Shown: in pieces, positions 1-64,000 of the stretch
How positions within the stretch are numbered: the first letter of the stretch is position 1
How the letters are laid out: each line of letters begins with the position of its first letter
Made by a program: the position numbers and the translations under genes
Notes under the pieces: model-generated
What the model saw: only the letters and a program-made list of their open reading frames with translations
Databases searched by the model: none
Told to the model about the DNA's origin: nothing
Source of the DNA: Streptomyces tateyamensis
GTDB taxonomy: Bacteria > Actinomycetota > Actinomycetes > Streptomycetales > Streptomycetaceae
Assembly (NCBI RefSeq): GCF_003205575.1
Contig: NZ_PYBW01000010.1
Span: 62,001 to 126,000 of the forward strand
Direction of reading: 5' to 3'
Length of the DNA stretch: 64,000 bases

Positions 1-288
1 GAGGTCGCGGCGGCCTCCACGTACGTCACCACCCAGGCCGCCGACATCGACACCAAGATCGCGGTGCTGCGCAGCTACGTCGCGGGTCTGGGCAGCCACT
101 GGCAGGGCTCGGCGCACGCCGCCTTCGAGACGCTGATGGCCGACTACGACATCTACGCCCGGATGATGCACGACGCGCTGAGCGACATCGCGTCCGGGCT
201 GCGCGGCAACTACGTCAACTACGCGGAGTCGGAACAGGCGAACATCGCCGGCCTCAAGCAGGTGCAGCTCCCGCCGGCCAGGTTCTGA
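1..288 (+). CDS. WXG100-family ESX secretion substrate (5' partial)
   Basis: The reading frame is already open at the first base, so the start lies upstream of the window; 95 residues are visible to the TGA. The fragment is predicted all-helical with the central turn HWQG, the W-X-G hallmark of the family, and a C-terminal helix containing YVNYAESEQAN. WXG100 proteins are about 100 residues and leave the cell as helical-hairpin dimers through type VII (ESX) systems. It lies 73 bases before a second WXG100 gene and upstream of eccD, so the two probably form an EsxA/EsxB-type heterodimer. Which partner it is cannot be told from sequence alone. Confidence 0.88.
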   Translation, partial: EVAAASTYVTTQAADIDTKIAVLRSYVAGLGSHWQGSAHAAFETLMADYDIYARMMHDALSDIASGLRGNYVNYAESEQANIAGLKQVQLPPARF

Positions 289-361
289 CGGACTGTCCGC
301 CCGTCCCGCTGTCCCCCGGATGCCCCGGGGTCCCCCACGTTCCCGCGACAGGAGCACCGCG

Positions 362-676
362 ATGACCTTCTCCGACGCCGTCCCGATCAGCGTCCAGCAG
401 GAGTTGGAGGGCGCCGGGCCGTACCTCAACTCGCAGGCGGCCGAGATCTCCGAAGAGCTGAACCGGCTGGCCCAGTACCTGAACCAGCTGCCCGAGCTCT
501 GGCAGGGCGCGGCCTCCGGCTACTACCAGGGCCTGCAGGCCGAGTGGAACCAGGCCGCCGAGGGGCTGTTCGGCCCGGAGGGGGTGCTGGGCCAGATCGC
601 CCGCGCCCTGAACGTCAACTGGGCCAACTACAGCGACGCCGAGTGGGCCAACTCCCGAACCTGGAACCATCACTGA
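362..676 (+). CDS. WXG100-family ESX secretion substrate
   Basis: 104 residues, the normal WXG100 length. Two predicted helices flank the motif LWQG near residue 46. The C-terminal helix carries WANYSDAEWANS, related to the YVNYAESEQAN end of the preceding gene, which supports a paralogous pair. The ATG at 362 is preceded by GGAG at 351-354; an upstream in-frame ATG at 320 has no ribosome site and adds low-complexity residues, so the shorter form is preferred. The stop overlaps the eccD start by one base (TGATG), indicating translational coupling. Expected role: co-secreted partner of the preceding WXG100 protein. Confidence 0.9.
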   Translation: MTFSDAVPISVQQELEGAGPYLNSQAAEISEELNRLAQYLNQLPELWQGAASGYYQGLQAEWNQAAEGLFGPEGVLGQIARALNVNWANYSDAEWANSRTWNHH

Positions 677-2061
677 TGGCGGATCGGCACACCCGCGTGA
701 CGGTGGTCGGCGAACGCAAGCGGGTGGACCTCGCACTGCCGGCCGACGCCCCGATCGCCGAGTACGCCACGATGCTGGCCCGGCTGTGCGGCGAGGAGGA
801 ACTGGAGGCGCTGCCGGCGGCCTGGTCGCTGGCCCCGCCCGGCGGCCGCCCGCTCACCCCGGTCTCCTCGCTGCACGCGGCCGACGTGGTGGACGGCCAG
901 CTCCTGTACCTGCGGGACGCGGCCGAGGGCGAGTTCGAGGAGCCGCTGGTCCGCGACGTCGAGGAACTCGTCGCCGACGCCGCCGACTCCCTCGGCGACC
1001 TGCGCTGGACCCCGCGTAGCCGGGCCGCCACCATGGCGGCGCTCGGCACGGTCTGGCTGGCCGCCGGGTGCCTGGTGCCGACGCTGTCCGGCGGCTGGTC
1101 GGCCGTGGCCGGCGGGCCGACCGCGCTCGGGGCCGGGCTGGTCCTGCTGCTCACCGCCTGGGTGCTGCGCCGCGGCAGCGCGGCTTCGCCGGCCGGCCCG
1201 GCGGCGTTGCCGCGCCGGCTGGCGCTGCCGTGTGCCCTGGGGGCGGTCCCCTGCCTGGCGGTGGCCGGGTGGTTCCTGCCGCAGGTACCCGGCGGCAGCC
1301 CGTCGGCCGCGGCCCTGGGCGCGCTGGTCGGCGCCGGCGCGGTGCTCGGCGCGGTGCCCTGCGTGACCTCCGCGGCCGTGCTGCTGTTCGGCGCGGTGAC
1401 GGCGGCCGTGGTCGGCCTGCTGACCGGCCTGCGGGCGGACAGCGCCGAGTCCGCGGCCGTGGTGGCGGTGGCCGGGTACGCCCTGCTGCTGCTCGCCCCC
1501 TGGCTGGCCGCGCAGTTGGCCGCCCTCGGGCTGGAGTCCGAACCGGCCGCGGCCAGGGACGACGGCGCGGTGCTGGCGATGGTGCACCGGGCCCGCACCG
1601 TGCTGCTGTACTGGACGCTGTCCGTCTCACTGGTGCTCGGCGCCGCGCTCGCGGTGCTCGGGGCCTCGCACGGTGGCTACCCGCCCGCGCTGGCCTGCTG
1701 CCTGGCGATCGCCGCGCTGCTGCGGGCGGGCACGTTCCGATTGCTGTCCGAGGTGGTCCCGGTGGTCGCGGCCGCCACGGTCGGCCTGCTCAGCGTGCTG
1801 CTGAGCATCCCGGCGGACCTGTCCGCGGCCGGGTGGCTCGGTGCCGTACCCGGCTGGACCGGTCCGGTCGCCGTCGCGGTGGTCGGCGTCGGCATGCTCG
1901 GTACCGGCGCCGCGCGGGCCTTCCGGCACCCGGCGGGGCTCCCGAAGCGGCCGGCGGCGGTGACCATGCTGGGCACGCTCTGCGGGGCCGCCGCGGTGCC
2001 GCTGGCGCTCGGCACCTTCGGCGTCTTCGGCTACCTGGCCGAGCTCGGGCACCACCTGTGA
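676..2061 (+). CDS. eccD: EccD, type VII secretion integral membrane channel component
   Basis: 461 residues. The first about 80 residues form a ubiquitin-like (YukD) cytosolic domain; from about residue 115 onward roughly eleven hydrophobic Ala/Leu/Val/Gly segments follow, the standard EccD architecture. EccD lines the inner-membrane pore of the ESX complex with EccB, EccC and EccE. It is coupled to the upstream WXG100 gene by a one-base stop/start overlap, so substrates and channel share an operon. The start at 676 removes a spurious 44-residue upstream extension that would overlap the WXG100 gene. Other ecc genes and the EccC ATPase must lie left of the window; no mycosin protease follows. 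Confidence 0.88.
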   Translation: MADRHTRVTVVGERKRVDLALPADAPIAEYATMLARLCGEEELEALPAAWSLAPPGGRPLTPVSSLHAADVVDGQLLYLRDAAEGEFEEPLVRDVEELVADAADSLGDLRWTPRSRAATMAALGTVWLAAGCLVPTLSGGWSAVAGGPTALGAGLVLLLTAWVLRRGSAASPAGPAALPRRLALPCALGAVPCLAVAGWFLPQVPGGSPSAAALGALVGAGAVLGAVPCVTSAAVLLFGAVTAAVVGLLTGLRADSAESAAVVAVAGYALLLLAPWLAAQLAALGLESEPAAARDDGAVLAMVHRARTVLLYWTLSVSLVLGAALAVLGASHGGYPPALACCLAIAALLRAGTFRLLSEVVPVVAAATVGLLSVLLSIPADLSAAGWLGAVPGWTGPVAVAVVGVGMLGTGAARAFRHPAGLPKRPAAVTMLGTLCGAAAVPLALGTFGVFGYLAELGHHL

Positions 2062-2069
2062 GGGCGGGG

Positions 2070-2750
2070 TCAGGCAACCGCCGCCACGCCCGCCGACCGC
2101 AGGCCGCCGCGCGCCCGGGCGGCCGGGCCGCTGTCGGCCAGATAGCCCAGTTCGATGGCCTTACGGGTCAGTTCGGCCTTGTTGCCCGCGTTGAGCTTGG
2201 CGCGCACCCGCTTCACGTAGGTGTTGACGGTGGCCGCGGTGAGGCCGAGCCGGCTGGCGATCTGGCCGTGCGTGTACCCGTCGGCGATCAGGCGCAGGGT
2301 CTCCACCTCACGGCGGGTCAGCACCTGGCTCTCGCCCGCCGCCCGGCGGCCGAGCTCGAAGTGCAGGTGCGGGGCCAGTCCGGCGGCGAGGTAGAGCCCG
2401 CCGCGGGCCACCATCTCCACGGCCGTCAGGAACTCGGCACCGTCGGTGTGCCGGGTCACGCACCCGTACGCGCCCGCGGCCAGCGCCGCCAGCAGCTCGG
2501 CCCGCTCGCCCGACGGGGAGATCACCAGGACGGCGCTCTCCGTGCTCAGCGCGCCGATGACGCGCAGCGCGGTCTCGGCGGGGTACTGCGCGAGGTCCAG
2601 CACGACCCCGTCGGGCGCGGGCCCGGCGAGCGCCAACTGGTCCGCCGAACCCACCGAGGCGACGACCTCCAGGTGGGGACTGCGGGCCAGCACCTGCTCG
2701 ATCCCCGTGCGGGTGAGGCGGTGGTCTTCGACGATTCCAACGGTCGGCAC
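2070..2750 (-). CDS. LuxR/NarL-type response-regulator-like transcription factor
   Basis: 226 residues starting at GTG 2750, with GGGGAGAGG just upstream. Residues 1-115 resemble a receiver domain with acidic EDH at 8-10 and a candidate phospho-acceptor D52; the usual switch lysine is replaced (CVTR around residues 97-100), so phosphorylation may be altered or absent. Residues 143-203 are a clear LuxR/GerE helix-turn-helix (LTRREVETLRLIADGYT). It is convergent with the ESX operon, with only 8 bases between stops, and no cognate kinase is adjacent. From position it may regulate ESX or neighbouring genes, but this is inference only. Confidence 0.85.
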   Translation of the reverse strand: MPTVGIVEDHRLTRTGIEQVLARSPHLEVVASVGSADQLALAGPAPDGVVLDLAQYPAETALRVIGALSTESAVLVISPSGERAELLAALAAGAYGCVTRHTDGAEFLTAVEMVARGGLYLAAGLAPHLHFELGRRAAGESQVLTRREVETLRLIADGYTHGQIASRLGLTAATVNTYVKRVRAKLNAGNKAELTRKAIELGYLADSGPAARARGGLRSAGVAAVA

Positions 2751-2936
2751 AGTCAGCCTCTCCCCGGCCCTAGCTCTTCCGCTCCGATGACCCCTCAAAG
2801 GAGCATGTTCAGCCGGTTCTATCACTGTCCGTGCACGCCAGGGTGTGCATGCGTACGCAGACTGCCCTTTCGGGCAGCAGGCCTGACGGCCGGTTTTCTC
2901 CTGGAGACGAGTCGATGAGCGAGCCCCAGCAGCACG

Positions 2937-3248
2937 AGTCTCAACCAGCACTGGGAGCTGTGGGTGGAGGTGTTCCGGTGCGCGGTGGACTCGGCCCGCG
3001 CCCTGGGCAGCCGGCAGGACGAGGCGGTCCACCTCAACTACCTGGCCTGGGCCTACAACACCTGCGTCTACGACCACCACAACGCGCTGGCCACCGCGGC
3101 CGAGGCACTGACCGTGGCCCGGGAGCTCGGCGACCAGCTCCAGATGGGCTGGGCCCTGGGCTACGGCGCCACCGCACTGCACCGCACCGGCCGGGTCGGC
3201 GAATCCATCACCTGGCTGCGGGACGCCGCCGAACTGCGCGACCTCGGC
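2937..3248 (+). pseudogene. fragment of a TPR-type signalling/regulatory protein
   Basis: About 105 codons encode degenerate tetratricopeptide helices (HLNYLAWAYNTCVYDHHNAL, then ALTVARELGDQLQMGWALGY), typical of the C-terminal half of NB-ARC/SARP TPR regulators of streptomycetes. No start codon or nucleotide-binding domain is present: the frame opens after a TGA at 2916 and runs directly into unrelated proline-rich repeat DNA. A separate ATG with different reading begins at 2915 just ahead. I read it as an internal remnant of a much longer gene. A functional small TPR protein started from GTG 2964 cannot be fully excluded. Confidence 0.6.
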
Positions 3249-3266
3249 CACCGTCCCTCGCCTCCG

Positions 3267-3296
3267 CCCCTCTCCACCCCTCTCCACCCCTCTCCG
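3267..3296. repeat. 10-bp tandem repeat, 3 copies
   Basis: Three consecutive copies of CCCCTCTCCA (the last with a final G) sit exactly between the TPR fragment and a signal-peptide-like stretch, at a junction of unrelated gene pieces. Confidence 0.85.
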
Positions 3297-3378
3297 CTCG
3301 TCTTCCTGACGAGGATCACCACCTTGACTCTCCAGTCCCGCGCAGCCGCTGCCGCCCTCGGCGCCGGCCTCCTGCTCG

Positions 3379-3487
3379 CCTCGTCGGACGTGAAGATCGT
3401 GACGTCGCCACGCCGGCCCTGACGCAGTGTCACGGCGGCGGGAGCAGCGTCGATGGCGTACTTGTGCCCATGCAGACCGGCTGTCTC
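3379..3487 (-). pseudogene. 3' fragment of a PIN-domain toxin gene (second copy)
   Basis: This 109-base stretch is nearly identical to part of the intact PIN-toxin gene at 6784-7179. On the minus strand it reads ETAGLHGHKYAIDAA and GDVTIFTSDE, the regions holding the last two catalytic aspartates. An extra few bases (around 3413) disturb the frame relative to the intact copy, and both the N-terminal half and the antitoxin are missing. It is therefore a dead duplicate, and it links this debris patch with the tRNA-Thr element 3.4 kb away. Confidence 0.8.
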
Positions 3488-3538
3488 GACCCGCCGCCCA
3501 GCCTGCGGGTGCACACCGACCGGCAGTGGACCGGTAGA

Positions 3539-4360
3539 TCAGGCTCGGCTGGGCTTGACGACCGCATCGACGAACTCACCGACGGCACCGAGTGTGGTTC
3601 CGAGCTGTTCGATGTGCGGGAAGTGGCCGGCGCCCGCCACCGGGACGAAGCGACCGCCCGGAAGTGCCTCGGCCCAGTCCCGTCCGTAACCGGTCGGGGC
3701 GAGGCCGTCCTGCTCGCCCCAGACGACCAGCGCCGGCACGGTGATGCGGTGCAGGCGGCGGCGCAGCTTCGGGTCGTGCGTGAAGGCGGGGCCGGCGTAG
3801 GTCGCCAAAGCCTGCTGGTTGGCGACCATGACGGCGCGCTGCTCCTCGGTGAACGAGGCGAAGTCCGGGCGGAACGCGTCGTTCGCGAAGGACAGTGCGC
3901 CGAGATCCCCGGGGGCCACGGTGCGGACGTCCAGAACCTGCTCCTCCCCCGTGGCGCGGATGCCGACCGTGTTCAGCAGGACAAGGCACCCGATCCGGCC
4001 GCGGGTGTCGCGCAGGGCCATCTCCGCCGCGATCCAGCCGCCCAGCGAACTGCCCATCACCATGACGCCGGTCAGGTCGAGTTCGTCGAGCAGGTCGAGG
4101 TAGGCCTCGGCGAGGTCGGCGACCGTGTCGAACCCGTCCGGGCGCGGAGTGCCGTCGAAGCCGGGGTGGGTCGGGGCGATTCCGTAAGCGTGCTGGGCGA
4201 GCGCGGTCGCGATGCCGGCCATCGTGCGCGGTCCGGCCCCGCCGTGCAGGTAGAGGACTGCGCTGCCGTCGCTGTTGACCCCGAACTCCTGGACGGTGAC
4301 GGACATCCCGGTGGGGAGAGTGATGAGGCGTGAGGTGCTGGTGGTGGTAGGGGTGCTCAT
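3539..4360 (-). CDS. alpha/beta hydrolase
   Basis: 273 residues with the full alpha/beta-hydrolase signature: oxyanion HGG at 39-41, nucleophile elbow GSSLG with S105, acid D218 in WGEQD, and H246 in GAGHFPH. The substrate is unknown; small esters or lactones are typical for this size class. The start at 4360 (GGGAG upstream) is preferred over the in-frame ATG at 4381. It is divergent from the TetR gene at 4803 across a 443-base gap holding palindromes with the shared core CTCTCATGAG, one of them 36 bases upstream of this gene. TetR-controlled expression, perhaps induced by the hydrolase substrate, is the likely arrangement. Confidence 0.88.
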   Translation of the reverse strand: MSTPTTTSTSRLITLPTGMSVTVQEFGVNSDGSAVLYLHGGAGPRTMAGIATALAQHAYGIAPTHPGFDGTPRPDGFDTVADLAEAYLDLLDELDLTGVMVMGSSLGGWIAAEMALRDTRGRIGCLVLLNTVGIRATGEEQVLDVRTVAPGDLGALSFANDAFRPDFASFTEEQRAVMVANQQALATYAGPAFTHDPKLRRRLHRITVPALVVWGEQDGLAPTGYGRDWAEALPGGRFVPVAGAGHFPHIEQLGTTLGAVGEFVDAVVKPSRA

Positions 4361-4395
4361 GATCCGGACTCCCTGTCGCAACTTCGTGAGAGCTG

Positions 4396-4409
4396 ACTCT
4401 CATGAGAGT
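4396..4409. promoter_or_regulatory. perfect palindrome, candidate TetR operator (hydrolase side)
   Basis: ACTCTCATGAGAGT is a perfect 14-bp palindrome 36 bases upstream of the hydrolase start. Its core CTCTCATGAG recurs at 4714-4723 in front of the divergent tetR gene, and a partial copy (ACTCTCATCATG) lies at about 4438-4449. Binding by the neighbouring TetR protein is inferred. Confidence 0.65.
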
Positions 4410-4704
4410 AGGCTGGTGTCACCCATCATGCAAGTGCACTCTCATCATGGGAGCATCAGCGCATTTTCTGTCCGTCACGTGGCAGCGGTGCGAGGAGCGG
4501 AACCCGGTGCCGCCTGCCGTCGGTGATGCCCGGGGCCGCTTCGCGCGATCGGGGCAGGGCGAGGGCTGGGATCCTCAGGTGGGGCCGTGGCCACGCGACC
4601 CGGACCGGGCTCGGCCCTTGCGATGCGCGGGTCGCCCACAAGTGAAGTGGGCTCAGGAACTCTGCTGAGCTGGGAGGGCGGACTTTTCACGCCCCTCAGC
4701 CCGC

Positions 4705-4723
4705 GAGAGTATGCTCTCATGAG
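4705..4723. promoter_or_regulatory. inverted repeat, candidate TetR operator (tetR side)
   Basis: GAGAGTATGCTCTC is an inverted repeat (5-bp arms) that overlaps a second CTCTCATGAG core. It lies about 80 bases upstream of the tetR start, which suggests autoregulation. The rest of the 4361-4802 gap shows no supported gene. Confidence 0.6.
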
Positions 4724-4802
4724 GGAAGAGTGCTCGCGTCAGTTGGGCGCGGCCTTCCCGGCGAGAGGCCGGGACCTGCGGGTCACCCAGGCGGGAGGAA
4801 CC

Positions 4803-5420
4803 ATGGAGACGCCGACAGTAGGTGGTCGCGCCAACCAGAAGTGGCGCACCCGGACCGCGATCGTCCAGGCGGCCGCTGAACTGGCCGGCACGGGCGGCGA
4901 GGTCACCATGCCGGAGGTGGCGAAGGCCGCCCGGGTGTCCGAAGCCACGGCCTACCGCTACTTCCCCGACCTCGCCAGCCTGCTGGCCGAGGCCATCGCC
5001 GACCAACTGCCCCTGCCCGAGCAGGCGCTGGCGCACGTCGAGGAGAGCACGGACGTCGTGGAGCGGATCGCCGCCGCGACCGAGTACCTGCTGCGCCACA
5101 TCCTGGCGCGCCAGGGAGCGGTCCGCGCCATGATCGCCGCCACGGTCGTCCGCCCGGGGGAGGCCTCGACCCGCCCCGGCCTGCGGTTCGGCCTCATCGA
5201 CCAGGCGCTGGCCCCTCTCACGACGCAGCCGCAGGGCCTGGACGCCCGCTCGCTGACGCAGCTCAAGCGCGACCTCTCCGTGGTGATGAGCGCAGAGGCG
5301 CTCTTCACACTGACCGACCTGGTGGGCCTCGATCCGGAGGCAGCGATCGCCAGCGCCGTGCACACGGCCACGGTCCTCACCCGGGCCGCCGTCCTGAACG
5401 GCGCCGGTGTCGAGGGCTGA
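4803..5420 (+). CDS. TetR/AcrR-family transcriptional regulator
   Basis: 205 residues. The N-terminal helix-turn-helix spans about residues 14-60 (TMPEVAKAARVSEATAYRYF), followed by an all-helical ligand-binding domain with no recognisable ligand class. The ATG at 4803 is preceded by GGGAGGAA; the open frame extends 72 codons further upstream through the operator region and is not used here. It is divergent from the alpha/beta hydrolase, and palindromes sharing CTCTCATGAG occur in front of both genes. Probable local repressor of the hydrolase and of itself. Confidence 0.88.
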   Translation: METPTVGGRANQKWRTRTAIVQAAAELAGTGGEVTMPEVAKAARVSEATAYRYFPDLASLLAEAIADQLPLPEQALAHVEESTDVVERIAAATEYLLRHILARQGAVRAMIAATVVRPGEASTRPGLRFGLIDQALAPLTTQPQGLDARSLTQLKRDLSVVMSAEALFTLTDLVGLDPEAAIASAVHTATVLTRAAVLNGAGVEG

Positions 5421-5439
5421 CGCTTCGCGTGGCCGACGC

Positions 5440-5895
5440 TCAGATGTCCGCGGCGACCTCTGTCGCATAGCGGCCCATGACCGCAGCCACGGAATCCGGG
5501 GTCAGCTGCCGACCGCCACTGATCATGTCGCGCAGGTCCCGGAAGTACTGCACGTACAGGTCCGGCGTGAACGTGTTGAGCATGACGAGTGGCTGGTCTC
5601 CCGGGTTGGCAAAGGTGTGCGGGGCTCCGGGAGGCACCATGACAAGCGTCCCCGTCGGAGCGTCGTGCGAGGTATCGCCGACGGTGAAGCGGGCGGTGCC
5701 CGAGATGACGTAGAACCCTTCGTCGTGCTGGGCGTGCCGGTGCTGGGGCGGCCCCGCCGTGTGTGGCGGGATGGTGATCTCGGCGATCCCGAGCCGGTGC
5801 GCGGTGGTCGCGCCGCTTTCGATGATGCGGATGCGGGCGGTGCCGAGGTCGATCACTTCGCCGCCACCAGGGCCGACGACTGACACATCGTTCAT
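5440..5895 (-). CDS. cupin-domain protein
   Basis: 151 residues with one cupin barrel: metal ligands in HRHAQHDEG (motif 1) and PPGAPHTFAN (motif 2). Such small cupins include dioxygenases, isomerases and storage-type proteins, so the reaction is not assignable. AGGAG precedes the ATG at 5895. It is convergent with tetR, with only about 20 bases between stops, and is not obviously co-regulated with the hydrolase. The upstream gap (5896-6103) holds no gene I can support. Confidence 0.85.
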   Translation of the reverse strand: MNDVSVVGPGGGEVIDLGTARIRIIESGATTAHRLGIAEITIPPHTAGPPQHRHAQHDEGFYVISGTARFTVGDTSHDAPTGTLVMVPPGAPHTFANPGDQPLVMLNTFTPDLYVQYFRDLRDMISGGRQLTPDSVAAVMGRYATEVAADI

Positions 5896-6103
5896 GGCTC
5901 ACTCCTATGCAGCATCGGCGAGTGCTCACTGCCGAGGCAAGTACCAGAAGCAGCAAGGCGGCAGGCAACCGCCCCACTCCCGCTGGGGTACGCAGCCTGC
6001 CAGTGGCCAAACATTTTGACGCGCCGTCACATGGTGCCACGCGACAGCGCGCAGGTCCGCTCGTGCCGGATCGGATCAGTCGGCGACGTTCCGGCACCTA
6101 CCG

Positions 6104-6424
6104 CTACAGTCCTGCCAGGGCTTCGCCGAACATGATGACGGTCCCCAGGACGAAGAAGCACCCCACCCCGATCAACGCCCCACCCCCCGCCTTATCGACT
6201 CGGGTCGGCCCGAGCTGCTGACCGGCACTGCCCAGCAGGTCGGTGCGCTCCGCGGGCGTAAATACCCAGGGCGGCTTGCGCCCGGTCCTCCTGCGGAGCT
6301 GTCCCATCCAGAAGAGCAACACGGCAATAGCCAGGGTGAGGAGTCCGGTCCTCAGGTAATCACTCACCGAGCCCTGCCGCGCCACCTCAGCAAGCATGAG
6401 TCCCACTTGTCCCCCCAAATGCAC
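6104..6424 (-). CDS. small membrane protein, function unknown
   Basis: 106 residues with two hydrophobic segments: LLTLAIAVLLFWMGQL around residues 28-43 and ALIGVGCFFVLGTVIMFGEAL near the C terminus, separated by a basic loop (RRRTGRKPP). I recognise no family. The start may instead be the internal Met10. It borders the island: immediately upstream (6425-6544) come a strong hairpin and then the truncated tRNA copy. Coding potential looks normal for the genome, but support is only the intact frame and membrane pattern. Confidence 0.6.
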   Translation of the reverse strand: MHLGGQVGLMLAEVARQGSVSDYLRTGLLTLAIAVLLFWMGQLRRRTGRKPPWVFTPAERTDLLGSAGQQLGPTRVDKAGGGALIGVGCFFVLGTVIMFGEALAGL

Positions 6425-6471
6425 GGCCGCACCCGTGTCGATGGAAGATCACCTCACAGCCTCCGGAGCCC

Positions 6472-6504
6472 GAGAGCCCCGGGCCGGTCCGGCCCGGGGC
6501 TCTC
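6472..6504. terminator. strong hairpin, probably the original tRNA-Thr terminator
   Basis: A 14-bp GC stem (GAGAGCCCCGGGCC with its complement, 5-base loop) lies just beyond the distal tRNA duplicate. In the uninterrupted chromosome it would sit directly downstream of tRNA-Thr on the minus strand, so it may be that tRNA's native terminator, displaced by the element. Confidence 0.65.
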
Positions 6505-6544
6505 TGCGTTCCCGAGGGCCGGTTGACCTGGCCCTTGACACTCT

Positions 6545-6587
6545 GAGCCCCCTGTCGGGTTCGAACCGACGACCCCCGCTTTACAAG
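6545..6587. repeat. 43-bp direct repeat, distal att-like copy of the tRNA-Thr 3' half
   Basis: These 43 bases are identical to 7614-7656, which covers the anticodon region through the 3' end of tRNA-Thr(TGT). The sequence diverges immediately on the anticodon-stem side. This is the expected footprint of site-specific integration into a tRNA gene, leaving an attL/attR pair. Confidence 0.88.
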
Positions 6588-6783
6588 CACCGCCCGAATC
6601 CTGACGGCGCATGACATTCACTGCCGCGTGGTGCTGAACCTGCAGGCCAGCCCCATGCGGCAGTCCTGGGCTGCCCTGCCCACCCCGGCTTGCTGTCACA
6701 CCGTCCGCTCACGCATCGCTCAAGCAGCAGATCCGGCTGACAAGGACTTTCCGGCCCGGCTCACGTCCCGATCCTCTCCAACT

Positions 6784-7179
6784 TCAGATCCCTCTGACAA
6801 CGACACGATCCCCGCAGAGAAGTCTCATGTCCTCCTCGTCGGACGTGAAGATCGTGACGTCGCCACGCTGACGCAGCGCCACTGCGGCAAGAGCGGCGTC
6901 GATGGCGTACTTGTGCCCATGCAGACCGGCCGTCTCCAGCAGCTCGATCGCCTCCCCCGCGATCTCCCTCGTCACCGGTTCCACTGCGACCTTGGAGAGG
7001 GTCCATGCCCACGCAGCCTTCTTGACGCGCCCGTGATAGGCCTCGATGAGCGTCATCGACGTGGTCACAACCCGGATACCGGAGCGATCCGCATCCTTCA
7101 ACCGGGCACCCATCGCGCGGTGCCCAAGAACGGCTTGGGACAAGCCCTCGCTGTCGAGCACATAGACGAGCTCGGACAT
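6784..7179 (-). CDS. PIN-domain ribonuclease toxin (VapC-like)
   Basis: 131 residues with the acidic PIN tetrad at the expected places: D9 (YVLDSEG), E46 (TLIEAYHG), D94 (AIDAALAAVA) and D114 (FTSDEED). Such toxins cleave tRNA or rRNA with bound magnesium until neutralised by their antitoxin. The start ATG overlaps the stop of the upstream antitoxin gene (TGATG), the classic coupled antitoxin-first order. The gene lies inside the tRNA-Thr remnant element, and a broken second copy of its 3' part is at 3379-3487. All four acidic residues are intact, so activity is plausible. Confidence 0.85.
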   Translation of the reverse strand: MSELVYVLDSEGLSQAVLGHRAMGARLKDADRSGIRVVTTSMTLIEAYHGRVKKAAWAWTLSKVAVEPVTREIAGEAIELLETAGLHGHKYAIDAALAAVALRQRGDVTIFTSDEEDMRLLCGDRVVVRGI

Positions 7180-7454
7180 CAACCCGCCTTGCGCTGAGGC
7201 ACAGAACGAGCCTTGCGCTCCGCGTGCTGCCGTTGGAGCGAGAGCCTCTCCGCCTCTGCGGCCGCCAGCTCCGCGTCGGTCACCTCGCCATGCTCGCCCT
7301 CCCACCAGCCGACGAACTCGTGCAGGTGGTCCCGCTCGCGCTGACGCTCTATGGCCTGCGCGACGTACCGGCTGAACCCGCCCGACCCCACCTCGGCGCG
7401 GATCTCCTCCGCCAGCTCCTCCGGCAGCGTCACCGTGTACTTCTTCGTTGCCAT
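7179..7454 (-). CDS. antitoxin partner of the PIN toxin
   Basis: 91 residues. The N terminus KKYTVTLPEELAEEIRAEV followed by GGFSRYVAQAIERQ is a ribbon-helix-helix DNA-binding pattern (beta strand, then two helices). The C-terminal part is charged, as expected for the toxin-masking tail. The ATG at 7454 is chosen because the fold begins there; in-frame ATGs at 7463 and 7466 are possible, and none has a strong ribosome site. It is coupled to the toxin by a one-base overlap. RHH antitoxins usually repress their own operon, so sites in 7455-7613 would be expected. Confidence 0.78.
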   Translation of the reverse strand: MATKKYTVTLPEELAEEIRAEVGSGGFSRYVAQAIERQRERDHLHEFVGWWEGEHGEVTDAELAAAEAERLSLQRQHAERKARSVPQRKAG

Positions 7455-7613
7455 ACCAGTCATCATACCGACTGCCCGATGCAGGCAGGCCGACGCGACA
7501 CCGCCCTGTGCGCCGGCCGCGCCGCTCGCGCAAACGGCCCCGGACGAGTCGTCCGAGGCCGGTGACAGAACCCCCAGAAGGCCAAACCTGCAGCTCATCA
7601 AGGGTGGTAACGA

Positions 7614-7656
7614 GAGCCCCCTGTCGGGTTCGAACCGACGACCCCCGCTTTACAAG
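7614..7656. repeat. 43-bp direct repeat, proximal copy inside tRNA-Thr
   Basis: This is the tRNA-embedded partner of 6545-6587, with 43 of 43 bases identical. It runs from just outside the 3' end of the tRNA through the T arm to the anticodon loop. Confidence 0.88.
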
Positions 7657-7688
7657 AGCGGTGCTCTGGCCAGCTGAGCTAAGGAGGC
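7615..7688 (-). tRNA. tRNA-Thr (anticodon TGT)
   Basis: On the minus strand the cloverleaf folds fully: acceptor GCCTCCT/AGGGGGC, D arm AGCTCAGCTGGCCAGAGC, anticodon stem CCGCT/AGCGG around loop CTTGTAA (anticodon TGT), and T loop GGTTCGAACC. No CCA is encoded. A TAGACT-like -10 lies at 7732-7737, 44 bases upstream. The 3' half is the target of the adjacent remnant element, which has regenerated a complete tRNA. Confidence 0.93.
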
Positions 7689-7856
7689 ACGGTGACCGTC
7701 CGCGGCGCGGGGCCACGGCGGTACCGGAGGCAGTCTAGCGGGCGGGGTGGGGGGCATGGGGTGGACCAGTGGGAGAGCGTGATCGGAACGGTACGGGGAC
7801 GGGGGCTGACAATCGCACGAATCGGCGGGTAGCCTCGGGGGACGCGTTGCCGGATG

Positions 7857-7872
7857 ACTGGTGTAGACCAGT
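7857..7872. promoter_or_regulatory. dre-like operator for a DasR/GntR-type regulator
   Basis: ACTGGTGTAGACCAGT differs by one central base from the perfect palindrome ACTGGTCTAGACCAGT, the form known for DasR sites in streptomycetes. A half-site (TGGACCAGT) lies at about 7762-7770. The site is 73 bases upstream of msiK. Control of the shared sugar ATPase by the aminosugar regulator is therefore likely, but unproven here. Confidence 0.72.
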
Positions 7873-7944
7873 GGCGGCGGCGCGACCACCCCACCTTTAC
7901 TCGGATCGTCCGGCACGTTCCTGCCGGTGAAGGAGAGCACAGCC

Positions 7945-9036
7945 ATGGCTTCTGTGACGTACGACAAGGCGACCCGCCTCTACAGCGGGACGGACAAGCC
8001 CGCGGTCGATGCCCTGGACCTGCACATCGAGGACGGCGAGTTCCTGGTGCTGGTCGGCCCCTCGGGCTGCGGCAAGTCGACCAGCCTGCGGATGCTGGCC
8101 GGCCTGGAGGACGTCAACGGCGGCGCCATCCGGATCGGCGACCGCGACGTGACCCACCTGCCGCCGAAGGACCGGGACATCGCGATGGTGTTCCAGAACT
8201 ACGCGCTCTACCCGCACATGACCGTCGCGGACAACATGGGCTTCGCGCTCAAGATCGCGGGCGTCAACAAGGCCGAGATCCGCCAGAAGGTGGAGGAGGC
8301 CGCGAAGATCCTCGACCTGACCCAGTACCTGGACCGCAAGCCGAAGGCGCTCTCCGGTGGTCAGCGCCAGCGCGTCGCGATGGGCCGCGCGATCGTCCGT
8401 GAGCCGCAGGTCTTCCTGATGGACGAGCCACTGTCCAACCTGGACGCCAAGCTCCGCGTCTCCACCCGCACCCAGATCGCCGGCCTGCAGCGCCGCCTGG
8501 GCATCACCACGGTCTACGTCACCCACGACCAGACCGAGGCCATGACCATGGGCGACCGCGTCGCGGTGCTCAAGGACGGTCTGCTGCAGCAGGTCGACAC
8601 CCCGCGCCGGATGTACGACCGGCCCGCCAACGTCTTCGTGGCCGGCTTCATCGGCTCGCCCGCGATGAACCTGGTCGACGTGCCGCTGGTGGACGGCGGC
8701 GTGAAGTTCGGCGGCTCGGTCATCAACATCTCCCGCGAGGACCTGGCCGGCGTCGGCAGCGACAAGACGGTGACCGTCGGCATCCGCCCGGAGCACTTCG
8801 AGATCGTCCCCAGCGGCGGCCTGGAGGGCGTGGCGGTGACCGTCAACGTGGTCGAGGAGCTCGGCGCGGACGGCTTCGTCTACGGCACCACCCAGGTCAG
8901 TGGCGTGGACAAGGACATCGTGGTCCGGGTGCACGGCCGTCAGATCCCGGCCAAGGGCGAGACGATCCACGTGGTCCCGACCGGCGGCGAGCCCCACGTC
9001 TTCTCCGCCAGCACCGGTGCCCGCCTGAGCGCCTGA
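7945..9036 (+). CDS. msiK: MsiK-type multiple-sugar ABC importer ATPase
   Basis: 363 residues. Walker A is GPSGCGKST (38-46), Q-loop Q84, signature LSGGQRQR (136-143), Walker B VFLMDEP (156-162), and H194. The C-terminal about 120 residues form the regulatory OB-like domain of the UgpC/MalK class. In streptomycetes one MsiK energises many carbohydrate importers, and here too no permease or binding-protein genes flank it. AAGGAG precedes ATG 7945; the GTG 18 bases upstream is rejected. A dre-like site lies upstream and a strong terminator at 9118-9155 follows, so it is monocistronic. Confidence 0.93.
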   Translation: MASVTYDKATRLYSGTDKPAVDALDLHIEDGEFLVLVGPSGCGKSTSLRMLAGLEDVNGGAIRIGDRDVTHLPPKDRDIAMVFQNYALYPHMTVADNMGFALKIAGVNKAEIRQKVEEAAKILDLTQYLDRKPKALSGGQRQRVAMGRAIVREPQVFLMDEPLSNLDAKLRVSTRTQIAGLQRRLGITTVYVTHDQTEAMTMGDRVAVLKDGLLQQVDTPRRMYDRPANVFVAGFIGSPAMNLVDVPLVDGGVKFGGSVINISREDLAGVGSDKTVTVGIRPEHFEIVPSGGLEGVAVTVNVVEELGADGFVYGTTQVSGVDKDIVVRVHGRQIPAKGETIHVVPTGGEPHVFSASTGARLSA

Positions 9037-9117
9037 GCGCCAGCACCTGAGCACGAGTACCTGAGCACGGAGCACCCGCCCGCCGCCGAGCGCGGCCGGT
9101 GCCGCTCTAGAACACTT

Positions 9118-9155
9118 GGCGAGCCCCGTCGGACACCCGTCCGGCGGGGCTCGCC
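9118..9155 (+). terminator. rho-independent-type terminator after msiK
   Basis: GGCGAGCCCCG pairs perfectly with CGGGGCTCGCC around a short partly paired loop, 80 bases after the msiK stop. No long T-run follows, as is usual in actinomycetes. Confidence 0.8.
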
Positions 9156-9219
9156 GCTTCGTCACTCGTCCGTGTGACGCGGTGTCGGCGGACCCTCACA
9201 CGGCGCTAACCTCGCTGGC

Positions 9220-9678
9220 GTGAAGCAGCTCGTTCGCCGAATCGGCCAGACCATCGCCCTCACCCTGCCCGTGATCCTGGTGACCACCGGCACCCTCGCC
9301 GTGACCAGGGTCGCCTGGGCTCCGCCCGTCGGGGACGACCAGCAGGTGGTCGCCGCCGCGAGCGGCTCCGGCCCGGGCATCGGCCGCAGCGCCAACGCGG
9401 GCGCCGGCAGCACCGCCCAGCAGCATCCTGGGATGGCACCGCAGGACGCCCTGCGCGCCGACCTGATGGAGGAGCTGCGCACCCGCGGCGCCGCCTCCGC
9501 GCTGGACCTGCTGGAGCGCTCGATGCACGAGCAGCCCGCGCTCACCCCGTACTGCACCACGCTGGCCCAGGAGTTGGGCCGGGCGACGCTGAAGAAGTAC
9601 CAGGGCGACGTGCAGCGCGCCCGCTCCTTCGCCCGCCCGGTCTGCGACGGCTCGTTCGCCGCCGGCATCGCAGGCTGA
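9220..9678 (+). CDS. conserved secreted or membrane-anchored protein, unknown function
   Basis: 152 residues starting at GTG 9220. A basic N terminus (KQLVRRIGQ) is followed by one hydrophobic segment (TIALTLPVILVTTGTLAVT), giving a signal peptide or signal anchor. A flexible Gly/Ala/Ser linker precedes a helical domain of about 75 residues with two cysteines (YCTTLAQE, PVCDGSF) that could form a disulfide outside the cell. I do not recognise a named family. It sits between msiK and the nucleotidyltransferase. Confidence 0.7.
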   Translation: MKQLVRRIGQTIALTLPVILVTTGTLAVTRVAWAPPVGDDQQVVAAASGSGPGIGRSANAGAGSTAQQHPGMAPQDALRADLMEELRTRGAASALDLLERSMHEQPALTPYCTTLAQELGRATLKKYQGDVQRARSFARPVCDGSFAAGIAG

Positions 9679-9752
9679 CGACGGAGCAGGAGCACCGACT
9701 GACGAGGGGTCAAGGACGCCTCACGCGGGGTGCGCAGGCCTATCCTGCCCCC

Positions 9753-10547
9753 ATGACCGGCTTCGAGCACACCAGTACCCCGCCCGCGCCAGCCGCCTCG
9801 CCCGTGCTGGCCCAGACCGTCGCTCCGACCGTGGCTCCGACCGTCACCCAGGCCGTCATCCTGGCCGGCGGTCAGGGCTCCCGCCTGCGCCCGTACACCG
9901 ATGACCGGCCCAAGCCGCTGGTCGAGATCCCCGGCACCGGCACCCCGATCGTCGGCCACCAACTCGCTTGGCTGGCCGCCGAAGGCGTGACGGACGTGGT
10001 GATCTCCTGCGGCCATCTGGCCGAGGTGCTGCAGGACTGGCTCGACCGCACCGAACTGCCGCTGCGTGCCGGCACCGTGGTCGAGACCGAGCCCCTGGGC
10101 CGGGGCGGCGGGCTGAAGTTCGCCGCCAAGGCGCTGCCCCGCCCGGACCAGCCCTGGTACGCCACCAACGGCGACATCTGGACCAGGTTCAGCCTGCGCG
10201 AGATGGCCGCCTTCCACCATGAGCGGGACGCCCTGGCCACCCTCGCGCTGGCCCGCCCGCGGATCCCGTGGGGCGCGGTGGAGACCGACCGGTTCGGCAA
10301 CGTGCTGGACTTCATCGAGTCCCCACCCTCGCCGTTCCTGATCAACGCCGGCCTGTACGTCTTCGCACCCGGCTTCGCCGAGCTGCTCCCCGACGTCGGC
10401 GACCACGAGCGCACCACGTTCCCCCAACTCGCCCGCGCCAAGCGGCTGGCGGGCTACCAGTTGCCGCAGGGCGTGTACTGGCGCGCCATCGACACCGCCA
10501 AGGACCTCAGCGAGGCGGCGAAGGAGCTGGCGAGCAGCAACTCCTGA
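9753..10547 (+). CDS. sugar-nucleotidyltransferase family protein
   Basis: 264 residues. Nucleotide-binding signature GGQGSRLRP (39-47), then DRPKPLVEI (51-59), and the metal-binding NGD (D141) of the mannose-1-phosphate guanylyltransferase / glucose-1-phosphate thymidylyltransferase superfamily. It has only the Rossmann-like catalytic domain and no left-handed beta-helix, so it is a short form. The first 30 residues (repeated PTVAPTV) are low complexity, and the true start could be internal. The sugar and nucleotide are not predictable. A terminator at 10606-10645 follows. Confidence 0.82.
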   Translation: MTGFEHTSTPPAPAASPVLAQTVAPTVAPTVTQAVILAGGQGSRLRPYTDDRPKPLVEIPGTGTPIVGHQLAWLAAEGVTDVVISCGHLAEVLQDWLDRTELPLRAGTVVETEPLGRGGGLKFAAKALPRPDQPWYATNGDIWTRFSLREMAAFHHERDALATLALARPRIPWGAVETDRFGNVLDFIESPPSPFLINAGLYVFAPGFAELLPDVGDHERTTFPQLARAKRLAGYQLPQGVYWRAIDTAKDLSEAAKELASSNS

Positions 10548-10605
10548 CGGAAAACGAGGACCGGGGACCGGGCGGGTAGCAAGAGGGCAAACAGCAAAGG
10601 GCAAA

Positions 10606-10645
10606 GGGCGGGTGGCCCCTCTGTCAGGAGAGGGACCACCCGCCC
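10606..10645. terminator. bidirectional hairpin terminator
   Basis: GGGCGGGTGG pairs with CCACCCGCCC, enclosing a smaller inner stem (CCCTCT/AGAGGG). It lies between the converging nucleotidyltransferase and DoxX genes. Confidence 0.85.
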
Positions 10646-10679
10646 AGCCATTCAGCCGTCGATCCAGCCGGCGACCGGC

Positions 10680-12485
10680 TCACACCACCGGATGCCGCAC
10701 CGCCCCGCCGCCGGGCCCCGCCATCCCCAGCGGCGACGGCAGCAGTTGCAGCGGCGGCCCGCTGCCCAGCACCCCGCCGATCAGACCGCCACCGGTCGGG
10801 CTCGGCTTGGGCGCCCGGTTGCCCGAGCCGGAGGAGCCGCCACCGGGCGTGGCGCCCGCGCCGGGCTGGCCGGGCGCGGTCGGGGCGCCACCCTGGCCGG
10901 TCTCCGCCCCGCCCCGGGTGCTGGCGGACGGGTGCGGCCTCGCGCTGTGGCTGGGTGCGGCCGACGGCGTGGCGGGCGCCGACGGCGGGGCGGGGGGGGG
11001 CGGCGGGCCCGCCGGCGTGGCCGAGGGGTGCGGCGGGCTGGAGACCCCGTTGCCCGGCCAGACCGGCGTGCCGTAGTCGGTCGGCGGCGGCGTGCCGGGC
11101 TGCGGCCGGGCGCTGGAGCGCACCGCGGCGCCCAGCAGCGAGCCGAGCAGCAGGGTCAGCCCGATCACCACGGTGGCCAGCACCGTGCCGCGGCGCAGCA
11201 CCCGGCGCCGCACCGCGCGCGGCGCCTGCGGCCCGTACCGGCGCCAGGCCTCCAGCGCGAGCCGCCCGTCCAGCGAGGCGAACGGCGCGCCGGCGATCAG
11301 CAGCGGGCTCCAGGCGGCCAGGAAGATCAGGTCGGGCGTGTCGTAGACCGGCACGGCGCGCCAGCTGACGGTGAACAGCAGCGCGGCGGAGAGCAGCATC
11401 GCCGCGGCGGCCGCCAGCCGCTGCCACAGGCCGAGCAGCGCCAGCACGCCGACCACGACCTCGGTGAACGCCACCGCCAGCCCGGAGCCGACCGGGTGCG
11501 CCATGGCGAAGTCCAGCAGCGGCTGGGCCACCTTCCACGGGTGCAGCGAGGAGAGCCAGCGCATCATCGAGCCGCGCGCGCCGCCGTCGAAGTAGACCGG
11601 GTCGCACAGCTTGCTGAACCCGGCGTAGACCGAGAGCGAGCCGAGCACCAGCCGCAGCGGCAGCAGCACCAGGCCCAGGTCGACCTTGCGGCCGGGGTAC
11701 CAGGCGTGCCGACTGGACTCGCCGGCCGGCGCTGCCGAGTGCTCGGGCAGCTCACCGGCGGGCTTCCAGGCGGGGCGCAGCGGCCGGACGGGCGCGGCGG
11801 CCGGACGACCGGCGGCCGGCCCGCGGCCGCCGGGAGCCCCGGGCGTGCCGTGCGGCTGGCGCGGCACGGCGGCACCGCGCCCGTACCCACCGGGCTTGCC
11901 GGCCCCGCCGCCCGTGCCGGGCCCACCGGACCGGTAGCCGTACTCGTCACCCGAGCCGTCCCAGCCGGGCAGCTCCATCGGCTGGGTCGCCTCCGGGTCG
12001 GCCAGCCCGACCGAGGACCCGCCCGGCGCGCCGCCGGTCGATGGCCCGCCCACCGAAGCGCCCAGCGCCGCGGCTCCGGCCGGCACGGTGTTCAGCCGCA
12101 CCGCGTCCAGCAACTGACTGGCCGCCAGGTCGCCGGGCGCCGCCTGGCCGCTCCAGGTCACCGCGGTGACCCGGCCCTTGCGCCGCGGGGCGCCGCTCAG
12201 CGAGCCGCGCCCGCTGCCGTCCGCCGCCCCGGCCCGGACCAGCCCGGGCCGCCCGCCGTAGCTGTGCGCGGAGTACGGGCGGCCGAAGGCGTCCGCGTAG
12301 GGCGCGGCCACCGCCGGCGGTGCGTCGATCATCGGCAGCACCGGGTCCGCCAGCCGGAGCCGGAAACTGACCTGGGTACTGCTGAGCCGGGCCGGATCGC
12401 TCGGCACCTTGACGGTGCTGAGACCGGGCTCCGCCTCCATGGCTGCTCCGCCCAGCCCTGGGCGCCGACGTGTTCTGGTGTCCAC
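10680..12485 (-). CDS. DoxX-family membrane protein with long disordered flanks
   Basis: 601 residues from GTG 12485 (AGAGGGG upstream); an ATG at 12440 with GGAG is a credible alternative. About residues 265-430 form a four-helix DoxX domain, beginning VDLGLVLLPLRLVLGSLSVY and containing the family-typical GFSKL. A further membrane segment lies near 440-460, followed by a Pro/Ser/Ala-rich tail of about 140 residues. The N-terminal 260 residues are Gly/Pro/Arg-rich and probably cytosolic. DoxX proteins are linked to quinone or thiol redox at the membrane, but the role here is inferred. It lies downstream of rlmB on the same strand. Confidence 0.82.
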   Translation of the reverse strand: MDTRTRRRPGLGGAAMEAEPGLSTVKVPSDPARLSSTQVSFRLRLADPVLPMIDAPPAVAAPYADAFGRPYSAHSYGGRPGLVRAGAADGSGRGSLSGAPRRKGRVTAVTWSGQAAPGDLAASQLLDAVRLNTVPAGAAALGASVGGPSTGGAPGGSSVGLADPEATQPMELPGWDGSGDEYGYRSGGPGTGGGAGKPGGYGRGAAVPRQPHGTPGAPGGRGPAAGRPAAAPVRPLRPAWKPAGELPEHSAAPAGESSRHAWYPGRKVDLGLVLLPLRLVLGSLSVYAGFSKLCDPVYFDGGARGSMMRWLSSLHPWKVAQPLLDFAMAHPVGSGLAVAFTEVVVGVLALLGLWQRLAAAAAMLLSAALLFTVSWRAVPVYDTPDLIFLAAWSPLLIAGAPFASLDGRLALEAWRRYGPQAPRAVRRRVLRRGTVLATVVIGLTLLLGSLLGAAVRSSARPQPGTPPPTDYGTPVWPGNGVSSPPHPSATPAGPPPPPAPPSAPATPSAAPSHSARPHPSASTRGGAETGQGGAPTAPGQPGAGATPGGGSSGSGNRAPKPSPTGGGLIGGVLGSGPPLQLLPSPLGMAGPGGGAVRHPVV

Positions 12486-12680
12486 GCCCCTCTAACCGGG
12501 TGACACCGCGATAGGACACTCTCCCGGGTGCAACTCCCGGGCGGGGCTGACGGTTGCGGTCACTCTCGTGCGCGATGCCGATCGGCCCAGTCAGAGCCGA
12601 CCAGAACCGCGCCTGATCCGAACAACTGTCAACGCCGCGCCACCAGCTGTACTAGTGCCGCCCGCACCCGGCCGACGGCG

Positions 12681-12715
12681 CTACCAGCTACCAGCTACCA
12701 GCTACCAGCTACCGG
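12681..12715. repeat. 7-bp tandem repeat (CTACCAG)
   Basis: Four perfect CTACCAG copies plus a degenerate fifth lie a few bases beyond the rlmB stop. The rest of 12486-12725 contains nothing else I can support. Confidence 0.85.
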
Positions 12716-12725
12716 CCACCAGCCA

Positions 12726-13718
12726 CTAACGCTTGGCCCGCATCCGCGCCGCCTCGTAGAGCACGATGCCCGCCGCCACACCGGCGTTCAGCGACTCGGT
12801 CCGCCCCGGCATCGGGATCCGCGCCCGGATGTCGCAGGTCTCCGAGACCAGCCGGGACAGCCCCTTGCCCTCGCTGCCGGCCACGATCGCCACCGGGCCG
12901 GTCAGCGCCTCCAGGTCGCCGATCTCCGTTTCGCCGTCCGCCGCTAGGCCGACCACCAGCACGCCGGCCTTCTGGTAGGCCTCCAGCGCGCGGGTCAGGT
13001 TGGTGGCCCGGGCCACCTGCAGCCGGGCCGCGGCACCGGAGGAGGTCTTCCAGGCACCGGCGGTCATACCTGCCGCACGCCGCTCCGGAATCACCACGCC
13101 GTGCGCCCCGAACGCGGCCGCCGAGCGGACCACGGCGCCGAGGTTGCGCGAGTCGGTGACCCCGTCCAGCACCATGACCAGCGCGTCCTCGCCCTGATCG
13201 GCCGCCACCGCCAGCAGGTCGTCCGGGTGCGCGTACTCGTACGGCGGGACCTGGAGCACCAGGCCCTGGTGGTTCAGGCCGCCGGTCATCTGGTCCAGCT
13301 GCGGGCGCGGGGCCTCCATCAGCGGGATGCCGCGGTCGTTGGCGGCCTGGAAGGCCTCGCGCACCCGGTCGTCGGTGTCGATGAACTGCAACACGTACAG
13401 CGCCGTGGCCGGCACCCCGCCCTGCAGCGCCTCGACCACCGAGTTGCGGCCGACCACCAGCTCGGCAGCGCCGGCACCGCCGCGGCCGCCACGGCCGCCG
13501 CCACCGGCCCGGCGCATCCCGGCCCGCGCCTTGGCGTCCCGCTCGCGCTTGATCGCCGCGTTCGCGGCCCGCTGCTTGGGGTGGCCCTTGCGCTCCTCGC
13601 CGGGCGGGGTCGGGCCCTTGCCCTGCAGGGCCTTCCGGCTGTGGCCGCCGGTACCGACACTCGCACCCTTCTTCGATCCGGGGTTGCGGCGGTTCCTGCG
13701 CTGGCTGTTGCCGGCCAT
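12726..13718 (-). CDS. rlmB: 23S rRNA (guanosine-2'-O-)-methyltransferase RlmB-like
   Basis: 330 residues. The first 80 are basic and disordered, an RNA-binding tail common in actinobacterial RlmB. About 85-165 is the substrate-binding domain. The rest is the SPOUT methyltransferase with its three motifs: SRNLGAVVRSA, AGSEGKGLS and SLNAGVAAGIVLYEA (knotted SAM site). RlmB methylates G2251 (E. coli numbering) of the 23S peptidyl-transferase loop; TrmH-type tRNA activity is the main alternative. It follows cysS on the minus strand after a hairpin at 13768-13794. Confidence 0.9.
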   Translation of the reverse strand: MAGNSQRRNRRNPGSKKGASVGTGGHSRKALQGKGPTPPGEERKGHPKQRAANAAIKRERDAKARAGMRRAGGGGRGGRGGAGAAELVVGRNSVVEALQGGVPATALYVLQFIDTDDRVREAFQAANDRGIPLMEAPRPQLDQMTGGLNHQGLVLQVPPYEYAHPDDLLAVAADQGEDALVMVLDGVTDSRNLGAVVRSAAAFGAHGVVIPERRAAGMTAGAWKTSSGAAARLQVARATNLTRALEAYQKAGVLVVGLAADGETEIGDLEALTGPVAIVAGSEGKGLSRLVSETCDIRARIPMPGRTESLNAGVAAGIVLYEAARMRAKR

Positions 13719-13767
13719 GGCTGTACTTCCTGTTCTGTTGCCGAACTGCGGTCTGCTTCATGCCGAA

Positions 13768-13794
13768 GGGCCGTACTCCTGGAGAGTACGGCCC
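13768..13794 (-). terminator. hairpin downstream of cysS
   Basis: A perfect 11-bp stem (GGGCCGTACTC / GAGTACGGCCC) with a 5-base loop lies between the cysS stop and the rlmB start. It may end cysS or attenuate read-through into rlmB. Confidence 0.75.
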
Positions 13795-13854
13795 AGCGGC
13801 GCCCCTCGCGCGGGCGCCCGGGGGTGACTGCTTCCCCTGCGCGGCCGCTCTGAG

Positions 13855-15249
13855 CTACTGCTTGGTGATCGTCCAGCGCGGGCCGGACGGGGTGTCCTCG
13901 ATCGCCAGCCCGGACTTGCCGAGCTGGTCGCGGATGGCGTCCGCGCTGGCGAAGTCCTTGCGGGCCCGGGCCGCCTCGCGCTGCTCCAGCACCAGGTGGA
14001 CCAGCGAGTCGACCACGCCGTGCAGGTCCTCGCCGCCGGCCCCGGTGGACCACTGCGGGTCCAGCGGGTCCAGGCCCAGTACTCCGAGCATCGCACGGAC
14101 CTCGGCCAGGCGGGCGGCCGCGCCCTCCTTGTCGTCCGCGGTCAGCGCGCTGTTGCCCTGGCGGACGGCGGTGTGCAGCACGGCCAGCGCCTGCGGCACC
14201 CCGAGGTCGTCGTCCATCGCCTCTGCGAAGGCCGGCGGCACCTCGGCGGCCGGCTCCACCGGCCCGCACAGCTCGGTCGCCCGCTGGATGAAGCCCTCGA
14301 TCCGGGCGAAGGAGGTCTCCGCCTCGGCGATCGCCTCCTCGCTGTACTCGATCATCGAGCGGTAGTGCGGGGCGGCCAGGTAGTAGCGCAGCACGATCGG
14401 GCGCCAGCGCTGCACCATCTCGGAGATCAGCACCGAGTTGCCGAGCGACTTGCTCATCTTCTCGCCGCTCATGGTGACCCAGGCGTTGTGCACCCAGAAG
14501 TTGGCGAAGTCGTCGCCGAACGCCTTGGACTGGGCGATCTCGTTCTCGTGGTGCGGGAAGATCAGGTCCAGCCCGCCGCCGTGGATGTCGAAGGCGCGGC
14601 CCAGGTACTTGTGCACCATCGCGGAGCACTCCAGGTGCCAGCCGGGCCGGCCCCTGCCCCACGGGGTGGTCCAGCTCGGCTCGCCCTCCTTGGCCGCCTT
14701 CCACATCGCGAAGTCGCGCGGGTCGCGCTTGCCGGTCTCGCCCTCGCCCTCGGGCTGGCGCAGGTTCTCCAACTGCTGGTTGGAGAGCTCCAGGTAGCCG
14801 GGGTAGGAGCGGACGTCGAAGTAGACGTTGCCGTCGGCCGCGTAGGCGTGGCCCTTGGCGATCAGCGCCTGCATCATGTCGATCATCTCGGGCACGTGGC
14901 CGGTGGCCCGCGGCTCGACGCTCGGCCGCAGGCAGCCGAGTGCCTCGTAACCGTCGTTGAAGGCACGCTCGTTGGCGTAGGCGATCTGCCACCAGGGCAC
15001 GCCGAGCTCGTGCTCCTTCTTGATCACCTTGTCGTCGATGTCGGTGACGTTGCGCACGAAGGTGACGTCGTAGCCGCGGTAGGTGAACCAGCGGCTCAGC
15101 ACGTCGAAGTTGAGGTTGGACCGGATGTGCCCGATGTGCGGTGCCCCCTGCACGGTCGCGCCGCACAGGTACATCGAGACACAACCCGGTACAAGCGGGA
15201 CGAAGTCGCGTACCTGGCGGGCGTTGGTGTCGTACAGACGAAGGCTCAC
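13855..15249 (-). CDS. cysS: cysteinyl-tRNA synthetase
   Basis: 464 residues starting at GTG 15249. The class I signature HIGH (38-41) and KMSKS (264-268) are intact. Zinc ligands include C29 in YLCG, C208 in LECSA and the HHEN motif near 233. A C-terminal DALR-type helical domain follows, giving a normal full length. The enzyme charges tRNA-Cys; actinobacteria also carry the paralogue MshC for mycothiol, but MshC is shorter and lacks this C-terminal extension, so this is the housekeeping copy. It is downstream of ispD-ispF on the same strand. Confidence 0.95.
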   Translation of the reverse strand: MSLRLYDTNARQVRDFVPLVPGCVSMYLCGATVQGAPHIGHIRSNLNFDVLSRWFTYRGYDVTFVRNVTDIDDKVIKKEHELGVPWWQIAYANERAFNDGYEALGCLRPSVEPRATGHVPEMIDMMQALIAKGHAYAADGNVYFDVRSYPGYLELSNQQLENLRQPEGEGETGKRDPRDFAMWKAAKEGEPSWTTPWGRGRPGWHLECSAMVHKYLGRAFDIHGGGLDLIFPHHENEIAQSKAFGDDFANFWVHNAWVTMSGEKMSKSLGNSVLISEMVQRWRPIVLRYYLAAPHYRSMIEYSEEAIAEAETSFARIEGFIQRATELCGPVEPAAEVPPAFAEAMDDDLGVPQALAVLHTAVRQGNSALTADDKEGAAARLAEVRAMLGVLGLDPLDPQWSTGAGGEDLHGVVDSLVHLVLEQREAARARKDFASADAIRDQLGKSGLAIEDTPSGPRWTITKQ

Positions 15250-15316
15250 AGCGACCAGCGTAGTGGGCGCGGGCGGTGCCGCAGAAACTTTCCCGCCCGC
15301 CGGCCGCCGCCCGCCG

Positions 15317-15799
15317 TCAGCCGCGCGGGTAGACCAGCGCCGTGGCCAGCCCGACCAGGCCCTCGCCGCGACCGGTCATGCCCAGCCCGTCGGTGGTCGC
15401 CGCGGCGAGCGAGACCGGCGCACCGGCCGCCGCCGACAGCACCTTCTCGGCCTCCTCGCGGCGGGTGCCGATCCGCGGCTTGAGCCCGACCACCTGCACC
15501 GCGACGTTGCCGATCTCGAAGCCGGCCGCCCGCACGATCCGGGCCGCCTCGGCCAGCAGGGTGGCCCCGGAGGCGCCGGCCCACTCGGGGCGCCCGGTGC
15601 CGAAGTGGGTGCCCAGGTCGCCCAGCCCGGCCGCCGAGAAGATCGCGTTGCAGGCAGCGTGCGCCGCCACGTCCCCGTCCGAGTGGCCGGCCAGCCCCTG
15701 GTCGTGGCCCTCCCAGAGCAGGCCGCCGAGCCAGAGCGGCACCCCGTCCGCGAAGGCGTGCACATCGGTACCGATACCGACCCGGGGGATCACCGGCAT
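15317..15799 (-). CDS. ispF: 2-C-methyl-D-erythritol 2,4-cyclodiphosphate synthase
   Basis: 160 residues with the YgbB-family metal site: GTDVH (D12, H14) and GHSDGD (39-43) with H47. It converts CDP-ME phosphate into ME-cPP in the MEP isoprenoid pathway. The start ATG 15799 has GGAGTGGAG upstream and begins right at the fold; an alternative ATG at 15871 would add 24 residues and overlap ispD by 11 bases. IspD immediately precedes it, so two consecutive-class steps of the pathway are made together. Confidence 0.93.
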
Positions 15800-15860
15800 G
15801 ACGACTGACTCCACTCCAGCAGTTGACGACGGATCAGGCAGCAACGCATCAGGAAGCGGC

Positions 15861-16595
15861 TCAGAAGCCATCGGAGGCCCTGCGGCGGGCCAGCACGGCC
15901 TCGGCCAGCACCAGGTCCAGCGGCCTGGTCACCTTGAACGCCTCCTCGTGGCCCGGCACCACGACCACCTGGTCGCCGTACCACTCCACCAGCCCCGCGT
16001 CGTCGGTCACCGCCGGACCGCCGCCGGAGGCCGCCTCGGCCAGCGCCTTGGCGTGCACCTCGGCCAGCAGCTCGCGCCGGAAGCCCTGCGGGGTCTGCAC
16101 CGCGCGCAGCGTGGACCGGTCCGGGGTGTCCAGCACCGGCTCCGGCCGCCCCGGCTCGCCCGGGGCGACCCGCTTGACCGTGTCGGCCAGCGGCACCGCC
16201 GGCACCACGGCCCGGGCACCGCCGCGCACCGCGTTCACCACCGCGTCCACCACCTCGACCGGGACCAGCGGCCGGGCCGCGTCGTGCACCAGCACGATCT
16301 CGGTCTGCTCCGGGATCGCGGCCAGCCCGAGGCGGACCGACTCCTGCCGGGTCGCCCCGCCGGCCACCACCCGCACGTCCTTGCCGTCCAGCCCGTGGCT
16401 GTCCAGCAGCGAGACCACCTCGGCCACGCCTTGCGGCGGAGCCGCCACCACGACCAGGCCGACCGCCCGGCTGCGGGCCAGCGCACGCACCGCGTGCACC
16501 AGCAGCGGGGCGCCGCCCAGCTCGCGCAGCGCCTTCGGCGCGCCCGGCCCGAGCCGCTCGCCCCGCCCGGCAGCCGGAACCACGGCCGCTGCCAC
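15861..16595 (-). CDS. ispD: 2-C-methyl-D-erythritol 4-phosphate cytidylyltransferase
   Basis: 244 residues. The CTP-binding N terminus [10 protein letters not shown] (8-17) is followed by K21 and, later, VHDAARPLV, the family hallmark for substrate phosphate binding. It transfers CMP to MEP in the non-mevalonate pathway. The start is GTG 16595; AGGAG is only two bases away, which is unusually close, but upstream the frame is closed by a stop. It is followed by ispF and preceded, 399 bases upstream, by carD on the same strand. Confidence 0.93.
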
Positions 16596-16993
16596 TACTC
16601 CTGTGGTGTTCAGGTTTCACTCCTTCGGCGAAGTGGGTATGGCCCAGGCGTACCCGTCAGACGGTGCACCGGACCCCTTCCAACCCGGCGCCGCCTCTCG
16701 GGTACCGGTGTGTCCACTGGTGTCGCGCCCCCACGCTACGAGTACCAGGTGGCACCCGTCACTCGAAGGACTGACCAGCGGGCGTCGGTCCGGCGCTGCG
16801 CACGATCGGGTCAACCGCGTACGACCAGCTCAGGCACCGCGTAGGACAACTCAATCAGGACGTCGACCAGACACTGCTCCGGGCATGCCGCAGCGCCCGG
16901 AGTCAGCACCCCCATCGGTGGAACCATGCGGTTCCGCAGCTGGGGGGCAGCGCCGGGCGCTGTTGCAGGCAGAGCGGGCGAGCCGCCGCCGCG
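16596..16993. other. 398-base gap between carD and ispD
   Basis: I see no supported gene here. A small inverted repeat, GGAACC-ATGC-GGTTCC, lies at 16920-16935 and may help end carD transcription. The ispD promoter should lie in this gap, but no convincing -35/-10 pair stood out. Confidence 0.5.
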
Positions 16994-17476
16994 CTACGAG
17001 GCGAGCACCTCGTCGAGCAGCGTCTCCGCCTTGTCTTCGTTGGTGTTCTCGGCGAGCGCCAGCTCGCTGACCAGGATCTGCCGTGCCTTGGCGAGCATCC
17101 GCTTCTCGCCGGCCGACAGGCCGCGCTCGCGCTCGCGACGCCACAGGTCCCGGACGACCTCGGCGACCTTGATCACGTCACCCGACGCGAGCTTCTCGAG
17201 GTTCGCCTTGTAGCGGCGAGACCAGTTGGTGGGCTCCTCGGTGTACGGCGCGCGCAGCACCTCGAAGACCCGGTCCAGACCCTCCTGGCCGACCACGTCG
17301 CGCACGCCGACGAACTCCGCGTTCTCCGCGGGGACTCGCAGCGTGAGGTCTCCCTGCTGAACCTTCAGCACCAGGTAGGTCTTGTCCACACCTTTGATCT
17401 GGCGAATTTCGATGGCCTCGATCAGTGCAGCCCCGTGATGGGGGTAGACCACCGTGTCGCCAACCTTGAACGTCAT
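16994..17476 (-). CDS. carD: CarD-family RNA polymerase-binding transcription regulator
   Basis: 160 residues. The N-terminal RNAP-interacting Tudor-like domain is [20 protein letters not shown] to about residue 60; the C-terminal helical DNA-binding domain includes [13 protein letters not shown] and the conserved W112-type region ([13 protein letters not shown]). CarD binds the beta subunit and stabilises promoter open complexes at rRNA and many housekeeping promoters, and is generally essential in actinobacteria. It starts at ATG 17476 with AAGGGG upstream and is divergent from the lipoprotein gene across about 400 bases (17477-17875) in which I see no gene. Confidence 0.95.
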
Positions 17477-17875
17477 GTGACAGGACCCCTTCCGTGGCTT
17501 TCCAGAATAACACGCTTTTCCGCTCGCCCGAAGGGCGTTTTCGCAGGTCAGGACGGGTCTCGGGGCTTGACAAGCACCCCCGCGACGTGCTGCGGGCACC
17601 CCGCCGGAGGGGCTTCCCGCAGGTCGGAGGCCCTCCTCGCACTCTTGGAAACGGTGCGCAACGTCCCGGAAACCGGGATTCGATCTTGAACTCGACACCG
17701 GATATTCACCGTTTCCTGATCGTGATCTGATCTCCAGGTCGTTCCGGAACCTTCGGTACCGCCCCTCGGGTGGCCCTCGGGGCGCGACACGGGGCCACCC
17801 CGTGAGGGTCGGATAAGTACGGTCGGTACGCTGGGCGCTGACATACCGACACGCGATCAAGGAGATGCCGCCGCC

Positions 17876-18559
17876 GTGAGCCGCAGCCTTCGACGCGGTG
17901 GCACTGCCGCCATCGTTCTCGCCCTCGCCGCCGTCTCGCTCTCCGCCTGCTCGGCTGGGACGAGCTCGGAGAGCACGCAGGTCAAGCCCAACAGCCCCGC
18001 CACCGCGCTGGGCCCGAACCTGCGGCTGAACGCGATCAACGTGGTCGTCTCCCCGACCCAGACCACCGGCCAGAACGGCCCGGCGAACGTCACCCTGAAC
18101 ATCAGCAACATCGGCTCCGCCCCGGAGACGCTGCAGAGCGTGACGATCGCCGGCGGCACCGCCACCTTCCTGGACGCCAACGGCGCGCCGCTGCCCGGCG
18201 GCGTCGTGATCCCGGCCAGCGGGGCCGTGCTGCTCGGCGGCACCGGCCAGCCCTCGGCCCGGGTCGCCTCGGTCGCGCTGCCGGTGGGCGGCTACGCGCC
18301 GGCCTCCTTCTCGTTCAGCACCGCAGGCAAGGTCGACACCACCGCCGCGGTGGTCTCGGCCAGCGGCATCTTCGAGAGCTTCGGCCCGACCACCGCCTCG
18401 CCGAGCGCCTCGGCCAGCGGTTCGGCCTCGGCCAGTGCCTCGCCCAGCGCCTCGGCCTCGGCGAGCGGCTCGACCAGCCCGAGCGCCACCCCCTCCGGCG
18501 CGGCCTCGGGTTCCGCCTCGGCCTCGAGCTCCGCCTCGGCCGGCGCCTCGGCGCACTGA
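17876..18559 (+). CDS. secreted lipoprotein with Ser/Ala-rich tail
   Basis: 227 residues from GTG 17876. The signal peptide ends in lipobox SLSAC (C25), so the mature protein is lipid-anchored outside. A compact domain of about 120 residues ([14 protein letters not shown] onward) resembles DUF461/PCuAC-like beta sandwiches, but I see no Met/His copper motif. The last about 60 residues are almost only Ser, Ala, Gly and Pro, a wall-spanning or disordered tail. It sits between carD and phoP, ends in paired terminators, and could serve the Pho response only by position. Confidence 0.82.
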
Positions 18560-18568
18560 CGCCGTCCC

Positions 18569-18635
18569 GCTCGGGGGCGTGCGCGCCCCCGAGCGCGGCG
18601 AAGGGCCGCACCCCGTTTCCGGGGGTGCGGCCCTT
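18569..18635. terminator. two tandem hairpins between converging genes
   Basis: The first stem is GCTCGGGGGCG/CGCCCCCGAGC (18569-18594). The second is AAGGGCCGCACCCC with its complement (18601-18635), followed by T-containing DNA. Together they insulate the lipoprotein gene from phoP. Confidence 0.9.
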
Positions 18636-18656
18636 CGTTCGTGATCGGGGTGCGGC

Positions 18657-19352
18657 TTACGGCTCGAACTTGTAGCCCAGGCCGCGGACCGTGACCAGGT
18701 AGCGCGGGGCGCCCGGGTCCGGCTCGATCTTGGCCCGCAGCCGCTTGACGTGCACGTCCAGCGTCTTGGTGTCGCCGACGTAGTCCGCGCCCCAGACCCG
18801 GTCGATCAGCTGCATCCGGGTCAGCACCCGGCCGGCGTTGCGCAGCAGCATCTCCAGCAGGTCGAACTCCTTGAGCGGCAGGTCGACCTTGGCGCCGTCC
18901 ACCGTCACCACGTGGCGGTCGACGTCCATCCGGACCGGGCCGGCCTCGAGCGCGCCGGGGCCGCTGCCGTCGGTACCGGCGCCGCCGTCCTCACCGCGGC
19001 GGCGCAGCACCGCACGGATCCGGGCGACCAGTTCGCGGGTGGAGTAGGGCTTGGTGACGTAGTCGTCCGCGCCTATCTCCAGGCCGACCACCTTGTCGAT
19101 CTCGCTGTCCTTGGCGGTCACCATGATCACCGGGACGTTGGAGCGCACCCGCAGCTGGCGGCAGACCTCGGTACCGGGGAGCCCGGGCAGCATCAGGTCG
19201 AGCAGCACCAGGTCGGCGCCGTTGCGCTCGAACTGCTCCAGCGCGTCGGGGCCGGTGGCGGCGACCGCCACCTCGAAGCCCTCCTTGCGGAGCATGTACG
19301 ACAGGGCGTCGCTGAACGACTCCTCGTCCTCGACCACCAGTACTCGGGTCAC
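18657..19352 (-). CDS. phoP: PhoP/RegX3-type response regulator
   Basis: 231 residues from GTG 19352 (GGAGG upstream). The receiver domain has E8-D9, phospho-acceptor D52, T79 and K101. The OmpR-type winged helix is about 138-230 and ends in the family-typical [14 protein letters not shown]. It overlaps the sensor gene by four bases (GTGA). With its kinase and the divergent phoU this is the phosphate-starvation regulatory system of streptomycetes, which also modulates antibiotic synthesis. Confidence 0.94.
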
Positions 19353-20635
19353 GATCGGGCCTCCGGGGCAGGAAGGGGTGTTGTGGTTACAGATTCGGTG
19401 AGCGCCGGTCCGCTGCTCGGATCGGGGCGCTGTCCGGCGGGCAGCCGGATGGTGAAGGTGGAGCCCTGGCCTTCGACGCTCCACACCGAGACGGTGCCGC
19501 CGTGCGAGGCGGCAACGTGCTTGACGATGGACAGGCCGAGGCCGGTTCCGCCGGTGGCGCGCGATCGGGCCGGGTCCACCCGGTAGAAGCGTTCGAAGAT
19601 CCGCTCGCGGTCCTTCTCCGAGATGCCGATGCCCTGGTCGGTCACCGAGATCTCGATCAGCTCGCCGTCCGCCTCGCCGATCGCGGCGGCGCTGGCTATC
19701 CGGCGGGTGGCGATCGCCACCCGGGTGCGCGGCGGACTGTAGTTGACGGCGTTCTCGACCAGGTTGCCGAGCGCGGCGGCGAGCTGGCCGCGGTCGCCGT
19801 GGATGTAGAGGCCGGCGATGCCGCCGGCCGCCATGTGGATCTGCTTGGCCGCGGCCTGCTGGCGGCAGCGGTCCATCGCCTCGGCGATCAGCTCGTCGAC
19901 CGGCACCGGCTCGGGGTCCATCAGCAGCCGGTCGTCCTGCACCCGGGAGAGGTCGATGATCTCCTGGACCAGGCTGGCCAGCCGGGTCGCCTCGATCTGC
20001 ATCCGGCCGGCGAAGCGCTGCACCGCCTCCGGATCGTCGGAAGCGTCCGCGACCGCCTCGGAGAGCAGCGACAGCGCGCCCACCGGAGTCTTGAGCTCGT
20101 GGCTGACATTGGCCACGAAGTCGCGGCGGACCGCCTCGATCCGGCGGCGCTCGGTGAGGTCCTCGACCAGCACCAGCACCAGCCGGGAGCCGAGCGGGGC
20201 CACCCGGACCGAGACCGACAGCGGCTCGCCGGCCCGCTGCACGCCGGGGCGCGGCACGTCCAGCTCGACTTGGCGGATCTCACCGTCCCGGCGGGTCGCC
20301 CGGGCCAGCGCGAGCATCTGCTCGACCGCCACCGCGCCGCCGCGGACCAGTCCCATCGAGTAGGCGGCGGAGCTGGCCTTGACCACCTCGTCGCCGTCGC
20401 CGAGCACGATCGCGCAGGAGCGCAGCACCGAGAGCACGGTGTCCACACCCGGCGGCAGTGCCGGTTCCTGCAACGGCGAGCTGGGCGCCACCGCGCCACC
20501 GTTCCGCCTGTTGCCGCCGCCGCCCGCACCGCGGTTCTGCTCACGCTCGCTCCAACGGAACGCGATGGAAGCAGTGAGGCCGACACCCAGCCCGGCGATG
20601 GCGCAGGCAGCGGCAGCGGCCACATTCACGTCCAT
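19349..20635 (-). CDS. phoR: PhoR/SenX3-type sensor histidine kinase
   Basis: 428 residues. One N-terminal membrane segment (about 4-26) and no large extracellular domain, a PAS-like region (about 60-160), then HisKA with H179 in FVANVSHELKTPVG, and a complete HATPase (N box NLVENAVNY, G1 DQGIGI, G2 GGTGLGLSI). The single-TM, PAS-containing layout is that of SenX3/PhoR, which senses phosphate with PhoU rather than by an external domain. It is upstream of and coupled to phoP. A candidate PHO box lies in the divergent region towards phoU. Confidence 0.93.
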   Translation of the reverse strand: MDVNVAAAAACAIAGLGVGLTASIAFRWSEREQNRGAGGGGNRRNGGAVAPSSPLQEPALPPGVDTVLSVLRSCAIVLGDGDEVVKASSAAYSMGLVRGGAVAVEQMLALARATRRDGEIRQVELDVPRPGVQRAGEPLSVSVRVAPLGSRLVLVLVEDLTERRRIEAVRRDFVANVSHELKTPVGALSLLSEAVADASDDPEAVQRFAGRMQIEATRLASLVQEIIDLSRVQDDRLLMDPEPVPVDELIAEAMDRCRQQAAAKQIHMAAGGIAGLYIHGDRGQLAAALGNLVENAVNYSPPRTRVAIATRRIASAAAIGEADGELIEISVTDQGIGISEKDRERIFERFYRVDPARSRATGGTGLGLSIVKHVAASHGGTVSVWSVEGQGSTFTIRLPAGQRPDPSSGPALTESVTTTPLPAPEARS

Positions 20636-20709
20636 GCCGACCAGCGTAAGCGCATCCACCGGGCGCCTTGTAAGTGTCAGATCAAGGCATTGGCCGTGCG
20701 TTGCCGAGA

Positions 20710-20742
20710 ATTCACCTTCAAGTAGCCGCTGGTTTACTGCTC
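20710..20742. promoter_or_regulatory. candidate PHO box in the phoR-phoU divergent region
   Basis: Three 11-base units, ATTCACCTTCA, AGTAGCCGCTG and GTTTACTGCTC, resemble the G(G/T)TCA-type direct-repeat units bound by PhoP. Only the first is close to consensus. Autoregulation by PhoP from this intergenic region is known in S. coelicolor; the exact site here is inferred. Confidence 0.45.
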
Positions 20743-20910
20743 TGGCCGAGACCGGTCGCCCGCACGGCCCAGGCTTGCGGCTACAGCCCGTGTGGGTCCG
20801 TGGCGCGCGTACGATGCGCGCCACCCGCAGCGGCCCCGCGCCAGTCGAACGCCGGTGCGGTGGCCGGTCGGCACCGCCACCGACACAGCTACTGAGGAGA
20901 AGAGAAGAGC

Positions 20911-21588
20911 ATGCGCGACGCGTACCACGAGGAACTCGACTCGATCGGTGACAGCCTGGTCGAGATGGCCCGGCTGGTCGGGTCGGCCATGGGCCGCGCG
21001 ACCACCGCGCTGCTCGACGCCGACCTGGAGCTCGCCGAGTCGGTGATCGCGGCCGACGGCAAGGTCAACGACCTGCACCACGAGCTGGAGAACCGCGCGA
21101 TCGACCTGCTGGCCCGCCAGCAGCCGGTCGCCACCGACCTGCGCATCGTGGTCACCAGCCTGCGGATGAGCGCCGACCTCGAGCGCTGCGGCGACCTGGC
21201 CCGGCACGTCGCCAAGGTGGCCCGGCTGCGCTACCCGGAGACCGCGGTGCCCGGCGACCTGCACCCGATCGTGCTGGAGATGGGGCAGCTCGCCCAGCGC
21301 CTGGTGGCCAAGGCCGGCCAGGTCATCGCGACCAAGGACGTGGAGGCCGCGCTGCAGCTGGAGCGCGACGACGACGCGATCGACCAGCTGCACCGCGAGC
21401 TCTTCACCCACCTGATCGACGACCGCTGGCAGCACGGCATCGAGACCGGCGTCGACGTGACCCTGATCGGCCGGTACTACGAGCGGTTCGCCGACCACGC
21501 CGTCTCGGTCGCCAAGCGGGTGGTCTTCCTGGTCACCGGGGAGCACGCGGGCGAGTACATCCCGGACTCCCCGATGCCGACCGAGTGA
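20911..21588 (+). CDS. phoU: PhoU-family phosphate signalling protein
   Basis: 225 residues built of two PhoU repeats of about 100 residues, each a three-helix bundle with metal-coordinating acidic motifs (for example ADLERCGDLARHV and IGRYYERFADHAVSVAKRV). PhoU links phosphate transport status to the PhoR kinase and acts in the cytosol at the membrane. GAGGAGAAGAG precedes the ATG. It is divergent from phoR-phoP and ends in a strong terminator at 21619-21649. Confidence 0.95.
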   Translation: MRDAYHEELDSIGDSLVEMARLVGSAMGRATTALLDADLELAESVIAADGKVNDLHHELENRAIDLLARQQPVATDLRIVVTSLRMSADLERCGDLARHVAKVARLRYPETAVPGDLHPIVLEMGQLAQRLVAKAGQVIATKDVEAALQLERDDDAIDQLHRELFTHLIDDRWQHGIETGVDVTLIGRYYERFADHAVSVAKRVVFLVTGEHAGEYIPDSPMPTE

Positions 21589-21618
21589 CCGTCCACCGGT
21601 AAACCCGAACGCGCCGTC

Positions 21619-21649
21619 GTGGGGGAGCACTGGCCGGCCGCTCCCCCAC
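21619..21649 (+). terminator. terminator after phoU
   Basis: GTGGGGGAGC pairs with GCTCCCCCAC around an 11-base loop, starting 30 bases after the phoU stop. Confidence 0.85.
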
Positions 21650-21661
21650 CACCGCGCGCCC

Positions 21662-21715
21662 GTTGACGCCCCGTCAACAGGCGGGCTTCACTCGATGGGC
21701 AGGCAGCTGTCTGCC
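21662..21715. promoter_or_regulatory. two palindromes ahead of the cysteine-rich peptide gene
   Basis: GTTGACG-CCC-CGTCAAC (21662-21678) is a perfect 7-bp inverted repeat. GGCAGGCAGCTGTCTGCC (21698-21715) is a near-perfect palindrome. Both lie between the phoU terminator and the ribosome site of the peptide gene at 21739, a promoter-proximal position suited to a repressor, possibly metal-responsive. Confidence 0.55.
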
Positions 21716-21738
21716 GTCTTCGAGGAGGAGACCGCACC

Positions 21739-21918
21739 ATGAACACCACCCCCCGGCCCGTCCCGACCCCCGCCGAGCCGACCGCCTGCTGTGCCCCGGC
21801 CCAGCAGCGGGTCCTGCTCGGCGCCTGCGGCTGCAGCGCCGGCTGCGGCTGCGGCTGCCAGTCCGGTGCCCCCTGCCAGTGCGGCGGCGCGACCGGCGGC
21901 TGCTGCGGCGGCCACTGA
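21739..21918 (+). CDS. cysteine-rich metallothionein-like peptide
   Basis: 59 residues with 11 cysteines, most arranged as C-G-C and C-C pairs (ACGCSAGCGCGCQ, PCQCGG, GGCCGGH), the pattern of soft-metal-binding metallothioneins. The first 25 residues are Pro/Thr-rich and carry no signal peptide, so it is predicted cytosolic. GAGGAGGAG lies eight bases before the ATG, an excellent ribosome site. It has its own palindromic upstream region and its own strong terminator, so it is an independent gene. Metal specificity (Zn, Cu, Cd) cannot be told from sequence. A chance GC-rich frame is unlikely given these signals. Confidence 0.72.
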   Translation: MNTTPRPVPTPAEPTACCAPAQQRVLLGACGCSAGCGCGCQSGAPCQCGGATGGCCGGH

Positions 21919-21927
21919 GCGGCCAGA

Positions 21928-21968
21928 ACGCGGGTGGGCCCGGCCGCCTCGGCCGGGCCCACCCGCGT
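21928..21968. terminator. long hairpin terminator between the Cys-rich peptide and gpmA
   Basis: An 18-bp perfect stem begins ACGCGGGTGGGCCCGGCC, with loop GCCTC, ten bases after the peptide stop. It probably serves both converging genes. Confidence 0.92.
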
Positions 21969-22005
21969 CGTCGCGCCCTGCTTCAGGCGCTGAGTGCTAC
22001 TTGCC

Positions 22006-22764
22006 CTACTTCTTGCCCTGGTTCTTGACCGCCTCGATGGCGGCCGCGGCGGCCTCCGCGTCGAGGTAGCGGCCGCCCGGGGTGACCGGCTTGAAGTCGG
22101 CGTCCAGCTCGTAGACCAGCGGGATGCCGGTGGGGATGTTCAGGCCCGCGATCGCCTCGTCGGAGATCCCGTCCAGGTGCTTGACCAGCGCGCGCAGGCT
22201 GTTGCCGTGCGCGGTGACCAGCACGGTCCGGCCGGCGGCCAGGTCCGGCACGACCGCGTCGTACCAGTACGGCAGCATCCGGTCGACGACGTCCTTGAGG
22301 CACTCGGTGCGCGGGCGCAGCTCGCTCGGGATCTCGGCGTACCGGGCGTCGCCGGCCTGGGAGAACTCGGCGTCGTCGGCCAGCGCCGGCGGCGGGGTGT
22401 CGTAGGACCGGCGCCACAGCTGGAACTGCTCCTCGCCGAACTCGGCCAGGGTCTGCGCCTTGTCCTTGCCCTGCAGCGCGCCGTAGTGGCGCTCGTTCAG
22501 CCGCCAGCTGCGGCTGACCGGGATCCAGTGGCGGTCGGCCTTGTCCAGGGCGATCTGCGAGGTGCGGATGGCGCGGCGCAGCAGCGAGGTGTGCACCACG
22601 TCGGGGAACAGGCCCTCGGCGGCGAGCAGTTCGCCACCGCGCGCGGCCTCCTTCTCACCCTTCTCGTTGAGGTCGACGTCGACCCAGCCGGTGAAAAGGT
22701 TCTTCTGGTTCCACTCGCTCTCGCCGTGACGGAGCAGGATCAGTCGGTAGGTCGTGTCAGCCAT
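22006..22764 (-). CDS. gpmA: 2,3-bisphosphoglycerate-dependent phosphoglycerate mutase
   Basis: 252 residues. The phospho-histidine motif LRHGE (R12, H13) and the second histidine in [10 protein letters not shown] are present, together with [11 protein letters not shown], specific for the cofactor-dependent mutase. It interconverts 3- and 2-phosphoglycerate in glycolysis and gluconeogenesis. ATG 22764 begins the fold; the open frame runs 52 codons further upstream without ribosome-site support. Confidence 0.95.
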
Positions 22765-22910
22765 GGCGCACAGCTTAGTGCGTCGGAAATAACCGCTGGC
22801 TGGGGCGTCCACCGAATCAGTAATGTGTGCCCGTCGTCTGAGCCACTTACTGATCCGGTGGGCGGTCACCCCACTCCGCTGACCGGGTCCCCTGCCGCCC
22901 GGGAGCCCCG

Positions 22911-24188
22911 ATGCCCGCACCCGCCACCCTGCTGCCTCCCCGGATCCGCAGCGCCGCCGTCGAGTCGGTGGGCGGTCTGCCCGCGGCCTTCTGGTGGCTG
23001 TGGACCTCGACCCTGGTGAACAAGCTGGGCGGCTTCGTCGTCACCTTCATGGCGCTGTACCTGACCGCCGAGCGCGGCTACTCGGGCACCTACGCGGGCC
23101 TGGTGGCCGCGCTCTTCGGTCTGGGCTCGGCGGTCGCCTCGCTGGTCGGCGGGGTACTGGCGGACCGGATCGGGCGCCGGCCCACCCTGCTGGTCGCGCA
23201 GACGCTGACCGCACTGTGCACCGCGGCGCTGGGCTTCACCCAGGGGCAGCTGATGATCGCCGTGGTGGCCTTCCTGACCGGGCTGAGCGCCAACGCCTCC
23301 CGACCGGCCACCTCGGCGATCATCGCCGACGTGGTCCCGGCCGCCGACCGGGTGCGGGCCATGTCGCTCAACTACTGGGCGATCAACATCGGCTTCGGCG
23401 TCTCCTCGGCCGTGGGCGGGCTGATCGCGCTCAGCGGCTACCTGCCGCTCTTCCTGGGCGACGCGGCGACCACGCTGCTGTGCGCGCTGGTGGTCTTCGT
23501 GAAGGTGCCGGAGTCGCGACCCGAGCTGCCGGGCGGGGACCGGGTGCGGGAAGGGGCGCCGGCGGCCGCGGACCCGCAGATCAGCCTGGGCACCGTGTTC
23601 CGGGACCGGCGGTTCATCGCGCTGGTCAGCATGACCTTCCTGTTCGCGATGATCATGCAGCAGGGCAACACCACGCTGGCGATGGTGATGGGCAGTGCCG
23701 GGCTGAAGTCGCAGTTCGGCTGGGTGATCGGGCTCAACGGGCTGCTGATCGTGGTGCTGCAGATCCCGGTGGTCTGGGCGATCCGCGGCCGCGACCGGGC
23801 CAAGCTGCTGATGGCCGGGGCGCTGCTGGCCGGCTGGGGCGCGGCGCTGGCCGCCTTCGCCGGGCACTCGGTGCTGTTCTTCGCGCTGAGCGTGGTGGTC
23901 TGGACGGTCGGCGAGATCATCCAGGTGCCGACCAACATGGGCCTGGTCGCCGAGCTCTCGCCCACCCACGCCCGCGGGCGCTACCAGGGGGTCTCCTCGC
24001 TGGCCTGGTCGGCGGCCTCCTGCGTCGGGCCGGCCGCCGGCGGCCTGCTGCTGGACCACGCCGGTCCGGCCGCGGTCTGGGGCGGCTGCGCGGTGCTGGG
24101 CACGGTGGCCGGGATCGGCTACCTGCTGGTCGGCCGCCGGGCCGACGCCACGGCCTCGGCCCGGGTGGCGGCACGGGCCGCCGCGTAG
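22911..24188 (+). CDS. MFS transporter
   Basis: 425 residues with about twelve membrane helices in two six-helix halves. The MFS loop motif between helices 2 and 3 is [16 protein letters not shown] cytosolic loop near residues 205-225 separates the halves. It resembles the drug or sugar-phosphate efflux branch, but the substrate is unknown. It is divergent from gpmA (147 bases) and faces the YbjN gene, whose stop is about 35 bases away. Confidence 0.87.
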
Positions 24189-24221
24189 CCGCGGGCGCGG
24201 GTGGGGCGGGCGGGGGCGGGG

Positions 24222-24737
24222 TCAGGCGTCCTGCTGCGGTCCGGTCAGGTGGGCGAAGGCCGCCAGGTTGCGGGTGGACTCCCCGCGCTTGGTCCGCCAC
24301 TCCCACTCGCGCCGGATCGCGGTGGCGAAGCCGAGTTCGAGCAGCGTGTTGAACGGTTCGTCAGCGCTCTCCAGCACCGTGCCGAGCAGCCGGTCCACCG
24401 TCTGCTCGTCCAGTGCGGACAGCGGCAGCCGGCCCGTCAGATAGATGTCGCCCAGCGGGTCCAGGGCGTAGGCGACGCCGGACAGCCGGGTGTTGCGCTC
24501 CAGCAGCCAGCGGAAGACGCCCTCGTGGTTCTCGTCCGGGCGGCGGATCACGAAGGCGTTCACCGAGAGGGTGTGGTCGCCGACCCGCAGCGCGCAGGTG
24601 GTGCTCAGCTTGCGGGTGCCGGGCAGGGTGGCGACCAGGGTGTACGGGTCGGCGACGGCCGGCTCCCAGCCGCAGCCGGCCTCGTCCAGCGCGGCGGCGA
24701 GCAGTGCGAGAGCCTCGTCCTTGGTACGGATAGCCAT
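24222..24737 (-). CDS. YbjN-domain protein
   Basis: 171 residues with the YbjN-type alpha/beta fold (FVIRRPDENHEGVFRWLLERN, then GDIYLTGRLPLSALDEQTVDRLLG), related to type III secretion chaperone-like folds. In actinobacteria this gene is a conserved neighbour of mshA, but its function is unknown. It starts at ATG 24737 and lies downstream of mshA on the same strand. Confidence 0.82.
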   Translation of the reverse strand: MAIRTKDEALALLAAALDEAGCGWEPAVADPYTLVATLPGTRKLSTTCALRVGDHTLSVNAFVIRRPDENHEGVFRWLLERNTRLSGVAYALDPLGDIYLTGRLPLSALDEQTVDRLLGTVLESADEPFNTLLELGFATAIRREWEWRTKRGESTRNLAAFAHLTGPQQDA

Positions 24738-24797
24738 GCCGGTGACGTTACCGGCAGGTACCGGTCGGCGGGTACGCCGCGCCCCGGCGCCGCTCGG

Positions 24798-24863
24798 GGC
24801 TGCGCTCAGGCCCGCACACGGCTGCGCTCAGGCCGGCTCGGGGCTGCGCTCAGGCCGGCTTGC
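24798..24863. repeat. 22-bp tandem repeat, 3 copies, overlapping the mshA 3' end
   Basis: Three near-identical 22-base units (core GGCTGCGCTCAGGCC) run across the mshA stop codon. The TGA and last codons of mshA lie inside the array, so slippage would change the C terminus or the 3' untranslated region. Confidence 0.8.
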
Positions 24864-26238
24864 GCCGGGTGAGCGCCAGCCGACCGGCGGGGCGGACCAG
24901 GGCGCCCGAGTACACCTCCGCCGTCGCGGCCGCCGCCGCGCCCCAGCCGAAGCCGGCCGCGTGCGCCGCTGCCGCCGCGCCCTGACGGGCCGCCAGCTCC
25001 GGCTCCGTCACATACGGCTCCAGCGCCCGGGCCCAGTCCGCCGGGTCGTGGCCGCGGACCAGCCGGCCCGTCTCCCCGTCCCGCACCGCGACCGGCAGGC
25101 CGCCGACCGCCGCGGCCACCACCGGGGTGCCGCAGGCCTGCGCCTCCAGCGCCACCAGGCCGAAGGACTCGCTGTACGAGGGCATCACCAGCGCCGTCGC
25201 GGCCCGGTACCACTCGGCCAACGCGGGCTGGCCGACCGGCGGGTGGAACCGCACCACGTCACCGATGCCGAGCTGGGCGGCGAGCTTCTGCAGGCTCTTC
25301 GGCTCTGCCAGCCCGCTGCCCGAGGGGCCGCCGACCACCGGGACCACCAGCCGCTCGCGCAGCTCAGGGCGCCGGGCCAGCAGCACAGCGACCGCCTTGA
25401 GCAGCACGTCCGGTGCCTTGAGGGGCTGTATTCGGCCGGCGAAGAGGAGCACCGCGGCCTCGGCCGGCAGCCCGAGCCGGGCCCGGGCGGCCCGCTGGGC
25501 CGCCCGGTGAGCGGTGCCGGGGGCGTGCGGCCGGAAGACGTCCAGGTTGACGCCCGGATGCACCACCGCGAGCTGGTCGGGACGGGCGCCGTAGTGGCCG
25601 GCCAGCTCGCCGGCCTCGTCCGCGGTGTTGGCGATCAGCCGGTCGGCCGCCTCCACCACCTGGGTCTCGCCGATCACCCGGGCCGGCGGCTCGGGGGTGT
25701 CGCCCTCGGCCAGCGCGGCGTTCTTCACCTTGGCCATGGTGTGCATGGTGTGCACCAGCGGGACGCCCCAGCGCTCCGCGGCCAGCCAGCCGACCTGGCC
25801 GGAGAGCCAGTAGTGCGAGTGGACCAGGTCGTAGTGGCCGGGGCGGTGGCCGGCCTCGGTGCGCAGCACGCCGTGCGTGAAGGCGCACAGCTGGGCCGGC
25901 AGGTCCTCCTTGACCAGCCCCTCGTACGGACCCGCGGTGACGTGGCGCACCAGCACGCCGGGGGCCAGCTCCACGCTGGGCGGCAGGTCCGAGGAGGTGG
26001 CCCGGGTGAAGACCTCCACCTCGATGTCGAGCGCGGCCAGGCGCTTGGCCAGCTCGACGATGTAGACGTTCATCCCGCCCGCGTCGCCGGTGCCGGGCTG
26101 GTGCAGCGGGGAGGTGTGCACGCTGAGCATCGCGATCCGGCGCGGCGCGCGGCCGCGGCCACCGGTGAGGGCGTGCAGGCGCCCGCGCGACGGGCCCTGC
26201 CGCTCGCGCCGCACCGGCGGCACGGGATGCTTGATCAC
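24850..26238 (-). CDS. mshA: D-inositol-3-phosphate glycosyltransferase (mycothiol synthesis)
   Basis: 462 residues, GT-B fold of family GT4. The N-terminal domain opens with [18 protein letters not shown], the donor- and acceptor-site signature of MshA. The C-terminal domain has [13 protein letters not shown] and the E-X7-E motif in [17 protein letters not shown]. MshA transfers GlcNAc from UDP-GlcNAc to inositol-3-phosphate, the first step of mycothiol. I chose GTG 26238, giving a basic 35-residue N-terminal tail as in other actinobacteria; the start is not fixed by a strong ribosome site. Confidence 0.93.
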
Positions 26239-26404
26239 CTGACTGGGGCCTCTCTGGTCTGCCTCGCCTACTACTCTGCCGGTCCAACAGGCTGACAACC
26301 GCACGTGCTCCGTGTGCATTCCCGCACGGGGACCGGCCCTGGCGCCGGCCCGGTGCCCGCGGGCGCCGGGCCGGGTCGAACGGCCGCCCACGTACCCTGC
26401 CGTC

Positions 26405-27268
26405 ATGGCTGCTTCCTTCGACCCCGGCGCGTCCGGACACCCCGCGGGCCGCGGCGAGCAGGGCCGCGTCGCGGCGCGCGGGTCGGCGGCCCGGCCGGTC
26501 GGCACCGTCACCCGCGGCACCACCAACACCAACCGGCTGCGCCGGATGGACCGGTGGATCGTGCACGCGCTCGGCCCCCGGCTGCGGGCGGCCGTCGTGG
26601 CGCCGGTGGCGGTGGACCTGGGGTACGGCGCGGCGCCGTGGACCGCGGTCGAACTGCACCACCGGCTCACGGCGGTCCGCCCGGACCTGCGGGTGGTCGG
26701 GATCGAGATCGAGCCGGCCCGGGTGGCGGCCGCGCTGCCGTACGCCCGCCCGCCCGGCCTGACCTTCCGGCGCGGCGGCTTCGAGGTGCCGCTGGACGGC
26801 GCCCGGGCCCAGCTGATCCGGGCCGCCAACGTGCTGCGGCAGTACGAGGAGGAGGCGGTCGAGGCGGTCTGGGCCCGGCTGTGCGGGCGGCTGGCCCCGG
26901 ACGGCCTGCTGGTCGAGGGGACCTGCGACGAGGTCGGGCGGCGGCACGTCTGGGTGGCGCTCGGGCCCGAGGGGCCGCGCACCGTCACCTTCGCGGCGCG
27001 GCTGGCCTCGCTGGACCGCCCCTCGGACCTGGCCGAGCGGCTGCCCAAGGCGCTGATCCACCACAACGTGCCGGGGAGGCCGGTGCACGCCTTCCTGACC
27101 GAGTTCGACCGGGCCTGGGCGGCGGCCGCGCCGTACGGGGCGTTCGGGGCGCGGCAGCGCTGGGCGGCGGCGTGCGCGGCGCTGGCCGGGTCCTGGCCGC
27201 TGGTGGACGCGCGGGGGCGGTGGCGGCAGGGCGAGGTCACGCTGCCGTGGGCGGCGCTGGCGCCCTGA
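26405..27268 (+). CDS. SAM-dependent class I methyltransferase-like protein
   Basis: 287 residues. After a basic 45-residue N terminus ([13 protein letters not shown]) comes [15 protein letters not shown], a motif I with an altered glycine pattern, then [11 protein letters not shown] (acidic motif II) and [15 protein letters not shown]. Low sequence complexity elsewhere. It is a conserved actinobacterial protein divergent from mshA; the substrate is unknown. The longer frame from 26312 has no ribosome-site support. Confidence 0.72.
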
Positions 27269-27424
27269 CCGGGCCCGGGGCCGCCCCGCTCCGGGCCGGG
27301 ATCGTTCGAGCCCTCACCTATTTCACTCGAACGAGTTATCGAATTTCTCTGGCGTATTGACGCGCCGTCAGGCCACTATGGAGCCCATCCGGTGACGCTC
27401 CTTGATTCGATCAGACTGCCGCGC

Positions 27425-27991
27425 CTACCCCTCCCCCGCTCCCCGCGGGCCGGGCTCCAGCGCGTCCCTCGCCTGTTCGAAGGCCCGGAGCGCCGCCGCA
27501 TCGAACAGCACGAACCGCACCTCCGCCAGCTCCGCCGCCGGCCCCTGGGCCAACTCGTCCTCCACCGCCCGCAGGGCGATCCGCGCCGCGTCCGCCATCG
27601 GCCAGCCGTACACCCCGGTCGAGACCGCCGGGACCGCCACCACCCGATCACCCGCCTGCGCCGCCAGCCGCAGCGACTCCCGATAACAGGAGGCCAACAG
27701 CTCCGCCCCGCGCTCGTACTCGGTGCCCCCGTAGACGGGGCCGACCGTGTGCACCACGTGCCTGGCCGGCAGGTTTCCGGCCGTCGTCAGCACCGCCCTA
27801 CCGACCGGCAGCCCCTTCCCGTAGTGCGAGGCCCGCAACTTTCGGCACTCGGCCAGGATTTCCGGACCGCCCGCCCGGTGGATCGCGCCGTCCACCCCGC
27901 CCCCGCCCAACAGGGACGAGTTGGCCGCGTTGACCACGGCATCAACCCGCTGCTTCGTGATATCACCCTGAACCAATGTGATCTGTGTCAC
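27425..27991 (-). CDS. macro-domain protein, probable O-acetyl-ADP-ribose deacetylase
   Basis: 188 residues from GTG 27991, with GAGGAG six bases upstream. The macro-domain signature is complete: VQGDIT (adenine site), VDAVVNAANSSLLGGGGVDGAIH (split here as VDAVVNAANSS and GGGGVDGAIH) and AVSTGVYGWP. These MacroD-type residues (AANS and GGGVDG) support hydrolysis of O-acetyl-ADP-ribose or mono-ADP-ribosyl groups. It is divergent from the phosphatase gene. A second macro-like protein lies at 40760-41242. Confidence 0.9.
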   Translation of the reverse strand: MTQITLVQGDITKQRVDAVVNAANSSLLGGGGVDGAIHRAGGPEILAECRKLRASHYGKGLPVGRAVLTTAGNLPARHVVHTVGPVYGGTEYERGAELLASCYRESLRLAAQAGDRVVAVPAVSTGVYGWPMADAARIALRAVEDELAQGPAAELAEVRFVLFDAAALRAFEQARDALEPGPRGAGEG

Positions 27992-28215
27992 CGTCAGCTC
28001 CTCGTTCCCGGCCGGGCACGGTCCTCGGCCACACGTCACGCAAGCTAGCCGACAAGCCCCCAGCAGCGTGGCAATAGCCACATCCACGCCCACCAGCCAA
28101 GGAAATCCTCGGAGATCACGTTATGGTCGCGGAAGGTTCCCTGACTCGCAGTGCCGCGCGGGCACTGCGCGCGGATCGCAGCCGTTACCCCGTCAGGGAA
28201 GAGGAGGAATCGTCC

Positions 28216-29937
28216 GTGCCCGCTACGGGAGACGGGGCGGGAGCCGGCCAGCGCCGGTCCGGCACCCCGGCGACTGCTGGCCCGCGCCAGCGTGTTGCCG
28301 CCCCCTGCCCTGATCCGGCCAAGGCACCGAGCGTCGGCAGCGGACTCAACGACATGAGCGGCCTCAGCTCGATGCACGGACTGGACTCCCTCGAAGGCCT
28401 CGGCCGGCTGGACGGCCTCACCACGGTCGGGCCGTTCGGCGAACTGGGCGGGTTGGCCGCCGCCCGCCACTCGGAGCTCGCCGAGCAGAGCGGCGCGCCG
28501 GGGGCCGCTCCGCTCACGCTGCCCGCACCGCGGGCCACCGCTCGGTCCGGCGGCGCCGAGCGGGCCACCGATCCGGTCCGGCTGCTGGTGATCGAGAGCG
28601 AGGCGAGCGACCCGCGGCTGGTCGAGGAGCTGGTCGCCGCCGGCGGGGCCCCGATCGAACTGCACCGGGCGCCCGGGCTGGCCCAGGCCGCCGGGCTGCT
28701 CGCCCCGGCCCGCCCAGGCACGGGTCGGCGCAGCCGTACCCCGCGGGTCGACTACAGCTGCGTACTGCTCGACCTGGCCGCCCCGCCGGCCGGCGCCGCC
28801 GCGGGCGACCCGCTGGACGGCCTGCGCGAGGTGCTCCGGCTGGCCCCGAACGCCGCAGTCGTGGTGCTGACCGGGGCCGCCGACGCCCAACTCGGTGCCG
28901 CCGCCGTGGCGGCCGGCGCCCAGGACTCGCTGACCAGGGACGAGACCGACGGCCCGCTGCTGGCCCGGGCGCTGCGGTACGCCCTGGAGCGCAAGCGGGC
29001 CGACGAATCGCAGCGCCGCCTGGTCGAGGCCGAACTGCGCGGGCAGGAGAACGCCCGCCTGCAACGCCACCTGCTGCCCACCCCGCTGCTGGACGGGGCC
29101 GACCTCTCCTTCACCCGGCGCTACCGCCCGGGCCGGCGGCGCGCCCTGCTCGGCGGCGACTTCTACGACGCGGTCCGCACCGACGACGGCTCGGTGCACG
29201 TCGTGATCGGCGACGTCTGCGGCCACGGCCCGGACGAGGCCGCGCTCGGCGTCGCACTGCGGATAGCGTGGCGCACCCTGGTGTTCGCGGGCCTGAGCGG
29301 CCAGACGCTGCTCACCACCCTGCAGCACGTGCTGGAGCACGAGCGGCGCAGCGACGAGATCTTCGCCACCCTGTGCATGCTGGTGATCACCCCGGGCGCC
29401 CCGCCGGAGCAGGCGCCGCGCGGCCACCGCAGTGCCCGGGCGGCCGACCAGCTCGCTGCCGGGGCGACCGAGCCGCGCCCGGCCCCCGGGGTCGGCCAGC
29501 AGCCGCTGCCTTCCGAGCGCCCCGGTATGGAGTACGCCCAGCTCTACCTGGCCGGTCACCCGGCGCCGCTGCTGCTCTCCGCCGATCGGCGGCCGGCGGT
29601 GCTGCCCAGCGAGCTGGCAGGTCCGGCGCTCGGGCTGCTCCCGTGCGACGACACGGAGTCCGCCTGGCCGGCGCAGCACGTCGAGCTGGAACCGGGCTGG
29701 AGCCTGCTCCTCTACACCGACGGCCTGATCGAGGGGCGGGTCGGCGCCGGTTCGCGCCGGCTGGGCCAGGACGGCCTGGTCGGGCTGATCGGCGACCACC
29801 AGGCCGGCGGGCTGACTCGCGGCCGCTTGGTGGACGGCGCACTGGCCGAGGTCGAGGAGCTCAACGGCGGCGCACTGACCGACGATGTCGCGGTGCTGCT
29901 GCTGGAGCGCAACCAGCAGCCCGTCCTGATGGGCTGA
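28216..29937 (+). CDS. receiver-like/PP2C (SpoIIE-type) serine phosphatase
   Basis: 573 residues from GTG 28216, with GAAGAGGAGG eight bases upstream; the in-frame ATG at 28123 lacks a ribosome site. About 120-260 is a degenerate receiver domain (LLVIESEASDPRL, CVLLDLAAPP, VVVLTGAADA). Then comes a linker helix (ALERKRADESQRRL), and from about 300 a PP2C domain with metal aspartates in GGDFYD (313), IGDVCGHG (about 332), LYTDG (about 502) and LTDDVAVL (about 555). A roughly 50-residue Pro/Ala insert interrupts it. RsbU/OsaC-like proteins dephosphorylate anti-sigma antagonists; the partner is not local. Confidence 0.85.
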   Translation: MPATGDGAGAGQRRSGTPATAGPRQRVAAPCPDPAKAPSVGSGLNDMSGLSSMHGLDSLEGLGRLDGLTTVGPFGELGGLAAARHSELAEQSGAPGAAPLTLPAPRATARSGGAERATDPVRLLVIESEASDPRLVEELVAAGGAPIELHRAPGLAQAAGLLAPARPGTGRRSRTPRVDYSCVLLDLAAPPAGAAAGDPLDGLREVLRLAPNAAVVVLTGAADAQLGAAAVAAGAQDSLTRDETDGPLLARALRYALERKRADESQRRLVEAELRGQENARLQRHLLPTPLLDGADLSFTRRYRPGRRRALLGGDFYDAVRTDDGSVHVVIGDVCGHGPDEAALGVALRIAWRTLVFAGLSGQTLLTTLQHVLEHERRSDEIFATLCMLVITPGAPPEQAPRGHRSARAADQLAAGATEPRPAPGVGQQPLPSERPGMEYAQLYLAGHPAPLLLSADRRPAVLPSELAGPALGLLPCDDTESAWPAQHVELEPGWSLLLYTDGLIEGRVGAGSRRLGQDGLVGLIGDHQAGGLTRGRLVDGALAEVEELNGGALTDDVAVLLLERNQQPVLMG

Positions 29938-29979
29938 ACCCCGCCCGCTGCCGCGGTCGCGGCAGGGCCGCCCGCGCGC

Positions 29980-30345
29980 TCACCAGCGCGGGCGACCGCC
30001 ACCGCGGCGGCCGAGCGCACGCAGCGCCCGGCTGATCGGATCGGTGCCGCCCCGGCCGGCGGTGACGGCCTGGATCGCCGGGCGGACGTCCACCATGTAG
30101 ACGATCGCGGCCACCAGGCCGATCAGCGGCAGGAAGCGGAAGATGCTGGCGCCGAAGAGCAGGTCGAAGCCGAGCGCCAACCCGAGGATGACCAGCCAGA
30201 ACGGCTTGGTCTTCTTGTCCGCCGCCCGGTAGGCGTCCTCCCGCCGGAAGACGGCGTCCACGAAGGCGTAGGCGTTGAAGAGCAGGATCGCGGACGAGAG
30301 GTACCAGAACGGGTTCAGCAACTGGAAGGACAGGAACTCACTCAC
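29980..30345 (-). CDS. DUF2516-family membrane protein
   Basis: 121 residues from GTG 30345 with GAGGAG upstream. Three membrane segments: FWYLSSAILLFNAYAFVDAV, PFWLVILGLALGFDLLFG and FLPLIGLVAAIVYMVDV, then a basic tail. The pattern FVDAVFRREDAYRAADKKTKPFW is the DUF2516 signature of actinobacteria; function unknown. It is convergent with the phosphatase gene and downstream of the HBHA-like gene in a conserved minus-strand cluster. Confidence 0.85.
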   Translation of the reverse strand: MSEFLSFQLLNPFWYLSSAILLFNAYAFVDAVFRREDAYRAADKKTKPFWLVILGLALGFDLLFGASIFRFLPLIGLVAAIVYMVDVRPAIQAVTAGRGGTDPISRALRALGRRGGGRPRW

Positions 30346-30455
30346 CCAGGTCTCCTCAACCGATCCGTGCCGTCAGAGTCACTCGTTGACTTCCCCCGGC
30401 ACCGCTCCTCAACCCTGACACACTCGGGCCCCGTTCAGGGCCGGGTCGTGCGTCT

Positions 30456-30995
30456 TCACTGCTCCGTGGCGGGGCGCTTGCGGGCCCGCGGAGCCTTCTT
30501 GGCCGGCTGCTCCGGCTCGGCCTGCTGCGCCGCGGCCGGCTCGACCTCCTCGGCCTCGACCTCCTCGGCGTCCACCGGCACGGTCTCGGCCCGCTCGACC
30601 GTCACGGCCGGCTCCTCGGCCCGACCGGGCACGTTCTTGTCCATTACGCCCTTGCCGCGCACGGCCAGCTCGTCGTAGGCCTCCTTGGCCTGCACCGCCA
30701 GGCCGGCCGCCCGGCCGACCTGCTGCAGCGCGAACTCCTGGGCCCGCTCCTGCAGCCCCTTGAGGTCGGTCGGCAGCGTGGTCACGGTGCCGACCACCTT
30801 GGCCTGAGCCTCCTTCAGGCGGGCCACCGCGGCCTCCTGGGTCCCCTTGCGGTCGGCGGCCAGCGCCTCGACCCGGGCCGGAACCTCGCGCAGCTTCTCG
30901 ACCGCCAGGTCACCCGCGCCCGCGAGCGCGTACAGCGGCGTCGGGTCGCTCAGCGTCCTGCGGATCTCGTTCCTGATCTCCTCGGTACCGGGCAT
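30456..30995 (-). CDS. heparin-binding haemagglutinin (HBHA)-like helical protein
   Basis: 179 residues. PLYALAGAGDLAVEKLREVPARV is the conserved HBHA-like N terminus, followed by a long coiled coil (about 25-105) and an acidic Glu/Val-rich segment that ends in a Lys/Arg/Ala tail (AKKAPRARKRP). In mycobacteria such tails bind heparin or DNA; in saprophytic streptomycetes a membrane- or nucleoid-associated role is more likely. It overlaps the upstream XRE gene by one base (ATCA/TGAT arrangement), so the two are translationally coupled. Confidence 0.78.
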   Translation of the reverse strand: MPGTEEIRNEIRRTLSDPTPLYALAGAGDLAVEKLREVPARVEALAADRKGTQEAAVARLKEAQAKVVGTVTTLPTDLKGLQERAQEFALQQVGRAAGLAVQAKEAYDELAVRGKGVMDKNVPGRAEEPAVTVERAETVPVDAEEVEAEEVEPAAAQQAEPEQPAKKAPRARKRPATEQ

Positions 30996-31357
30996 CAGCT
31001 CGTCCTTCCGTGATTCGTGTTCTCCGCGACGAAAGCCTCGTACACGGACAGCAGCGCGTGCTTCTGCCGTTCACTGATCGCCGGGTCCGCGAAGATCGCG
31101 GCCCGCAGGTCGGCCCCGCCCGCGGGGTGTTCCTCCAGGAACCCCGCCTGCACGTAGAGCGTCTCGGCCGAGATCCGCAGCGCCTTGGCGATCTGCTGCA
31201 GGATCTCCGCACTCGGCTTACGCAGTCCTCGCTCAATCTGGCTGAGGTACGGGTTGGACACACCCGCGGCCTCGGCCAACTGGCGCAACGAGTACTGCGC
31301 GGTGCGCCGCTGCTCGCGGATGTACTCCCCCAGCGAGCTCACGTTCAGTGAAGCCAT
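30995..31357 (-). CDS. XRE-family helix-turn-helix regulator
   Basis: 120 residues. The HTH_XRE domain is residues 8-65 (EYIREQRRTAQYSLRQLAEAAGVSNPYLSQIERG), followed by a short helical tail with LYVQAGFLEEHP, seen in the conserved actinobacterial regulator linked to HBHA-like genes. No canonical ribosome site precedes the ATG at 31357. An inverted repeat CTTGC-AAAA-GCAAG lies 23 bases upstream and could be its own operator. Confidence 0.87.
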   Translation of the reverse strand: MASLNVSSLGEYIREQRRTAQYSLRQLAEAAGVSNPYLSQIERGLRKPSAEILQQIAKALRISAETLYVQAGFLEEHPAGGADLRAAIFADPAISERQKHALLSVYEAFVAENTNHGRTS

Positions 31358-31379
31358 GCCCCCATGCTGCCTACCACTG

Positions 31380-31393
31380 CTTGCAAAAGCAAG
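31380..31393. promoter_or_regulatory. inverted repeat upstream of the XRE regulator
   Basis: CTTGCAAAAGCAAG has 5-bp arms and a 4-base A-rich spacer. It stands out in GC-rich DNA and lies directly upstream of the XRE gene, a natural place for autorepression. Confidence 0.5.
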
Positions 31394-31483
31394 CGCCCCA
31401 GTTAGCGCGCCGCCCCCAAGGACTCGAAAGGTCGGCGCACCGGACGGACCGTCACCCGGTACGCGCACTGCTCCTGCCAGGGC

Positions 31484-32572
31484 CTAGGTGAGCCGGACCG
31501 GCATCAGCACCGAGTAGTGGCCAGCTCCGGTGGCTGCCGAGCGGATCGCCAGCGGGCCGATCGGGCCGCCCAGCTCCAGCAGCAGCTGGCCCGTTCCGGC
31601 GTCACCCGCGGCCAGCGCCTCCAGCAGGAAGTCCCGGTTCACCGCGACCCGCAGCACCTCGCCCTCGCCCTCGCCGGCCCCGGGCTCGCCTACCACCCGC
31701 AGTTCGCCGTCCCCGCCGAGCGAGAGCACTGTGAGGTCGACCGGCGCGCCCGCGGGCTCACCCGGCTCGGGGCGGTAGGGCCGGCTCGGCCCCTGCGTGA
31801 CCGCGCGCCGCAGCACCTCGGCACCGATCAGCGCCCGGTGCGTGGGTTCCAACCGGAGCAGTCGGCGGTAGTCGGGGAAGTCCAGGTCCAGCCGCTCGCC
31901 GCTGACCGTCTGGGCCCCCGGCACCTCGGCCACCACCCGCGCGCCCTCCACGGTCAGCCGCAGCTCGCCCTCCCCCGCCAAGGCGAGCGTCCGGATCCGG
32001 TCCGCCAGCGCCGCCGGCAGCAGCACCTGGAACTCGCCGTCGGCCCCGGAGCGCACTGCGGCCTGGCCCACCGCCAACCGGTACCGGTCGGTGGCGACCG
32101 CTCGCAGCACCTCGCCGTCCAGGTCGAGCAGGATCCCGCCGAGCACCGGCTTCCCGGGGTCGGCACTCACGGCGAAGCGGACGGCGGCCAGGGCCGCCGC
32201 GAACTCCGCACGGTCCAGGACGATCTCGGTCATCAAAAGCTCCCTCTGGTCGATCAGGTCATGGACGAGGGAGAGCTCGCGACGGGCGTCGGCCAGGCCG
32301 TCCTCCAGCCGTCGCAGGTGCGCGTCGAGCACCCGGTGCGCCGCGGCGGACCCGGGCGGAGCCGCCAGCACCAGACGGATCTGCGCCAGCGGCAGCCCGA
32401 CGCGGCGCAGCCGCGCGAGCAGCCGGGCCGTGGACAGTTGCTCGGGCGCGTACCAGCGGTACCCGGTCTGCGGATCCACCTCGGCCGGGCCGAACACCGC
32501 GGCGCCGTCGTAGAACCGCAGCGCGCTGACGGTCAGTCCGCTCTCCCGGGCCAGTCGGCCGATGCTGCGCAT
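31484..32572 (-). CDS. MerR-type regulator fused to a DNA polymerase III beta-clamp-like domain
   Basis: 362 residues. Residues 1-70 are a MerR helix-turn-helix (RSIGRLARESGLTVSALRFY, with wing GYRWY), followed by a dimerisation helix to about 112. From about 116 the sequence is homologous to the sliding clamp DnaN: PVLGGILLDLDGEVLRAVATDRYRLAV split here as PVLGGILLDLDGE and LRAVATDRYRLAV, the clamp domain-1 signature, then clamp-like strands to the end (YSVLMPVRLT, compare the DnaN C terminus). It is too short for three clamp domains, so about two are present. Start ATG 32572 has GGAG; ATG 32584 would suit a leaderless transcript. Confidence 0.85.
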   Translation of the reverse strand: MRSIGRLARESGLTVSALRFYDGAAVFGPAEVDPQTGYRWYAPEQLSTARLLARLRRVGLPLAQIRLVLAAPPGSAAAHRVLDAHLRRLEDGLADARRELSLVHDLIDQRELLMTEIVLDRAEFAAALAAVRFAVSADPGKPVLGGILLDLDGEVLRAVATDRYRLAVGQAAVRSGADGEFQVLLPAALADRIRTLALAGEGELRLTVEGARVVAEVPGAQTVSGERLDLDFPDYRRLLRLEPTHRALIGAEVLRRAVTQGPSRPYRPEPGEPAGAPVDLTVLSLGGDGELRVVGEPGAGEGEGEVLRVAVNRDFLLEALAAGDAGTGQLLLELGGPIGPLAIRSAATGAGHYSVLMPVRLT

Positions 32573-32591
32573 CCCGCTCTCCATGCCCTGG

Positions 32592-32622
32592 ACTCTGCTG
32601 CCTCGACCTGGTCGAGGGTCAA
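32592..32622 (-). promoter_or_regulatory. MerR-type promoter with 19-bp spacer and embedded palindrome
   Basis: On the minus strand TTGACC (32622-32617) and CAGAGT (32597-32592) are 19 bases apart, the elongated spacing MerR proteins correct by twisting. The spacer holds the palindrome CCTCGACC-A-GGTCGAGG (32601-32617). Predicted transcription would start at or next to ATG 32584 of the MerR-clamp gene, so direct autoregulation is likely. Confidence 0.68.
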
Positions 32623-32644
32623 CTACGCCGGGACCGGACAAGCC

Positions 32645-32712
32645 GGGCTCGAGCACACCCGCCTCAGGCACGCCGAGCTCGGGCACGCCCGGCTCAGGCA
32701 CTCCCGGCTCAG
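32645..32712. repeat. degenerate tandem repeat of about 15 bp
   Basis: Four to five copies of a unit like CTCAGGCACGCCCGG lie between the promoter of the MerR-clamp gene and the end of the upstream 61-codon gene. Read as protein they give PEPGVPELGV-like repeats, but no start or ribosome site supports translation. Confidence 0.7.
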
Positions 32713-32894
32713 GCATCGACGTCCTCGGTGAGCACCCGGTAGACCGGCCCCAGCAGTACTGCCAGTTCCCGCCCGCCGACGGTGATCCCCGAGGCGCCCA
32801 GCCGCTCGACGGGCAGCGGTTCCGCCGCCCCGGGCGGGTCCTCCTCCTGGCGGAGCGTGAAGTCCCCCTGCCAGTAGTCGTCCGTCTCGCTCAT
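32709..32894 (-). CDS. small acidic protein coupled to the SNF2 helicase
   Basis: 61 residues (SETDDYWQGDFTLRQEEDPP at the N terminus, ending LLGPVYRVLTEDVDA). The ATG overlaps the stop of the SNF2 gene (TGATG), so translation is coupled. It is acidic, with aromatic residues near the N terminus and a short hydrophobic C-terminal strand; no domain is recognised. A helicase-interacting accessory protein is a natural guess. The reading frame also continues open through the overlapping SNF2 gene, so coding status rests on the coupling and composition. Confidence 0.6.
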   Translation of the reverse strand: MSETDDYWQGDFTLRQEEDPPGAAEPLPVERLGASGITVGGRELAVLLGPVYRVLTEDVDA

Positions 32895-35800
32895 CAGGCC
32901 GTCACCTCCGCCTCGGCCAGCGCCTCCTGGGAGAGCGTCAGCAGTTCGCGCAGTTCGCCGGTGGACAGCTCGGTCAGCCAGCGCTCGCCGTCGGCCACCG
33001 CGGTCCGGGCCAGCGCCCGCTTGCCCTCGATCATCTCGGCGATCCGCTCCTCCACCGTCCCGGCGCAGACGAACCGGCGGACCTGGACGGTGCGCCGCTG
33101 CCCGATCCGGTGCGCCCGGTCGGTGGCCTGCTCCTCGACCGCCGCGTTCCACCAGCGGTCCAGGTGGACCACCTGGTTGGCGGCCGTCAGGTTGAGCCCG
33201 GTGCCGCCCGCCTTGAGCGAGAGCAGGAACACCCCGGGGCCGTCCGGACGCTGGAACCGGCTGATCAACTCCTCCCGCCGCCGGGCGCCGAGCCGGCCGT
33301 GCAGGTGGAGCACCTCGGTGTCGAGCCGCTCGGCCAGGTGGCGGTGGAGCATGGTGCCGAACTCGGCGTACTGGGTGAAGACCAGGGTGCGGTCGCCCTC
33401 GGCGAGCGCCTCGGTCAGCAACTCCTCCAACCGGGCCACCTTGCCGGAGCGGCCGGCCACCGGCGAGCCGTCGTGCAGCAGCTGGGCCGGGTGGTTGCAC
33501 ACCTGCTTGAGCCGCCCGATCGCGCCCAGCACCGCTCCCTTGCGCTCCACACCCTTGGTACCGCGCAGCCGGTGCAGCAGGTCGGCGACCACCGCCTGGT
33601 AGAGGCCGGCCTGCTCGGCGGTGAGGGAGCACCAGACGGTCATCTCCTCCTTGGCCGGCAGCTCCGGCAGCACCGCGGGATCGTCCTTGCGCCGGCGCAG
33701 CAGGAACGGGCCGGTGCGGCGGCGCAGCTCGGCACCGCGGACGGGGCTGCCCTGCTGCTCGACCGGCACGGCGTACCGCTCCTTGAAGGCGGCGGCCGAG
33801 CCGAGCAGTCCGGGGTTGGCGAAGTCCAGCAGCGCGTGCAGGTCGGCGAGCCGGTTCTCCACCGGGGTGCCGGTCAACGCGATCCGGTGTGCCGCCGGGA
33901 TCGAGCGCAGGGCGCGCGACTGCGCGGTGGCGCTGTTCTTCACGGTCTGCGCCTCGTCGGCGATCACCCGGTGCCAGCGCAGCGCGCGCAGCTGCGGAGC
34001 GTCGCGCTGGAGCACCCCGTAGCTGGTGATCACCAGGTCCGCCCCGGCCACCGCGGCCTGCAGTTCCCCGTGCTGCCGGCGGTCCGCGCCGTGGTGCACG
34101 TGGACCCGCAGCATCGGGGCGAACCGGGCCGCCTCCCGGCGCCAGTTGGCGATCAGCGACATCGGGCAGACCAGCAGGGTGGGCTGTTCCCCGGGCGCGG
34201 CCCCGGGCCGCCGGGCGTGCTCGGCGGCCAGCAGGGCCAGCGTCTGCACGGTCTTGCCGAGCCCCATGTCGTCGGCCAGCACCGCGCCCAGCCCCAGCCG
34301 GCTGAGCGCGTCCAGCCAGGCCACCCCGCGCTGCTGGTACGGGCGCAGCACCGCGCCGAACTCGGCGGGCAGGCGCACCTCGGCGCCCACGCCCGGGTCC
34401 GCCGCACCCGCCATACCCGCCGCACCCGCCGCACCCGTTCCGCCCGCCCCGCCCCCGTCCAGCAGTTCCCCCAACACCCCGGCGGCCCGGACGGCGCCGA
34501 CCGGCAGCCCGGCCACCAGCGCGCCAAAATCCAGCGCCAGCCGCAGCAGCGGTCCCGGCGGCCCCTCGCCGCTCCCCTGCCGGGCCAGGAAGTCCACCGC
34601 CACGCCGAGCTGCCGGGCGTCCACCTCGATCCACTGCCCCCGGATCCGGACCAGCCCGCGCTTGGCGGCGGCCAGTTCGGCCAGCTCCTGCTCGGTGAGC
34701 GGCTCGCCGTCCAGGGCCAGCTGCCAGCGGAAGGCGAGCAGTGCGTCCCGGTCCAGCCGCTCGGCGCGCGGCACGGCCGCGGTGGCCGGCCCGTGCAGCG
34801 ACAGCGCCATCCCGAGCCGGGGCCGACGCTGCCACCAGGTGGGCAGCAGCACGCCGAAGCCTGCCTCGGTGAGCTCGGGCGCGCTCTCGCGCAGGAAGTC
34901 GAGCACCTCGTCGCGGTCCAGGGTCAGCGCCTTGGGTCGCGGTTCGCGCAGCCCGGCGAACAGCGCGGGCCGGCATCGGGCGGCCCGGTCCAGTTCGGCC
35001 AGGAAGCCGGCCCGCGGGTCGGCGGTGTGCCGCTCGAAGGCCGCCAGCGCCGCCCCGCCGGCCCAGAGCCCGGCGGCGGGGACCAGCAGCGAGGGCTCGT
35101 CCACGGCCTGCAGCAGGAAGTCGATCCGCCAGTGCTCGCCGACCGCCCGCCCCTCGGGGTCGGCCGGATCGGGGCCGAGCGGCTCGACCACCCGGAAGCA
35201 GAGCCGCACCGCGGCGTCGGCGGGCCCGTACCAGTGGGCCAGCTGCATCCCGAGCCGGTCGAGTTCCGCGGGGTGCCCGGCCACGGCACCGTCCGGCCCG
35301 CCCAGTGCGGCGAACCACTCCTCGGCCGCCGAGCCCCCGTCGCCCAGCCGCGCCGCCAGCCGCACCCGCACCTCGCAGTCGGTCAGCGCCGCCAGTACCT
35401 CGTCCAGCAGCTCCGCCCCCGACCGCTCGCCGCGCAGCACCCGCGGGCACCCCGCCGCCAGCGCCGCCGCCTCCCGGCGCGGCGCCGCATCCGGCGCCGG
35501 CAGCCAGCGGGCCGTGCCGCCCCCGTCCGGGGTGCGCGCCAGGCCCGGCAGTACCTGACCCGCGCCCGCCAGCCGCCAGGCCAGGTCGTGCACGCCGGTC
35601 AGCCAGCGCAGTGAGGCCCCGTACGCAACGTCGACCCGGCAGACTTCCGGTACCTCGGAGGTGGTCAGCGCCCAGCGCGGATCGAACAGCTCGCCCAGCA
35701 GCTGCGCGCTCTCGGCCGCCCCGAACTCCAGCACCGGCACCCGCCAGGACCGCAGTGCCACCCCGCCCGGGGGCCGGCGTACTCCCGGCGCGACGGCAGC

Positions 35801-36118
35801 GGCTCCGCCGGGGCCGGCCTGCCGAGGCCCCGGGCCGGGCAAGCTCTGCCGGTCTCCGCGGCCGAGCAGCTCGGGCGAGGCGGCGGGCCCGCCGCCGGCC
35901 GCCGGCAGGGCCAGCGTGGCCCAGCGCTCGGCCGCCTGACCGGCCAGCCACTCGTGGCCCGGACCGATCCCGCCCAGCACCTGGGCCAGCAGCTCGGCCG
36001 AGCAGGCGAACGGGTGCGCACCACCCGTCGGCCGCCCGGTCGCGCCGCGGGCGCGGGCGTCCTCGGCCCAGAGCGCGACCCGACCGCCCAACCGCCACAG
36101 CGCGTGCACCGCGAACAC
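32894..36118 (-). CDS. SNF2-family helicase/ATPase
   Basis: 1074 residues from GTG 36118 (GGAGG eight bases upstream); the GTG at 36127 has its ribosome site too close. The N-terminal about 580 residues include the bacterial SNF2-associated region. The RecA-like core then shows DDMGLGKT (about 612-619), DEAQTVKN (motif II, DEAQ instead of DEAH), TGTPVENRLADLH, and in lobe 2 SLKAGGTGLNLTAANQV and DRAHRIGQRRTVQV. Such proteins translocate on duplex DNA and remodel bound proteins or RNA polymerase, as RapA does. It is followed by a coupled 61-residue ORF. Confidence 0.92.
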   Translation of the reverse strand: MFAVHALWRLGGRVALWAEDARARGATGRPTGGAHPFACSAELLAQVLGGIGPGHEWLAGQAAERWATLALPAAGGGPAASPELLGRGDRQSLPGPGPRQAGPGGAAAVAPGVRRPPGGVALRSWRVPVLEFGAAESAQLLGELFDPRWALTTSEVPEVCRVDVAYGASLRWLTGVHDLAWRLAGAGQVLPGLARTPDGGGTARWLPAPDAAPRREAAALAAGCPRVLRGERSGAELLDEVLAALTDCEVRVRLAARLGDGGSAAEEWFAALGGPDGAVAGHPAELDRLGMQLAHWYGPADAAVRLCFRVVEPLGPDPADPEGRAVGEHWRIDFLLQAVDEPSLLVPAAGLWAGGAALAAFERHTADPRAGFLAELDRAARCRPALFAGLREPRPKALTLDRDEVLDFLRESAPELTEAGFGVLLPTWWQRRPRLGMALSLHGPATAAVPRAERLDRDALLAFRWQLALDGEPLTEQELAELAAAKRGLVRIRGQWIEVDARQLGVAVDFLARQGSGEGPPGPLLRLALDFGALVAGLPVGAVRAAGVLGELLDGGGAGGTGAAGAAGMAGAADPGVGAEVRLPAEFGAVLRPYQQRGVAWLDALSRLGLGAVLADDMGLGKTVQTLALLAAEHARRPGAAPGEQPTLLVCPMSLIANWRREAARFAPMLRVHVHHGADRRQHGELQAAVAGADLVITSYGVLQRDAPQLRALRWHRVIADEAQTVKNSATAQSRALRSIPAAHRIALTGTPVENRLADLHALLDFANPGLLGSAAAFKERYAVPVEQQGSPVRGAELRRRTGPFLLRRRKDDPAVLPELPAKEEMTVWCSLTAEQAGLYQAVVADLLHRLRGTKGVERKGAVLGAIGRLKQVCNHPAQLLHDGSPVAGRSGKVARLEELLTEALAEGDRTLVFTQYAEFGTMLHRHLAERLDTEVLHLHGRLGARRREELISRFQRPDGPGVFLLSLKAGGTGLNLTAANQVVHLDRWWNAAVEEQATDRAHRIGQRRTVQVRRFVCAGTVEERIAEMIEGKRALARTAVADGERWLTELSTGELRELLTLSQEALAEAEVTA

Positions 36119-36173
36119 CCGGGCCACCTCCTCACAGGCACCTTAACCAGCACGGAAGACATCCCCGGCGCTT

Positions 36174-36193
36174 GTGGTTGAACTTTGAACCAC
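36174..36193. promoter_or_regulatory. palindrome upstream of the YceI gene
   Basis: GTGGTTGAACTTTGAACCAC is a 20-base near-perfect palindrome in an AT-rich patch, 59 bases upstream of the YceI start. Its form suits a MarR-type dimer. It also lies between two divergent genes, so either could be controlled. Confidence 0.6.
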
Positions 36194-36251
36194 CTAGGAC
36201 TATGGTGGAGCCAAGAAGTTGAAGACTAAACAAACGATCGAGGAGCTCGTC

Positions 36252-36872
36252 ATGGGTCTGTTCAGCCGCAAGAGCGACACCGCCGCTGCCACCACCGCCG
36301 TCGCCGCCGCACCCACCCCGGCACCGGTCGCCGACCTCGCGCACCTGTCCGGCGACTACACCATCGACACCACGCACAGCCGGCTCGGCTTCAGCGTCCG
36401 GCACGCGATGGTCACCAACGTCCGCGGCGAGTTCGCCGAGTGGGAGGGCGTCCTGCACCTGGACGGCAGCAACCCGGCCAACTCCACCGCCGAGCTCACC
36501 ATCCAGGTCGCCAGCATCAACACCGGCAACGAGCAGCGTGACGGCCACCTGCGCACCGGTGACTTCTTCGAGGTCGAGACCCACCCGCTGATCAGCTTCC
36601 GCAGCACCGGCACCGAGCAGCTGGACGCCGAGACCTACCGGATGACCGGCGAGCTGACCATCAAGGGCACCACCCGCCCGGTCACCCTGGACCTGGAGTA
36701 CACCGGCACCGCCACCGACCCGTACGGCCTGCAGCGCCTGGGCTTCGAGGGCCGCACCACGGTCGACCGCACCGACTTCGGCCTGACCTACAACGCGGCG
36801 CTGGAGACCGGCGGCGTGCTGATCGGCGAGAAGGTCAAGCTGAGCTTCGACATCTCCGCCGTCCGCTCCTGA
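36252..36872 (+). CDS. YceI-family lipid/polyisoprenoid-binding protein
   Basis: 206 residues. The YceI fold is clear: YTIDTTHSRLGFSVRHAMVTNVRG, split here as YTIDTTHSRLGFSVRH, then HLRTGDFFEVETHPLISF and FGLTYNAALETGGVLIGEKV. It forms a lipocalin-like barrel that binds isoprenoids such as quinone precursors. The N terminus has no signal peptide but a 40-residue Ala/Thr/Pro linker. ATG 36252 has GAGGAG six bases upstream. It is induced in other actinobacteria by MarR regulators, which fits the upstream palindrome. Confidence 0.9.
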   Translation: MGLFSRKSDTAAATTAVAAAPTPAPVADLAHLSGDYTIDTTHSRLGFSVRHAMVTNVRGEFAEWEGVLHLDGSNPANSTAELTIQVASINTGNEQRDGHLRTGDFFEVETHPLISFRSTGTEQLDAETYRMTGELTIKGTTRPVTLDLEYTGTATDPYGLQRLGFEGRTTVDRTDFGLTYNAALETGGVLIGEKVKLSFDISAVRS

Positions 36873-36978
36873 CCCTGGGCCCACCGCCCCAGGACCACCA
36901 CCCCGAGCGCCCTCCCGACGGCCCCCGGACCTGCCGATGCGGCAGGATGACCGGGGGCCAGGAGAGAAGGGGGACGCG

Positions 36979-37911
36979 GTGGAGCTTCGCCAGCTGCGCT
37001 ACTTCGTGACGGTGGCCGAGGAGCTGCACTTCGGCCGCGCCGCCGACCGCCTGGTCATCGGCCAGCCCGCGGTCAGCCAGCAGATCCGGCGCCTGGAGCG
37101 GGAGTTGAAGGTCGAGCTGTTCGACCGCTCGCCCCGCACGGTGCGCCTGACCCCGGCCGGGGAGGCCTTCCTGCCCGCGGCCCGCGCGGTACTCGGCGCC
37201 GCGGACTCGGCCCGCGCGGTGGCCGCCGACCTGGCCGCCGCGGGCGCCGCCGGCCGGCTCGGACGGTTCCGGCTGGGCACCATCACCGGCCTCGGCGACC
37301 GGCTGGACCGCATCCTGGACGCCTTCGAACGCCAAGCCCCGGACATCCGGGTGGAGTTGACCGCCGTCCCGGTCCGCGAGCGGCTCGCCCGCCTGACCGA
37401 CGGCAGCCTGGACGCCGCCTTCGTCCGCGGCGCGCTCCCCGAGCACTGCCCCGAACTGCAGTTGCTCCCGCTCTGGCGGGACGCACTGGTGGCCGCCGTG
37501 CCGGCCCGCCACCCCCTGGCCCGCCGCCCCGCCCTGCACCTGGCCGAACTCGCCGAGCTCCCGCTGCGGTTGACCGAGCGCGGCAACCACCCCGCCCTGG
37601 TCGACCTGGTGCTCGGCAGCTGCCGCGCGGCCGGCTTCGACCCCGTCCCGGGCCCCACCACCGGCAACCTGCAGGACACCCTGGCAGCCCTCGGCACCGG
37701 CGCCCCGATGTGGACCGTGGTCTACGCCGCCAACGCCCGAATCATGCGGGTCCCCCGGGTGGCCTTCGTACCCTTCACCGACCCCGGCCTCGCCCTGGAC
37801 ACCGCGCTGATGCTGCGCCGAGGGCCGCGCCCGCCCGCCCTCGAGCTGCTGCTCGCCGCCTGCCGATCGGCCCCGGAACCCGCTGCCACCAGCGACGATC
37901 AGGATTCGTGA
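36979..37911 (+). CDS. LysR-family transcriptional regulator
   Basis: 310 residues from GTG 36979. The N-terminal HTH (ELRQLRYFVTVAEELHFGRAADRL, split as ELRQLRYFVTVAEELHFGRA) is followed by a linker helix and the two-lobed periplasmic-binding-like effector domain. It lies downstream of YceI and upstream of a tautomerase on the same strand. Regulation of either gene is possible, since LysR genes usually face their target divergently, which is not the case here. A frame extending to 36937 is rejected. Confidence 0.88.
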   Translation: MELRQLRYFVTVAEELHFGRAADRLVIGQPAVSQQIRRLERELKVELFDRSPRTVRLTPAGEAFLPAARAVLGAADSARAVAADLAAAGAAGRLGRFRLGTITGLGDRLDRILDAFERQAPDIRVELTAVPVRERLARLTDGSLDAAFVRGALPEHCPELQLLPLWRDALVAAVPARHPLARRPALHLAELAELPLRLTERGNHPALVDLVLGSCRAAGFDPVPGPTTGNLQDTLAALGTGAPMWTVVYAANARIMRVPRVAFVPFTDPGLALDTALMLRRGPRPPALELLLAACRSAPEPAATSDDQDS

Positions 37912-38024
37912 TCGCTGCCAGACGGTTTCGGGTCTGGGTCGGCGAGCCCTCGGCTGGTGGACTTGGTCCATCGGCGAGACGCCCCGGAACCCCCGGCGGC
38001 GAGGCCGCGAACCGAGGAGCAGAC

Positions 38025-38207
38025 ATGCCGATCGTCACCGTGCAGCAGGGCCCCCGCGACGTCGCGCTCAAGCGCGAGCTGGTCGCCCGGATCACCGACG
38101 CCTTCGTCGACGCGTACCAGATCCCGGCCGAGACCGTGCAGGTCTGGATCCACGAGGTACCGACCGACAGCTGGGGCGCGGCCGGCAAGCTCGTCGCCGA
38201 CAAGTAG
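38025..38207 (+). CDS. 4-oxalocrotonate tautomerase-family enzyme
   Basis: 60 residues. Pro1 after the initiator Met (MPIVTVQQGPRDVALKREL) is the catalytic base of the family. The sequence continues with VARITDAFVDAYQIP and ends with VWIHEVPTDSWGAAGKL. These small enzymes assemble as hexamers and catalyse enol-keto isomerisation in aromatic catabolism; the substrate here is unknown. The frame is open much further upstream, but the Pro1 requirement and the preceding GAGGAGCAGAC fix the start. Confidence 0.9.
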   Translation: MPIVTVQQGPRDVALKRELVARITDAFVDAYQIPAETVQVWIHEVPTDSWGAAGKLVADK

Positions 38208-38233
38208 CGGCCAGGCAACCGACAACCAGCCTG

Positions 38234-39205
38234 CTACCGAAGTCCGTTGACCACCGCCGCGTCCTCCGCCGCCAGCCAGCAGGCCCGCGGCGGGGTCAAC
38301 CAGCCCTCCCGCTCGCCGAGTTCGGCCGCCGCCTCGAGCAGCAGCGGCAGCCCCTCGGGGGTCGAGCCGGGGCGGTGCACCAGGCTGACCAGGGTGACCG
38401 GCACCGGATCCACCAGGGGACGGGTGACCGCGCCGGGCAGCTCGGGGCCGCCGACCGTGGTCAGCATCGGCGTCCCGTGCCGGTCCAGGTAGCGCGCCGT
38501 CTCCGTCGCCCCCACCGGCGGCGGCAGCGCCGGCGCTGCGGTCAACCCGTGTGCCGCCAGCAGCCGTTCACCGAAAGCGGTCCACTCAGAGGTGGCCGGA
38601 TTGCCCGCGCAGACGTCCACCGGGTGCCCGGCCAGCTCGGCCAGCCGGATCGCCGCCCGGCCGGCCAGCGGGTGCCGCTCGGGCAGGAGCAGCGCCACCT
38701 GCTCCAGCCGGACCGGGTGGCCCACCAGGCGTTCGCGCAGCGCCGCCGGCAGCCCGGCGAACCAGCCGAACGAGACGTCCAGCCGTTCCGCGAGCAACTC
38801 GCGGGCCCCGGCAGCCAGACCGCCGTGGTAACGGGCCATCAGCTGCAGCTCCGGATCCGCCGCCCGAACGGCCGTCAGCAACCGCTCGGCCGTCAGGTCC
38901 TCGCCGGTCACCGCGCTGTTCAGGTCCAGCAGCAGGACCCGGTCCGCCACCGGGGCCAGCATCTCCTCCTGCAGCGCCAGCAGGCGGCGGGCCTGCGGCA
39001 GTAGCCGCTCCCCGGCCGCGGTGAGCAGCACGCTGCGGGTGGTGCGGGCGAACAGCTGGCGGTCCAGCAGCCGTTCCAGGGTCCTGACGTCCCGGCTGAG
39101 CGCCTGCTGGGCCAGGTGCAGGCGGGACGCCGCGTGCCCGAAGTGCAGCGTCTCGGCGACCGCGACGAAGCCACGCAGCAGGCGTGGATGCAGGTCGACG
39201 GGCAT
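38234..39205 (-). CDS. LysR-family transcriptional regulator
   Basis: 323 residues. HTH at 5-62 (HPRLLRGFVAVAETLHFGHA, then RLHLAQQALSRDVRTLE); the effector domain is divergent from typical LysR. It is divergent from the MFS gene at 39332 with 126 bases between starts, the classic LysR arrangement, so it probably controls that transporter. It faces the tautomerase gene with a 26-base gap. Confidence 0.88.
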   Translation of the reverse strand: MPVDLHPRLLRGFVAVAETLHFGHAASRLHLAQQALSRDVRTLERLLDRQLFARTTRSVLLTAAGERLLPQARRLLALQEEMLAPVADRVLLLDLNSAVTGEDLTAERLLTAVRAADPELQLMARYHGGLAAGARELLAERLDVSFGWFAGLPAALRERLVGHPVRLEQVALLLPERHPLAGRAAIRLAELAGHPVDVCAGNPATSEWTAFGERLLAAHGLTAAPALPPPVGATETARYLDRHGTPMLTTVGGPELPGAVTRPLVDPVPVTLVSLVHRPGSTPEGLPLLLEAAAELGEREGWLTPPRACWLAAEDAAVVNGLR

Positions 39206-39331
39206 GCGGCCCACCGTAGCAGCGATTGACAACAGGGATGCGTCAATAGTTCGGAACAGGTGTTGGACCCCGCCGGCCACCGGCCACGAGGCTTGGGGCA
39301 TCCCCGCACGCCCTCTCCGGCCTGGAGCCCC

Positions 39332-40573
39332 GTGACCTCGCCTGCCCCCGCCGCCGCCCCTGCCACCGCCGCCGCGCTGCCCCTGTTCACCACCTACCGC
39401 CGGGTGTTCGACCCACCCGGCGCCCTGGCCTTCACCCTGGCCGGCCTGGTCGGCCGGCTCGGCTACTCGATGCTGGGCGTGGCGATGCTGACCGCCATCG
39501 TCAGCAGCGGCCACTCCTACGCCCTGGCCGGCGCCGTCAGCGCCGCCGGACTGGCGGGTGTGGCACTCGGCCTGCCGCTGCTCGGGCGGTTGGTCGACCG
39601 GTACGGACAACGCCGCGTCGCGGTGCCCGCCGCCCTGTGCTCCGCACTGCCGCGCACGGCCGCGCCGTTCCTGATCCACTTCGCGGCTCCCGGCTGGCTG
39701 CTCTGCCTGGCCGCCTTCGCCGCCTCCTGCGCGCCCAACCTGGGCGGCATGGCCCGGGCCCGCTGGACCCACCTGCACCACGCCGACCCCGGCCTGCTGC
39801 ACAGCGCCAACTCCCTGGAGCAGACCCTCGACGAGGTCTGCTTCACCCTCGGACCGGTCCTCGGCGCACTGCTCTGCGGCGGCGGCAGCCCGGCCGCCGG
39901 GCTGCTGCTGGTCTCGCTGCTCAGCACCGCCGGCGCGCTGCTCTTCGCCGCCCAACGGCGTACCGAGCCACCCGTCGCGCCGGCCCCGGCCGGCGGCACC
40001 GGCTTCCCGCTCCGCGCCCCGGGCGCCGCGCTGCTGGTGGCCGTCTTCGGTACCACCGGGATCGTCTTCGGCGCCATGGAGATCACCACCCTGGCCTGGT
40101 CCCGGGCGCACGGGCACCAGGCGGCCACCGGGCTGCTGCTCGGGCTCCAGGCCGCCGGCTCCGGCCTCTCCGGCCTGGTGCTCGGACTGCGCCCGGCCCA
40201 CGGCGCGCCGTATCGCCGCCTGCTGCTCGGGCTGACCGCGATGGCCGCGGCCCTGCTGCTCCCGCTCGCGGTGGTACTGCTGGGCGGCGGCCCGGTGCCG
40301 CTGGGCCTGGCCCTCTTCCTGGCCGGCACCGGCACCGCGCCGACCATGGTGACCGGGATGACGCTGCTCCAGCGCGTCCTGCCCGCCGCCGCCCTCAACG
40401 AGGGGATGGCGATCGCGGTCTGCGGGATCGTGGTGGGCATCTCGGCCGGCTCCGCAGTGGGCGGCCTGGCGGCCCAGCACACCCCGGGCGGCACCGGCTT
40501 CGCCCTGCCCGCCGCGGCCGCAGCCCTGGCCCTGCTGCTCGCACTGACCGGCCGCCGGGCGTTCGAGCACTGA
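39332..40573 (+). CDS. MFS transporter
   Basis: 413 residues from GTG 39332 (GGAG upstream). About twelve membrane helices; RLVDRYGQRRVAV is the loop 2-3 motif. It resembles the sugar-efflux/drug group, with SLEQTLDEVCFTLGPVLGALL (split SLEQTLDEVCF and LGPVLGALL) typical of a streptomycete exporter family. It is divergent from the LysR gene and probably regulated by it. The last codons run into a 26-bp tandem-repeat array. Confidence 0.86.
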   Translation: MTSPAPAAAPATAAALPLFTTYRRVFDPPGALAFTLAGLVGRLGYSMLGVAMLTAIVSSGHSYALAGAVSAAGLAGVALGLPLLGRLVDRYGQRRVAVPAALCSALPRTAAPFLIHFAAPGWLLCLAAFAASCAPNLGGMARARWTHLHHADPGLLHSANSLEQTLDEVCFTLGPVLGALLCGGGSPAAGLLLVSLLSTAGALLFAAQRRTEPPVAPAPAGGTGFPLRAPGAALLVAVFGTTGIVFGAMEITTLAWSRAHGHQAATGLLLGLQAAGSGLSGLVLGLRPAHGAPYRRLLLGLTAMAAALLLPLAVVLLGGGPVPLGLALFLAGTGTAPTMVTGMTLLQRVLPAAALNEGMAIAVCGIVVGISAGSAVGGLAAQHTPGGTGFALPAAAAALALLLALTGRRAFEH

Positions 40574-40678
40574 CCAGCCGCCGGGCGTCCGAGCACCGAG
40601 CCGCCGCCGGGAGTTGGAGCGCTGACCGGCCGCCGGGCGCCCGAGCACCGAGCCGCCGCCGGGAATCCGAGCCCTGAC
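40565..40678. repeat. 26-bp tandem repeat, about 4.4 copies
   Basis: Units GAGCACTGACCAGCCGCCGG+6 bases, each 26 long, repeat from the last codons of the MFS gene into the gap. Odd and even units alternate (CTGAC versus CCGAG), suggesting a higher-order 52-bp period. Another copy-like GAGCACTGACCG lies near 40718. Confidence 0.85.
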
Positions 40679-40759
40679 GGCGCACCATGGCCGGGACCCC
40701 CCACCGCTTCCGGTTCGAGCACTGACCGCCCGTCAGTGGCCCCGGCTACCGTTGCCGGC

Positions 40760-41242
40760 ATGGGGAACGGGATCACGTACCGGCGCGGTGACGCCACCAG
40801 CCCGCAGGCCAAGGGGCCGAAAGTGATCGGACACGTCTGCAACGACCTCGGCGGCTGGGGCAAGGGTTTCGTGCTGGCCCTGTCCCGCCGCTGGCCCGAG
40901 CCGGAGGCGGCCTACCGGCGCTGGTACCGCGAGCGGGCCGGCAACGACTTCGGGCTCGGCGCCGTGCAACTGGTCCAGGTGGCCCCGGACACCTGGGTGG
41001 CCAACCTGGTCGGCCAGCGCGGCATCCGCACCGGCCGCTCCACCGGCGCCCCGGTCCGCTACCAGGCGATCGGCACCGCACTGGACCGGCTCGCCGACCT
41101 GGTCCTCCCGCTCCAGGCCTCGGTCCACCTCCCCCGGATCGGCTGCGGGCTGGCGGGCGGCCGCTGGGAGCTGGTCGAACCGCTGGTCACCGCCCGCCTC
41201 ACCGACCGGGGCATCCCGGTGACGGTGTACGACCAGGACTGA
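40760..41242 (+). CDS. macro-domain-like (Appr-1-p processing type) protein
   Basis: 160 residues. YRRGDATSPQAKGPKVIGHV and CNDLGGWGKGFVLALSRRW resemble the ADP-ribose-binding loops of ALC1/TARG1-type and phage-like macro domains, in which CND and GGWGKG replace the classic AAN and GGGVDG motifs; HLPRIGCGLAGGRWE is the typical C-terminal phosphate loop. TARG1-like members remove ADP-ribose from glutamate or nucleic acid. It is distinct from the MacroD-type gene at 27425. No ribosome site is visible before ATG 40760. Confidence 0.8.
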   Translation: MGNGITYRRGDATSPQAKGPKVIGHVCNDLGGWGKGFVLALSRRWPEPEAAYRRWYRERAGNDFGLGAVQLVQVAPDTWVANLVGQRGIRTGRSTGAPVRYQAIGTALDRLADLVLPLQASVHLPRIGCGLAGGRWELVEPLVTARLTDRGIPVTVYDQD

Positions 41243-41251
41243 TCCGGGCTG

Positions 41252-41782
41252 CTACGGCTGCGTCCAGGTGTACTCGTACTCCGGCAGTTCGCCGGCGCCC
41301 GGGAAGTGGGTGGTGCGGGAGTCGGTGCGGTGGCCGCCGGCCCGTTCGTAGAAGGCGATGGCGCGGTGGTTGTCGGCCAGCACCTCCAGGTAGAGCGGGG
41401 CGCCGGGGTGGCTGCGGGCAGTCTCCGCCCGCAGCGCCCCGAGCAGTGCGCCGCCCAGCCCCGCGCCGGTGCGCCCCGGCCGCACGTGCAGGTTGTCCAG
41501 CAGCACCCGCCCGTCCGGCTGCGGCACCAGGTAGCCGAAGCCGAGCAGGTCGCCGTCGCCGGACTCGGCCAGCAGCAGCACCGGTTGGGCGGCCGGCTCG
41601 CCGTAGTCCGCCTCCAGCCGCAGTTCCCACAGCTCGGCGCGCTGCGCGGCCAGCCCGTCGCCGAGCACCGCGGGCGGCACGATCCCGGCGTAGGCGGTCC
41701 GCCAGCTCTCCGCGTGGAGCGCCGCCACCGCGGGCGCGTCCGCCGGACCGCCGGGCCGTATCGAAAGTTCGTCTTCGATCAT
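41252..41782 (-). CDS. GNAT-family N-acetyltransferase
   Basis: 176 residues. Acetyl-CoA loop VRPGRTGAGLGGALL (Q/R-X-X-G-X-G/A) and motif B LEVLADNHRAIAFYERAG are typical. The substrate is unknown. ATG 41782 is chosen (AGG at a usual distance); in-frame ATGs at 41791 and 41836 exist. It is divergent from the GAACGCGTTC-regulated promoter at 41822. Confidence 0.85.
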   Translation of the reverse strand: MIEDELSIRPGGPADAPAVAALHAESWRTAYAGIVPPAVLGDGLAAQRAELWELRLEADYGEPAAQPVLLLAESGDGDLLGFGYLVPQPDGRVLLDNLHVRPGRTGAGLGGALLGALRAETARSHPGAPLYLEVLADNHRAIAFYERAGGHRTDSRTTHFPGAGELPEYEYTWTQP

Positions 41783-41821
41783 GATTCCCATCCTGGCACG
41801 CCCTGCGATCCGCCCAACAGA

Positions 41822-41883
41822 CTTGAACGCGTTCAAGATGATCGCTACTGTCTAGCTGCCAAGGGAGATTGAACGCGTTCGAA
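41822..41883 (+). promoter_or_regulatory. promoter framed by two GAACGCGTTC palindromes
   Basis: CTTGAACGCGTTCAAG (41822-41837) is a perfect 16-bp palindrome; TTGAACGCGTTCGAA (41869-41883) is a second one. TTGAAC (41823-41828) and TACTGT (41846-41851) are 17 bases apart, a good sigma-70-type promoter overlapping the first operator. TetR-type regulation is implied. Confidence 0.68.
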
Positions 41884-41896
41884 ACGAGGGGTCCCC

Positions 41897-41959
41897 ATGT
41901 CGTCCGCCAGTACGCCCATCGACACCAGTTGGATCCGGTCCCGAAGGGCCGCCGGCTGA
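41897..41959 (+). CDS. 20-codon leader or truncated gene start
   Basis: MSSASTPIDTSWIRSRRAAG follows GAGGGG at a good distance and directly follows the double-operator promoter. The stop is at 41957. DTSWIR is reminiscent of the N terminus of type II thioesterases, so this may be the 5' end of a lost target gene. Alternatively it is a leader peptide of the tetR transcript, since a hairpin and then tetR follow. Confidence 0.4.
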   Translation: MSSASTPIDTSWIRSRRAAG

Positions 41960-41980
41960 TGGCACCTCACCTCGGCGGGT

Positions 41981-42017
41981 GGTGGCACCGCAGGCGGAGG
42001 GGATCTGCGGTGCCACC
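41981..42017 (+). terminator. hairpin between the short ORF and tetR
   Basis: GGTGGCACCGCAG pairs perfectly with CTGCGGTGCCACC (13 bp, 11-base loop), just before tetR. It could end or attenuate transcription from the double-operator promoter. Confidence 0.65.
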
Positions 42018-42038
42018 GCTCGGCTAGGCTCGACAGCC

Positions 42039-42839
42039 ATGGGCGAGCAGACCGGGATGGACCAGCAGGACACCGAGCAGGCGGGGACCGCCGGGCCCAC
42101 CGGGCCTGACCAGCCGCAGGCCGCCGAGCTGCCGGGCGGGCGGGCCCGCCCGAAGACCGGCAAGAGCGAGCAGACCCGGGCGCTGATCCTGGACACCGCG
42201 ATGCGGCTGTTCCAGGAGCGCGGTTACGAGAAGACCACGATGCGGGCGATCGCCACCGAGGCGGGCGTCTCGGTCGGCAACGCGTACTACTACTTCGCGG
42301 CCAAGGAGTTCCTGATCCAGGGCTTCTACGACCAGATGACCCACGATCACGCCGCCGACGCCGCCCGCCGGATGGCGCACACCCGCGACTTCGCCGAGCG
42401 GCTGCAGATCGCCCTGGAGTCCTGGATCGACACCGCCGCGCCGTACCACGAGTTCTCGGCCCAGTTCTTCCGCACCGCCGCCGACCCGTCCAGCTCGCTC
42501 AGCCCGTTCTCCAACGAGTCGCACCCGGCCCGGGCCACCGCCGTGGCACTCTTCCGCGACGTGCTGACCGGCTCCGAACTGGCCCCCAAGCTGGACGCCG
42601 AACTGGCCGACCTGCTCCCCGAACTCCTCTGGTTGCACCTGATGATCGTGGTGCTCTACTGGGTCTTCGACCGCACCCCGGACACCGAGCGGACCCGCGA
42701 GTTCGTCCGCCGCTCCACCCCGATGGCGGGCCGGGTGATCAACCTGTCCCGCTACCGGGTCTTCCGCCCGATCGTGCGCGACGCCAAGGGCCTGATCCAG
42801 GACTTCATCCTGCCGACCATCGGCCGCACCGCGAAGTGA
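42039..42839 (+). CDS. TetR-family transcriptional regulator
   Basis: 266 residues. A low-complexity N-terminal 40 residues precedes the HTH (about 45-95: ALILDTAMRLFQERGYEKTT, MRAIATEAGVSVGNAYYYF). A helical ligand domain follows. The likely targets are the two GAACGCGTTC palindromes 160-215 bases upstream. ATG 42057 is an alternative start. Ligand unknown. Confidence 0.88.
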   Translation: MGEQTGMDQQDTEQAGTAGPTGPDQPQAAELPGGRARPKTGKSEQTRALILDTAMRLFQERGYEKTTMRAIATEAGVSVGNAYYYFAAKEFLIQGFYDQMTHDHAADAARRMAHTRDFAERLQIALESWIDTAAPYHEFSAQFFRTAADPSSSLSPFSNESHPARATAVALFRDVLTGSELAPKLDAELADLLPELLWLHLMIVVLYWVFDRTPDTERTREFVRRSTPMAGRVINLSRYRVFRPIVRDAKGLIQDFILPTIGRTAK

Positions 42840-42872
42840 GGACCGGATCCGCCGGCAGATCCGGACCCGGCG

Positions 42873-44126
42873 TCAGAAGGAGTCCGGGTTCCAGGCCTTG
42901 AGCGGCGTGGTCAGCAGCTGGTCCGCGGCGAATGCCGCGCCCGGGCGGCACTCCTCGACCAGACCGGCAGCGGCGAGCCGCGAAGCCGACTCGGCGCCCA
43001 GGTACAGGCTGCCGAGCGCGCTCGCGGACAGCGCCAGGTCCGGCTCGTCCTCGGTGCGCACCGCGCGGCCCGCACCCTCCTGGTCCGCCTCCAGCGCCCA
43101 GCGCCCGGCCGCGAAGCCGTCCGGATCGGTTACCTCCAGCACCACCCGCCCGGCCGCGGCGTAGCGGCGCGCCGCGAAGGCGGTCGGCACGTCCAGCACC
43201 CGCAGCCAGGTGAAGTCGGCCGTCTCGGTGATCGTCGCGGCCCGCGGGTCGGTCAGCAGCAGCGGCAGCGGGTCGTCCGGACCGAGGTTCTCCACCACCA
43301 CCTTGGTCGTCCAGTCCACCTCGGTCAGGTAGCGCCACAGGCTCACCGCGGTCGGCAGGTCCAGTGCCAGGAAGTCCTTCACCTGCACCGTGCCGTCCGG
43401 CACCACGCCGTCCCAGTCGCTCTTGACCTGGTACACCGCCAGACCCGTGACCTGGCCGGCCGCGTCCCGGTGGGCCACGGCGAACGGCTCCTTCCACCCG
43501 TCGGACACCGGCAGGACCAGCTCCCCGGTGACCGTCTTCCAGTGCTGCTCATCGCGGTTGATCGCACCGGGCTGCTGCCGGCGCCAGCGCTCGTGCAGCT
43601 CGGGACCGAGCTTGCCCAGCTCGGCCATCGAGACCAGGTCCAGCCGCCCGCCGACCGCGCCGGCCAGCTCGGCCCGGATGCCGCCGGCCCGCTTCAGGTC
43701 GATTTTCCGACCGACCATCCGGGTGGCCGGGCCGAAGCCGAACCGGCCGTAGATCCCGTACTCCGCGGCGATCAGGATGGCCACCGCCTCGCCGCGGTCC
43801 TTGGCCGCGGCCAGGTCCTGACGCATCATCCGGGTGAGCAGCCCGCGCCGCCGGTGGGTCTGCGTGGTGGTCACCGCGGTGACCGCGGAGGCCGCCAGCG
43901 ACGCGCCGCCGGGCAGCGTGAGCTGCAGCGGGAAGCTGCGCAGCGTGGCCACCACCCGCTCGCCCTCGAAGGCGCCCAGGGTGCGCCCGGGGAAGAGCCG
44001 CTGCCGGCGCACCTCCTCCGCGAGCGGAGCACCGGCCCGCAGGAAACCGACGTTCACCGCATGGCACCAGGCGCTCAGCGTCTCCTCGGTGACAGCCTTG
44101 ATCTCGATCGCACCGTCTTGGCTCAT
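42873..44126 (-). CDS. Eis-family GNAT acetyltransferase
   Basis: 417 residues, the size and tripartite layout of Eis proteins: an N-terminal GNAT domain with TQTHRRRGLLTRMM (acetyl-CoA loop), a second degenerate GNAT domain, and an SCP2-like C-terminal domain ending in SF, whose free carboxylate acts as base in this family. Eis enzymes acetylate amines, including aminoglycosides, lysines and polyamines; the streptomycete substrate is unknown. It faces tetR convergently and follows another GNAT gene. Confidence 0.88.
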   Translation of the reverse strand: MSQDGAIEIKAVTEETLSAWCHAVNVGFLRAGAPLAEEVRRQRLFPGRTLGAFEGERVVATLRSFPLQLTLPGGASLAASAVTAVTTTQTHRRRGLLTRMMRQDLAAAKDRGEAVAILIAAEYGIYGRFGFGPATRMVGRKIDLKRAGGIRAELAGAVGGRLDLVSMAELGKLGPELHERWRRQQPGAINRDEQHWKTVTGELVLPVSDGWKEPFAVAHRDAAGQVTGLAVYQVKSDWDGVVPDGTVQVKDFLALDLPTAVSLWRYLTEVDWTTKVVVENLGPDDPLPLLLTDPRAATITETADFTWLRVLDVPTAFAARRYAAAGRVVLEVTDPDGFAAGRWALEADQEGAGRAVRTEDEPDLALSASALGSLYLGAESASRLAAAGLVEECRPGAAFAADQLLTTPLKAWNPDSF

Positions 44127-44221
44127 CCGCCCAGCCTAGGGACGCGCCTGGTCGAAGGCATCCGGATTTCCGACCCGGCGGACACCGCCCCCCGGCCGCT
44201 CGCCCAGCGGTCGGAAAGACC

Positions 44222-45256
44222 CTAGGACGACCGCTCGTCCAGGGGCTGGGCCAGCCGCTCGACCAGCCGCGCCGTCGGGATCTCGACCCAGTTCATCGTC
44301 CGTGCCGTCCGGTAGCCGAGCGCGTGGTTGATGTCGATCATGTGGGTGTTGGTGGCCGCGGTGGTGGTGAAGACCAGCTCCAGGTCCGGGCGCCGGGCCA
44401 GCAACTGCCGCATCAGGCCCGCCTTGACCGCCCGCCCGAGCCCGCGGCCGCGGTGCGCGGCCAGCACCGCGGTGTCCTGGACGAAGGCGTGCGCCGGGCG
44501 GTGCTGGTAGTGGTGCACCACGTGCATACCGGCCACCTGCCCGGTGGCCTCCTCGACGGCGACCGCCACCCACGGCTCGATGCCGGCTTCGGCGACCTCG
44601 CGGTCCTCGGTGCGGATCTGGTCCGCGGTCCAGCGCGGCGCCCGGTAGCTGGTCCGACCCTGCGGCGCGTCGTTGACGGCCCGTCGGGCCAGCGCGTACG
44701 ACTCGACCAGCTCCTCGGGGGTCGGGCCGGTCCACTGCACCAACCGGTAGCCGTCCGGCACCGGCACCTCCCACCCGCGCGCCGGGACCTCGGTGGTCCG
44801 CAGCAGCTGCATCACGGTGCTGTGCGTCACGTCGAACCCGAGGCCGGCCACCCACGAGGCGGCCGCCGCGTCGGGCTTCATCGGCAGACCGAACACGGTG
44901 CCGCGCCCGGACTCCAGCACCGCCGGCAGCACCGACCGCAGCAGCTCGGTACCGAACCCGCGCCGCCGCAGCTCGGGGTGGACGTGCACCTCGACCCAGG
45001 CGATCCCCTCGTTCGGGGCCTCGGGCAGCGACACCCGGGCGGAACCGGCCAGCCGCCCGCCGAGGTGGCCGGTCCAGGTCCGGCCGGGTCCCTCGTGCAC
45101 CGGCGGGGTGCGCAACCGGCCGACCGCGGCCTCGCGGGTCATCGGCGGATCCTCCGGGAAGTCGGCGGCCCAGGCCGCCGCCCGCATCAGGTGGTAGCCG
45201 TCCAGGGTCTCCTGGTCGGCGCGGTACGGGTCGAGCGGGCGTATGTCGAGGGTCAC
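44222..45256 (-). CDS. two-domain GNAT acetyltransferase
   Basis: 344 residues from GTG 45256 (GGAG six bases upstream). Two GNAT modules are visible: VHPELRRRGFGTELLRSVL in the first, and LAAHRGRGLGRAVKAGLM in the second, each with the Q/R-X-X-G-X-G/A loop. Such tandem proteins include mycothiol synthase MshD; weak similarity makes that only a possibility, and I do not assign it. It is upstream of the Eis-like gene on the same strand. Confidence 0.83.
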   Translation of the reverse strand: MTLDIRPLDPYRADQETLDGYHLMRAAAWAADFPEDPPMTREAAVGRLRTPPVHEGPGRTWTGHLGGRLAGSARVSLPEAPNEGIAWVEVHVHPELRRRGFGTELLRSVLPAVLESGRGTVFGLPMKPDAAAASWVAGLGFDVTHSTVMQLLRTTEVPARGWEVPVPDGYRLVQWTGPTPEELVESYALARRAVNDAPQGRTSYRAPRWTADQIRTEDREVAEAGIEPWVAVAVEEATGQVAGMHVVHHYQHRPAHAFVQDTAVLAAHRGRGLGRAVKAGLMRQLLARRPDLELVFTTTAATNTHMIDINHALGYRTARTMNWVEIPTARLVERLAQPLDERSS

Positions 45257-45297
45257 CGGATCTCCGTGGTACGTAGGCTGACGACCCATCATGCCGG

Positions 45298-46620
45298 TCA
45301 GGGCCTGGCGTAGAAATCCGGGGTGCCCAGGGCCCAGAGGCTGGACCGGGTGATGGTGGCGCCGGTGTGGGGGGCCTGGATGATCTGGTCGTCGCCGAGG
45401 TAGAGGGCGACGTGGTGGATGTCGGCGGGGCGGCCGGTGGTGGACCAGAAGACCAGGTCGCCCGGGCGCAGCTGGCGGTAGCTCACCGGGGTGGACTCGG
45501 CGTACTGGTCGGCGGCGAAGTGGGTCAGCCGCTTGCCGCCGGCCCGCCAGGCGAGCATGGTCAGGCCGGAGCAGTCGTAGCCGTCCGGCCCCTCGCCGCC
45601 CCAGATGTAGGGCAGGCCGAGCTTGCCCTGGGCGAAGGCGAGGGCCTGCTCCGCGCCGGTCCCGGCGGACGGGGCGGGCTGCGGCGGTGCGGCGTTGGCG
45701 CGTTCGGCGGCGGCCCGGGCGGCGGCCGCCGCCTGCTCGGCGGCGATCGCGTCCAGCGCGTCCTGGCGGCGCCGCTCCAGGTCGACCGTGGTCTGCCGGG
45801 CCGCGGCCAGCTGCCCGAACAGCTGCTCGCGGCGCTCGGCGAGCCGGCCGACCTGGGACTGCTGCTCGGCCACCCGCTGCTGGGCCTGGGACCTGGCCTG
45901 GGCCACCGCCAGCACCGCCCGCTCGGCGGCGTCCGCGCAGTCCCGGGAGGTGCGGGCCGCCTCGGCGGCCTCCCGGGCGGTGCTGGTGGCGGCGTCCAGG
46001 ATCTGCCGGGTGCTGCGGCCCGCCTCGCCGACCGCCGCCGCCTGCTCGCTCGCGGCGCGCGGGCCGCGGGCGCTCAGCAGCGCGTCCAGGGCGGACAGCT
46101 CGGGAGTGGTGCCGGCCCGGTAGGTGGCCGCGGCCAGCCCGGCGGCCCGCTCCGCGGCCTCGGCGCGGGCCGCCTCGGCCCGGGTCGCGGCCTCGGCGGC
46201 GGCGGCCGCCGCACCGCGGGCCGCGGTCAGCCGCACCTGCGCGCCGTCGTACGCCTCCACCGCCTGCTCGGCCAGCAGCGCGGTGCGCTCCAGCTCGGAC
46301 TTGGCGCCGGCCAGTTGGGCCTCGATCGCGCCCGCCGCGCCCGCCTTCAGGTCCGCCTCGGCCCTGGCCCGGTCCACCTCCGCGGCGGAGGGGTAGGGCC
46401 GACCGTCCGGCGCGGGGTCGTCAGCCGGCACCGCGGCGGGCCGGCCCAGGGCCGGGGCCAGGGCGCGCACCGCGGCGGGCCGGCCCAGGGCCAGGGCCGG
46501 GGCGACGCCGCGCACCGCGACCGGCGCCGGCACCGGGGCGGCCGCGGCCGCGGGCACGCCCGGTCCGGCGAACAGCCCGGCCAACGCCGCGAAGGAGAAC
46601 ACCGGCCGCGCCACCCGCAC
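45298..46620 (-). CDS. secreted NlpC/P60 peptidoglycan hydrolase
   Basis: 440 residues. The GTG at 46620, with GAGGGG eight bases upstream, gives a clean signal peptide (RVARPVFSFAALAGLFAGPG); the TTG at 46647 is less likely. A Pro/Ala linker and a long Ala/Glu/Arg coiled coil (about 80-300) resemble RipA-type hydrolases. The C-terminal NlpC/P60 domain has catalytic Cys in GYDCSGL (about 349) and His in IHHVALYLG (about 401). It cuts D-Glu-DAP bonds of peptidoglycan. Confidence 0.9.
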   Translation of the reverse strand: MRVARPVFSFAALAGLFAGPGVPAAAAAPVPAPVAVRGVAPALALGRPAAVRALAPALGRPAAVPADDPAPDGRPYPSAAEVDRARAEADLKAGAAGAIEAQLAGAKSELERTALLAEQAVEAYDGAQVRLTAARGAAAAAAEAATRAEAARAEAAERAAGLAAATYRAGTTPELSALDALLSARGPRAASEQAAAVGEAGRSTRQILDAATSTAREAAEAARTSRDCADAAERAVLAVAQARSQAQQRVAEQQSQVGRLAERREQLFGQLAAARQTTVDLERRRQDALDAIAAEQAAAAARAAAERANAAPPQPAPSAGTGAEQALAFAQGKLGLPYIWGGEGPDGYDCSGLTMLAWRAGGKRLTHFAADQYAESTPVSYRQLRPGDLVFWSTTGRPADIHHVALYLGDDQIIQAPHTGATITRSSLWALGTPDFYARP

Positions 46621-47001
46621 CCAGACAGCCCCTCGTGCACAACCCAAGACAGCCTCGCATCCGTCGTCGCGGCGCCTCTGGACGACCGGGCGGCCGGGTC
46701 CCCAACGACCGGGCAGCCCCTCACCAGAAGCCGTTCAAAGATCAACGAAATATCCCATGACGTGACTATTCAGTCGCTCGACGTAATAGTGTCAAACCTG
46801 ACAAGTCGTCGGCGCCAGCCGGGTGCCGCCGGGCGAGTGAGATCGTAGGCGAACCGACCGAACGGCCCAGCGTCCGCCGACGGCGGCTCAGCCAGTGCAC
46901 CGCCGGGCCCGGGCCCACCACGCCGCCCGGGCCAGCGGCCACAACCCGACGCCACCGGGCCGCACCCGGACGTCACCGGGCCCGGCTCGCAGCCGACCGG
47001 C
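46621..47001. other. 381-base gap with a regulatory-looking AT-rich patch
   Basis: No gene is supported. Around 46740-46805 the DNA is AT-rich and holds TGTCA-AACC-TGACA (46790-46803), a 5-bp inverted repeat, and a loose CTATT/AATAG pair. Probable promoter of the NlpC/P60 gene. Confidence 0.5.
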
Positions 47002-47949
47002 TCAGCCCCGGCGGCGCCCGGTCCTGGACCGGTAGGAGCGGGCCCGTCCCGCCTGCACCGTGCGCCGGCGCTGGTCGGCGGCGCGTTCCGTGGGCGGGGC
47101 CGACCGGTGCGCCGAGCGCGCCGGGTCCAGGTGCGCGGCCGCCCGGGCCGCCACCGCCTCCGCCACCCGGTGGGTGGTGGTGTGGTGCGCAGGCACCTTG
47201 TCCGGCGCACCCGCGATCAGGTCGAACAGCCAGGTCCGGGCCCGGTCCGCCCGCGCGTGCAGCAGCCGCTCCCGGCGCAGCGCCCGGGCCCGCCGGCGCG
47301 GCCGCTCGGCGTACCGCCAGCGGGCCCACGGGCTGGACGGGCGGGCCAGCCGGATCGCCCCGATCCAGGAGATGCCGGGGACCATGATGCCCAGCAGGCC
47401 GGTCCACATCTTGCCCTTGAACAGCGCGACCACCGACAGCAGCGCGTTCACCGAGATCACCGCGACCAGGCCCCACCGCCCGCCGCCGTCCGTGCCCGGG
47501 CCCGGCACCACGCCGAGCGGCACGTACCCGGTCAGCAGCAGCGCGGTGAACAGGATCCCGAGGATCACCGCGTCCACCGACTTGCGCCCCTGCGCGCTCC
47601 AGTAGACGTCCTCCAGGTGCAGGATCAGCGCGAACTCGTCCAGTACCAGCCCGCAGCCGATCCCGAACAGCAGCCCGAACCAGTCGATCCACGGGTGCCC
47701 GCCGTTGGTGGCGAACACCCCGATCCCGGCCACCAGCAGGCAGCCCACCCCGAACACCATGTGGTGGATGTGCAGCCCGCCGGGCGTGATGTTCCCGGGC
47801 CACCAGCGCACCTGGGCCCGGATCATCCGCACGCTGAACCGGATGAGCAGGAACGAGCAGATGAAGCCCACCAGCAGCAGGAAGAGCGGCTGCTTGTGCG
47901 CGGCCACGATGTGCTCGTGGTAGCTGTCGACCAGCCCGGCCAGCGGCAC
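47002..47949 (-). CDS. polytopic membrane protein, unknown function
   Basis: 315 residues from GTG 47949 with AGGAGG eight bases upstream (GTG 47973 is weaker). About six membrane segments in residues 20-215, with the histidine pair GGLHIHHMVFGVG and acidic DEFALILHLEDVYW inside or near the membrane, a layout that suggests metal or proton binding. The C-terminal about 100 residues are basic and cytosolic. I do not recognise a named family; it is conserved in actinobacteria. It precedes nothing else in its operon and follows the ThrE-like gene. Confidence 0.75.
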   Translation of the reverse strand: MPLAGLVDSYHEHIVAAHKQPLFLLLVGFICSFLLIRFSVRMIRAQVRWWPGNITPGGLHIHHMVFGVGCLLVAGIGVFATNGGHPWIDWFGLLFGIGCGLVLDEFALILHLEDVYWSAQGRKSVDAVILGILFTALLLTGYVPLGVVPGPGTDGGGRWGLVAVISVNALLSVVALFKGKMWTGLLGIMVPGISWIGAIRLARPSSPWARWRYAERPRRRARALRRERLLHARADRARTWLFDLIAGAPDKVPAHHTTTHRVAEAVAARAAAHLDPARSAHRSAPPTERAADQRRRTVQAGRARSYRSRTGRRRG

Positions 47950-47984
47950 GGCACCCTCCTCCTTCCGGTTCACCTAACGGTCGG

Positions 47985-49763
47985 TCAGAAGCCGCGGGTG
48001 CGCTTGGCCGCCCGGCGCGGGCCGGTCAGGTACGGCACCAGCCGCCCGCCCAGCGCCTCGGGCCCGGGCACCTTCATGAACAGCCGGGCCACCTCGCCGC
48101 CCAGGTTCACCCCGATCGCCAGCGCCATCGCGATCGCCGCCGCCCGGCTGACCGAGACCAGCCCGGCCGAGGGGTGGCCCTGGGCGAACGAGAGCATCCC
48201 CAGGTACAGCGCCGAACCGGGCATCAGCGGCCCGAGCGCGGCGGTCACGTACGGCAGCGCCGAGGCGTACCGGTAACGCGCCATCAGCTGGCCGAACAGA
48301 CCCACCACCCCGGCCGCTATCCCGGTGGCCACGATCGCCGAGATCTTCGCGTTGTAGGCCAGCACGCCGAAGACCGCCCAGCCGATCCCGCTGTTCAGGG
48401 TCACCATCGCCAGGGTGCGCCGGCTGGTCTGCAGCAGCATCGCGAAGGCCAGCGTGAGCAGCATCGCCGCGACCAGCTGGACCGGCGGGTTGCGGGTGCT
48501 GATCAGCGACTCGTCCGGTTTCAGCTGGGCGTCGAAGTTGACCCCGAGGTAGAGGATCAGCATCACCCCGATGACGATGCCCGCCACCAGGTAGACCACC
48601 TCCAGCAGGCGGGCGGCGGCGGTGATGTAGAAGCCGGTCAGGCCGTCCTGCACCGCGGCCACCAGGGCCCGCCCGGGCAGCAGCGCGAACAGCCCGCCGG
48701 TGACCACCACCGAGCCGCGCAGGCCCAGGTGGTTGAAGGAGAGCAGGATGCCGGAGGTGGCGGCCGGCATCGCGGCCACCACGAACTGGTAGAACTCCGG
48801 CAGCCCGCGCTTGGCCACGGCGGAGGCCAGCCGGTCCCCGATCACGGCCGCCACCAGCGCGTTGACGAAGACCAGCCAGGCCTTGCCGTCGACCCGCCCG
48901 CCGACCAGGAAGGTGGCCGCGCCGGCCAGCAGCCCGGCGGTCAGCGCCAGCAGCCAGGCCGGGTACGGGTGCCGGTTGCGCCGGATCACCGCGAGCCGGC
49001 GGTAGGCGTCGTTGATCGACACCTGCGCCCCGGTGATGTCCGCGACCAGCCGGTAGACCGCGGCCAGCCGGGTGTAGTCCGAGGTTCGTCGGCGCACCAC
49101 CCGGGCGGCGGTGACGGGGGCCTCCACCAGCGAGGGCTGGTAGGAGATCGAGATCAGGGTGAAGGTCACCTGCGGCTCGCAGCGGTCCAGCGCGTAGGCG
49201 TGGGCGACGCCGAGCATCGCGGCCTCCACGTCCTCGGCGCTCTCGCCACTGGCCAGCAGCAGCTCGCCGATCCGCAGCGTCAGGTCGAGCACCCGGGGGA
49301 CGCCGCGGGCGCCGGCCTCGGACTTGGGCTCGTGCGGGGTCCGCTCAGGGACCGGGCGCTCGGACATGGGGGTGCGCAGCAGGGTGCGCATCCGGTCCGG
49401 CCAGGGCGCCACCCCCACCGTGCCGGGCGACAGCAGCGCCTGCGCACCGGTGGGCGGGTTGTAGCCGACGGCCCGCCAGACCTCCGGGGTCAGGGTGTCC
49501 TCGGAACCGCCGCCCAGCTCGGCGAAGACGGCGAACTCCTCGGTGTGCTCCGGGTCCGGATCGGCGCCCGGGATCGGGAACTCGCCCCGGTCCTGGTCCA
49601 GCCCGGCGGCGGCCGCCGGCAGCACCGATCCGGCCGGCGCGACCGGCCCCGGGCCCAGCAGGCCCTCGGTCGGCCGCGCGGCGGCGGGGGAAACCGGGAC
49701 GGCACCACGCCCCACCTCCGGTTGCCGCTTCCTGCCGCCGCCCGCTCGGCCCCGCTTAGGCAC
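47985..49763 (-). CDS. ThrE-family threonine/serine exporter-like protein
   Basis: 592 residues from GTG 49763 (GAGGA upstream; GTG 49769 also possible). After a 150-residue disordered N terminus comes the DUF1212/ThrE N-terminal domain (LDLTLRIGELLLASGESAEDVEAAML), split as LRIGELLLASGESAEDVE, then ten membrane helices in the ThrE and ThrE_2 halves. Family members export threonine and serine. It is upstream of the membrane protein at 47002. Confidence 0.87.
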   Translation of the reverse strand: MPKRGRAGGGRKRQPEVGRGAVPVSPAAARPTEGLLGPGPVAPAGSVLPAAAAGLDQDRGEFPIPGADPDPEHTEEFAVFAELGGGSEDTLTPEVWRAVGYNPPTGAQALLSPGTVGVAPWPDRMRTLLRTPMSERPVPERTPHEPKSEAGARGVPRVLDLTLRIGELLLASGESAEDVEAAMLGVAHAYALDRCEPQVTFTLISISYQPSLVEAPVTAARVVRRRTSDYTRLAAVYRLVADITGAQVSINDAYRRLAVIRRNRHPYPAWLLALTAGLLAGAATFLVGGRVDGKAWLVFVNALVAAVIGDRLASAVAKRGLPEFYQFVVAAMPAATSGILLSFNHLGLRGSVVVTGGLFALLPGRALVAAVQDGLTGFYITAAARLLEVVYLVAGIVIGVMLILYLGVNFDAQLKPDESLISTRNPPVQLVAAMLLTLAFAMLLQTSRRTLAMVTLNSGIGWAVFGVLAYNAKISAIVATGIAAGVVGLFGQLMARYRYASALPYVTAALGPLMPGSALYLGMLSFAQGHPSAGLVSVSRAAAIAMALAIGVNLGGEVARLFMKVPGPEALGGRLVPYLTGPRRAAKRTRGF

Positions 49764-49790
49764 TGCCACTCCTCGTCCGCTCCGCCATCA

Positions 49791-49819
49791 GGCATGGTGA
49801 TCTTCGTGTCCACCATGCC
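49791..49819. promoter_or_regulatory. inverted repeat upstream of the ThrE-like gene
   Basis: GGCATGGTG and CACCATGCC are 9-bp inverted arms with an 11-base spacer, 28 bases upstream of the ThrE-like start. It may be an operator, or the terminator of the TPR gene that ends at 49947. Confidence 0.5.
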
Positions 49820-49946
49820 GGACCGCACCCGGTACCGCATATGTACACAAAGGCCATATGCACCCAAAGGCGCGGTCGAGCCGACGATACGACTTGCGAG
49901 TGTCCGGCGGGCGGCCCCGGTCTGTCCAACGCCCGCCGACGTGCCG

Positions 49947-52415
49947 TCAGAGGCCGTACCGTTCGATGACCTCCTCGTGCCGGGCGGTCTGCGCACCGGC
50001 CGCCTTGGCCAGCTCCAGCCAGGCCAGCGGGTGCGTCCAGCCCGCCGTCAACTCGGCCACCAGGGCGTCCGCCTGGGCGGCCGAGGCGGTCGGCGGCACG
50101 CCGAGGGCGGCGTAGATGCCGGGCAGGCCCTCGCCCTCCTCGGGCCCGGTCGGGTCCAGGATCCGGTACTGCTGACCGCTGTACGCCCAGATCCCGTAGC
50201 CGTGCCCGCCCAGCGTGTCGCGCAGCTGGTCCCAGCGCTGCGGGCCCGGCCAGGCGCCGTCCAGGAAGTAGGTGGTGTACCCGGCCGGGTCGAGCAGCGT
50301 CAGCAGCTCGAAGGCGGGCCGCCAGCGCTGTTTCTCCGCCTCCGGGGCGCCCTCGGCCGGGGCCGGCTCCAGCAGCGCCGGGCTGAAGACCACCAGGTCG
50401 CGGTGGTTGAGCGGGACGTCCTCGCCGAGCACCGGCAGGATCCGCGCGGTGGCCGGCCCGGTGCGCAGCGCCGGCACGTCGCTCTGCCCGCCGTCGGACC
50501 GGCGGGCCCGGACGGTGATGTACTGCCACTCCTCGTCCACCGGGCCGTCCGGCCGGTCGAACTCGATGCCCAGCCGGGCGCCGGTGGACCGCACCACCGC
50601 CCAGTCCCGGTTGGCGCTGGCCACCGTGATCAGGTGCCACAGGTCCGGGACCTGCACGGTGCGGTACTGCTCCTCGGGCCCGGCCTGCTCGGGCGCCGGC
50701 GCGTGCTCCAGCAGCTCCTGGTAGAGCCGCTGGGCGGTCGGGTAGTCGCCCAGCTCGGTGGCCGCGGCGGCGGCCAGCCGGCGCGGGTTGATCCGGTCCG
50801 GGTCGAGCACCAGCAGTGCCTCGACCTGCTCGACGGCCTCGGCCCAGCGGCTCTCGGCCAGCGCCCAGCGGGCCCGGATCCAGTGCGCGCCCGCCGGGTC
50901 GGCCGGGGCCACCCGCTCGGCCAGCCGGGCCAGCTGCTCGCCGTCCCGGGCCTCGACCAGCACCGAGCAGAGCATGCCGACCAGGCCCTGGTGGCCCGGG
51001 TCCTGCTCCAGCCGTCCCCAGAGCAGGGCGGCGGCGGCCTGCTCGTGCCCGAGCGAGGCGAACAGGCCGGCCAGCGCGAGCAGCAGGTCGGTCGCGCCGG
51101 GCGCCGGGCCGGCTCCGGCAGCGGGGCCGGCCGCCCCCTCGACGGGGGCCGACTCGGCGGCCTCTCCCTCCGCGGCGGCCGACTCGGCGGCCTCCCCCTC
51201 CGCGGCGGCCAGCTCGTGCCAGCCGGCCGCGAGCAGCTCCAGCTCGGCCTCCGGGTCGGCCTGCTCCGGCGGCCGTGCGCCCAGGTGGGCCAGCAGTTCG
51301 GCGGCCGGGACCGGCAGCCGGGGCACCGGCAGCGCCCGGGCGGCGGCGGCCAGCTCGGCCACCTGGCCGGCCACCGCCTCGGTGCGGCGCAGCAGCGCCA
51401 GCTTGCGCTCGGCGGTGGCCAGCAGCGCCAGCGCCACCTCCCGGGCACCGCGCGCCACCGCCAGCCGACCGGCCGTCAGCGCCAGGTCCAGGCAGGGCCG
51501 GTGCGAGCCGGCCGCGTCCAGGTAGGAGACCCAGTGCGCCAGCCGTACGCCCAGCCGGGCGTCGTTCGGGTACCGGCCGGCGGCCACCAGCAGCGCCACC
51601 GCCTCGGTCCAGCGGTGCCGCACGTCCGGGAACTCGTCCGCCTCGGCGCCCTCGGGCAGCTGCTCCAGCGCCTCGTCGTAGCGCCCCAGGGCCGCCAGCA
51701 GCCGGGCCCGGATCACCCCGCCTTTGCGCCGGTCGTCCTCGTCCAGCTGGTGCCCGGCCTTGGTGTACGCCTGCTCGGCGGCGGCCAGCGCCGCCAGCGC
51801 CTCCTCCAGCCGGCCCAGCCGGTAGAGCGCCGAGCAGCGGGCGTGGCCGAAGGAGAGCGAGACGCTCTCCCCGGCCGCCTGGATCCGGGTCTTGGCCCGG
51901 TCCAGGTGGGCCAGCGCCTCGCCGGGGCGCCCGTCGTCCTCCAGCGTGTCGGCGTACTCCCGGGACAGGCAGTCGAAGCAGGCCCGGGACGGCTCGACCC
52001 GCTCCAGCGTCTCCTCCAGCACCGCGAGCCGCTCCGGCACGTAGCCGGGGCCGTCGATGTTGGCGTGGCAGATGGTGAAGTCCTGCACCGCGCAGACCGA
52101 CTGCGGGCAGCCGGCGGTCTCCTCGCGGTGCGCGAACTCCAGCAGCGAGACCGCCTCGGTCATCGCCTGCTCGCCCTGGTGACGCTTGTTCAGCAGGTTC
52201 TGCAGGCGCCAGTGCCGCAGGAACACCTCCACCCAGGGCAGGCCGAGCGCCCGGGCCGAGGCCACCGCCTCCGGGTAGAGCGCGTCCAACTGCTCGTTGC
52301 GCCCGTCCACCGCGTGCCCGGCGATCTCCACCAGGGCGGTGGCCAGCCGGTGCTGACCGGCCGCCACCAGCTGGCCGTGGGTGTCGTAGACCCAGCCCCA
52401 GACGTCCGTGCTCAT
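49947..52415 (-). CDS. TPR-repeat protein coupled to the Hsp90-family gene
   Basis: 822 residues. The N-terminal half holds helical TPR-like repeats (for example EALAHLDRAKTRIQ, LGRLEEALAALAAAEQAY, LAALGRYDEALEQL); the middle repeats AAEGEAAES; and residues about 620-820 form a distinct alpha/beta domain (DEEWQYITVRARRSD, GYGIWAYSGQQYRI). Its ATG overlaps the Hsp90-like stop by four bases, so both are made together. TPR proteins are Hsp90 co-chaperones in eukaryotes; that parallel is suggestive, not proven. Confidence 0.8.
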   Translation of the reverse strand: MSTDVWGWVYDTHGQLVAAGQHRLATALVEIAGHAVDGRNEQLDALYPEAVASARALGLPWVEVFLRHWRLQNLLNKRHQGEQAMTEAVSLLEFAHREETAGCPQSVCAVQDFTICHANIDGPGYVPERLAVLEETLERVEPSRACFDCLSREYADTLEDDGRPGEALAHLDRAKTRIQAAGESVSLSFGHARCSALYRLGRLEEALAALAAAEQAYTKAGHQLDEDDRRKGGVIRARLLAALGRYDEALEQLPEGAEADEFPDVRHRWTEAVALLVAAGRYPNDARLGVRLAHWVSYLDAAGSHRPCLDLALTAGRLAVARGAREVALALLATAERKLALLRRTEAVAGQVAELAAAARALPVPRLPVPAAELLAHLGARPPEQADPEAELELLAAGWHELAAAEGEAAESAAAEGEAAESAPVEGAAGPAAGAGPAPGATDLLLALAGLFASLGHEQAAAALLWGRLEQDPGHQGLVGMLCSVLVEARDGEQLARLAERVAPADPAGAHWIRARWALAESRWAEAVEQVEALLVLDPDRINPRRLAAAAATELGDYPTAQRLYQELLEHAPAPEQAGPEEQYRTVQVPDLWHLITVASANRDWAVVRSTGARLGIEFDRPDGPVDEEWQYITVRARRSDGGQSDVPALRTGPATARILPVLGEDVPLNHRDLVVFSPALLEPAPAEGAPEAEKQRWRPAFELLTLLDPAGYTTYFLDGAWPGPQRWDQLRDTLGGHGYGIWAYSGQQYRILDPTGPEEGEGLPGIYAALGVPPTASAAQADALVAELTAGWTHPLAWLELAKAAGAQTARHEEVIERYGL

Positions 52416-54307
52416 CCGCGCTCCTCCCCGGCCCCGTCCTGGTCGAACAGCATGCCCAGCTCCACCGACAGCGGCCCGGCCGGTGCGGTCAGCGCCGCCA
52501 CCGCGGTGCCCACCCCGGCCAGCGCGGCGGTCAGGTCCCCGGTCCCCTGGTCGGTCCCGGCCGCCGCCATGATCACCTTCAGCGAGCGGAGCAGCCCGGC
52601 GGCGGTGGCCGCGCCGGTGTGCCCGGCCCGGTAGGCGCCGAGCAGGTCCCGCACGGCCGGCGAGGCGGTGTTCAGGTACAGCCGCGCCTTGACGCTGCCG
52701 TCGGTGCGCGCGGTGAAGGCGCGGGCCAGCCGCAGCGCGGCCGACGGGATCCGGGCGTCCGCCTGGTCGTCCTCGATCCGGGCCTTGAGCTCGGCCTCCC
52801 GGTCCGGGACCAGCACCAGCGGCAGCCCGGGCGGGTCGAACCTGGCCGGCACCAGCTGCTCGCCCGGCTCGGCCAGCGCGGCGGCCAGCCAGCCGACCTC
52901 CTCGGCAGGCAGCGGCTGCTCCGGCTCGCGGAACAGCTCGCGGTTGCCGCTCTCGCTGCCCAGCTCGACGATCCGGCAGCCGCGCAGCTGGGCGTAGCGG
53001 CGCAGGAACGGCAGCACCGCGTAGCGGTCGCCGCGGGCGATCGGCACCCGCATCGCGCGGTAGAGCATCTCCTCGAAGCCGCCGCCGGAGCCGAGCGCGA
53101 CGTGCACCGCGCCGTCCCCGGCCGCGCGCAGCGCACCCGCCGTCAGTTCGCCCTGGGAGCTGGGCACCGGGACGTCGTCGGCGAGCAGGGTGAACAGCCG
53201 CTCGTCGCAGAGCGCGGCGCCCAGCAGGTCCTGGCCGTGCCGGGTCAGGATCCGGCGCCAGGCGGCCGGGTGCAGCCGGGCGGTCTCGTACAGGCCGTCC
53301 ACCACGGCGTCGGCCAGCGCCCGCTGCAGCGCCCGGTAGTGCTCGTCGCGCTGCAGGTCCTCGCGGCTGGCGGTGGGGGTGAGCCGGTTGGACTCGATCA
53401 CCCCGCCGACGAAGCCGGCCCAGCTGGGCAGCAGATCGCGGGCGTCCTCGCTGAGCAGCATGCCGCGCAGGTAGACCGACAGGTCCCGGTTGTCGGAGCT
53501 GCCGTAGCTGCCGCCGTCCTGCACCCAGAGCAGGCCGACCGCGTCGGTGGCCCCCTCGGCGGGCTCGAACGGGAAGGCCGTCAGCGGTTCGAAGCGGCGC
53601 CCGAAGGTGGCGGCGAACTCCATCCGGGCGGCGTGCCCGCGGGCCGGGCCGGGCTCCTCGCGCCAGGGCACCGGGATGTCGTTGACCGGGCGCGCGTCCT
53701 CGCCGACGAAGACCGGGATCGGCAGCAGCACGCAGTACCGGGCCAGCACCTCGCGCAGCGCGCCCTCGTCGGCCAGGTGCGCGTGCTCGGCCTTGAGCGC
53801 CAGCTCGACCACGGTGCCCGGCTCGGGGCGCGGCGCCACCGGCTCGACGGTGTACTGCTCGCCGCCGCGGCTGCGGTAGCGGTGGCCCAGGCCCGGCTCG
53901 CGGTGCGAGGTGGTGGTGACGGTGACCTGGTCGGCCACCGAGAAGGCGGACAGGAAGCCGAGGCCGAAGGCGCCGATCAGCTCCTCGTTGCCGGTCAGGT
54001 CGCGCAGCAGCCGGGTGTAGCCGGTGCCCACGGTGGCCAGGTAGGCGTGGATCTCGGGCTCGGTCAGGCCGGCCCCGGTGTCCTCGATCGCCACCGTCCG
54101 GGCCGCCTGGTCGGCGCGCACGGTGATCCGGGGACGCGCGGTGGTGTGCGGATCCTCCAGCCGGCGCCGGGTGTGCGAGTCATGGGCGTTCTGCACGAGC
54201 TCGCGCAGCGCGACCAGCGGGGTGGAATAGAGGTGGGTGGCGAGGACGCTGACCAGACCGCCCAGGTCGACCTCGGTACTGCGCAGGTTCTCCTGACCTT
54301 CAGACAT
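52412..54307 (-). CDS. Hsp90/HtpG-family molecular chaperone
   Basis: 631 residues. The GHKL ATPase site is complete: RELVQNAHDS (E36, N40), IEDTGAG (76-80) and GAFGLGFLSAF (112-122). The middle domain keeps GVIESNRLTPTASREDLQ, containing the catalytic-loop arginine. The C-terminal about 200 residues are divergent from HtpG. Start ATG 54307; the frame open to 54415 has no ribosome site. It is transcribed ahead of the TPR gene. It is best called an Hsp90 paralogue rather than standard HtpG. Confidence 0.88.
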   Translation of the reverse strand: MSEGQENLRSTEVDLGGLVSVLATHLYSTPLVALRELVQNAHDSHTRRRLEDPHTTARPRITVRADQAARTVAIEDTGAGLTEPEIHAYLATVGTGYTRLLRDLTGNEELIGAFGLGFLSAFSVADQVTVTTTSHREPGLGHRYRSRGGEQYTVEPVAPRPEPGTVVELALKAEHAHLADEGALREVLARYCVLLPIPVFVGEDARPVNDIPVPWREEPGPARGHAARMEFAATFGRRFEPLTAFPFEPAEGATDAVGLLWVQDGGSYGSSDNRDLSVYLRGMLLSEDARDLLPSWAGFVGGVIESNRLTPTASREDLQRDEHYRALQRALADAVVDGLYETARLHPAAWRRILTRHGQDLLGAALCDERLFTLLADDVPVPSSQGELTAGALRAAGDGAVHVALGSGGGFEEMLYRAMRVPIARGDRYAVLPFLRRYAQLRGCRIVELGSESGNRELFREPEQPLPAEEVGWLAAALAEPGEQLVPARFDPPGLPLVLVPDREAELKARIEDDQADARIPSAALRLARAFTARTDGSVKARLYLNTASPAVRDLLGAYRAGHTGAATAAGLLRSLKVIMAAAGTDQGTGDLTAALAGVGTAVAALTAPAGPLSVELGMLFDQDGAGEERG

Positions 54308-54557
54308 GGTGCCCCAGTCTGCCAGTCTGACAATCGACGGACCACCACTTATCGGCGCCGTCCCGGTCGGTGGACCAAACCTTTTCCGGTGGATTTCCTG
54401 CGGTAATAACCCCATTGAGCTAATCGGGGCCGAATTGCTGGCTGCGGCAGGGCGGGCCGGGTGATCCTGACGGAGCGACGTCAGTCACCGACGCGATCCG
54501 GGGCGGCCACCCCGGCAGCGTCAACTCGCAGCAGTACCAGCACTTCCAGGAGTCATC

Positions 54558-54875
54558 GTGTCCCGTACCCGTGCCCTCACCGCGATCACCGCGCTCGGCG
54601 CCTTCCTCGTCCTCGGCATCGGCAGCGCCCAGGCCGACAACGGCTCCGGCGCCTCCAACAACTCGAACGCCGGCGTGGTCAGCAACTGGGGCTCCGGAAA
54701 CGTGGTCGGCAGCGTGACCGGCAACAACAACGCCGCCCAGCAGGTGGCCACCGGTGCCGGCGGCAGCAACCAGAACAACTCCGCCCTGGTGGCCGGGAAC
54801 TCCGGCAACATCGGCGCCCTGCAGGGCAACCTCGGCTACCTCCACGCGGTGCACGGCGTGCCCGCCGGCGAGTGA
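54558..54875 (+). CDS. small secreted Asn/Gly/Ser-rich protein
   Basis: 105 residues from GTG 54558 with AGGAG seven bases upstream. A clean signal peptide (SRTRALTAITALGAFLVLG, cleavage near AQA-DN) precedes a mature region full of Asn, Gly, Ser and Val (GNVVGSVTGNNNAAQQV), reminiscent of curlin or chaplin-like amyloid repeats but without the chaplin cysteines. A role at the cell surface of aerial hyphae is conceivable. The strong terminator at 54886-54931 supports an independent gene. Confidence 0.7.
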   Translation: MSRTRALTAITALGAFLVLGIGSAQADNGSGASNNSNAGVVSNWGSGNVVGSVTGNNNAAQQVATGAGGSNQNNSALVAGNSGNIGALQGNLGYLHAVHGVPAGE

Positions 54876-54885
54876 CCAGCGCGTG

Positions 54886-54931
54886 CTGACGCTGCGGGGC
54901 GGGCCCGGCCGGGTCCGCCCCGCAGCGTCAG
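54886..54931. terminator. long hairpin between converging genes
   Basis: CTGACGCTGCGGGGCGG pairs with CCGCCCCGCAGCGTCAG (17 bp) around a 12-base loop. It serves the secreted peptide gene and the tandem-TetR gene. Confidence 0.92.
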
Positions 54932-54951
54932 TCCCGTCCACCCCCTCGGCG

Positions 54952-56166
54952 TCAGCCGGACCCGAGGCCGAGCGCGGCGCGGGCCAGCGGGCCCAGTGCG
55001 GGCTCCAGTCGGCCGCTCTGCCGCTGCTCGGGGCGGCGCACCCCGTCGTTCACCACGGCGAACATCGCGTGCACCCGCACCCGCGCCTCGGGCTTGTCGT
55101 ACTCCGGGTGCAGGCGCTGCAACAACTCCACCCAGATCCGCAGGAAGTCGCGCCGGAAGTCCAGCGCCGCCTTGCGGTCCGGCTCGGCCAGCCGCTCGGT
55201 CTCGCTGACCATGGCCCCCAGGTAGTGGTGGTGCCGGCGGGCGAATTCCAGGTAGGCGTCCAGCCCCTGGCGCAGGGCGGCGGCCGGCTCGCCCGGCACC
55301 GCGAGCACCTCGGCCACCTCGTGCCAGAGCCGCTCCCGGCAGCGGACCAGGGCGGCGGCCAGCAGGTCGGCCTTGGTCGGGAAGTGCTTGTAGAGGCTGG
55401 GCCCGGCGATGCCGACCGCCGCACCGAGCCGGTCGGTGCTGACGTTGTCGAAGCCGTGCTCGTCGAACAGCCGGACCGCCGCGGCCAGCAGTTCCTCGCG
55501 CCGCCCGGCCAGGGCCGCCGGTCGGGCCGAAGCCGCGCCCGCACCCGTTCCTGACGGCGCGTCAAGCTCGGTCTCCAGCAGGTCGAGCAACAGCTGTACC
55601 AAGAGCCGCCGGGGCGGCGCGAAGGTGTGGTACGACAGGCTGCCGGCCGCCGACAGGGCCGCCCAGACCGCCGACTCGGCCTGCGCCGGGGCCAGTTCGG
55701 GCCGGGCCCGACCGAGCAGCTCAGCACCCGCACGGACCGTGGCGCGCAGCGAGCGGCGCAGCTCGGCCCGCTGCGGCGCGGGCAGCAACCGGGCGTCGCG
55801 CTGCCACAGGGTGCCCAACTCCCGTCGCTCCAGCGCGACCTGGGCCAGCGCCTCGGCCAGCGGCCGGGCACCGCCCAGCCGCACAGCGGCAGGCGCCGCG
55901 ACGGCGGGCGGCGCAGCGTCCGCGGCGGCCCGTGCGACCGCCGCCGCGAGCTCGGCCAGGCCGTCCCGCACCGCCTGGCGGAGCAGCTCCGGTTTGCCCC
56001 GGAAGTGCCGGTAGAGCGCGGGCGCGGTGATCCCGACGGCGGCGGCCACCTCGGCCATCGCCACCTGGTGGTAGCCGCGCCGGTGGAACTGCTCGGCAGC
56101 GGCCAGCAGGATCTGCCCGCGCCGCCCACGCGGCCGGCGGGCCGCTTCGGCGGCCGTGCGCTGCAT
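54952..56166 (-). CDS. tandem TetR regulator with two DNA-binding domains
   Basis: 404 residues from ATG 56166 (AGGAGG eight bases upstream). Two complete TetR modules: HTH 1 at about 18-65 (VAMAEVAAAVGITAPALYRHF) and HTH 2 at about 225-275 (VSTDRLGAAVGIAGPSLYKHF), split as GITAPALYRHF and GIAGPSLYKHF. Each is followed by a helical ligand domain. It is divergent from the acyl-CoA dehydrogenase gene and probably controls fatty acid degradation. Confidence 0.87.
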   Translation of the reverse strand: MQRTAAEAARRPRGRRGQILLAAAEQFHRRGYHQVAMAEVAAAVGITAPALYRHFRGKPELLRQAVRDGLAELAAAVARAAADAAPPAVAAPAAVRLGGARPLAEALAQVALERRELGTLWQRDARLLPAPQRAELRRSLRATVRAGAELLGRARPELAPAQAESAVWAALSAAGSLSYHTFAPPRRLLVQLLLDLLETELDAPSGTGAGAASARPAALAGRREELLAAAVRLFDEHGFDNVSTDRLGAAVGIAGPSLYKHFPTKADLLAAALVRCRERLWHEVAEVLAVPGEPAAALRQGLDAYLEFARRHHHYLGAMVSETERLAEPDRKAALDFRRDFLRIWVELLQRLHPEYDKPEARVRVHAMFAVVNDGVRRPEQRQSGRLEPALGPLARAALGLGSG

Positions 56167-56253
56167 CGGGCCACCTCCTCGCACCGGCTCGATCCCAGCT
56201 ACCAATCATTCACATAAAGCCGCCGCAGGTCCACCGCCACGGGGCCGCTGTCC

Positions 56254-56276
56254 GTCGCAACCAGTGATCTTGCGAC
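56254..56276. promoter_or_regulatory. inverted repeat in the divergent TetR-acyl-CoA dehydrogenase region
   Basis: GTCGCAA and TTGCGAC are 7-bp arms separated by nine bases, midway between both starts. It is the best candidate operator for the tandem TetR protein. Confidence 0.55.
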
Positions 56277-56355
56277 TGCGCGTGGGCTCTGGACAGCGAA
56301 GCTACTCGGGATTAACTTAGCCAGCGATCACCCTCTGCCCGAAGGGAGCGCCGCC

Positions 56356-57513
56356 GTGCGCCGGACTGTGTACAACGAGGACCACGAGGCGTTCCGCGCC
56401 ACCATCCGGGACTTCATCGCCAAGGAGGTCGTCCCGGTCTACGAGAGCTGGGAGGCCGAGGGCCACCCGCCGCGCGCGTTCTACAACAAGCTCGGCGACC
56501 TGGGCGTCTTCGGCATCGAGGTGCCGGAGGAGTTCGGCGGCGCGGGCGAGAGCGGCTTCAAGTACCAGGCCGTGATCACCGAGGAGGTGGCCCGGGCCGG
56601 CGTCAGCTTCGGCTCCTCGGGCGTGCACACCGGCCTGGTGCTGCCCTACCTGCTGGAGTACGCCAACGAGGAGCAGAAGCAGCGCTGGCTGCCGAAGTTC
56701 GTCACCGGCGAGATGATGACCGCGATCGCCATGACCGAGCCGGGCACCGGCTCCGACCTGGCCGGCATCACCAGCACCGCCAAGCTCTCCGCCGACGGCA
56801 CCCACTACGTGCTCAACGGCGCCAAGACCTTCATCACCGGCGGCGCGCTGGCCGACATGGTGCTGGTGGTCTGCCGCACCAGCCCGTACGACCCGGCCAA
56901 CCGCCGCGCGGGCCTGTCGATCCTCTGCGTGGACACCACGCTGGAGGGCTACTCGGTCGGCCGCAAGCTGCACAAGATCGGCCTGCGCACCTCGGACACC
57001 GCCGAGCTCTCCTTCGTGGACGTCAAGGTCCCGGTCGAGGACCTGCTCGGCGAGGAGGGCAAGGCGTTCAGCTACCTGACCCACAACCTGGTGCAGGAGC
57101 GCCTGGCAATCGCGGTCGGCGGCTACGCGGCGGCCGCGGCGGCGGTCAACTTCGCGCTGCAGTACGTCAAGGACCGCAAGGTCTTCGGCCTGGCGGTGGC
57201 CGACTTCCAGAACACCAAGTTCGTGCTGGCCGACTGCAAGTCCCAGGTCACCGCGATGCAGGCGTTCGTGGACCAGGCCCTGGAGCTCTACCAGACCGGC
57301 GACCTGTCGGTGGCCGACGCCGCCGAGGCGAAGCTCTTCTGCACCGAGGCCGCCTCCGTGGTGATCGACAAGTGCCTCCAGCTGCACGGCGGTTACGGCT
57401 ACATCCTGGAGTACCCGATCGCCCGCCTCTACACCGACAACCGGGTCTTCCGGATCTACGGCGGCACCAGCGAGGTCATGAAGACCATCATCGCCAAGTC
57501 GATGGGCATGTAA
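56356..57513 (+). CDS. acyl-CoA dehydrogenase
   Basis: 385 residues starting at GTG 56356 (GGGAG eight bases upstream). The FAD and substrate motifs are present: AMTEPGTGSDLAGI, GAKTFITGG and LQLHGGYGYILEYP. The catalytic base is probably E373 in YGGTSEVMK, the position used by medium- and short-chain enzymes. It catalyses alpha,beta-oxidation of acyl-CoA. It is followed by an acyl-CoA synthetase 123 bases downstream. Confidence 0.92.
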   Translation: MRRTVYNEDHEAFRATIRDFIAKEVVPVYESWEAEGHPPRAFYNKLGDLGVFGIEVPEEFGGAGESGFKYQAVITEEVARAGVSFGSSGVHTGLVLPYLLEYANEEQKQRWLPKFVTGEMMTAIAMTEPGTGSDLAGITSTAKLSADGTHYVLNGAKTFITGGALADMVLVVCRTSPYDPANRRAGLSILCVDTTLEGYSVGRKLHKIGLRTSDTAELSFVDVKVPVEDLLGEEGKAFSYLTHNLVQERLAIAVGGYAAAAAAVNFALQYVKDRKVFGLAVADFQNTKFVLADCKSQVTAMQAFVDQALELYQTGDLSVADAAEAKLFCTEAASVVIDKCLQLHGGYGYILEYPIARLYTDNRVFRIYGGTSEVMKTIIAKSMGM

Positions 57514-57636
57514 CCGGCTCCCCTCCCCGGGGACCGCCCCCACGCTCGTCCGGTCCCCTCCGGCGGCGGGCCGCCGACACCAACGGCCCGCCGCCGTCCC
57601 CCGTTTCCGGGCTCCACCAGGACCGAGGACGCGCCG

Positions 57637-59340
57637 ATGACCACCCCGCCCAGCAGCTCGCTCGCCGTCGTCGCCCGGGTGCAGGCCGCCCTCGCGGCCC
57701 CGGGCACCCCGTTCCACGCCGTCGACACCCCGCTGGGCCGCCGCTACACCGCCGGCCCCGCCGTACTGCGGGACTTCCTGGCCACCACCCTGGCCCACGG
57801 CGACCGCCCCTACCTGCGGTTGGACGGCGCCGGGTACAGCTACGCCGAGCACCACGCGGCCGCGGCCGCGCTGGCCCACCGCTGGCTGGACGAGTACGGG
57901 CTGCGCCCCGGCGACCGGGTGGCGATCGCGATGCGCAACCTGCCGCAGTGGCAGGTGGTGTTCTGGGCCGCCCAGCTGGCCGGACTGATCGCGGTGCCGC
58001 TGAACGGCTGGTGGCAGGCCGCGGAGCTGGCCCAGGCGCTGGACGACTGCACCCCCGCGCTGCTGGTCACCGACCCGGAGCGGACCGAGCGGGTGCTCCC
58101 CTGGCTGGACGCGCAGGCCGAGCGACCCTGGCTGCTCACCGTCGGCGTGTCGGGCCCGGTGACCCGGGAGCGGACCGAGCGGTTCGAGGAACTGCCGCCG
58201 CCGGCCCCGGGCACCCCCGCCCCCGAGGTGCTGATCCGCCCCGAGGACGACGCGACCATCATGTACACCTCGGGCACCACCGGTCGGCCCAAGGGCGTGG
58301 TGGCCACCCAGGCCGCCTGGTGCGCGGCCACCCTCTCCCCGCGGTTCTTCGCCGCCACCTCCGCGCTCACCGCGGGCCGGGACCTCAGCCAGGCCAAGCC
58401 GCAGACGGTGCTGCTGACCTTCCCCTTCTTCCACGTGGCCGCCTTCACCACGCTCTTCCCGCTGATGGCGGCGGGCGGCAGCGCGGTGCTGCTGCGCAAG
58501 TGGGACCCGGCGCTGGCCCTGGAGCTGATCGCCGAGCACCGGATCACCACCTACTCCGGGGTGCCGGCCACCGCGCTGGGCCTGCTGGACGCGGCCGACG
58601 CCGCCGGGCCGGCCGCGCTCGGCAGCCTCACCACGGTGAACACCGGCGGCGCGGCCGCCCCGCCCGAGCTGGCCCGGCGGATCGCCCGCCGCTTCGACGG
58701 CCGGGTCGAGGCCCGCAACGGCTACGGCCTCACCGAGACCTGCGGCGGGGTGATCGCCAACGTCGGCGCGCGCTACCTGGAGCACCCGGACAGCATCGGC
58801 CGCCCCTCCCCCGGGATCGCGGTGCGGATCGCCGACCCGGAGGGCCGGGCGCTGCCCGAGGGCGCGGTGGGCGAGCTCTGGCTGCGCGGCCAGGCGGTCT
58901 TCCGCGGCTACTGGAACCAGCCCGAGGCCACCGCGGCCGCCTTCGGCCCGCAGCACTGGTTCCGCACCGGCGACCTGGCCCGGGTGCACGAGGGCGAGGT
59001 CTACGTGGTCGACCGGATCAAGGACCTGGTGATCCGCGGCGGCGAGAACGTCTTCTGCGTCGAGGTCGAGGGCGTGCTGCACGAGCACCCGGCGGTCCTG
59101 GACGCCGCGGTGCTGGGCGTGCCGCACCCACAGCTGGGCGAGGAGGTGGCGGCGGTGGTCCGGCTGCGCCCGGGCGCCACGGCCGACGCCGAGCAGCTGC
59201 GCGCCCACGTGGCGAGCCGGCTGGCCGCCTTCAAGGTGCCCGCCCACGTGGTCTTCCGCGCCGACGACCTGCCGCGCAACCCGACCGGCAAGATCCTCAA
59301 GGCCGAGCTGCGGGCCGCCCTGCAGGCCGAGCTGGGCTGA
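57637..59340 (+). CDS. acyl-CoA synthetase (AMP-forming)
   Basis: 567 residues. The P-loop TIMYTSGTTGRPKGV (about 206-220), the A5 motif NGYGLTET (about 361-368), and the C-terminal domain with RTGDLARVHEGEVYVVDRIKD (split RTGDLARVHE and VDRIKD) and terminal K in PTGKILKAEL identify the ANL superfamily. It activates a carboxylic acid to its CoA thioester. With the acyl-CoA dehydrogenase it forms a fatty-acid or side-chain degradation module. No start ambiguity. Confidence 0.9.
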   Translation: MTTPPSSSLAVVARVQAALAAPGTPFHAVDTPLGRRYTAGPAVLRDFLATTLAHGDRPYLRLDGAGYSYAEHHAAAAALAHRWLDEYGLRPGDRVAIAMRNLPQWQVVFWAAQLAGLIAVPLNGWWQAAELAQALDDCTPALLVTDPERTERVLPWLDAQAERPWLLTVGVSGPVTRERTERFEELPPPAPGTPAPEVLIRPEDDATIMYTSGTTGRPKGVVATQAAWCAATLSPRFFAATSALTAGRDLSQAKPQTVLLTFPFFHVAAFTTLFPLMAAGGSAVLLRKWDPALALELIAEHRITTYSGVPATALGLLDAADAAGPAALGSLTTVNTGGAAAPPELARRIARRFDGRVEARNGYGLTETCGGVIANVGARYLEHPDSIGRPSPGIAVRIADPEGRALPEGAVGELWLRGQAVFRGYWNQPEATAAAFGPQHWFRTGDLARVHEGEVYVVDRIKDLVIRGGENVFCVEVEGVLHEHPAVLDAAVLGVPHPQLGEEVAAVVRLRPGATADAEQLRAHVASRLAAFKVPAHVVFRADDLPRNPTGKILKAELRAALQAELG

Positions 59341-59349
59341 GCCGGTCCG

Positions 59350-59613
59350 TCAGTTGGCCGGCGCGCTGCTGCGCCAGGCGTCCAGGCCGGCCTGCGAGGC
59401 CGCCTTGGCCTGGGCCAGCGTCCGGGCGGCCCGCTCGCCGGGGGCCGTCTCCAGCCGACGCACCCAGCTGCGGCCCGCGGTCACCAGCGCCGCACCCACC
59501 AGCGCCGTGCCCAGCAGCCCGGCGGCCGCACCGACGCCGCCGAGCACCAGCCCCGCCGCGAGCATCTTGCGGTTGACCTCGAACCCGCCGAAGAACTTCA
59601 TCTCAGTAACCAT
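59350..59613 (-). CDS. small membrane protein
   Basis: 87 residues with one hydrophobic, glycine-rich segment ([23 protein letters not shown]) and a basic helical tail. The start is ATG 59613 or 59601; no strong ribosome site marks either. No family is recognised. It is convergent with the acyl-CoA synthetase. Confidence 0.6.
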
Positions 59614-59907
59614 GCCGCCACCCTGCGCCACGCCCGACCCCGGCGCACCCGGACAGGTCCGACCGGGTGCCGTCGCGGCGGCCGCCGCGCGGCGGTGCAC
59701 ATTTCGCAACGAACATCCCGAATCGGTCTCGCCAGGCCCGGGCACACCCGGGCGAAACCGCATGAAGGCCGCAGCGCCACTCCGTTTTTGACCACGGTTT
59801 CCAGACCGGTGTATACGATGCCTGACGTAGCCAGGCATACTGGCGGTGTCGGGCGGCCCGCCCGGCTCCTCACACGGCTAGAAATCCGAAGGGACCGGTG
59901 GTCAGGG

Positions 59908-60177
59908 ATGTTCCGCAACGGTCTGGAGCCCTGGCACCTCCTGGTGGTGCTGGCTGTTCTCATCCTGCTGTTCGGCTCGAAGAAGCTCCCGGAGATGGCG
60001 CGCGGCCTCGGTAAGTCGATGCGCATCCTGAAGGCCGAGACCAAGGCCATGCGTGAGGACGACGCGCCGGCCGACAACATCAAGGCGCAGTCCACCGCCA
60101 CCGAGCAGGCGCGCCCGGCCGTCGAGCCGATCACCGTGACCAAGGTCGAGGACGTCACCAAGCCACAGGCCAGCTGA
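59908..60177 (+). CDS. tatA: TatA, twin-arginine translocase subunit
   Basis: 89 residues: a short N terminus (FRNGLEPWH), one membrane helix ([19 protein letters not shown]), then the amphipathic helix [19 protein letters not shown] and a charged tail. This is the full TatA/E layout. TatA forms the translocation pore for folded proteins. AT-rich promoter DNA with the inverted repeat ATGCCTG/CAGGCAT (59818-59838) lies upstream. TatC is not adjacent, so this is probably an additional tatA copy. Confidence 0.9.
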
Positions 60178-60230
60178 GGCCCACCCGGCCCGCCGCAGCC
60201 GCGCAAGCGGATGCGAGCTGCCGACCCGAG

Positions 60231-60268
60231 CCCCTGACACACCGTCGCCGCACGGAGTGTCAGGGGCT
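60231..60268 (+). terminator. hairpin downstream of tatA
   Basis: GCCCCTGACAC pairs with GTGTCAGGGGC (11 bp, 16-base loop), 54 bases after the tatA stop, and is followed by TTCGT. Confidence 0.85.
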
Positions 60269-60273
60269 TCGTC

Positions 60274-60471
60274 ATGCCCGGTGCTCGGTGGTGCGCGGGG
60301 CTTGGTAGTGCCCGGCGCCCGGTGGTGCCCGGGGGCCACGCCGAGACGCACGGGGGCGCGTTCTGCGCCTCCTGCGGCCACAAGCTGGCCGACCCCGGGG
60401 CCTGCCGCTCCTGCGAGCAGCCGGTGCCCGAGGGGGCGGCGTTCTGTCCCACCTGCGGGAACCGGCAGTAG
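60274..60471 (+). CDS. small zinc-ribbon protein (possibly a remnant)
   Basis: 65 residues. The second half carries two zinc knuckles (FCASCGHKL and FCPTCGNRQ, with CRSCEQ between), a double zinc-ribbon pattern. The first half, from a repeated GTGCCCGGTG-type DNA stretch, looks low complexity and may not be translated; no ribosome site is visible. It could be the C-terminal remnant of a larger protein. Confidence 0.5.
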   Translation: MPGARWCAGLGSARRPVVPGGHAETHGGAFCASCGHKLADPGACRSCEQPVPEGAAFCPTCGNRQ

Positions 60472-60516
60472 CGCCGGCCGACCCGCCTGCCCACCCGGTG
60501 CGGGCGGGTCGGCGGG

Positions 60517-62007
60517 TCAGTTCCCGTTGTCCCCGCCGTCGTCGGCGTTCAGCGTGGCCAGCACGGTGCTGAGCTGGTGCTGCCAGGAGTTGGCCTGCGC
60601 CTGGTCGAGGGCGTGCTTCTTGGCGGCGTCGTGGACCTGGCGCTGGGCGGACTTGAGCGCGTCCACGGCGTCCTGCGGCTGCTGCTGGCCGAGCGCCACC
60701 AGTGCCACGTCCAGCGTCTTGGCCAGCGCCACCTGGCGGTCCCGGGGCAGCGTCGACTGGTTGACCTCGGCGCGCAGCGCGGCGATCGCAGCGCCGGGGG
60801 TGCCGGGGCTGGGCCGGGTACTGCTCGGCGAGGCAGCGGCCGTGGTCGGGCCGGTCGTGGCGGCGGGGGCGGCGGTCGGGGCCGGCTGGGCCGGGGCAGA
60901 CTGCCCGGCCTGTCCGGCCTGCGGGTGCCGGGCGGCGTTGCCGGAGTTCCCCGCGTAGGCGAGCACCCCGATCACCGCGGCCACCGCCAGCCCGGCGCCG
61001 CCCAGCAGCAGCCCCAGCCCGCGCCGGGGCCGGCGCGGGCGCTCCCCGTCCTGGTACTCCTTGCCGGGCAGCGCGGCCAGCAGCGAGGTGGCGGCGGGCC
61101 CGGCCGGCGCGGTCGGGGGCAGCAGCGTGGTGTGCTGCGAGTCGCCGGCCATCGCGAGCAGCTCCGAGGTGCGGTCCACCGAGCCGGGCACCGGCACCGC
61201 GGCCAGCAGCTCGGCCCGGGCCGCGGCGGCCGAGTCCGGCCGGTCCTGCGGGCGCTTGGCCAGCAGCCTGGCCACCGCGAGGTCCAGCGCCGCCGGCACC
61301 TCGGGCCGGCGGCGGCTGACCGGCGCGGGCTCCTCGGTGACCTGCATGAAGGCGATCGCCACCGGGGTGTCGGCGGTGAACGGCGGCTCGCCGGTGAGCA
61401 TCTCGGTCAGCACGCAGCCCAGCGCGTACAGGTCGGCCCGCCCGTCCACCTCGGCGGCGGTGGCCTGCTCGGGCGACAGGTAGGCCGCGGTGCCGAGCAC
61501 GGTGGCGGTCTGGGTCAGCTGCTGGCCCGAGGCCGAGGCCCGGGCGATGCCGAAGTCCACCACCTTCACGCCGCCGTCGTCGGTGATCATGACGTTGCCC
61601 GGCTTGATGTCGCGGTGCACCAGTCCGGCGGCGTGCGCCACCGCGAGCGCCTCGCAGACCGCCGCGGCGATGCCGACCGCGCGCTCCACCGGCATCGGCC
61701 CGCTCTGGGCCAGCAGCGAGCTCAGCGAGCGGCCGCGGATCAGCTCCATCACGATGTACGGCGAGCCCTGGTCCATCCCGGAGTCGAAGACCATGGCGAT
61801 CCGCGGGTGCACCAGCATCGCCGCATGCTGGGCCTCGCGGCCGAACCGCTCGGCGAACCGCGGGTCCTCGGCCAGGCCGCCGTTGAGGACCTTGACCGCG
61901 ACCTCGCGCCCGAGCACCCGGTCGACCCCGTGGTACACGGTGGCCATGCCGCCCGCGCCGAGGGTGCCGACCAGCTCGTAGCGGCCGTTCAGCGCTCTAC
62001 CGATCAC
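60517..62007 (-). CDS. Ser/Thr protein kinase, membrane-anchored
   Basis: 496 residues from GTG 62007 (AGGAG nine bases upstream). A Hanks-type kinase is complete: GAGGMA (18-23), K39, HRDIKPGN with D133, DFG (D151), and the activation-loop GTAAYLSPEQ. A single membrane helix follows at about 335-357, then a Pro/Ala/Thr-rich linker and a helical extracellular domain (about 400-490) of unknown ligand. No PASTA repeats. It is divergent from the ABC ATPase. Confidence 0.92.
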   Translation of the reverse strand: MIGRALNGRYELVGTLGAGGMATVYHGVDRVLGREVAVKVLNGGLAEDPRFAERFGREAQHAAMLVHPRIAMVFDSGMDQGSPYIVMELIRGRSLSSLLAQSGPMPVERAVGIAAAVCEALAVAHAAGLVHRDIKPGNVMITDDGGVKVVDFGIARASASGQQLTQTATVLGTAAYLSPEQATAAEVDGRADLYALGCVLTEMLTGEPPFTADTPVAIAFMQVTEEPAPVSRRRPEVPAALDLAVARLLAKRPQDRPDSAAAARAELLAAVPVPGSVDRTSELLAMAGDSQHTTLLPPTAPAGPAATSLLAALPGKEYQDGERPRRPRRGLGLLLGGAGLAVAAVIGVLAYAGNSGNAARHPQAGQAGQSAPAQPAPTAAPAATTGPTTAAASPSSTRPSPGTPGAAIAALRAEVNQSTLPRDRQVALAKTLDVALVALGQQQPQDAVDALKSAQRQVHDAAKKHALDQAQANSWQHQLSTVLATLNADDGGDNGN

Positions 62008-62153
62008 CTGGTCCCGCTCCTCACCTTGTCGGCCCGCACTCACCGTGGGGGCCCGCGCACCCGCGCCATGATCCGGCATCCCCGTACCCCGGGCACAGTC
62101 GGGTGCCTGCTAGCGTGCCGGCAGCCGCCGCACCGCCCCTCAGGAGCGTGACG

Positions 62154-62966
62154 ATGAACTCCGCCGCACCGGTTCCGTCCGGCCCGCTGCTCGAAGCCGA
62201 GGCGGTCGACGTGGTGCGGGACGGACGGTACCTGCTGCGCGGTGTCTCGCTGCGGATCGAGCCCGGCGAGCACTGGGCGCTGCTGGGGGCCAACGGGGCC
62301 GGCAAGAGCACCCTGCTGGCCTTGCTCGGCGCGCTGTCCCACCCCACCCACGGCACGGTGCGGGTGCTCGGCCGCCGGCTCGGCCGGGTGGACATCCGCG
62401 AGCTGCGCGCGCACCTGGGCCACGTGAACCCCCGGCACCCGCTGCACTCGCCGCTGACGGTGCGCCAGGTGGTGCTCACCGGGCTGACCAACAGCATCGA
62501 GCCAGACCCCTTCCGCCACCCGACGCCCGACCAGGTGGCGCACGCCGAGCAGCTGATCGCCACCCTCGGCATCAGCCGCCGGATCGACGCCGCCTGGCCG
62601 ACGCTCTCCCAGGGCGAACGCGGGCGCACCCTGATCGCCCGGGCCCTGATGCCCCGTCCGCGCCTGCTGCTGCTCGACGAGCCGGCCACCGGCCTGGACC
62701 TGACCGCCCGCGAGCAGTTGCTGGCCGGCCTCGACGAGCTGCGCCGGGACCACCCCGAGCTGGCCAGCGTGCTGGTCACCCACCACCTGGAGGAGCTGCC
62801 CGGCTCCACCACGCACGCGCTGCTGCTGCGCGACGGCGAGTGCGTGGCGCGCGGGCCGGTGGCCGAGACGCTGACCACCGAGCTGATCAGCTCCTGCTTC
62901 GCGCACCCGGTCCGGATCACCCGGGAGGACGGGCGCTGGGCCGCCCGGGCGGCCGTACCGCGCTGA
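62154..62966 (+). CDS. ABC transporter ATP-binding protein
   Basis: 270 residues. Walker A GANGAGKS (45-52), signature LSQGERGR (151-158), Walker B LLLLDEPATGLD (171-182), and the H-loop VLVTHHLEEL. AGGAG precedes ATG 62154. No permease gene is adjacent. It resembles the ModF/YlmA-type stand-alone ATPases of actinobacteria more than a typical importer subunit. Confidence 0.88.
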   Translation: MNSAAPVPSGPLLEAEAVDVVRDGRYLLRGVSLRIEPGEHWALLGANGAGKSTLLALLGALSHPTHGTVRVLGRRLGRVDIRELRAHLGHVNPRHPLHSPLTVRQVVLTGLTNSIEPDPFRHPTPDQVAHAEQLIATLGISRRIDAAWPTLSQGERGRTLIARALMPRPRLLLLDEPATGLDLTAREQLLAGLDELRRDHPELASVLVTHHLEELPGSTTHALLLRDGECVARGPVAETLTTELISSCFAHPVRITREDGRWAARAAVPR

Positions 62967-63112
62967 CACCTGCGGGTGGTTCCGGTGCCACTTGCCGCGC
63001 GGTGTCTGGGCAAGTCCTCGACCCGGCAGTAACTTACCGGCCAGTCAACGGCGCACCCCCACCGCGCCGTCCGCGTTCCCGTGCACCTCCCACCCCCACC
63101 CGGAGGACAGCC

Positions 63113-64000
63113 ATGCCCGGAACCACCCCTGCCCGCTCCCGGTTCGCCGCCGCGGCCGCCGGCTGCGCACTGCTCGCCACCGCCCTGACCACCGCGGCCG
63201 CCACCCCTGCCGCCGCCACCACCCCCGACCCGGTCGCCGCCGCCCAGGCGCTGGCCGCCCCGCTGGTGCCCGGGGCCAACGACTGGAACTGCCGCCCGGG
63301 CGCGGCGCACCCGCGCCCGGTGGTGCTGGTGCACGGCACCTTCGCCAACGGCTCGGTCAACTGGCTCACCACCGCCCCCGTGCTGGCCGCCGAGGGGTAC
63401 TGCGTCTTCGTCCTGACCTACGGCGAGCAGCCCGGCGTCCCGGTGCTGCGCGCGATCGCCCCGGTGGCCGACTCGGCCCGGCAGCTGTCCGTCTTCGTCG
63501 ACGGGGTGCTGGCCGCCACCGGCGCGGGCCAGGTGGACATCGTCGGCCACAGCCAGGGCGGCATGATGCCGCGCTACTACCTCAAGTTCGACGGCGGCGC
63601 GGCCAAGGTGCACACCCTGGTCGGGGTGGCCCCGAGCAACCACGGCACCACCCTGGACGGCCTGGCCACGCTGGCCCAGTCGTACCCGGGGGCGCTCGAC
63701 CTGGTCGGCAGCGCGTGCCCCGCCTGCGCCGACCAGGTGGCCGGCTCCGACACCATGAACCGGCTCAACGCGGGCGGCGACACCGTGCCGGGGGTCTCCT
63801 ACACGGTGATCGCCACCCGGTTCGACGAGGTGGTCACCCCGTACCGGTCGCAGTTCCTGTCCGGGCCGGACGTGCACAACGTGGTGGTCCAAGACCTGTG
63901 CCCGGCCAACGTGCCGGACCACGTGCTGGTGGCCGTGGACCCGGTGGTGCGGCACGAGATCCGGCACGCGCTGGACCCGGCGCACGTCGGCGAGGCGGAC
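63113..64000 (+). CDS. secreted lipase/esterase (3' partial)
   Basis: The frame is open to the window end; 296 codons are visible. A signal peptide with an RSRFAAAAAGCALLATALTT core precedes an alpha/beta-hydrolase lipase domain: VVLVHGTFANGS (oxyanion), and S147 in GHSQGG. Four or more cysteines (WNCR, YCVF, CPAC, LCPA) fit disulfides of an extracellular enzyme. It resembles actinobacterial EstA/class 2 lipases. GGAGG precedes ATG 63113. Confidence 0.9.
   Translation, partial: MPGTTPARSRFAAAAAGCALLATALTTAAATPAAATTPDPVAAAQALAAPLVPGANDWNCRPGAAHPRPVVLVHGTFANGSVNWLTTAPVLAAEGYCVFVLTYGEQPGVPVLRAIAPVADSARQLSVFVDGVLAATGAGQVDIVGHSQGGMMPRYYLKFDGGAAKVHTLVGVAPSNHGTTLDGLATLAQSYPGALDLVGSACPACADQVAGSDTMNRLNAGGDTVPGVSYTVIATRFDEVVTPYRSQFLSGPDVHNVVVQDLCPANVPDHVLVAVDPVVRHEIRHALDPAHVGEAD

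Follow-up and report, generated by a model that had tools for sequence, protein, structure and literature searches.

A toxin–antitoxin operon between two tRNA-Thr half-repeats: a probable internal-deletion derivative of a tRNA-site integrative element

How does a toxin–antitoxin (TA) pair come to be the only gene content between a tRNA gene and an exact copy of that tRNA's 3′ half? The question is raised by a tRNA-Thr(TGT) gene in the window, the 64,000-nucleotide stretch analysed here (contig C2, positions 62001-126000, of genome G000, a soil actinobacterium). A decayed tRNA-site element with a TA pair is a known kind of genomic fossil. The present locus and its relatives show an actinobacterial integrative element at a single tRNA before and after decay, together with the empty site. 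The TA pair is all that is left of the gene content, seemingly in two different lineages. Whether TA pairs guard the DNA around them or survive because of where they lie is an old question that thereby becomes testable.

The unit and its TA operon

The tRNA-Thr(TGT) gene is the sole tRNA that ARAGORN finds in the window (Table 1). It adjoins msiK in every relative examined in which msiK lies inside the fetched stretch, and its other side varies among genomes. The 3′ half of the gene (7614-7656) is repeated exactly over 43 bp at a spacing of 1,069 bp. An exact 43-mer pair has a chance expectation of about 2e-13 in 64 kb at the window's GC content, and these two copies are the only ones in the whole genome, which confirms the duplicate about 1.07 kb from the intact tRNA that the original prediction had described. 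The same repeat also bounds elements in many relatives. The interior between the repeats measures 1,026 bp, and the GC content of the element is 66%, compared with 74% for the window. It holds a PIN gene and a small upstream gene, and nothing else.

Table 1. Coordinates of the features discussed (window positions unless a contig is given)
Feature	Position	Strand	Basis
tRNA-Thr(TGT), intact, integration target	7614..7688	-	ARAGORN
Distal att site, exact copy of tRNA-Thr 3′ half	6545..6587	-	repeat search
Left (distal) arm of the probable parental element, paired putative arm-type motif	6588..6735		alignment with seven larger elements (left ends)
Intact toxin gene of PIN-domain (VapC-like) type, 131 aa	6784..7179	-	PF01850
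Putative ribbon-helix-helix antitoxin gene, 91 aa	7179..7454	-	sequence pattern and gene order
Right arm: tyrosine integrase 3′ remnant (in frame), one putative arm motif at 7523, hairpin	7498..7613	+	arm and integrase alignment
Hairpin outside distal repeat, perfect 16-bp inverted repeat	6472..6504		inverted-repeat search
Second PIN copy, degraded to a fragment, 3.1 kb outside the scar	3379..3487	-	109 bp, 88% identical to intact PIN gene
G109 integrative and mobilizable element	L152/L162, G109:C120:100427-127461		integrase, relaxase, MobC found

The PIN gene matches PF01850 at 27 bits (cut-off 23.6), and its acidic residues D9, E46, D94, and D114 are conserved in all aligned relatives. The stop of the small gene overlaps the PIN start. 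No Pfam family matches the small gene, an AlphaFold model of its product gave no significant match in a fold search of the PDB, and its NCBIfam match is weak. Thus, the ribbon-helix-helix call leans on an N-terminal KKYTVTLPEELAEEIR pattern and on gene order. The gene content foreseen between the repeats is therefore as predicted and the PIN toxin is supported by its Pfam profile, and the small gene is best called a putative ribbon-helix-helix antitoxin.

The pair shares with VapBC-type (PIN) type II systems the upstream gene for a putative antitoxin, the overlap of the two genes, and a PIN toxin with four acidic residues. It differs from them in that the NCBIfam VapC family model is matched only below its cut-off (E 0.006) and that a profile search of solved structures returned no significant homologue by sequence. 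Searches with the PIN gene gave no phage match, and all plasmid homologues are below 60% identity. The dN/dS of the PIN gene is well below 1, and the operon evolves under purifying selection, consistent with function. Presumably the operon is still functional as a type II module, with an unstable antitoxin that would bind and repress, and a PIN RNase toxin.

Ends shared with full-size elements

Both ends of the interior match both ends of 9-16-kb elements that occupy this tRNA in related genomes. At the distal side, the first ~147 bp after the repeat can be aligned with the equivalent position in seven larger elements (from G005, G007, G008, G014, G049, G054, and G055). At the other side, the ~100 bp adjoining the tRNA correspond to the tRNA-proximal ends of the same seven. 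Window positions 7498-7674 match residues 469-526 of the G005 integrase (L066; PF00589, 9e-18) at 81%; about 38 of these residues lie outside the tRNA, and the last ~20 are tRNA sequence. Additionally, the left arm contains the motif CGCTCACGCA at 6706 and, with one mismatch, at 6717. In full-size elements this motif mostly occurs as a pair spaced by 11 bp, at constant offsets from each end (116/127 left, 102/91 right), and the window unit has it at matching offsets (118/129 left, 91 right). The tandem form has 24 matches in 1.48 Mb of fetched loci, all within the element family or its derivatives. Their position and repetition suggest that the motifs are integrase arm-type sites. No cognate integrase remains in the window's own genome, in which the best match is partial, at 35%.

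A full-size relative with the operon is found in G109, which belongs to another genus of the same family. There, the TA locus adjoins a 43-bp half of tRNA-Thr(CGT), the intact tRNA lies 27 kb away, and the 43-bp repeat bounds an element of 26,949 bp. Its tyrosine integrase, beside the tRNA, is 64-66% identical to the intact genus integrases of G005, G007, G049, and G055, and it has DUF3631 and HTH proteins in common with the genus elements. The element also encodes a MobA/VirD2-type relaxase and MobC. Its left motif pair has offsets of 116/127, and the first genes inside its left end are PIN and then antitoxin, oriented as in the window, with 230 bp from the PIN end to the left element end compared with 199 bp in the window. 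The full-length, integrase-bearing element that had been proposed as a check thus exists, with the pair, but at a different isoacceptor; at tRNA-Thr(TGT) itself, no full-size element with the operon was found. The G109 interior also contains large helicase-like ORFs and a radical SAM gene.

As both ends match full-size elements and G109 displays the corresponding arrangement, the window unit is very probably a CIME-like internal-deletion derivative of a full-size tRNA-site element. The TA operon of the parental element would have lain close to the distal att site, on its inner side, as in the G109 element. One or more deletions, reaching from the upstream side of the antitoxin into the 3′ end of the integrase, would have removed the remainder, and such a deletion in a G109-type arrangement would yield the window unit. 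The idea of an integration scar is thus upheld by the end matches, the integrase tail, the full-size relative with the pair at the same position, and an empty site for one carrier (described below).

CIMEs are cis-mobilizable elements derived from ICEs or IMEs (PMC7563491, PMC5704250). The window unit resembles them in its location at a tRNA 3′ end within a hot spot of tandem accretion and in keeping attL and attR, here as exact 43-bp repeats with homologous arms. It has no integration or transfer genes, only the PIN and antitoxin genes, and descent by deletion from an element with an integrase and possibly transfer genes is indicated by the integrase 3′ tail, the full-size relatives, and the relaxase-bearing G109 element with the same operon position. 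It differs from them in that it is actinobacterial, its 1,069 bp fall just under the 1.2-13 kb reported for gene-bearing S. salivarius CIMEs, and its cargo is a TA operon only; mobilization by an incoming element is putative. With IMEs, represented by the 27-kb G109 element, it shares the integrase family, the 43-bp att repeat, the arm motif offsets, and the TA position. However, the integrase, relaxase, and MobC of G109 have no counterpart in the window unit, which therefore lacks the integrase and relaxase of its own that define an IME. Integrases of pSE211-type AICEs target tRNA-Thr (PMC3218068), and the element family is like these AICEs in having a tyrosine integrase that adjoins the tRNA and inserts at the tRNA-Thr 3′ end. 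AICE membership was dropped, since Int, Rep, and an FtsK-like Tra are absent from the window unit and six full-size relatives gave no FtsK/Tra match within their tRNA-Thr elements.

Other carriers and the persistence of the operon

A small unit is also present at the same tRNA in G051 and G009. G051 has both junctions in common with the window (z 12.8 and 7.0), which points to the same internal-deletion derivative. In G009, the left junction (z 2.5) is barely above unrelated controls (up to 2.0), and the arms group with full-size elements at a bootstrap below 50. It is likely, if short of proof, that the G009 unit was reduced independently and ended with the same genes. The three carriers form no clade in a tree of msiK and cysS and have close sisters without the unit. 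Synonymous divergence among them is 0.16 and 0.45-0.55 for the TA genes, compared with 0.17-0.36 and 0.29-0.40 for core genes; recent horizontal transfer among the carriers is rejected, as the TA values lie in the core-gene range. Old residence with losses and old transfers both fit the carrier distribution.

Why the operon survived is a separate matter, and addiction, end position, or host benefit may each be reflected. In the addiction reading, the rest of the element decayed freely while cells that deleted the operon were killed, so that the pair survived independently in more than one lineage. The intact operon under purifying selection agrees with this, and the different junctions of G009, together with its weak arm grouping, suggest a second reduction that ended at the same content. 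However, the pair is absent from most genus genomes with elements at tRNA-Thr(TGT), and its end position alone accounts for its being spared by one deletion. Operon copies also do decay, as PIN or antitoxin fragments occur in three genomes. In the window itself, the fragment at 3379-3487 is, by its sequence, a dead second PIN copy; G005 has PIN fragments, and in G055 (L079/L113) antitoxin fragments lie at L113 3903-4069, which is 1.3 kb beyond the distal repeat that bounds a full-size element. Addiction-driven retention is therefore possible but rather doubtful, and the stronger form in the original prediction, that the pair stayed because an addiction module cannot be lost, is not established, given these decayed copies, the dispersal of the operon, and the sufficiency of its att-side position. 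The G055 remnants look like a layering of elements of different age at a single tRNA.

Two minor observations concern further PIN sequences near this tRNA. The dead window copy is flanked by a TPR-like ORF on one side and an alpha/beta-hydrolase-like ORF on the other. Another PIN gene, complete and with 48% identity, lies at G000:C2:56664-57026, 5.0-5.3 kb before the window start and near the same tRNA region, with a related antitoxin upstream.

The operon occurs in 38 of 395 family genomes. A further alternative is that it reached the scar separately from the element, when decay had already taken place. At many unrelated loci it keeps identical boundaries (window 6784-7470), and close homologues (84-86% DNA identity) sit at loci with no tRNA, half-site, or arms, which would allow a later arrival of the operon between the arms. 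Within the stretches read, the sampled operon loci that are not tRNA-linked contained no tRNA or arms. In G058, a sequence resembling half a tRNA lies 1.2 kb away from the operon, but it was discounted, being without a second copy. In the TA tree, the G109 genes fall in a different subclade from the copies in the small units, with non-tRNA copies in between; thus, operons have been exchanged among loci. Nevertheless, the intact G109 element holds the operon at the same position and orientation, and late insertion would need at least two separate associations with the element family. This alternative is improbable.

Slightly less probable still is a non-autonomous mini-element of about 1 kb, whose att cores and arm sites would be kept by selection and which a related integrase would move in trans with its TA cargo. 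If true, it would be a tyrosine-recombinase counterpart of a MITE carrying its own addiction module. Outside the operon, essentially two att arms with motifs remain, the carriers are scattered as described, and their outer flanks differ, all of which would suit such mobility. However, the core-level synonymous divergence of the TA genes argues against recent movement, G051 has lost most (~140 bp) of its left arm, and the distal sites of G009 and G051 are degenerate. Finally, an unrelated coincidence of repeat and operon, favoured by nothing beyond the wide dispersal of the operon, is already refuted by the exact 43-bp repeat, the homologous arms at both ends, and the integrase tail.

The tRNA-Thr(TGT) site as an integration hot spot

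A half-site pattern is present in 57 of 70 genus genomes, 21 of which have 2-4 copies. Integrase genes of three families end beside the tRNA or beside a half-site. Of 57 sampled loci, 21 have such matches, and some of these, including G009 and G051, are integrase tails only. The tRNA-Thr(TGT) site is an integration hot spot. The comparison with relatives that had been suggested also revealed an empty site in G012, a close relative of G009, in which the same outer gene end and flank are followed directly by the tRNA.

The flank beyond the distal repeat points to an earlier occupant. Window positions 6476-6587 are 81-83% identical to the tRNA-proximal ends in L034, L035, and L071 and to the L075 outer flank, and an integrase ORF stops 77-88 bp before the tRNA in L034 and L071. 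Because the hairpin and the 65-bp spacer beyond the distal repeat match the tRNA-proximal end of elements of the second integrase family, an older element probably decayed there first, and the hairpin is probably its tRNA-proximal terminator. The view of the hairpin as a displaced tRNA terminator is thus retained only loosely, and that of a plain tRNA terminator is set aside. The outer flank of G055 is not orthologous to that of the window.

Several further loci broaden this picture. At the same tRNA, L068 (G008), L077 (G057), and L028 (G018) keep the integrase-proximal arm and match over the length of the integrase tail only; by sequence comparison, these elements or single-copy sites look like further decay stages. 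The 13.5-kb tRNA-Thr element of G005 (L066) carries, at oriented positions 5794-11879, methyltransferase, JmjC-like cupin, aldo/keto reductase, and HTH genes, a cargo resembling a small biosynthetic cluster. Beside the scar, window 320-2061 contains a WXG100-like ORF that is unannotated and encodes a large, multi-spanning EccD-like protein, both named by sequence appearance only; they may represent part of a type VII secretion locus.

Follow-up and report, generated by a model that had tools for sequence, protein, structure and literature searches.

Our results indicate that a side branch of the bacterial Hsp90 family is linked, far more often than chance would allow, to the gene of a large TPR protein. 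The two genes were found in the 64,000-nucleotide stretch of Streptomyces tateyamensis DNA analysed here (the window), and we consider it fairly probable that their products form a two-protein chaperone machine, with the TPR protein as the dedicated partner of the Hsp90. This reading is favoured by the conservation, adjacency and co-inheritance of the pair, and by the intact catalytic residues and three-domain architecture of the Hsp90.

Both frames lie on the minus strand and start with ATG, the Hsp90 frame (P0001, 631 aa) running from 54307 to 52412 and the TPR frame (P0002, 822 aa) from 52415 to 49947. As the first-pass annotation had noticed, the ATG of the TPR gene overlaps the stop of the Hsp90 gene; the two have four bases in common (ATGA, 52412-52415, minus strand), an arrangement that would couple their translation. 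An open frame of 1486 aa runs antisense across the TPR gene (48174-52634, plus strand) and is most likely a by-product of the very high GC.

P0001 scores above the Pfam cut-offs for HATPase_c_3 and HSP90, and its residues 4-344 align to E. coli HtpG (phmmer, E 5e-30). The N-terminal ATPase domain (residues about 13-220; 53648-54271, minus strand) is covered by HATPase_c_3. Residue roles (catalytic Glu, Mg-site Asn, DxGxG and GxFGxG motifs, middle-domain Arg) are those established for HtpG and Hsp82. The complete ATPase site and catalytic-loop motif ascribed to this protein at first sight are indeed present: E36, N40, D76, G80, G112, F114, G115 and G117 are invariant in all 83 proteins of the clade to which P0001 belongs, termed type A here. 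The catalytic-loop residue R315, which lies in the middle domain (residues about 221-480; 52868-53647, minus strand; Pfam HSP90 match 269-343, border taken from the model), is likewise kept in 83/83 type-A proteins, and in 15/15 of the neighbouring type B described below. The AlphaFold model of P0001 (pLDDT 78) holds all three Hsp90 domains (N-terminal, middle and C-terminal), and Foldseek aligns it along its length with TRAP1, GRP94 and HtpG, the match to full-length TRAP1 (7kcl) reaching E 2.3e-28 over 649 columns. P0001 is thus a complete Hsp90 and, judging from its residues and modelled fold, probably ATPase-competent. The description of its C terminus as divergent is apt when HtpG is the reference; within its own clade, however, the region is conserved, with 52% identity across phyla for residues 481-610, and it is modelled as a complete C-terminal domain (residues about 481-610; 52478-52867, minus strand).

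P0001 falls below the cut-off of the HtpG equivalog NF003555 (185.9 vs 371) and also below that of NF010683 (PRK14083, 'HSP90 family protein'; 271.5 vs 455). In the Hsp90 tree, which carried long-branch warnings, type A, the PRK14083-type proteins (type B) and HtpG each form one clade at 100/100. Type A falls apart from the HtpG clade and has type B as its nearest neighbour in this tree, which contained no sequence labelled as HTPG group C (Chen et al. 2006). By these sequence comparisons, type A is a side branch of Hsp90, distinct from HtpG and sister to the NCBIfam family PRK14083.

The TPR protein P0002 scores above the Pfam cut-off for TPR_2. Its AlphaFold model (mean pLDDT 92) shows a TPR superhelix of residues about 5-615, followed by an alpha/beta domain of residues 631-805 (50001-50525, minus strand). 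The extra alpha/beta domain therefore belongs to the TPR protein and not to the Hsp90. Residues 3-363 resemble MalT domain III, APC5 and Rap/NprR (VIA-align Z about 20-22.5, a range that the common repeat shape also raises), with the top Z of 22.5 to MalT domain III and APC5. The alpha/beta region has no Pfam match, and the matches listed by the fold searches with P0002 are TPR and other repeat chains, which assign no fold to this domain. The most conserved part of the protein lies elsewhere. Residues 60-160 (51936-52238, minus strand) are 55% identical between actinobacterial and other members, against 29-38% for the other segments. Within this segment C103, C108, C116, C146 and C149 are invariant in 81/81 partners, a count from which two cut or split copies were excluded and to which the window's copy was added. 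Their conservation makes the segment a candidate zinc site.

The first-pass annotation had stated beforehand that its idea would be refuted if the two genes did not co-occur in other genomes; the idea survived this test. Contigs were scanned for the Hsp90 only, with an alignment of five type-A proteins as the query (window, Streptacidiphilus-type, Kitasatospora, Pseudomonas and Xanthomonas); of the 197 relatives confirmed in this way, the best 80 were retained as loci. In all of these 80 loci the partner HMM finds a same-strand TPR gene as the next gene downstream; the partner is cut by the contig end in L120 and split over two frames in L138. The pair occurs in three phyla and is not limited to actinobacteria, being found in Actinomycetota, in a Chloroflexota MAG and in Gammaproteobacteria; the kept loci include Kitasatospora, Actinorhabdospora, the Chloroflexota MAG, Xanthomonas, Stenotrophomonas, Lysobacter, Budvicia and Escherichia, and the pair is also present in P. 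aeruginosa and Salmonella Infantis. The overlap of the two genes is not universal: across 82 junctions (the 80 loci plus L100 and L101), judged with guessed gene starts, the two genes overlap in 12, lie 0-50 nt apart in 43 and are separated by more than 50 nt in 27.

Two partner-type genes without an adjoining Hsp90 gene were seen, one in Nonomuraea gerenzanensis (L105, 8001-10274) and one in Actinomyces oris (L201, 4001-7036). The Nonomuraea protein sits on a long branch in the tree and, in the alignment, has a cysteine at the first of the five positions but not at the other four. This pattern would fit a need for the cysteines in the work with Hsp90, as a single case read from an alignment.

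Trees were built for 18 Hsp90s, and for the matching TPR proteins together with the solitary Nonomuraea protein. The two trees agree on the well-supported forks, even where these depart from taxonomy: in both, Lysobacter groups with Luteibacter and Dyella (Rhodanobacteraceae), apart from Xanthomonas and Stenotrophomonas, and the P. aeruginosa copy groups with Xanthomonas and Stenotrophomonas. The agreement suggests that the two genes of the pair have travelled together. The genes around the pair are seldom the same. Among the matches listed for 16 loci of 13 genera, neighbours beyond the pair are common only to related genera, bar two weak matches, an ABC-ATPase in Pseudomonas and Actinorhabdospora and a match of 29% identity between Kitasatospora and Lysobacter. 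These observations bear on one alternative, that the two proteins share operon regulation only and never touch. The two solitary partner homologues would suit it, but the two genes stay side by side at different loci in all three phyla, where hardly any further neighbour is common to unrelated genera among the matches listed, and the agreement of the two trees argues in the same direction; we regard operon regulation alone as a most improbable explanation.

The distribution of type A differs sharply between groups. In Kitasatospora, the genus of the window, the Hsp90 is present in 37/39 genomes, the window's own included, and it is found in 3/3 Streptacidiphilus genomes, one copy being in two pieces; the remaining 108 host-family genomes of the 150 drawn have none. 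It is rare among the sampled Pseudomonadota (5/398 genomes, the centre included). Of 5426 complete E. coli genomes, 245 carry the Hsp90 gene, each in one copy and without exception on the chromosome. In E. coli SE15, the one E. coli carrier whose annotation was examined, the pair stands alone between fdhD and yiiG (L186, 17968-22111), and K-12 MG1655 (L191) has a gap of 152 nt between the same two genes, and no pair. In E. coli, the interval between fdhD and yiiG is a site at which the pair is either present or absent. The Salmonella Infantis and E. coli copies have a common locus and are 92% (Hsp90) and 76% (TPR protein) identical.

Patchiness of this kind in E. coli and Pseudomonadota would be expected of a conflict system, either anti-phage or triggered by stress, in which a cue detected by the GHKL ATPase is passed on by the TPR protein. 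A distant relative points the same way. On a plasmid of Pseudanabaena sp. ABRG5-3 (L104, 7929-12792), an Hsp90-like protein of 877 aa is TIR-like in its C-terminal part (a match below cut-off to Pfam CAP12-PCTIR_TIR at E 0.001). A TPR gene lies two genes on, and nearby are a TIR gene and genes for a DNA methylase and a helicase, so that the protein resembles a relative of the defence type. The type-A pair itself, however, is nearly core in Kitasatospora and has housekeeping genes around it in E. coli SE15 and P. aeruginosa, and no relative was confirmed in IMG/VR. PADLOC returned no match for the TPR protein and, for the Hsp90, only weak ATPase-superfamily matches (ATPase-domain matches to TmtA and REase_II, E 1e-6 at best). 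A conflict function of the pair appears quite improbable on this evidence. Carriage by mobile elements or phage was also considered and rejected, given the negative IMG/VR result and the chromosomal-looking genes around the full-length matches from P. aeruginosa, Xanthomonas vasicola and Salmonella Infantis that are filed in collections of plasmids and phages. Four records filed as plasmids or phage (NZ_CP034650, NZ_CP034652, NZ_CP131792 and AFYI01000005) carry genes that are usually chromosomal (cyo, radA, flg and fdh), and their filing seems to be wrong or partial.

Regulation by heat was another candidate that did not hold. No HAIR (HspR) or CIRCE (HrcA) operator was found in the window with up to 3 mismatches to consensus sequences taken from general knowledge, and no sigma-70-like site was found near the pair. 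We take PA1068/PA1069 to be the P. aeruginosa pair, with PA1069 as the partner, from the order of the genes with liv and flg genes. The heat table of one study has PA1069 falling from 7.5 to 1.9 (log2 -1.98) and htpG rising (+2.8) (PMC4957987). In the available parts of the literature, PA1069 appears in omics tables only, and in the corresponding part of PMC9995270 PA1068 is the name of a strain.

The sister clade is organised in a similar manner. The window's genome has two further Hsp90 genes, a canonical HtpG gene on contig C370 and a type-B gene on contig C25, the latter coupled to a gene of 966 aa. In the host family, a same-strand gene follows the type-B Hsp90 at -4 to +2 nt in 15/15 loci, the partner being split in two frames in L047. 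Three of these partners were scanned and gave weak or clear TPR matches; the type-A partner of L052, scanned beside them, gave no TPR match at E 0.01. In other actinomycete families a TPR-type gene comes next in 3/3 loci, at +1 nt in L085, at about +25 nt in L086 and with an ATGA overlap in L087, where the TPR protein is a different and shorter one. The type-B partner of Paenibacillus has 353 aa, also begins in an ATGA overlap, and corresponds to the type-B partners in their N-terminal domain (HMM, E 2e-50), with no TPR match in Pfam. In Listeria, two tandem copies of a partner of roughly 320 aa, with a DCxACE motif, come after the Hsp90 gene. In Listeria monocytogenes (L200, 4980-8765), the 'HSP90 family protein' gene adjoins the ferritin gene fri.

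Type-B partners have an invariant DCxxC and Cys of their own. Homology between the type-A and type-B partners was tried and set aside: hhalign gave a probability of 90% but on generic TPR only, and of 4-12% over the Cys region. Where both modules are present, in G000 and G147, each Hsp90 stands with its own type of partner. In contrast, no partner homologue adjoins canonical htpG in any of six loci (L036, L088, L096, L097, L099 and L188, of which L099 ends soon after the gene). That clade B is also coupled to TPR-type or helical-repeat partners, and canonical htpG is so in 0/6 loci, supports the reading of the type-A pair as a chaperone machine.

In such a machine, the ATP-driven closing of the Hsp90 dimer would act on a client brought in by the TPR superhelix or by the alpha/beta domain. 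The partner would dock on the Hsp90 by means of its Cys-rich segment, the putative zinc site, in place of an MEEVD tail. A fixed ratio of Hsp90 to TPR protein would follow from coupled translation, and the canonical HtpG of the window's genome would stay the general stress chaperone. We infer the contact between the two proteins, the clients and the role of the cysteines.

The strongest rival to this machine is the proposal that the TPR protein is itself the sole client: the Hsp90 would fold a large TPR scaffold, or hold it inactive, and the alpha/beta domain would do the real work as the effector. A dedicated client would account for the fixed one-to-one linkage and for the difference in evolutionary rate; between the window and Pseudomonas, the Hsp90 is about 60% identical and the TPR partner 37%, so that the Hsp90 evolves much more slowly. 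It would also account for an alpha/beta domain that is conserved at 37-38% identity across phyla. Conservation in the TPR protein, however, is strongest in the Cys-rich segment, above that of the alpha/beta domain. Moreover, the type-B partners differ in their C-termini, and those of Bacillota are reduced to the short N-terminal domain, as would suit a partner domain. The sole-client proposal is, in our view, rather unlikely.

Several points count against the two-protein machine. TPR proteins often have roles other than that of chaperone partner. In Nonomuraea and Actinomyces oris, a partner homologue lacks an adjoining Hsp90, the slower evolution of the Hsp90 would fit a protein that acts also on others, homology between the partners of types A and B could not be established by sequence, and the gene overlap is not universal. 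A broader proposal, which we hold only tentatively, is that bacterial Hsp90s of types A and B are as a rule two-component, each with its own TPR-type partner that docks by a conserved cysteine (zinc) module in place of an MEEVD tail. If this is true, bacteria would possess a form of the Hsp90-TPR principle whose origin is separate from, or older than, the eukaryotic one, and such two-component machines would be present in the well-studied P. aeruginosa, E. coli, Salmonella, Listeria and Streptomyces. A conserved pair in culturable, well-studied bacteria makes the possible existence of dedicated bacterial Hsp90 partners, the client of this branch and a possible repeated origin of TPR-assisted Hsp90 accessible to experiment.

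No paper describing the pair was found by title or start of abstract in the literature searched. Long-branching second copies of Hsp90 have been reported in S. coelicolor, some gammaproteobacteria and Firmicutes (Chen et al. 2006, PMC1525184; Press et al. 2013, PMC3708813). Chen et al. divided HTPG into groups A, B and C and described S. coelicolor as having two copies (PMC1525184). Press et al. left hsp90B and hsp90C out of their analysis, and noted that obligate co-chaperones of Hsp90 had not been identified in bacteria (PMC3708813). In the available parts of these two studies, a partner gene is not mentioned for HTPG group C or hsp90C.

Of the closest known systems, PRK14083 (NF010683) is the sister clade, with the same domain layout by family match and with coupling to a large TPR-type gene; P0001 nevertheless belongs to a 100/100 clade of its own, and the partners are not alike in length or in the spacing of their cysteines. 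HtpG (NF003555) has the same fold and the same ATPase and catalytic-loop residues as P0001, but the HtpG gene of the window's genome has no partner gene adjoining. Eukaryotic Hsp90 works with TPR co-chaperones such as Hop, FKBP51/52 and PP5, and the first-pass annotation had proposed that the bacterial pair is analogous to these. The analogy holds as far as an Hsp90 is consistently combined with a TPR-fold partner (80/80 of the best 80 of 197 relatives), but a close analogy to the eukaryotic mode of TPR docking is not supported. EEVD is absent from the last 30 residues of all 83 type-A and all 15 type-B Hsp90s, and the eukaryotic docking mode is therefore excluded in its usual form. The partner differs as well, P0002 being a long superhelix of the shape seen in MalT, APC5 and Rap, with a Cys-rich segment of its own, and not a short clamp.
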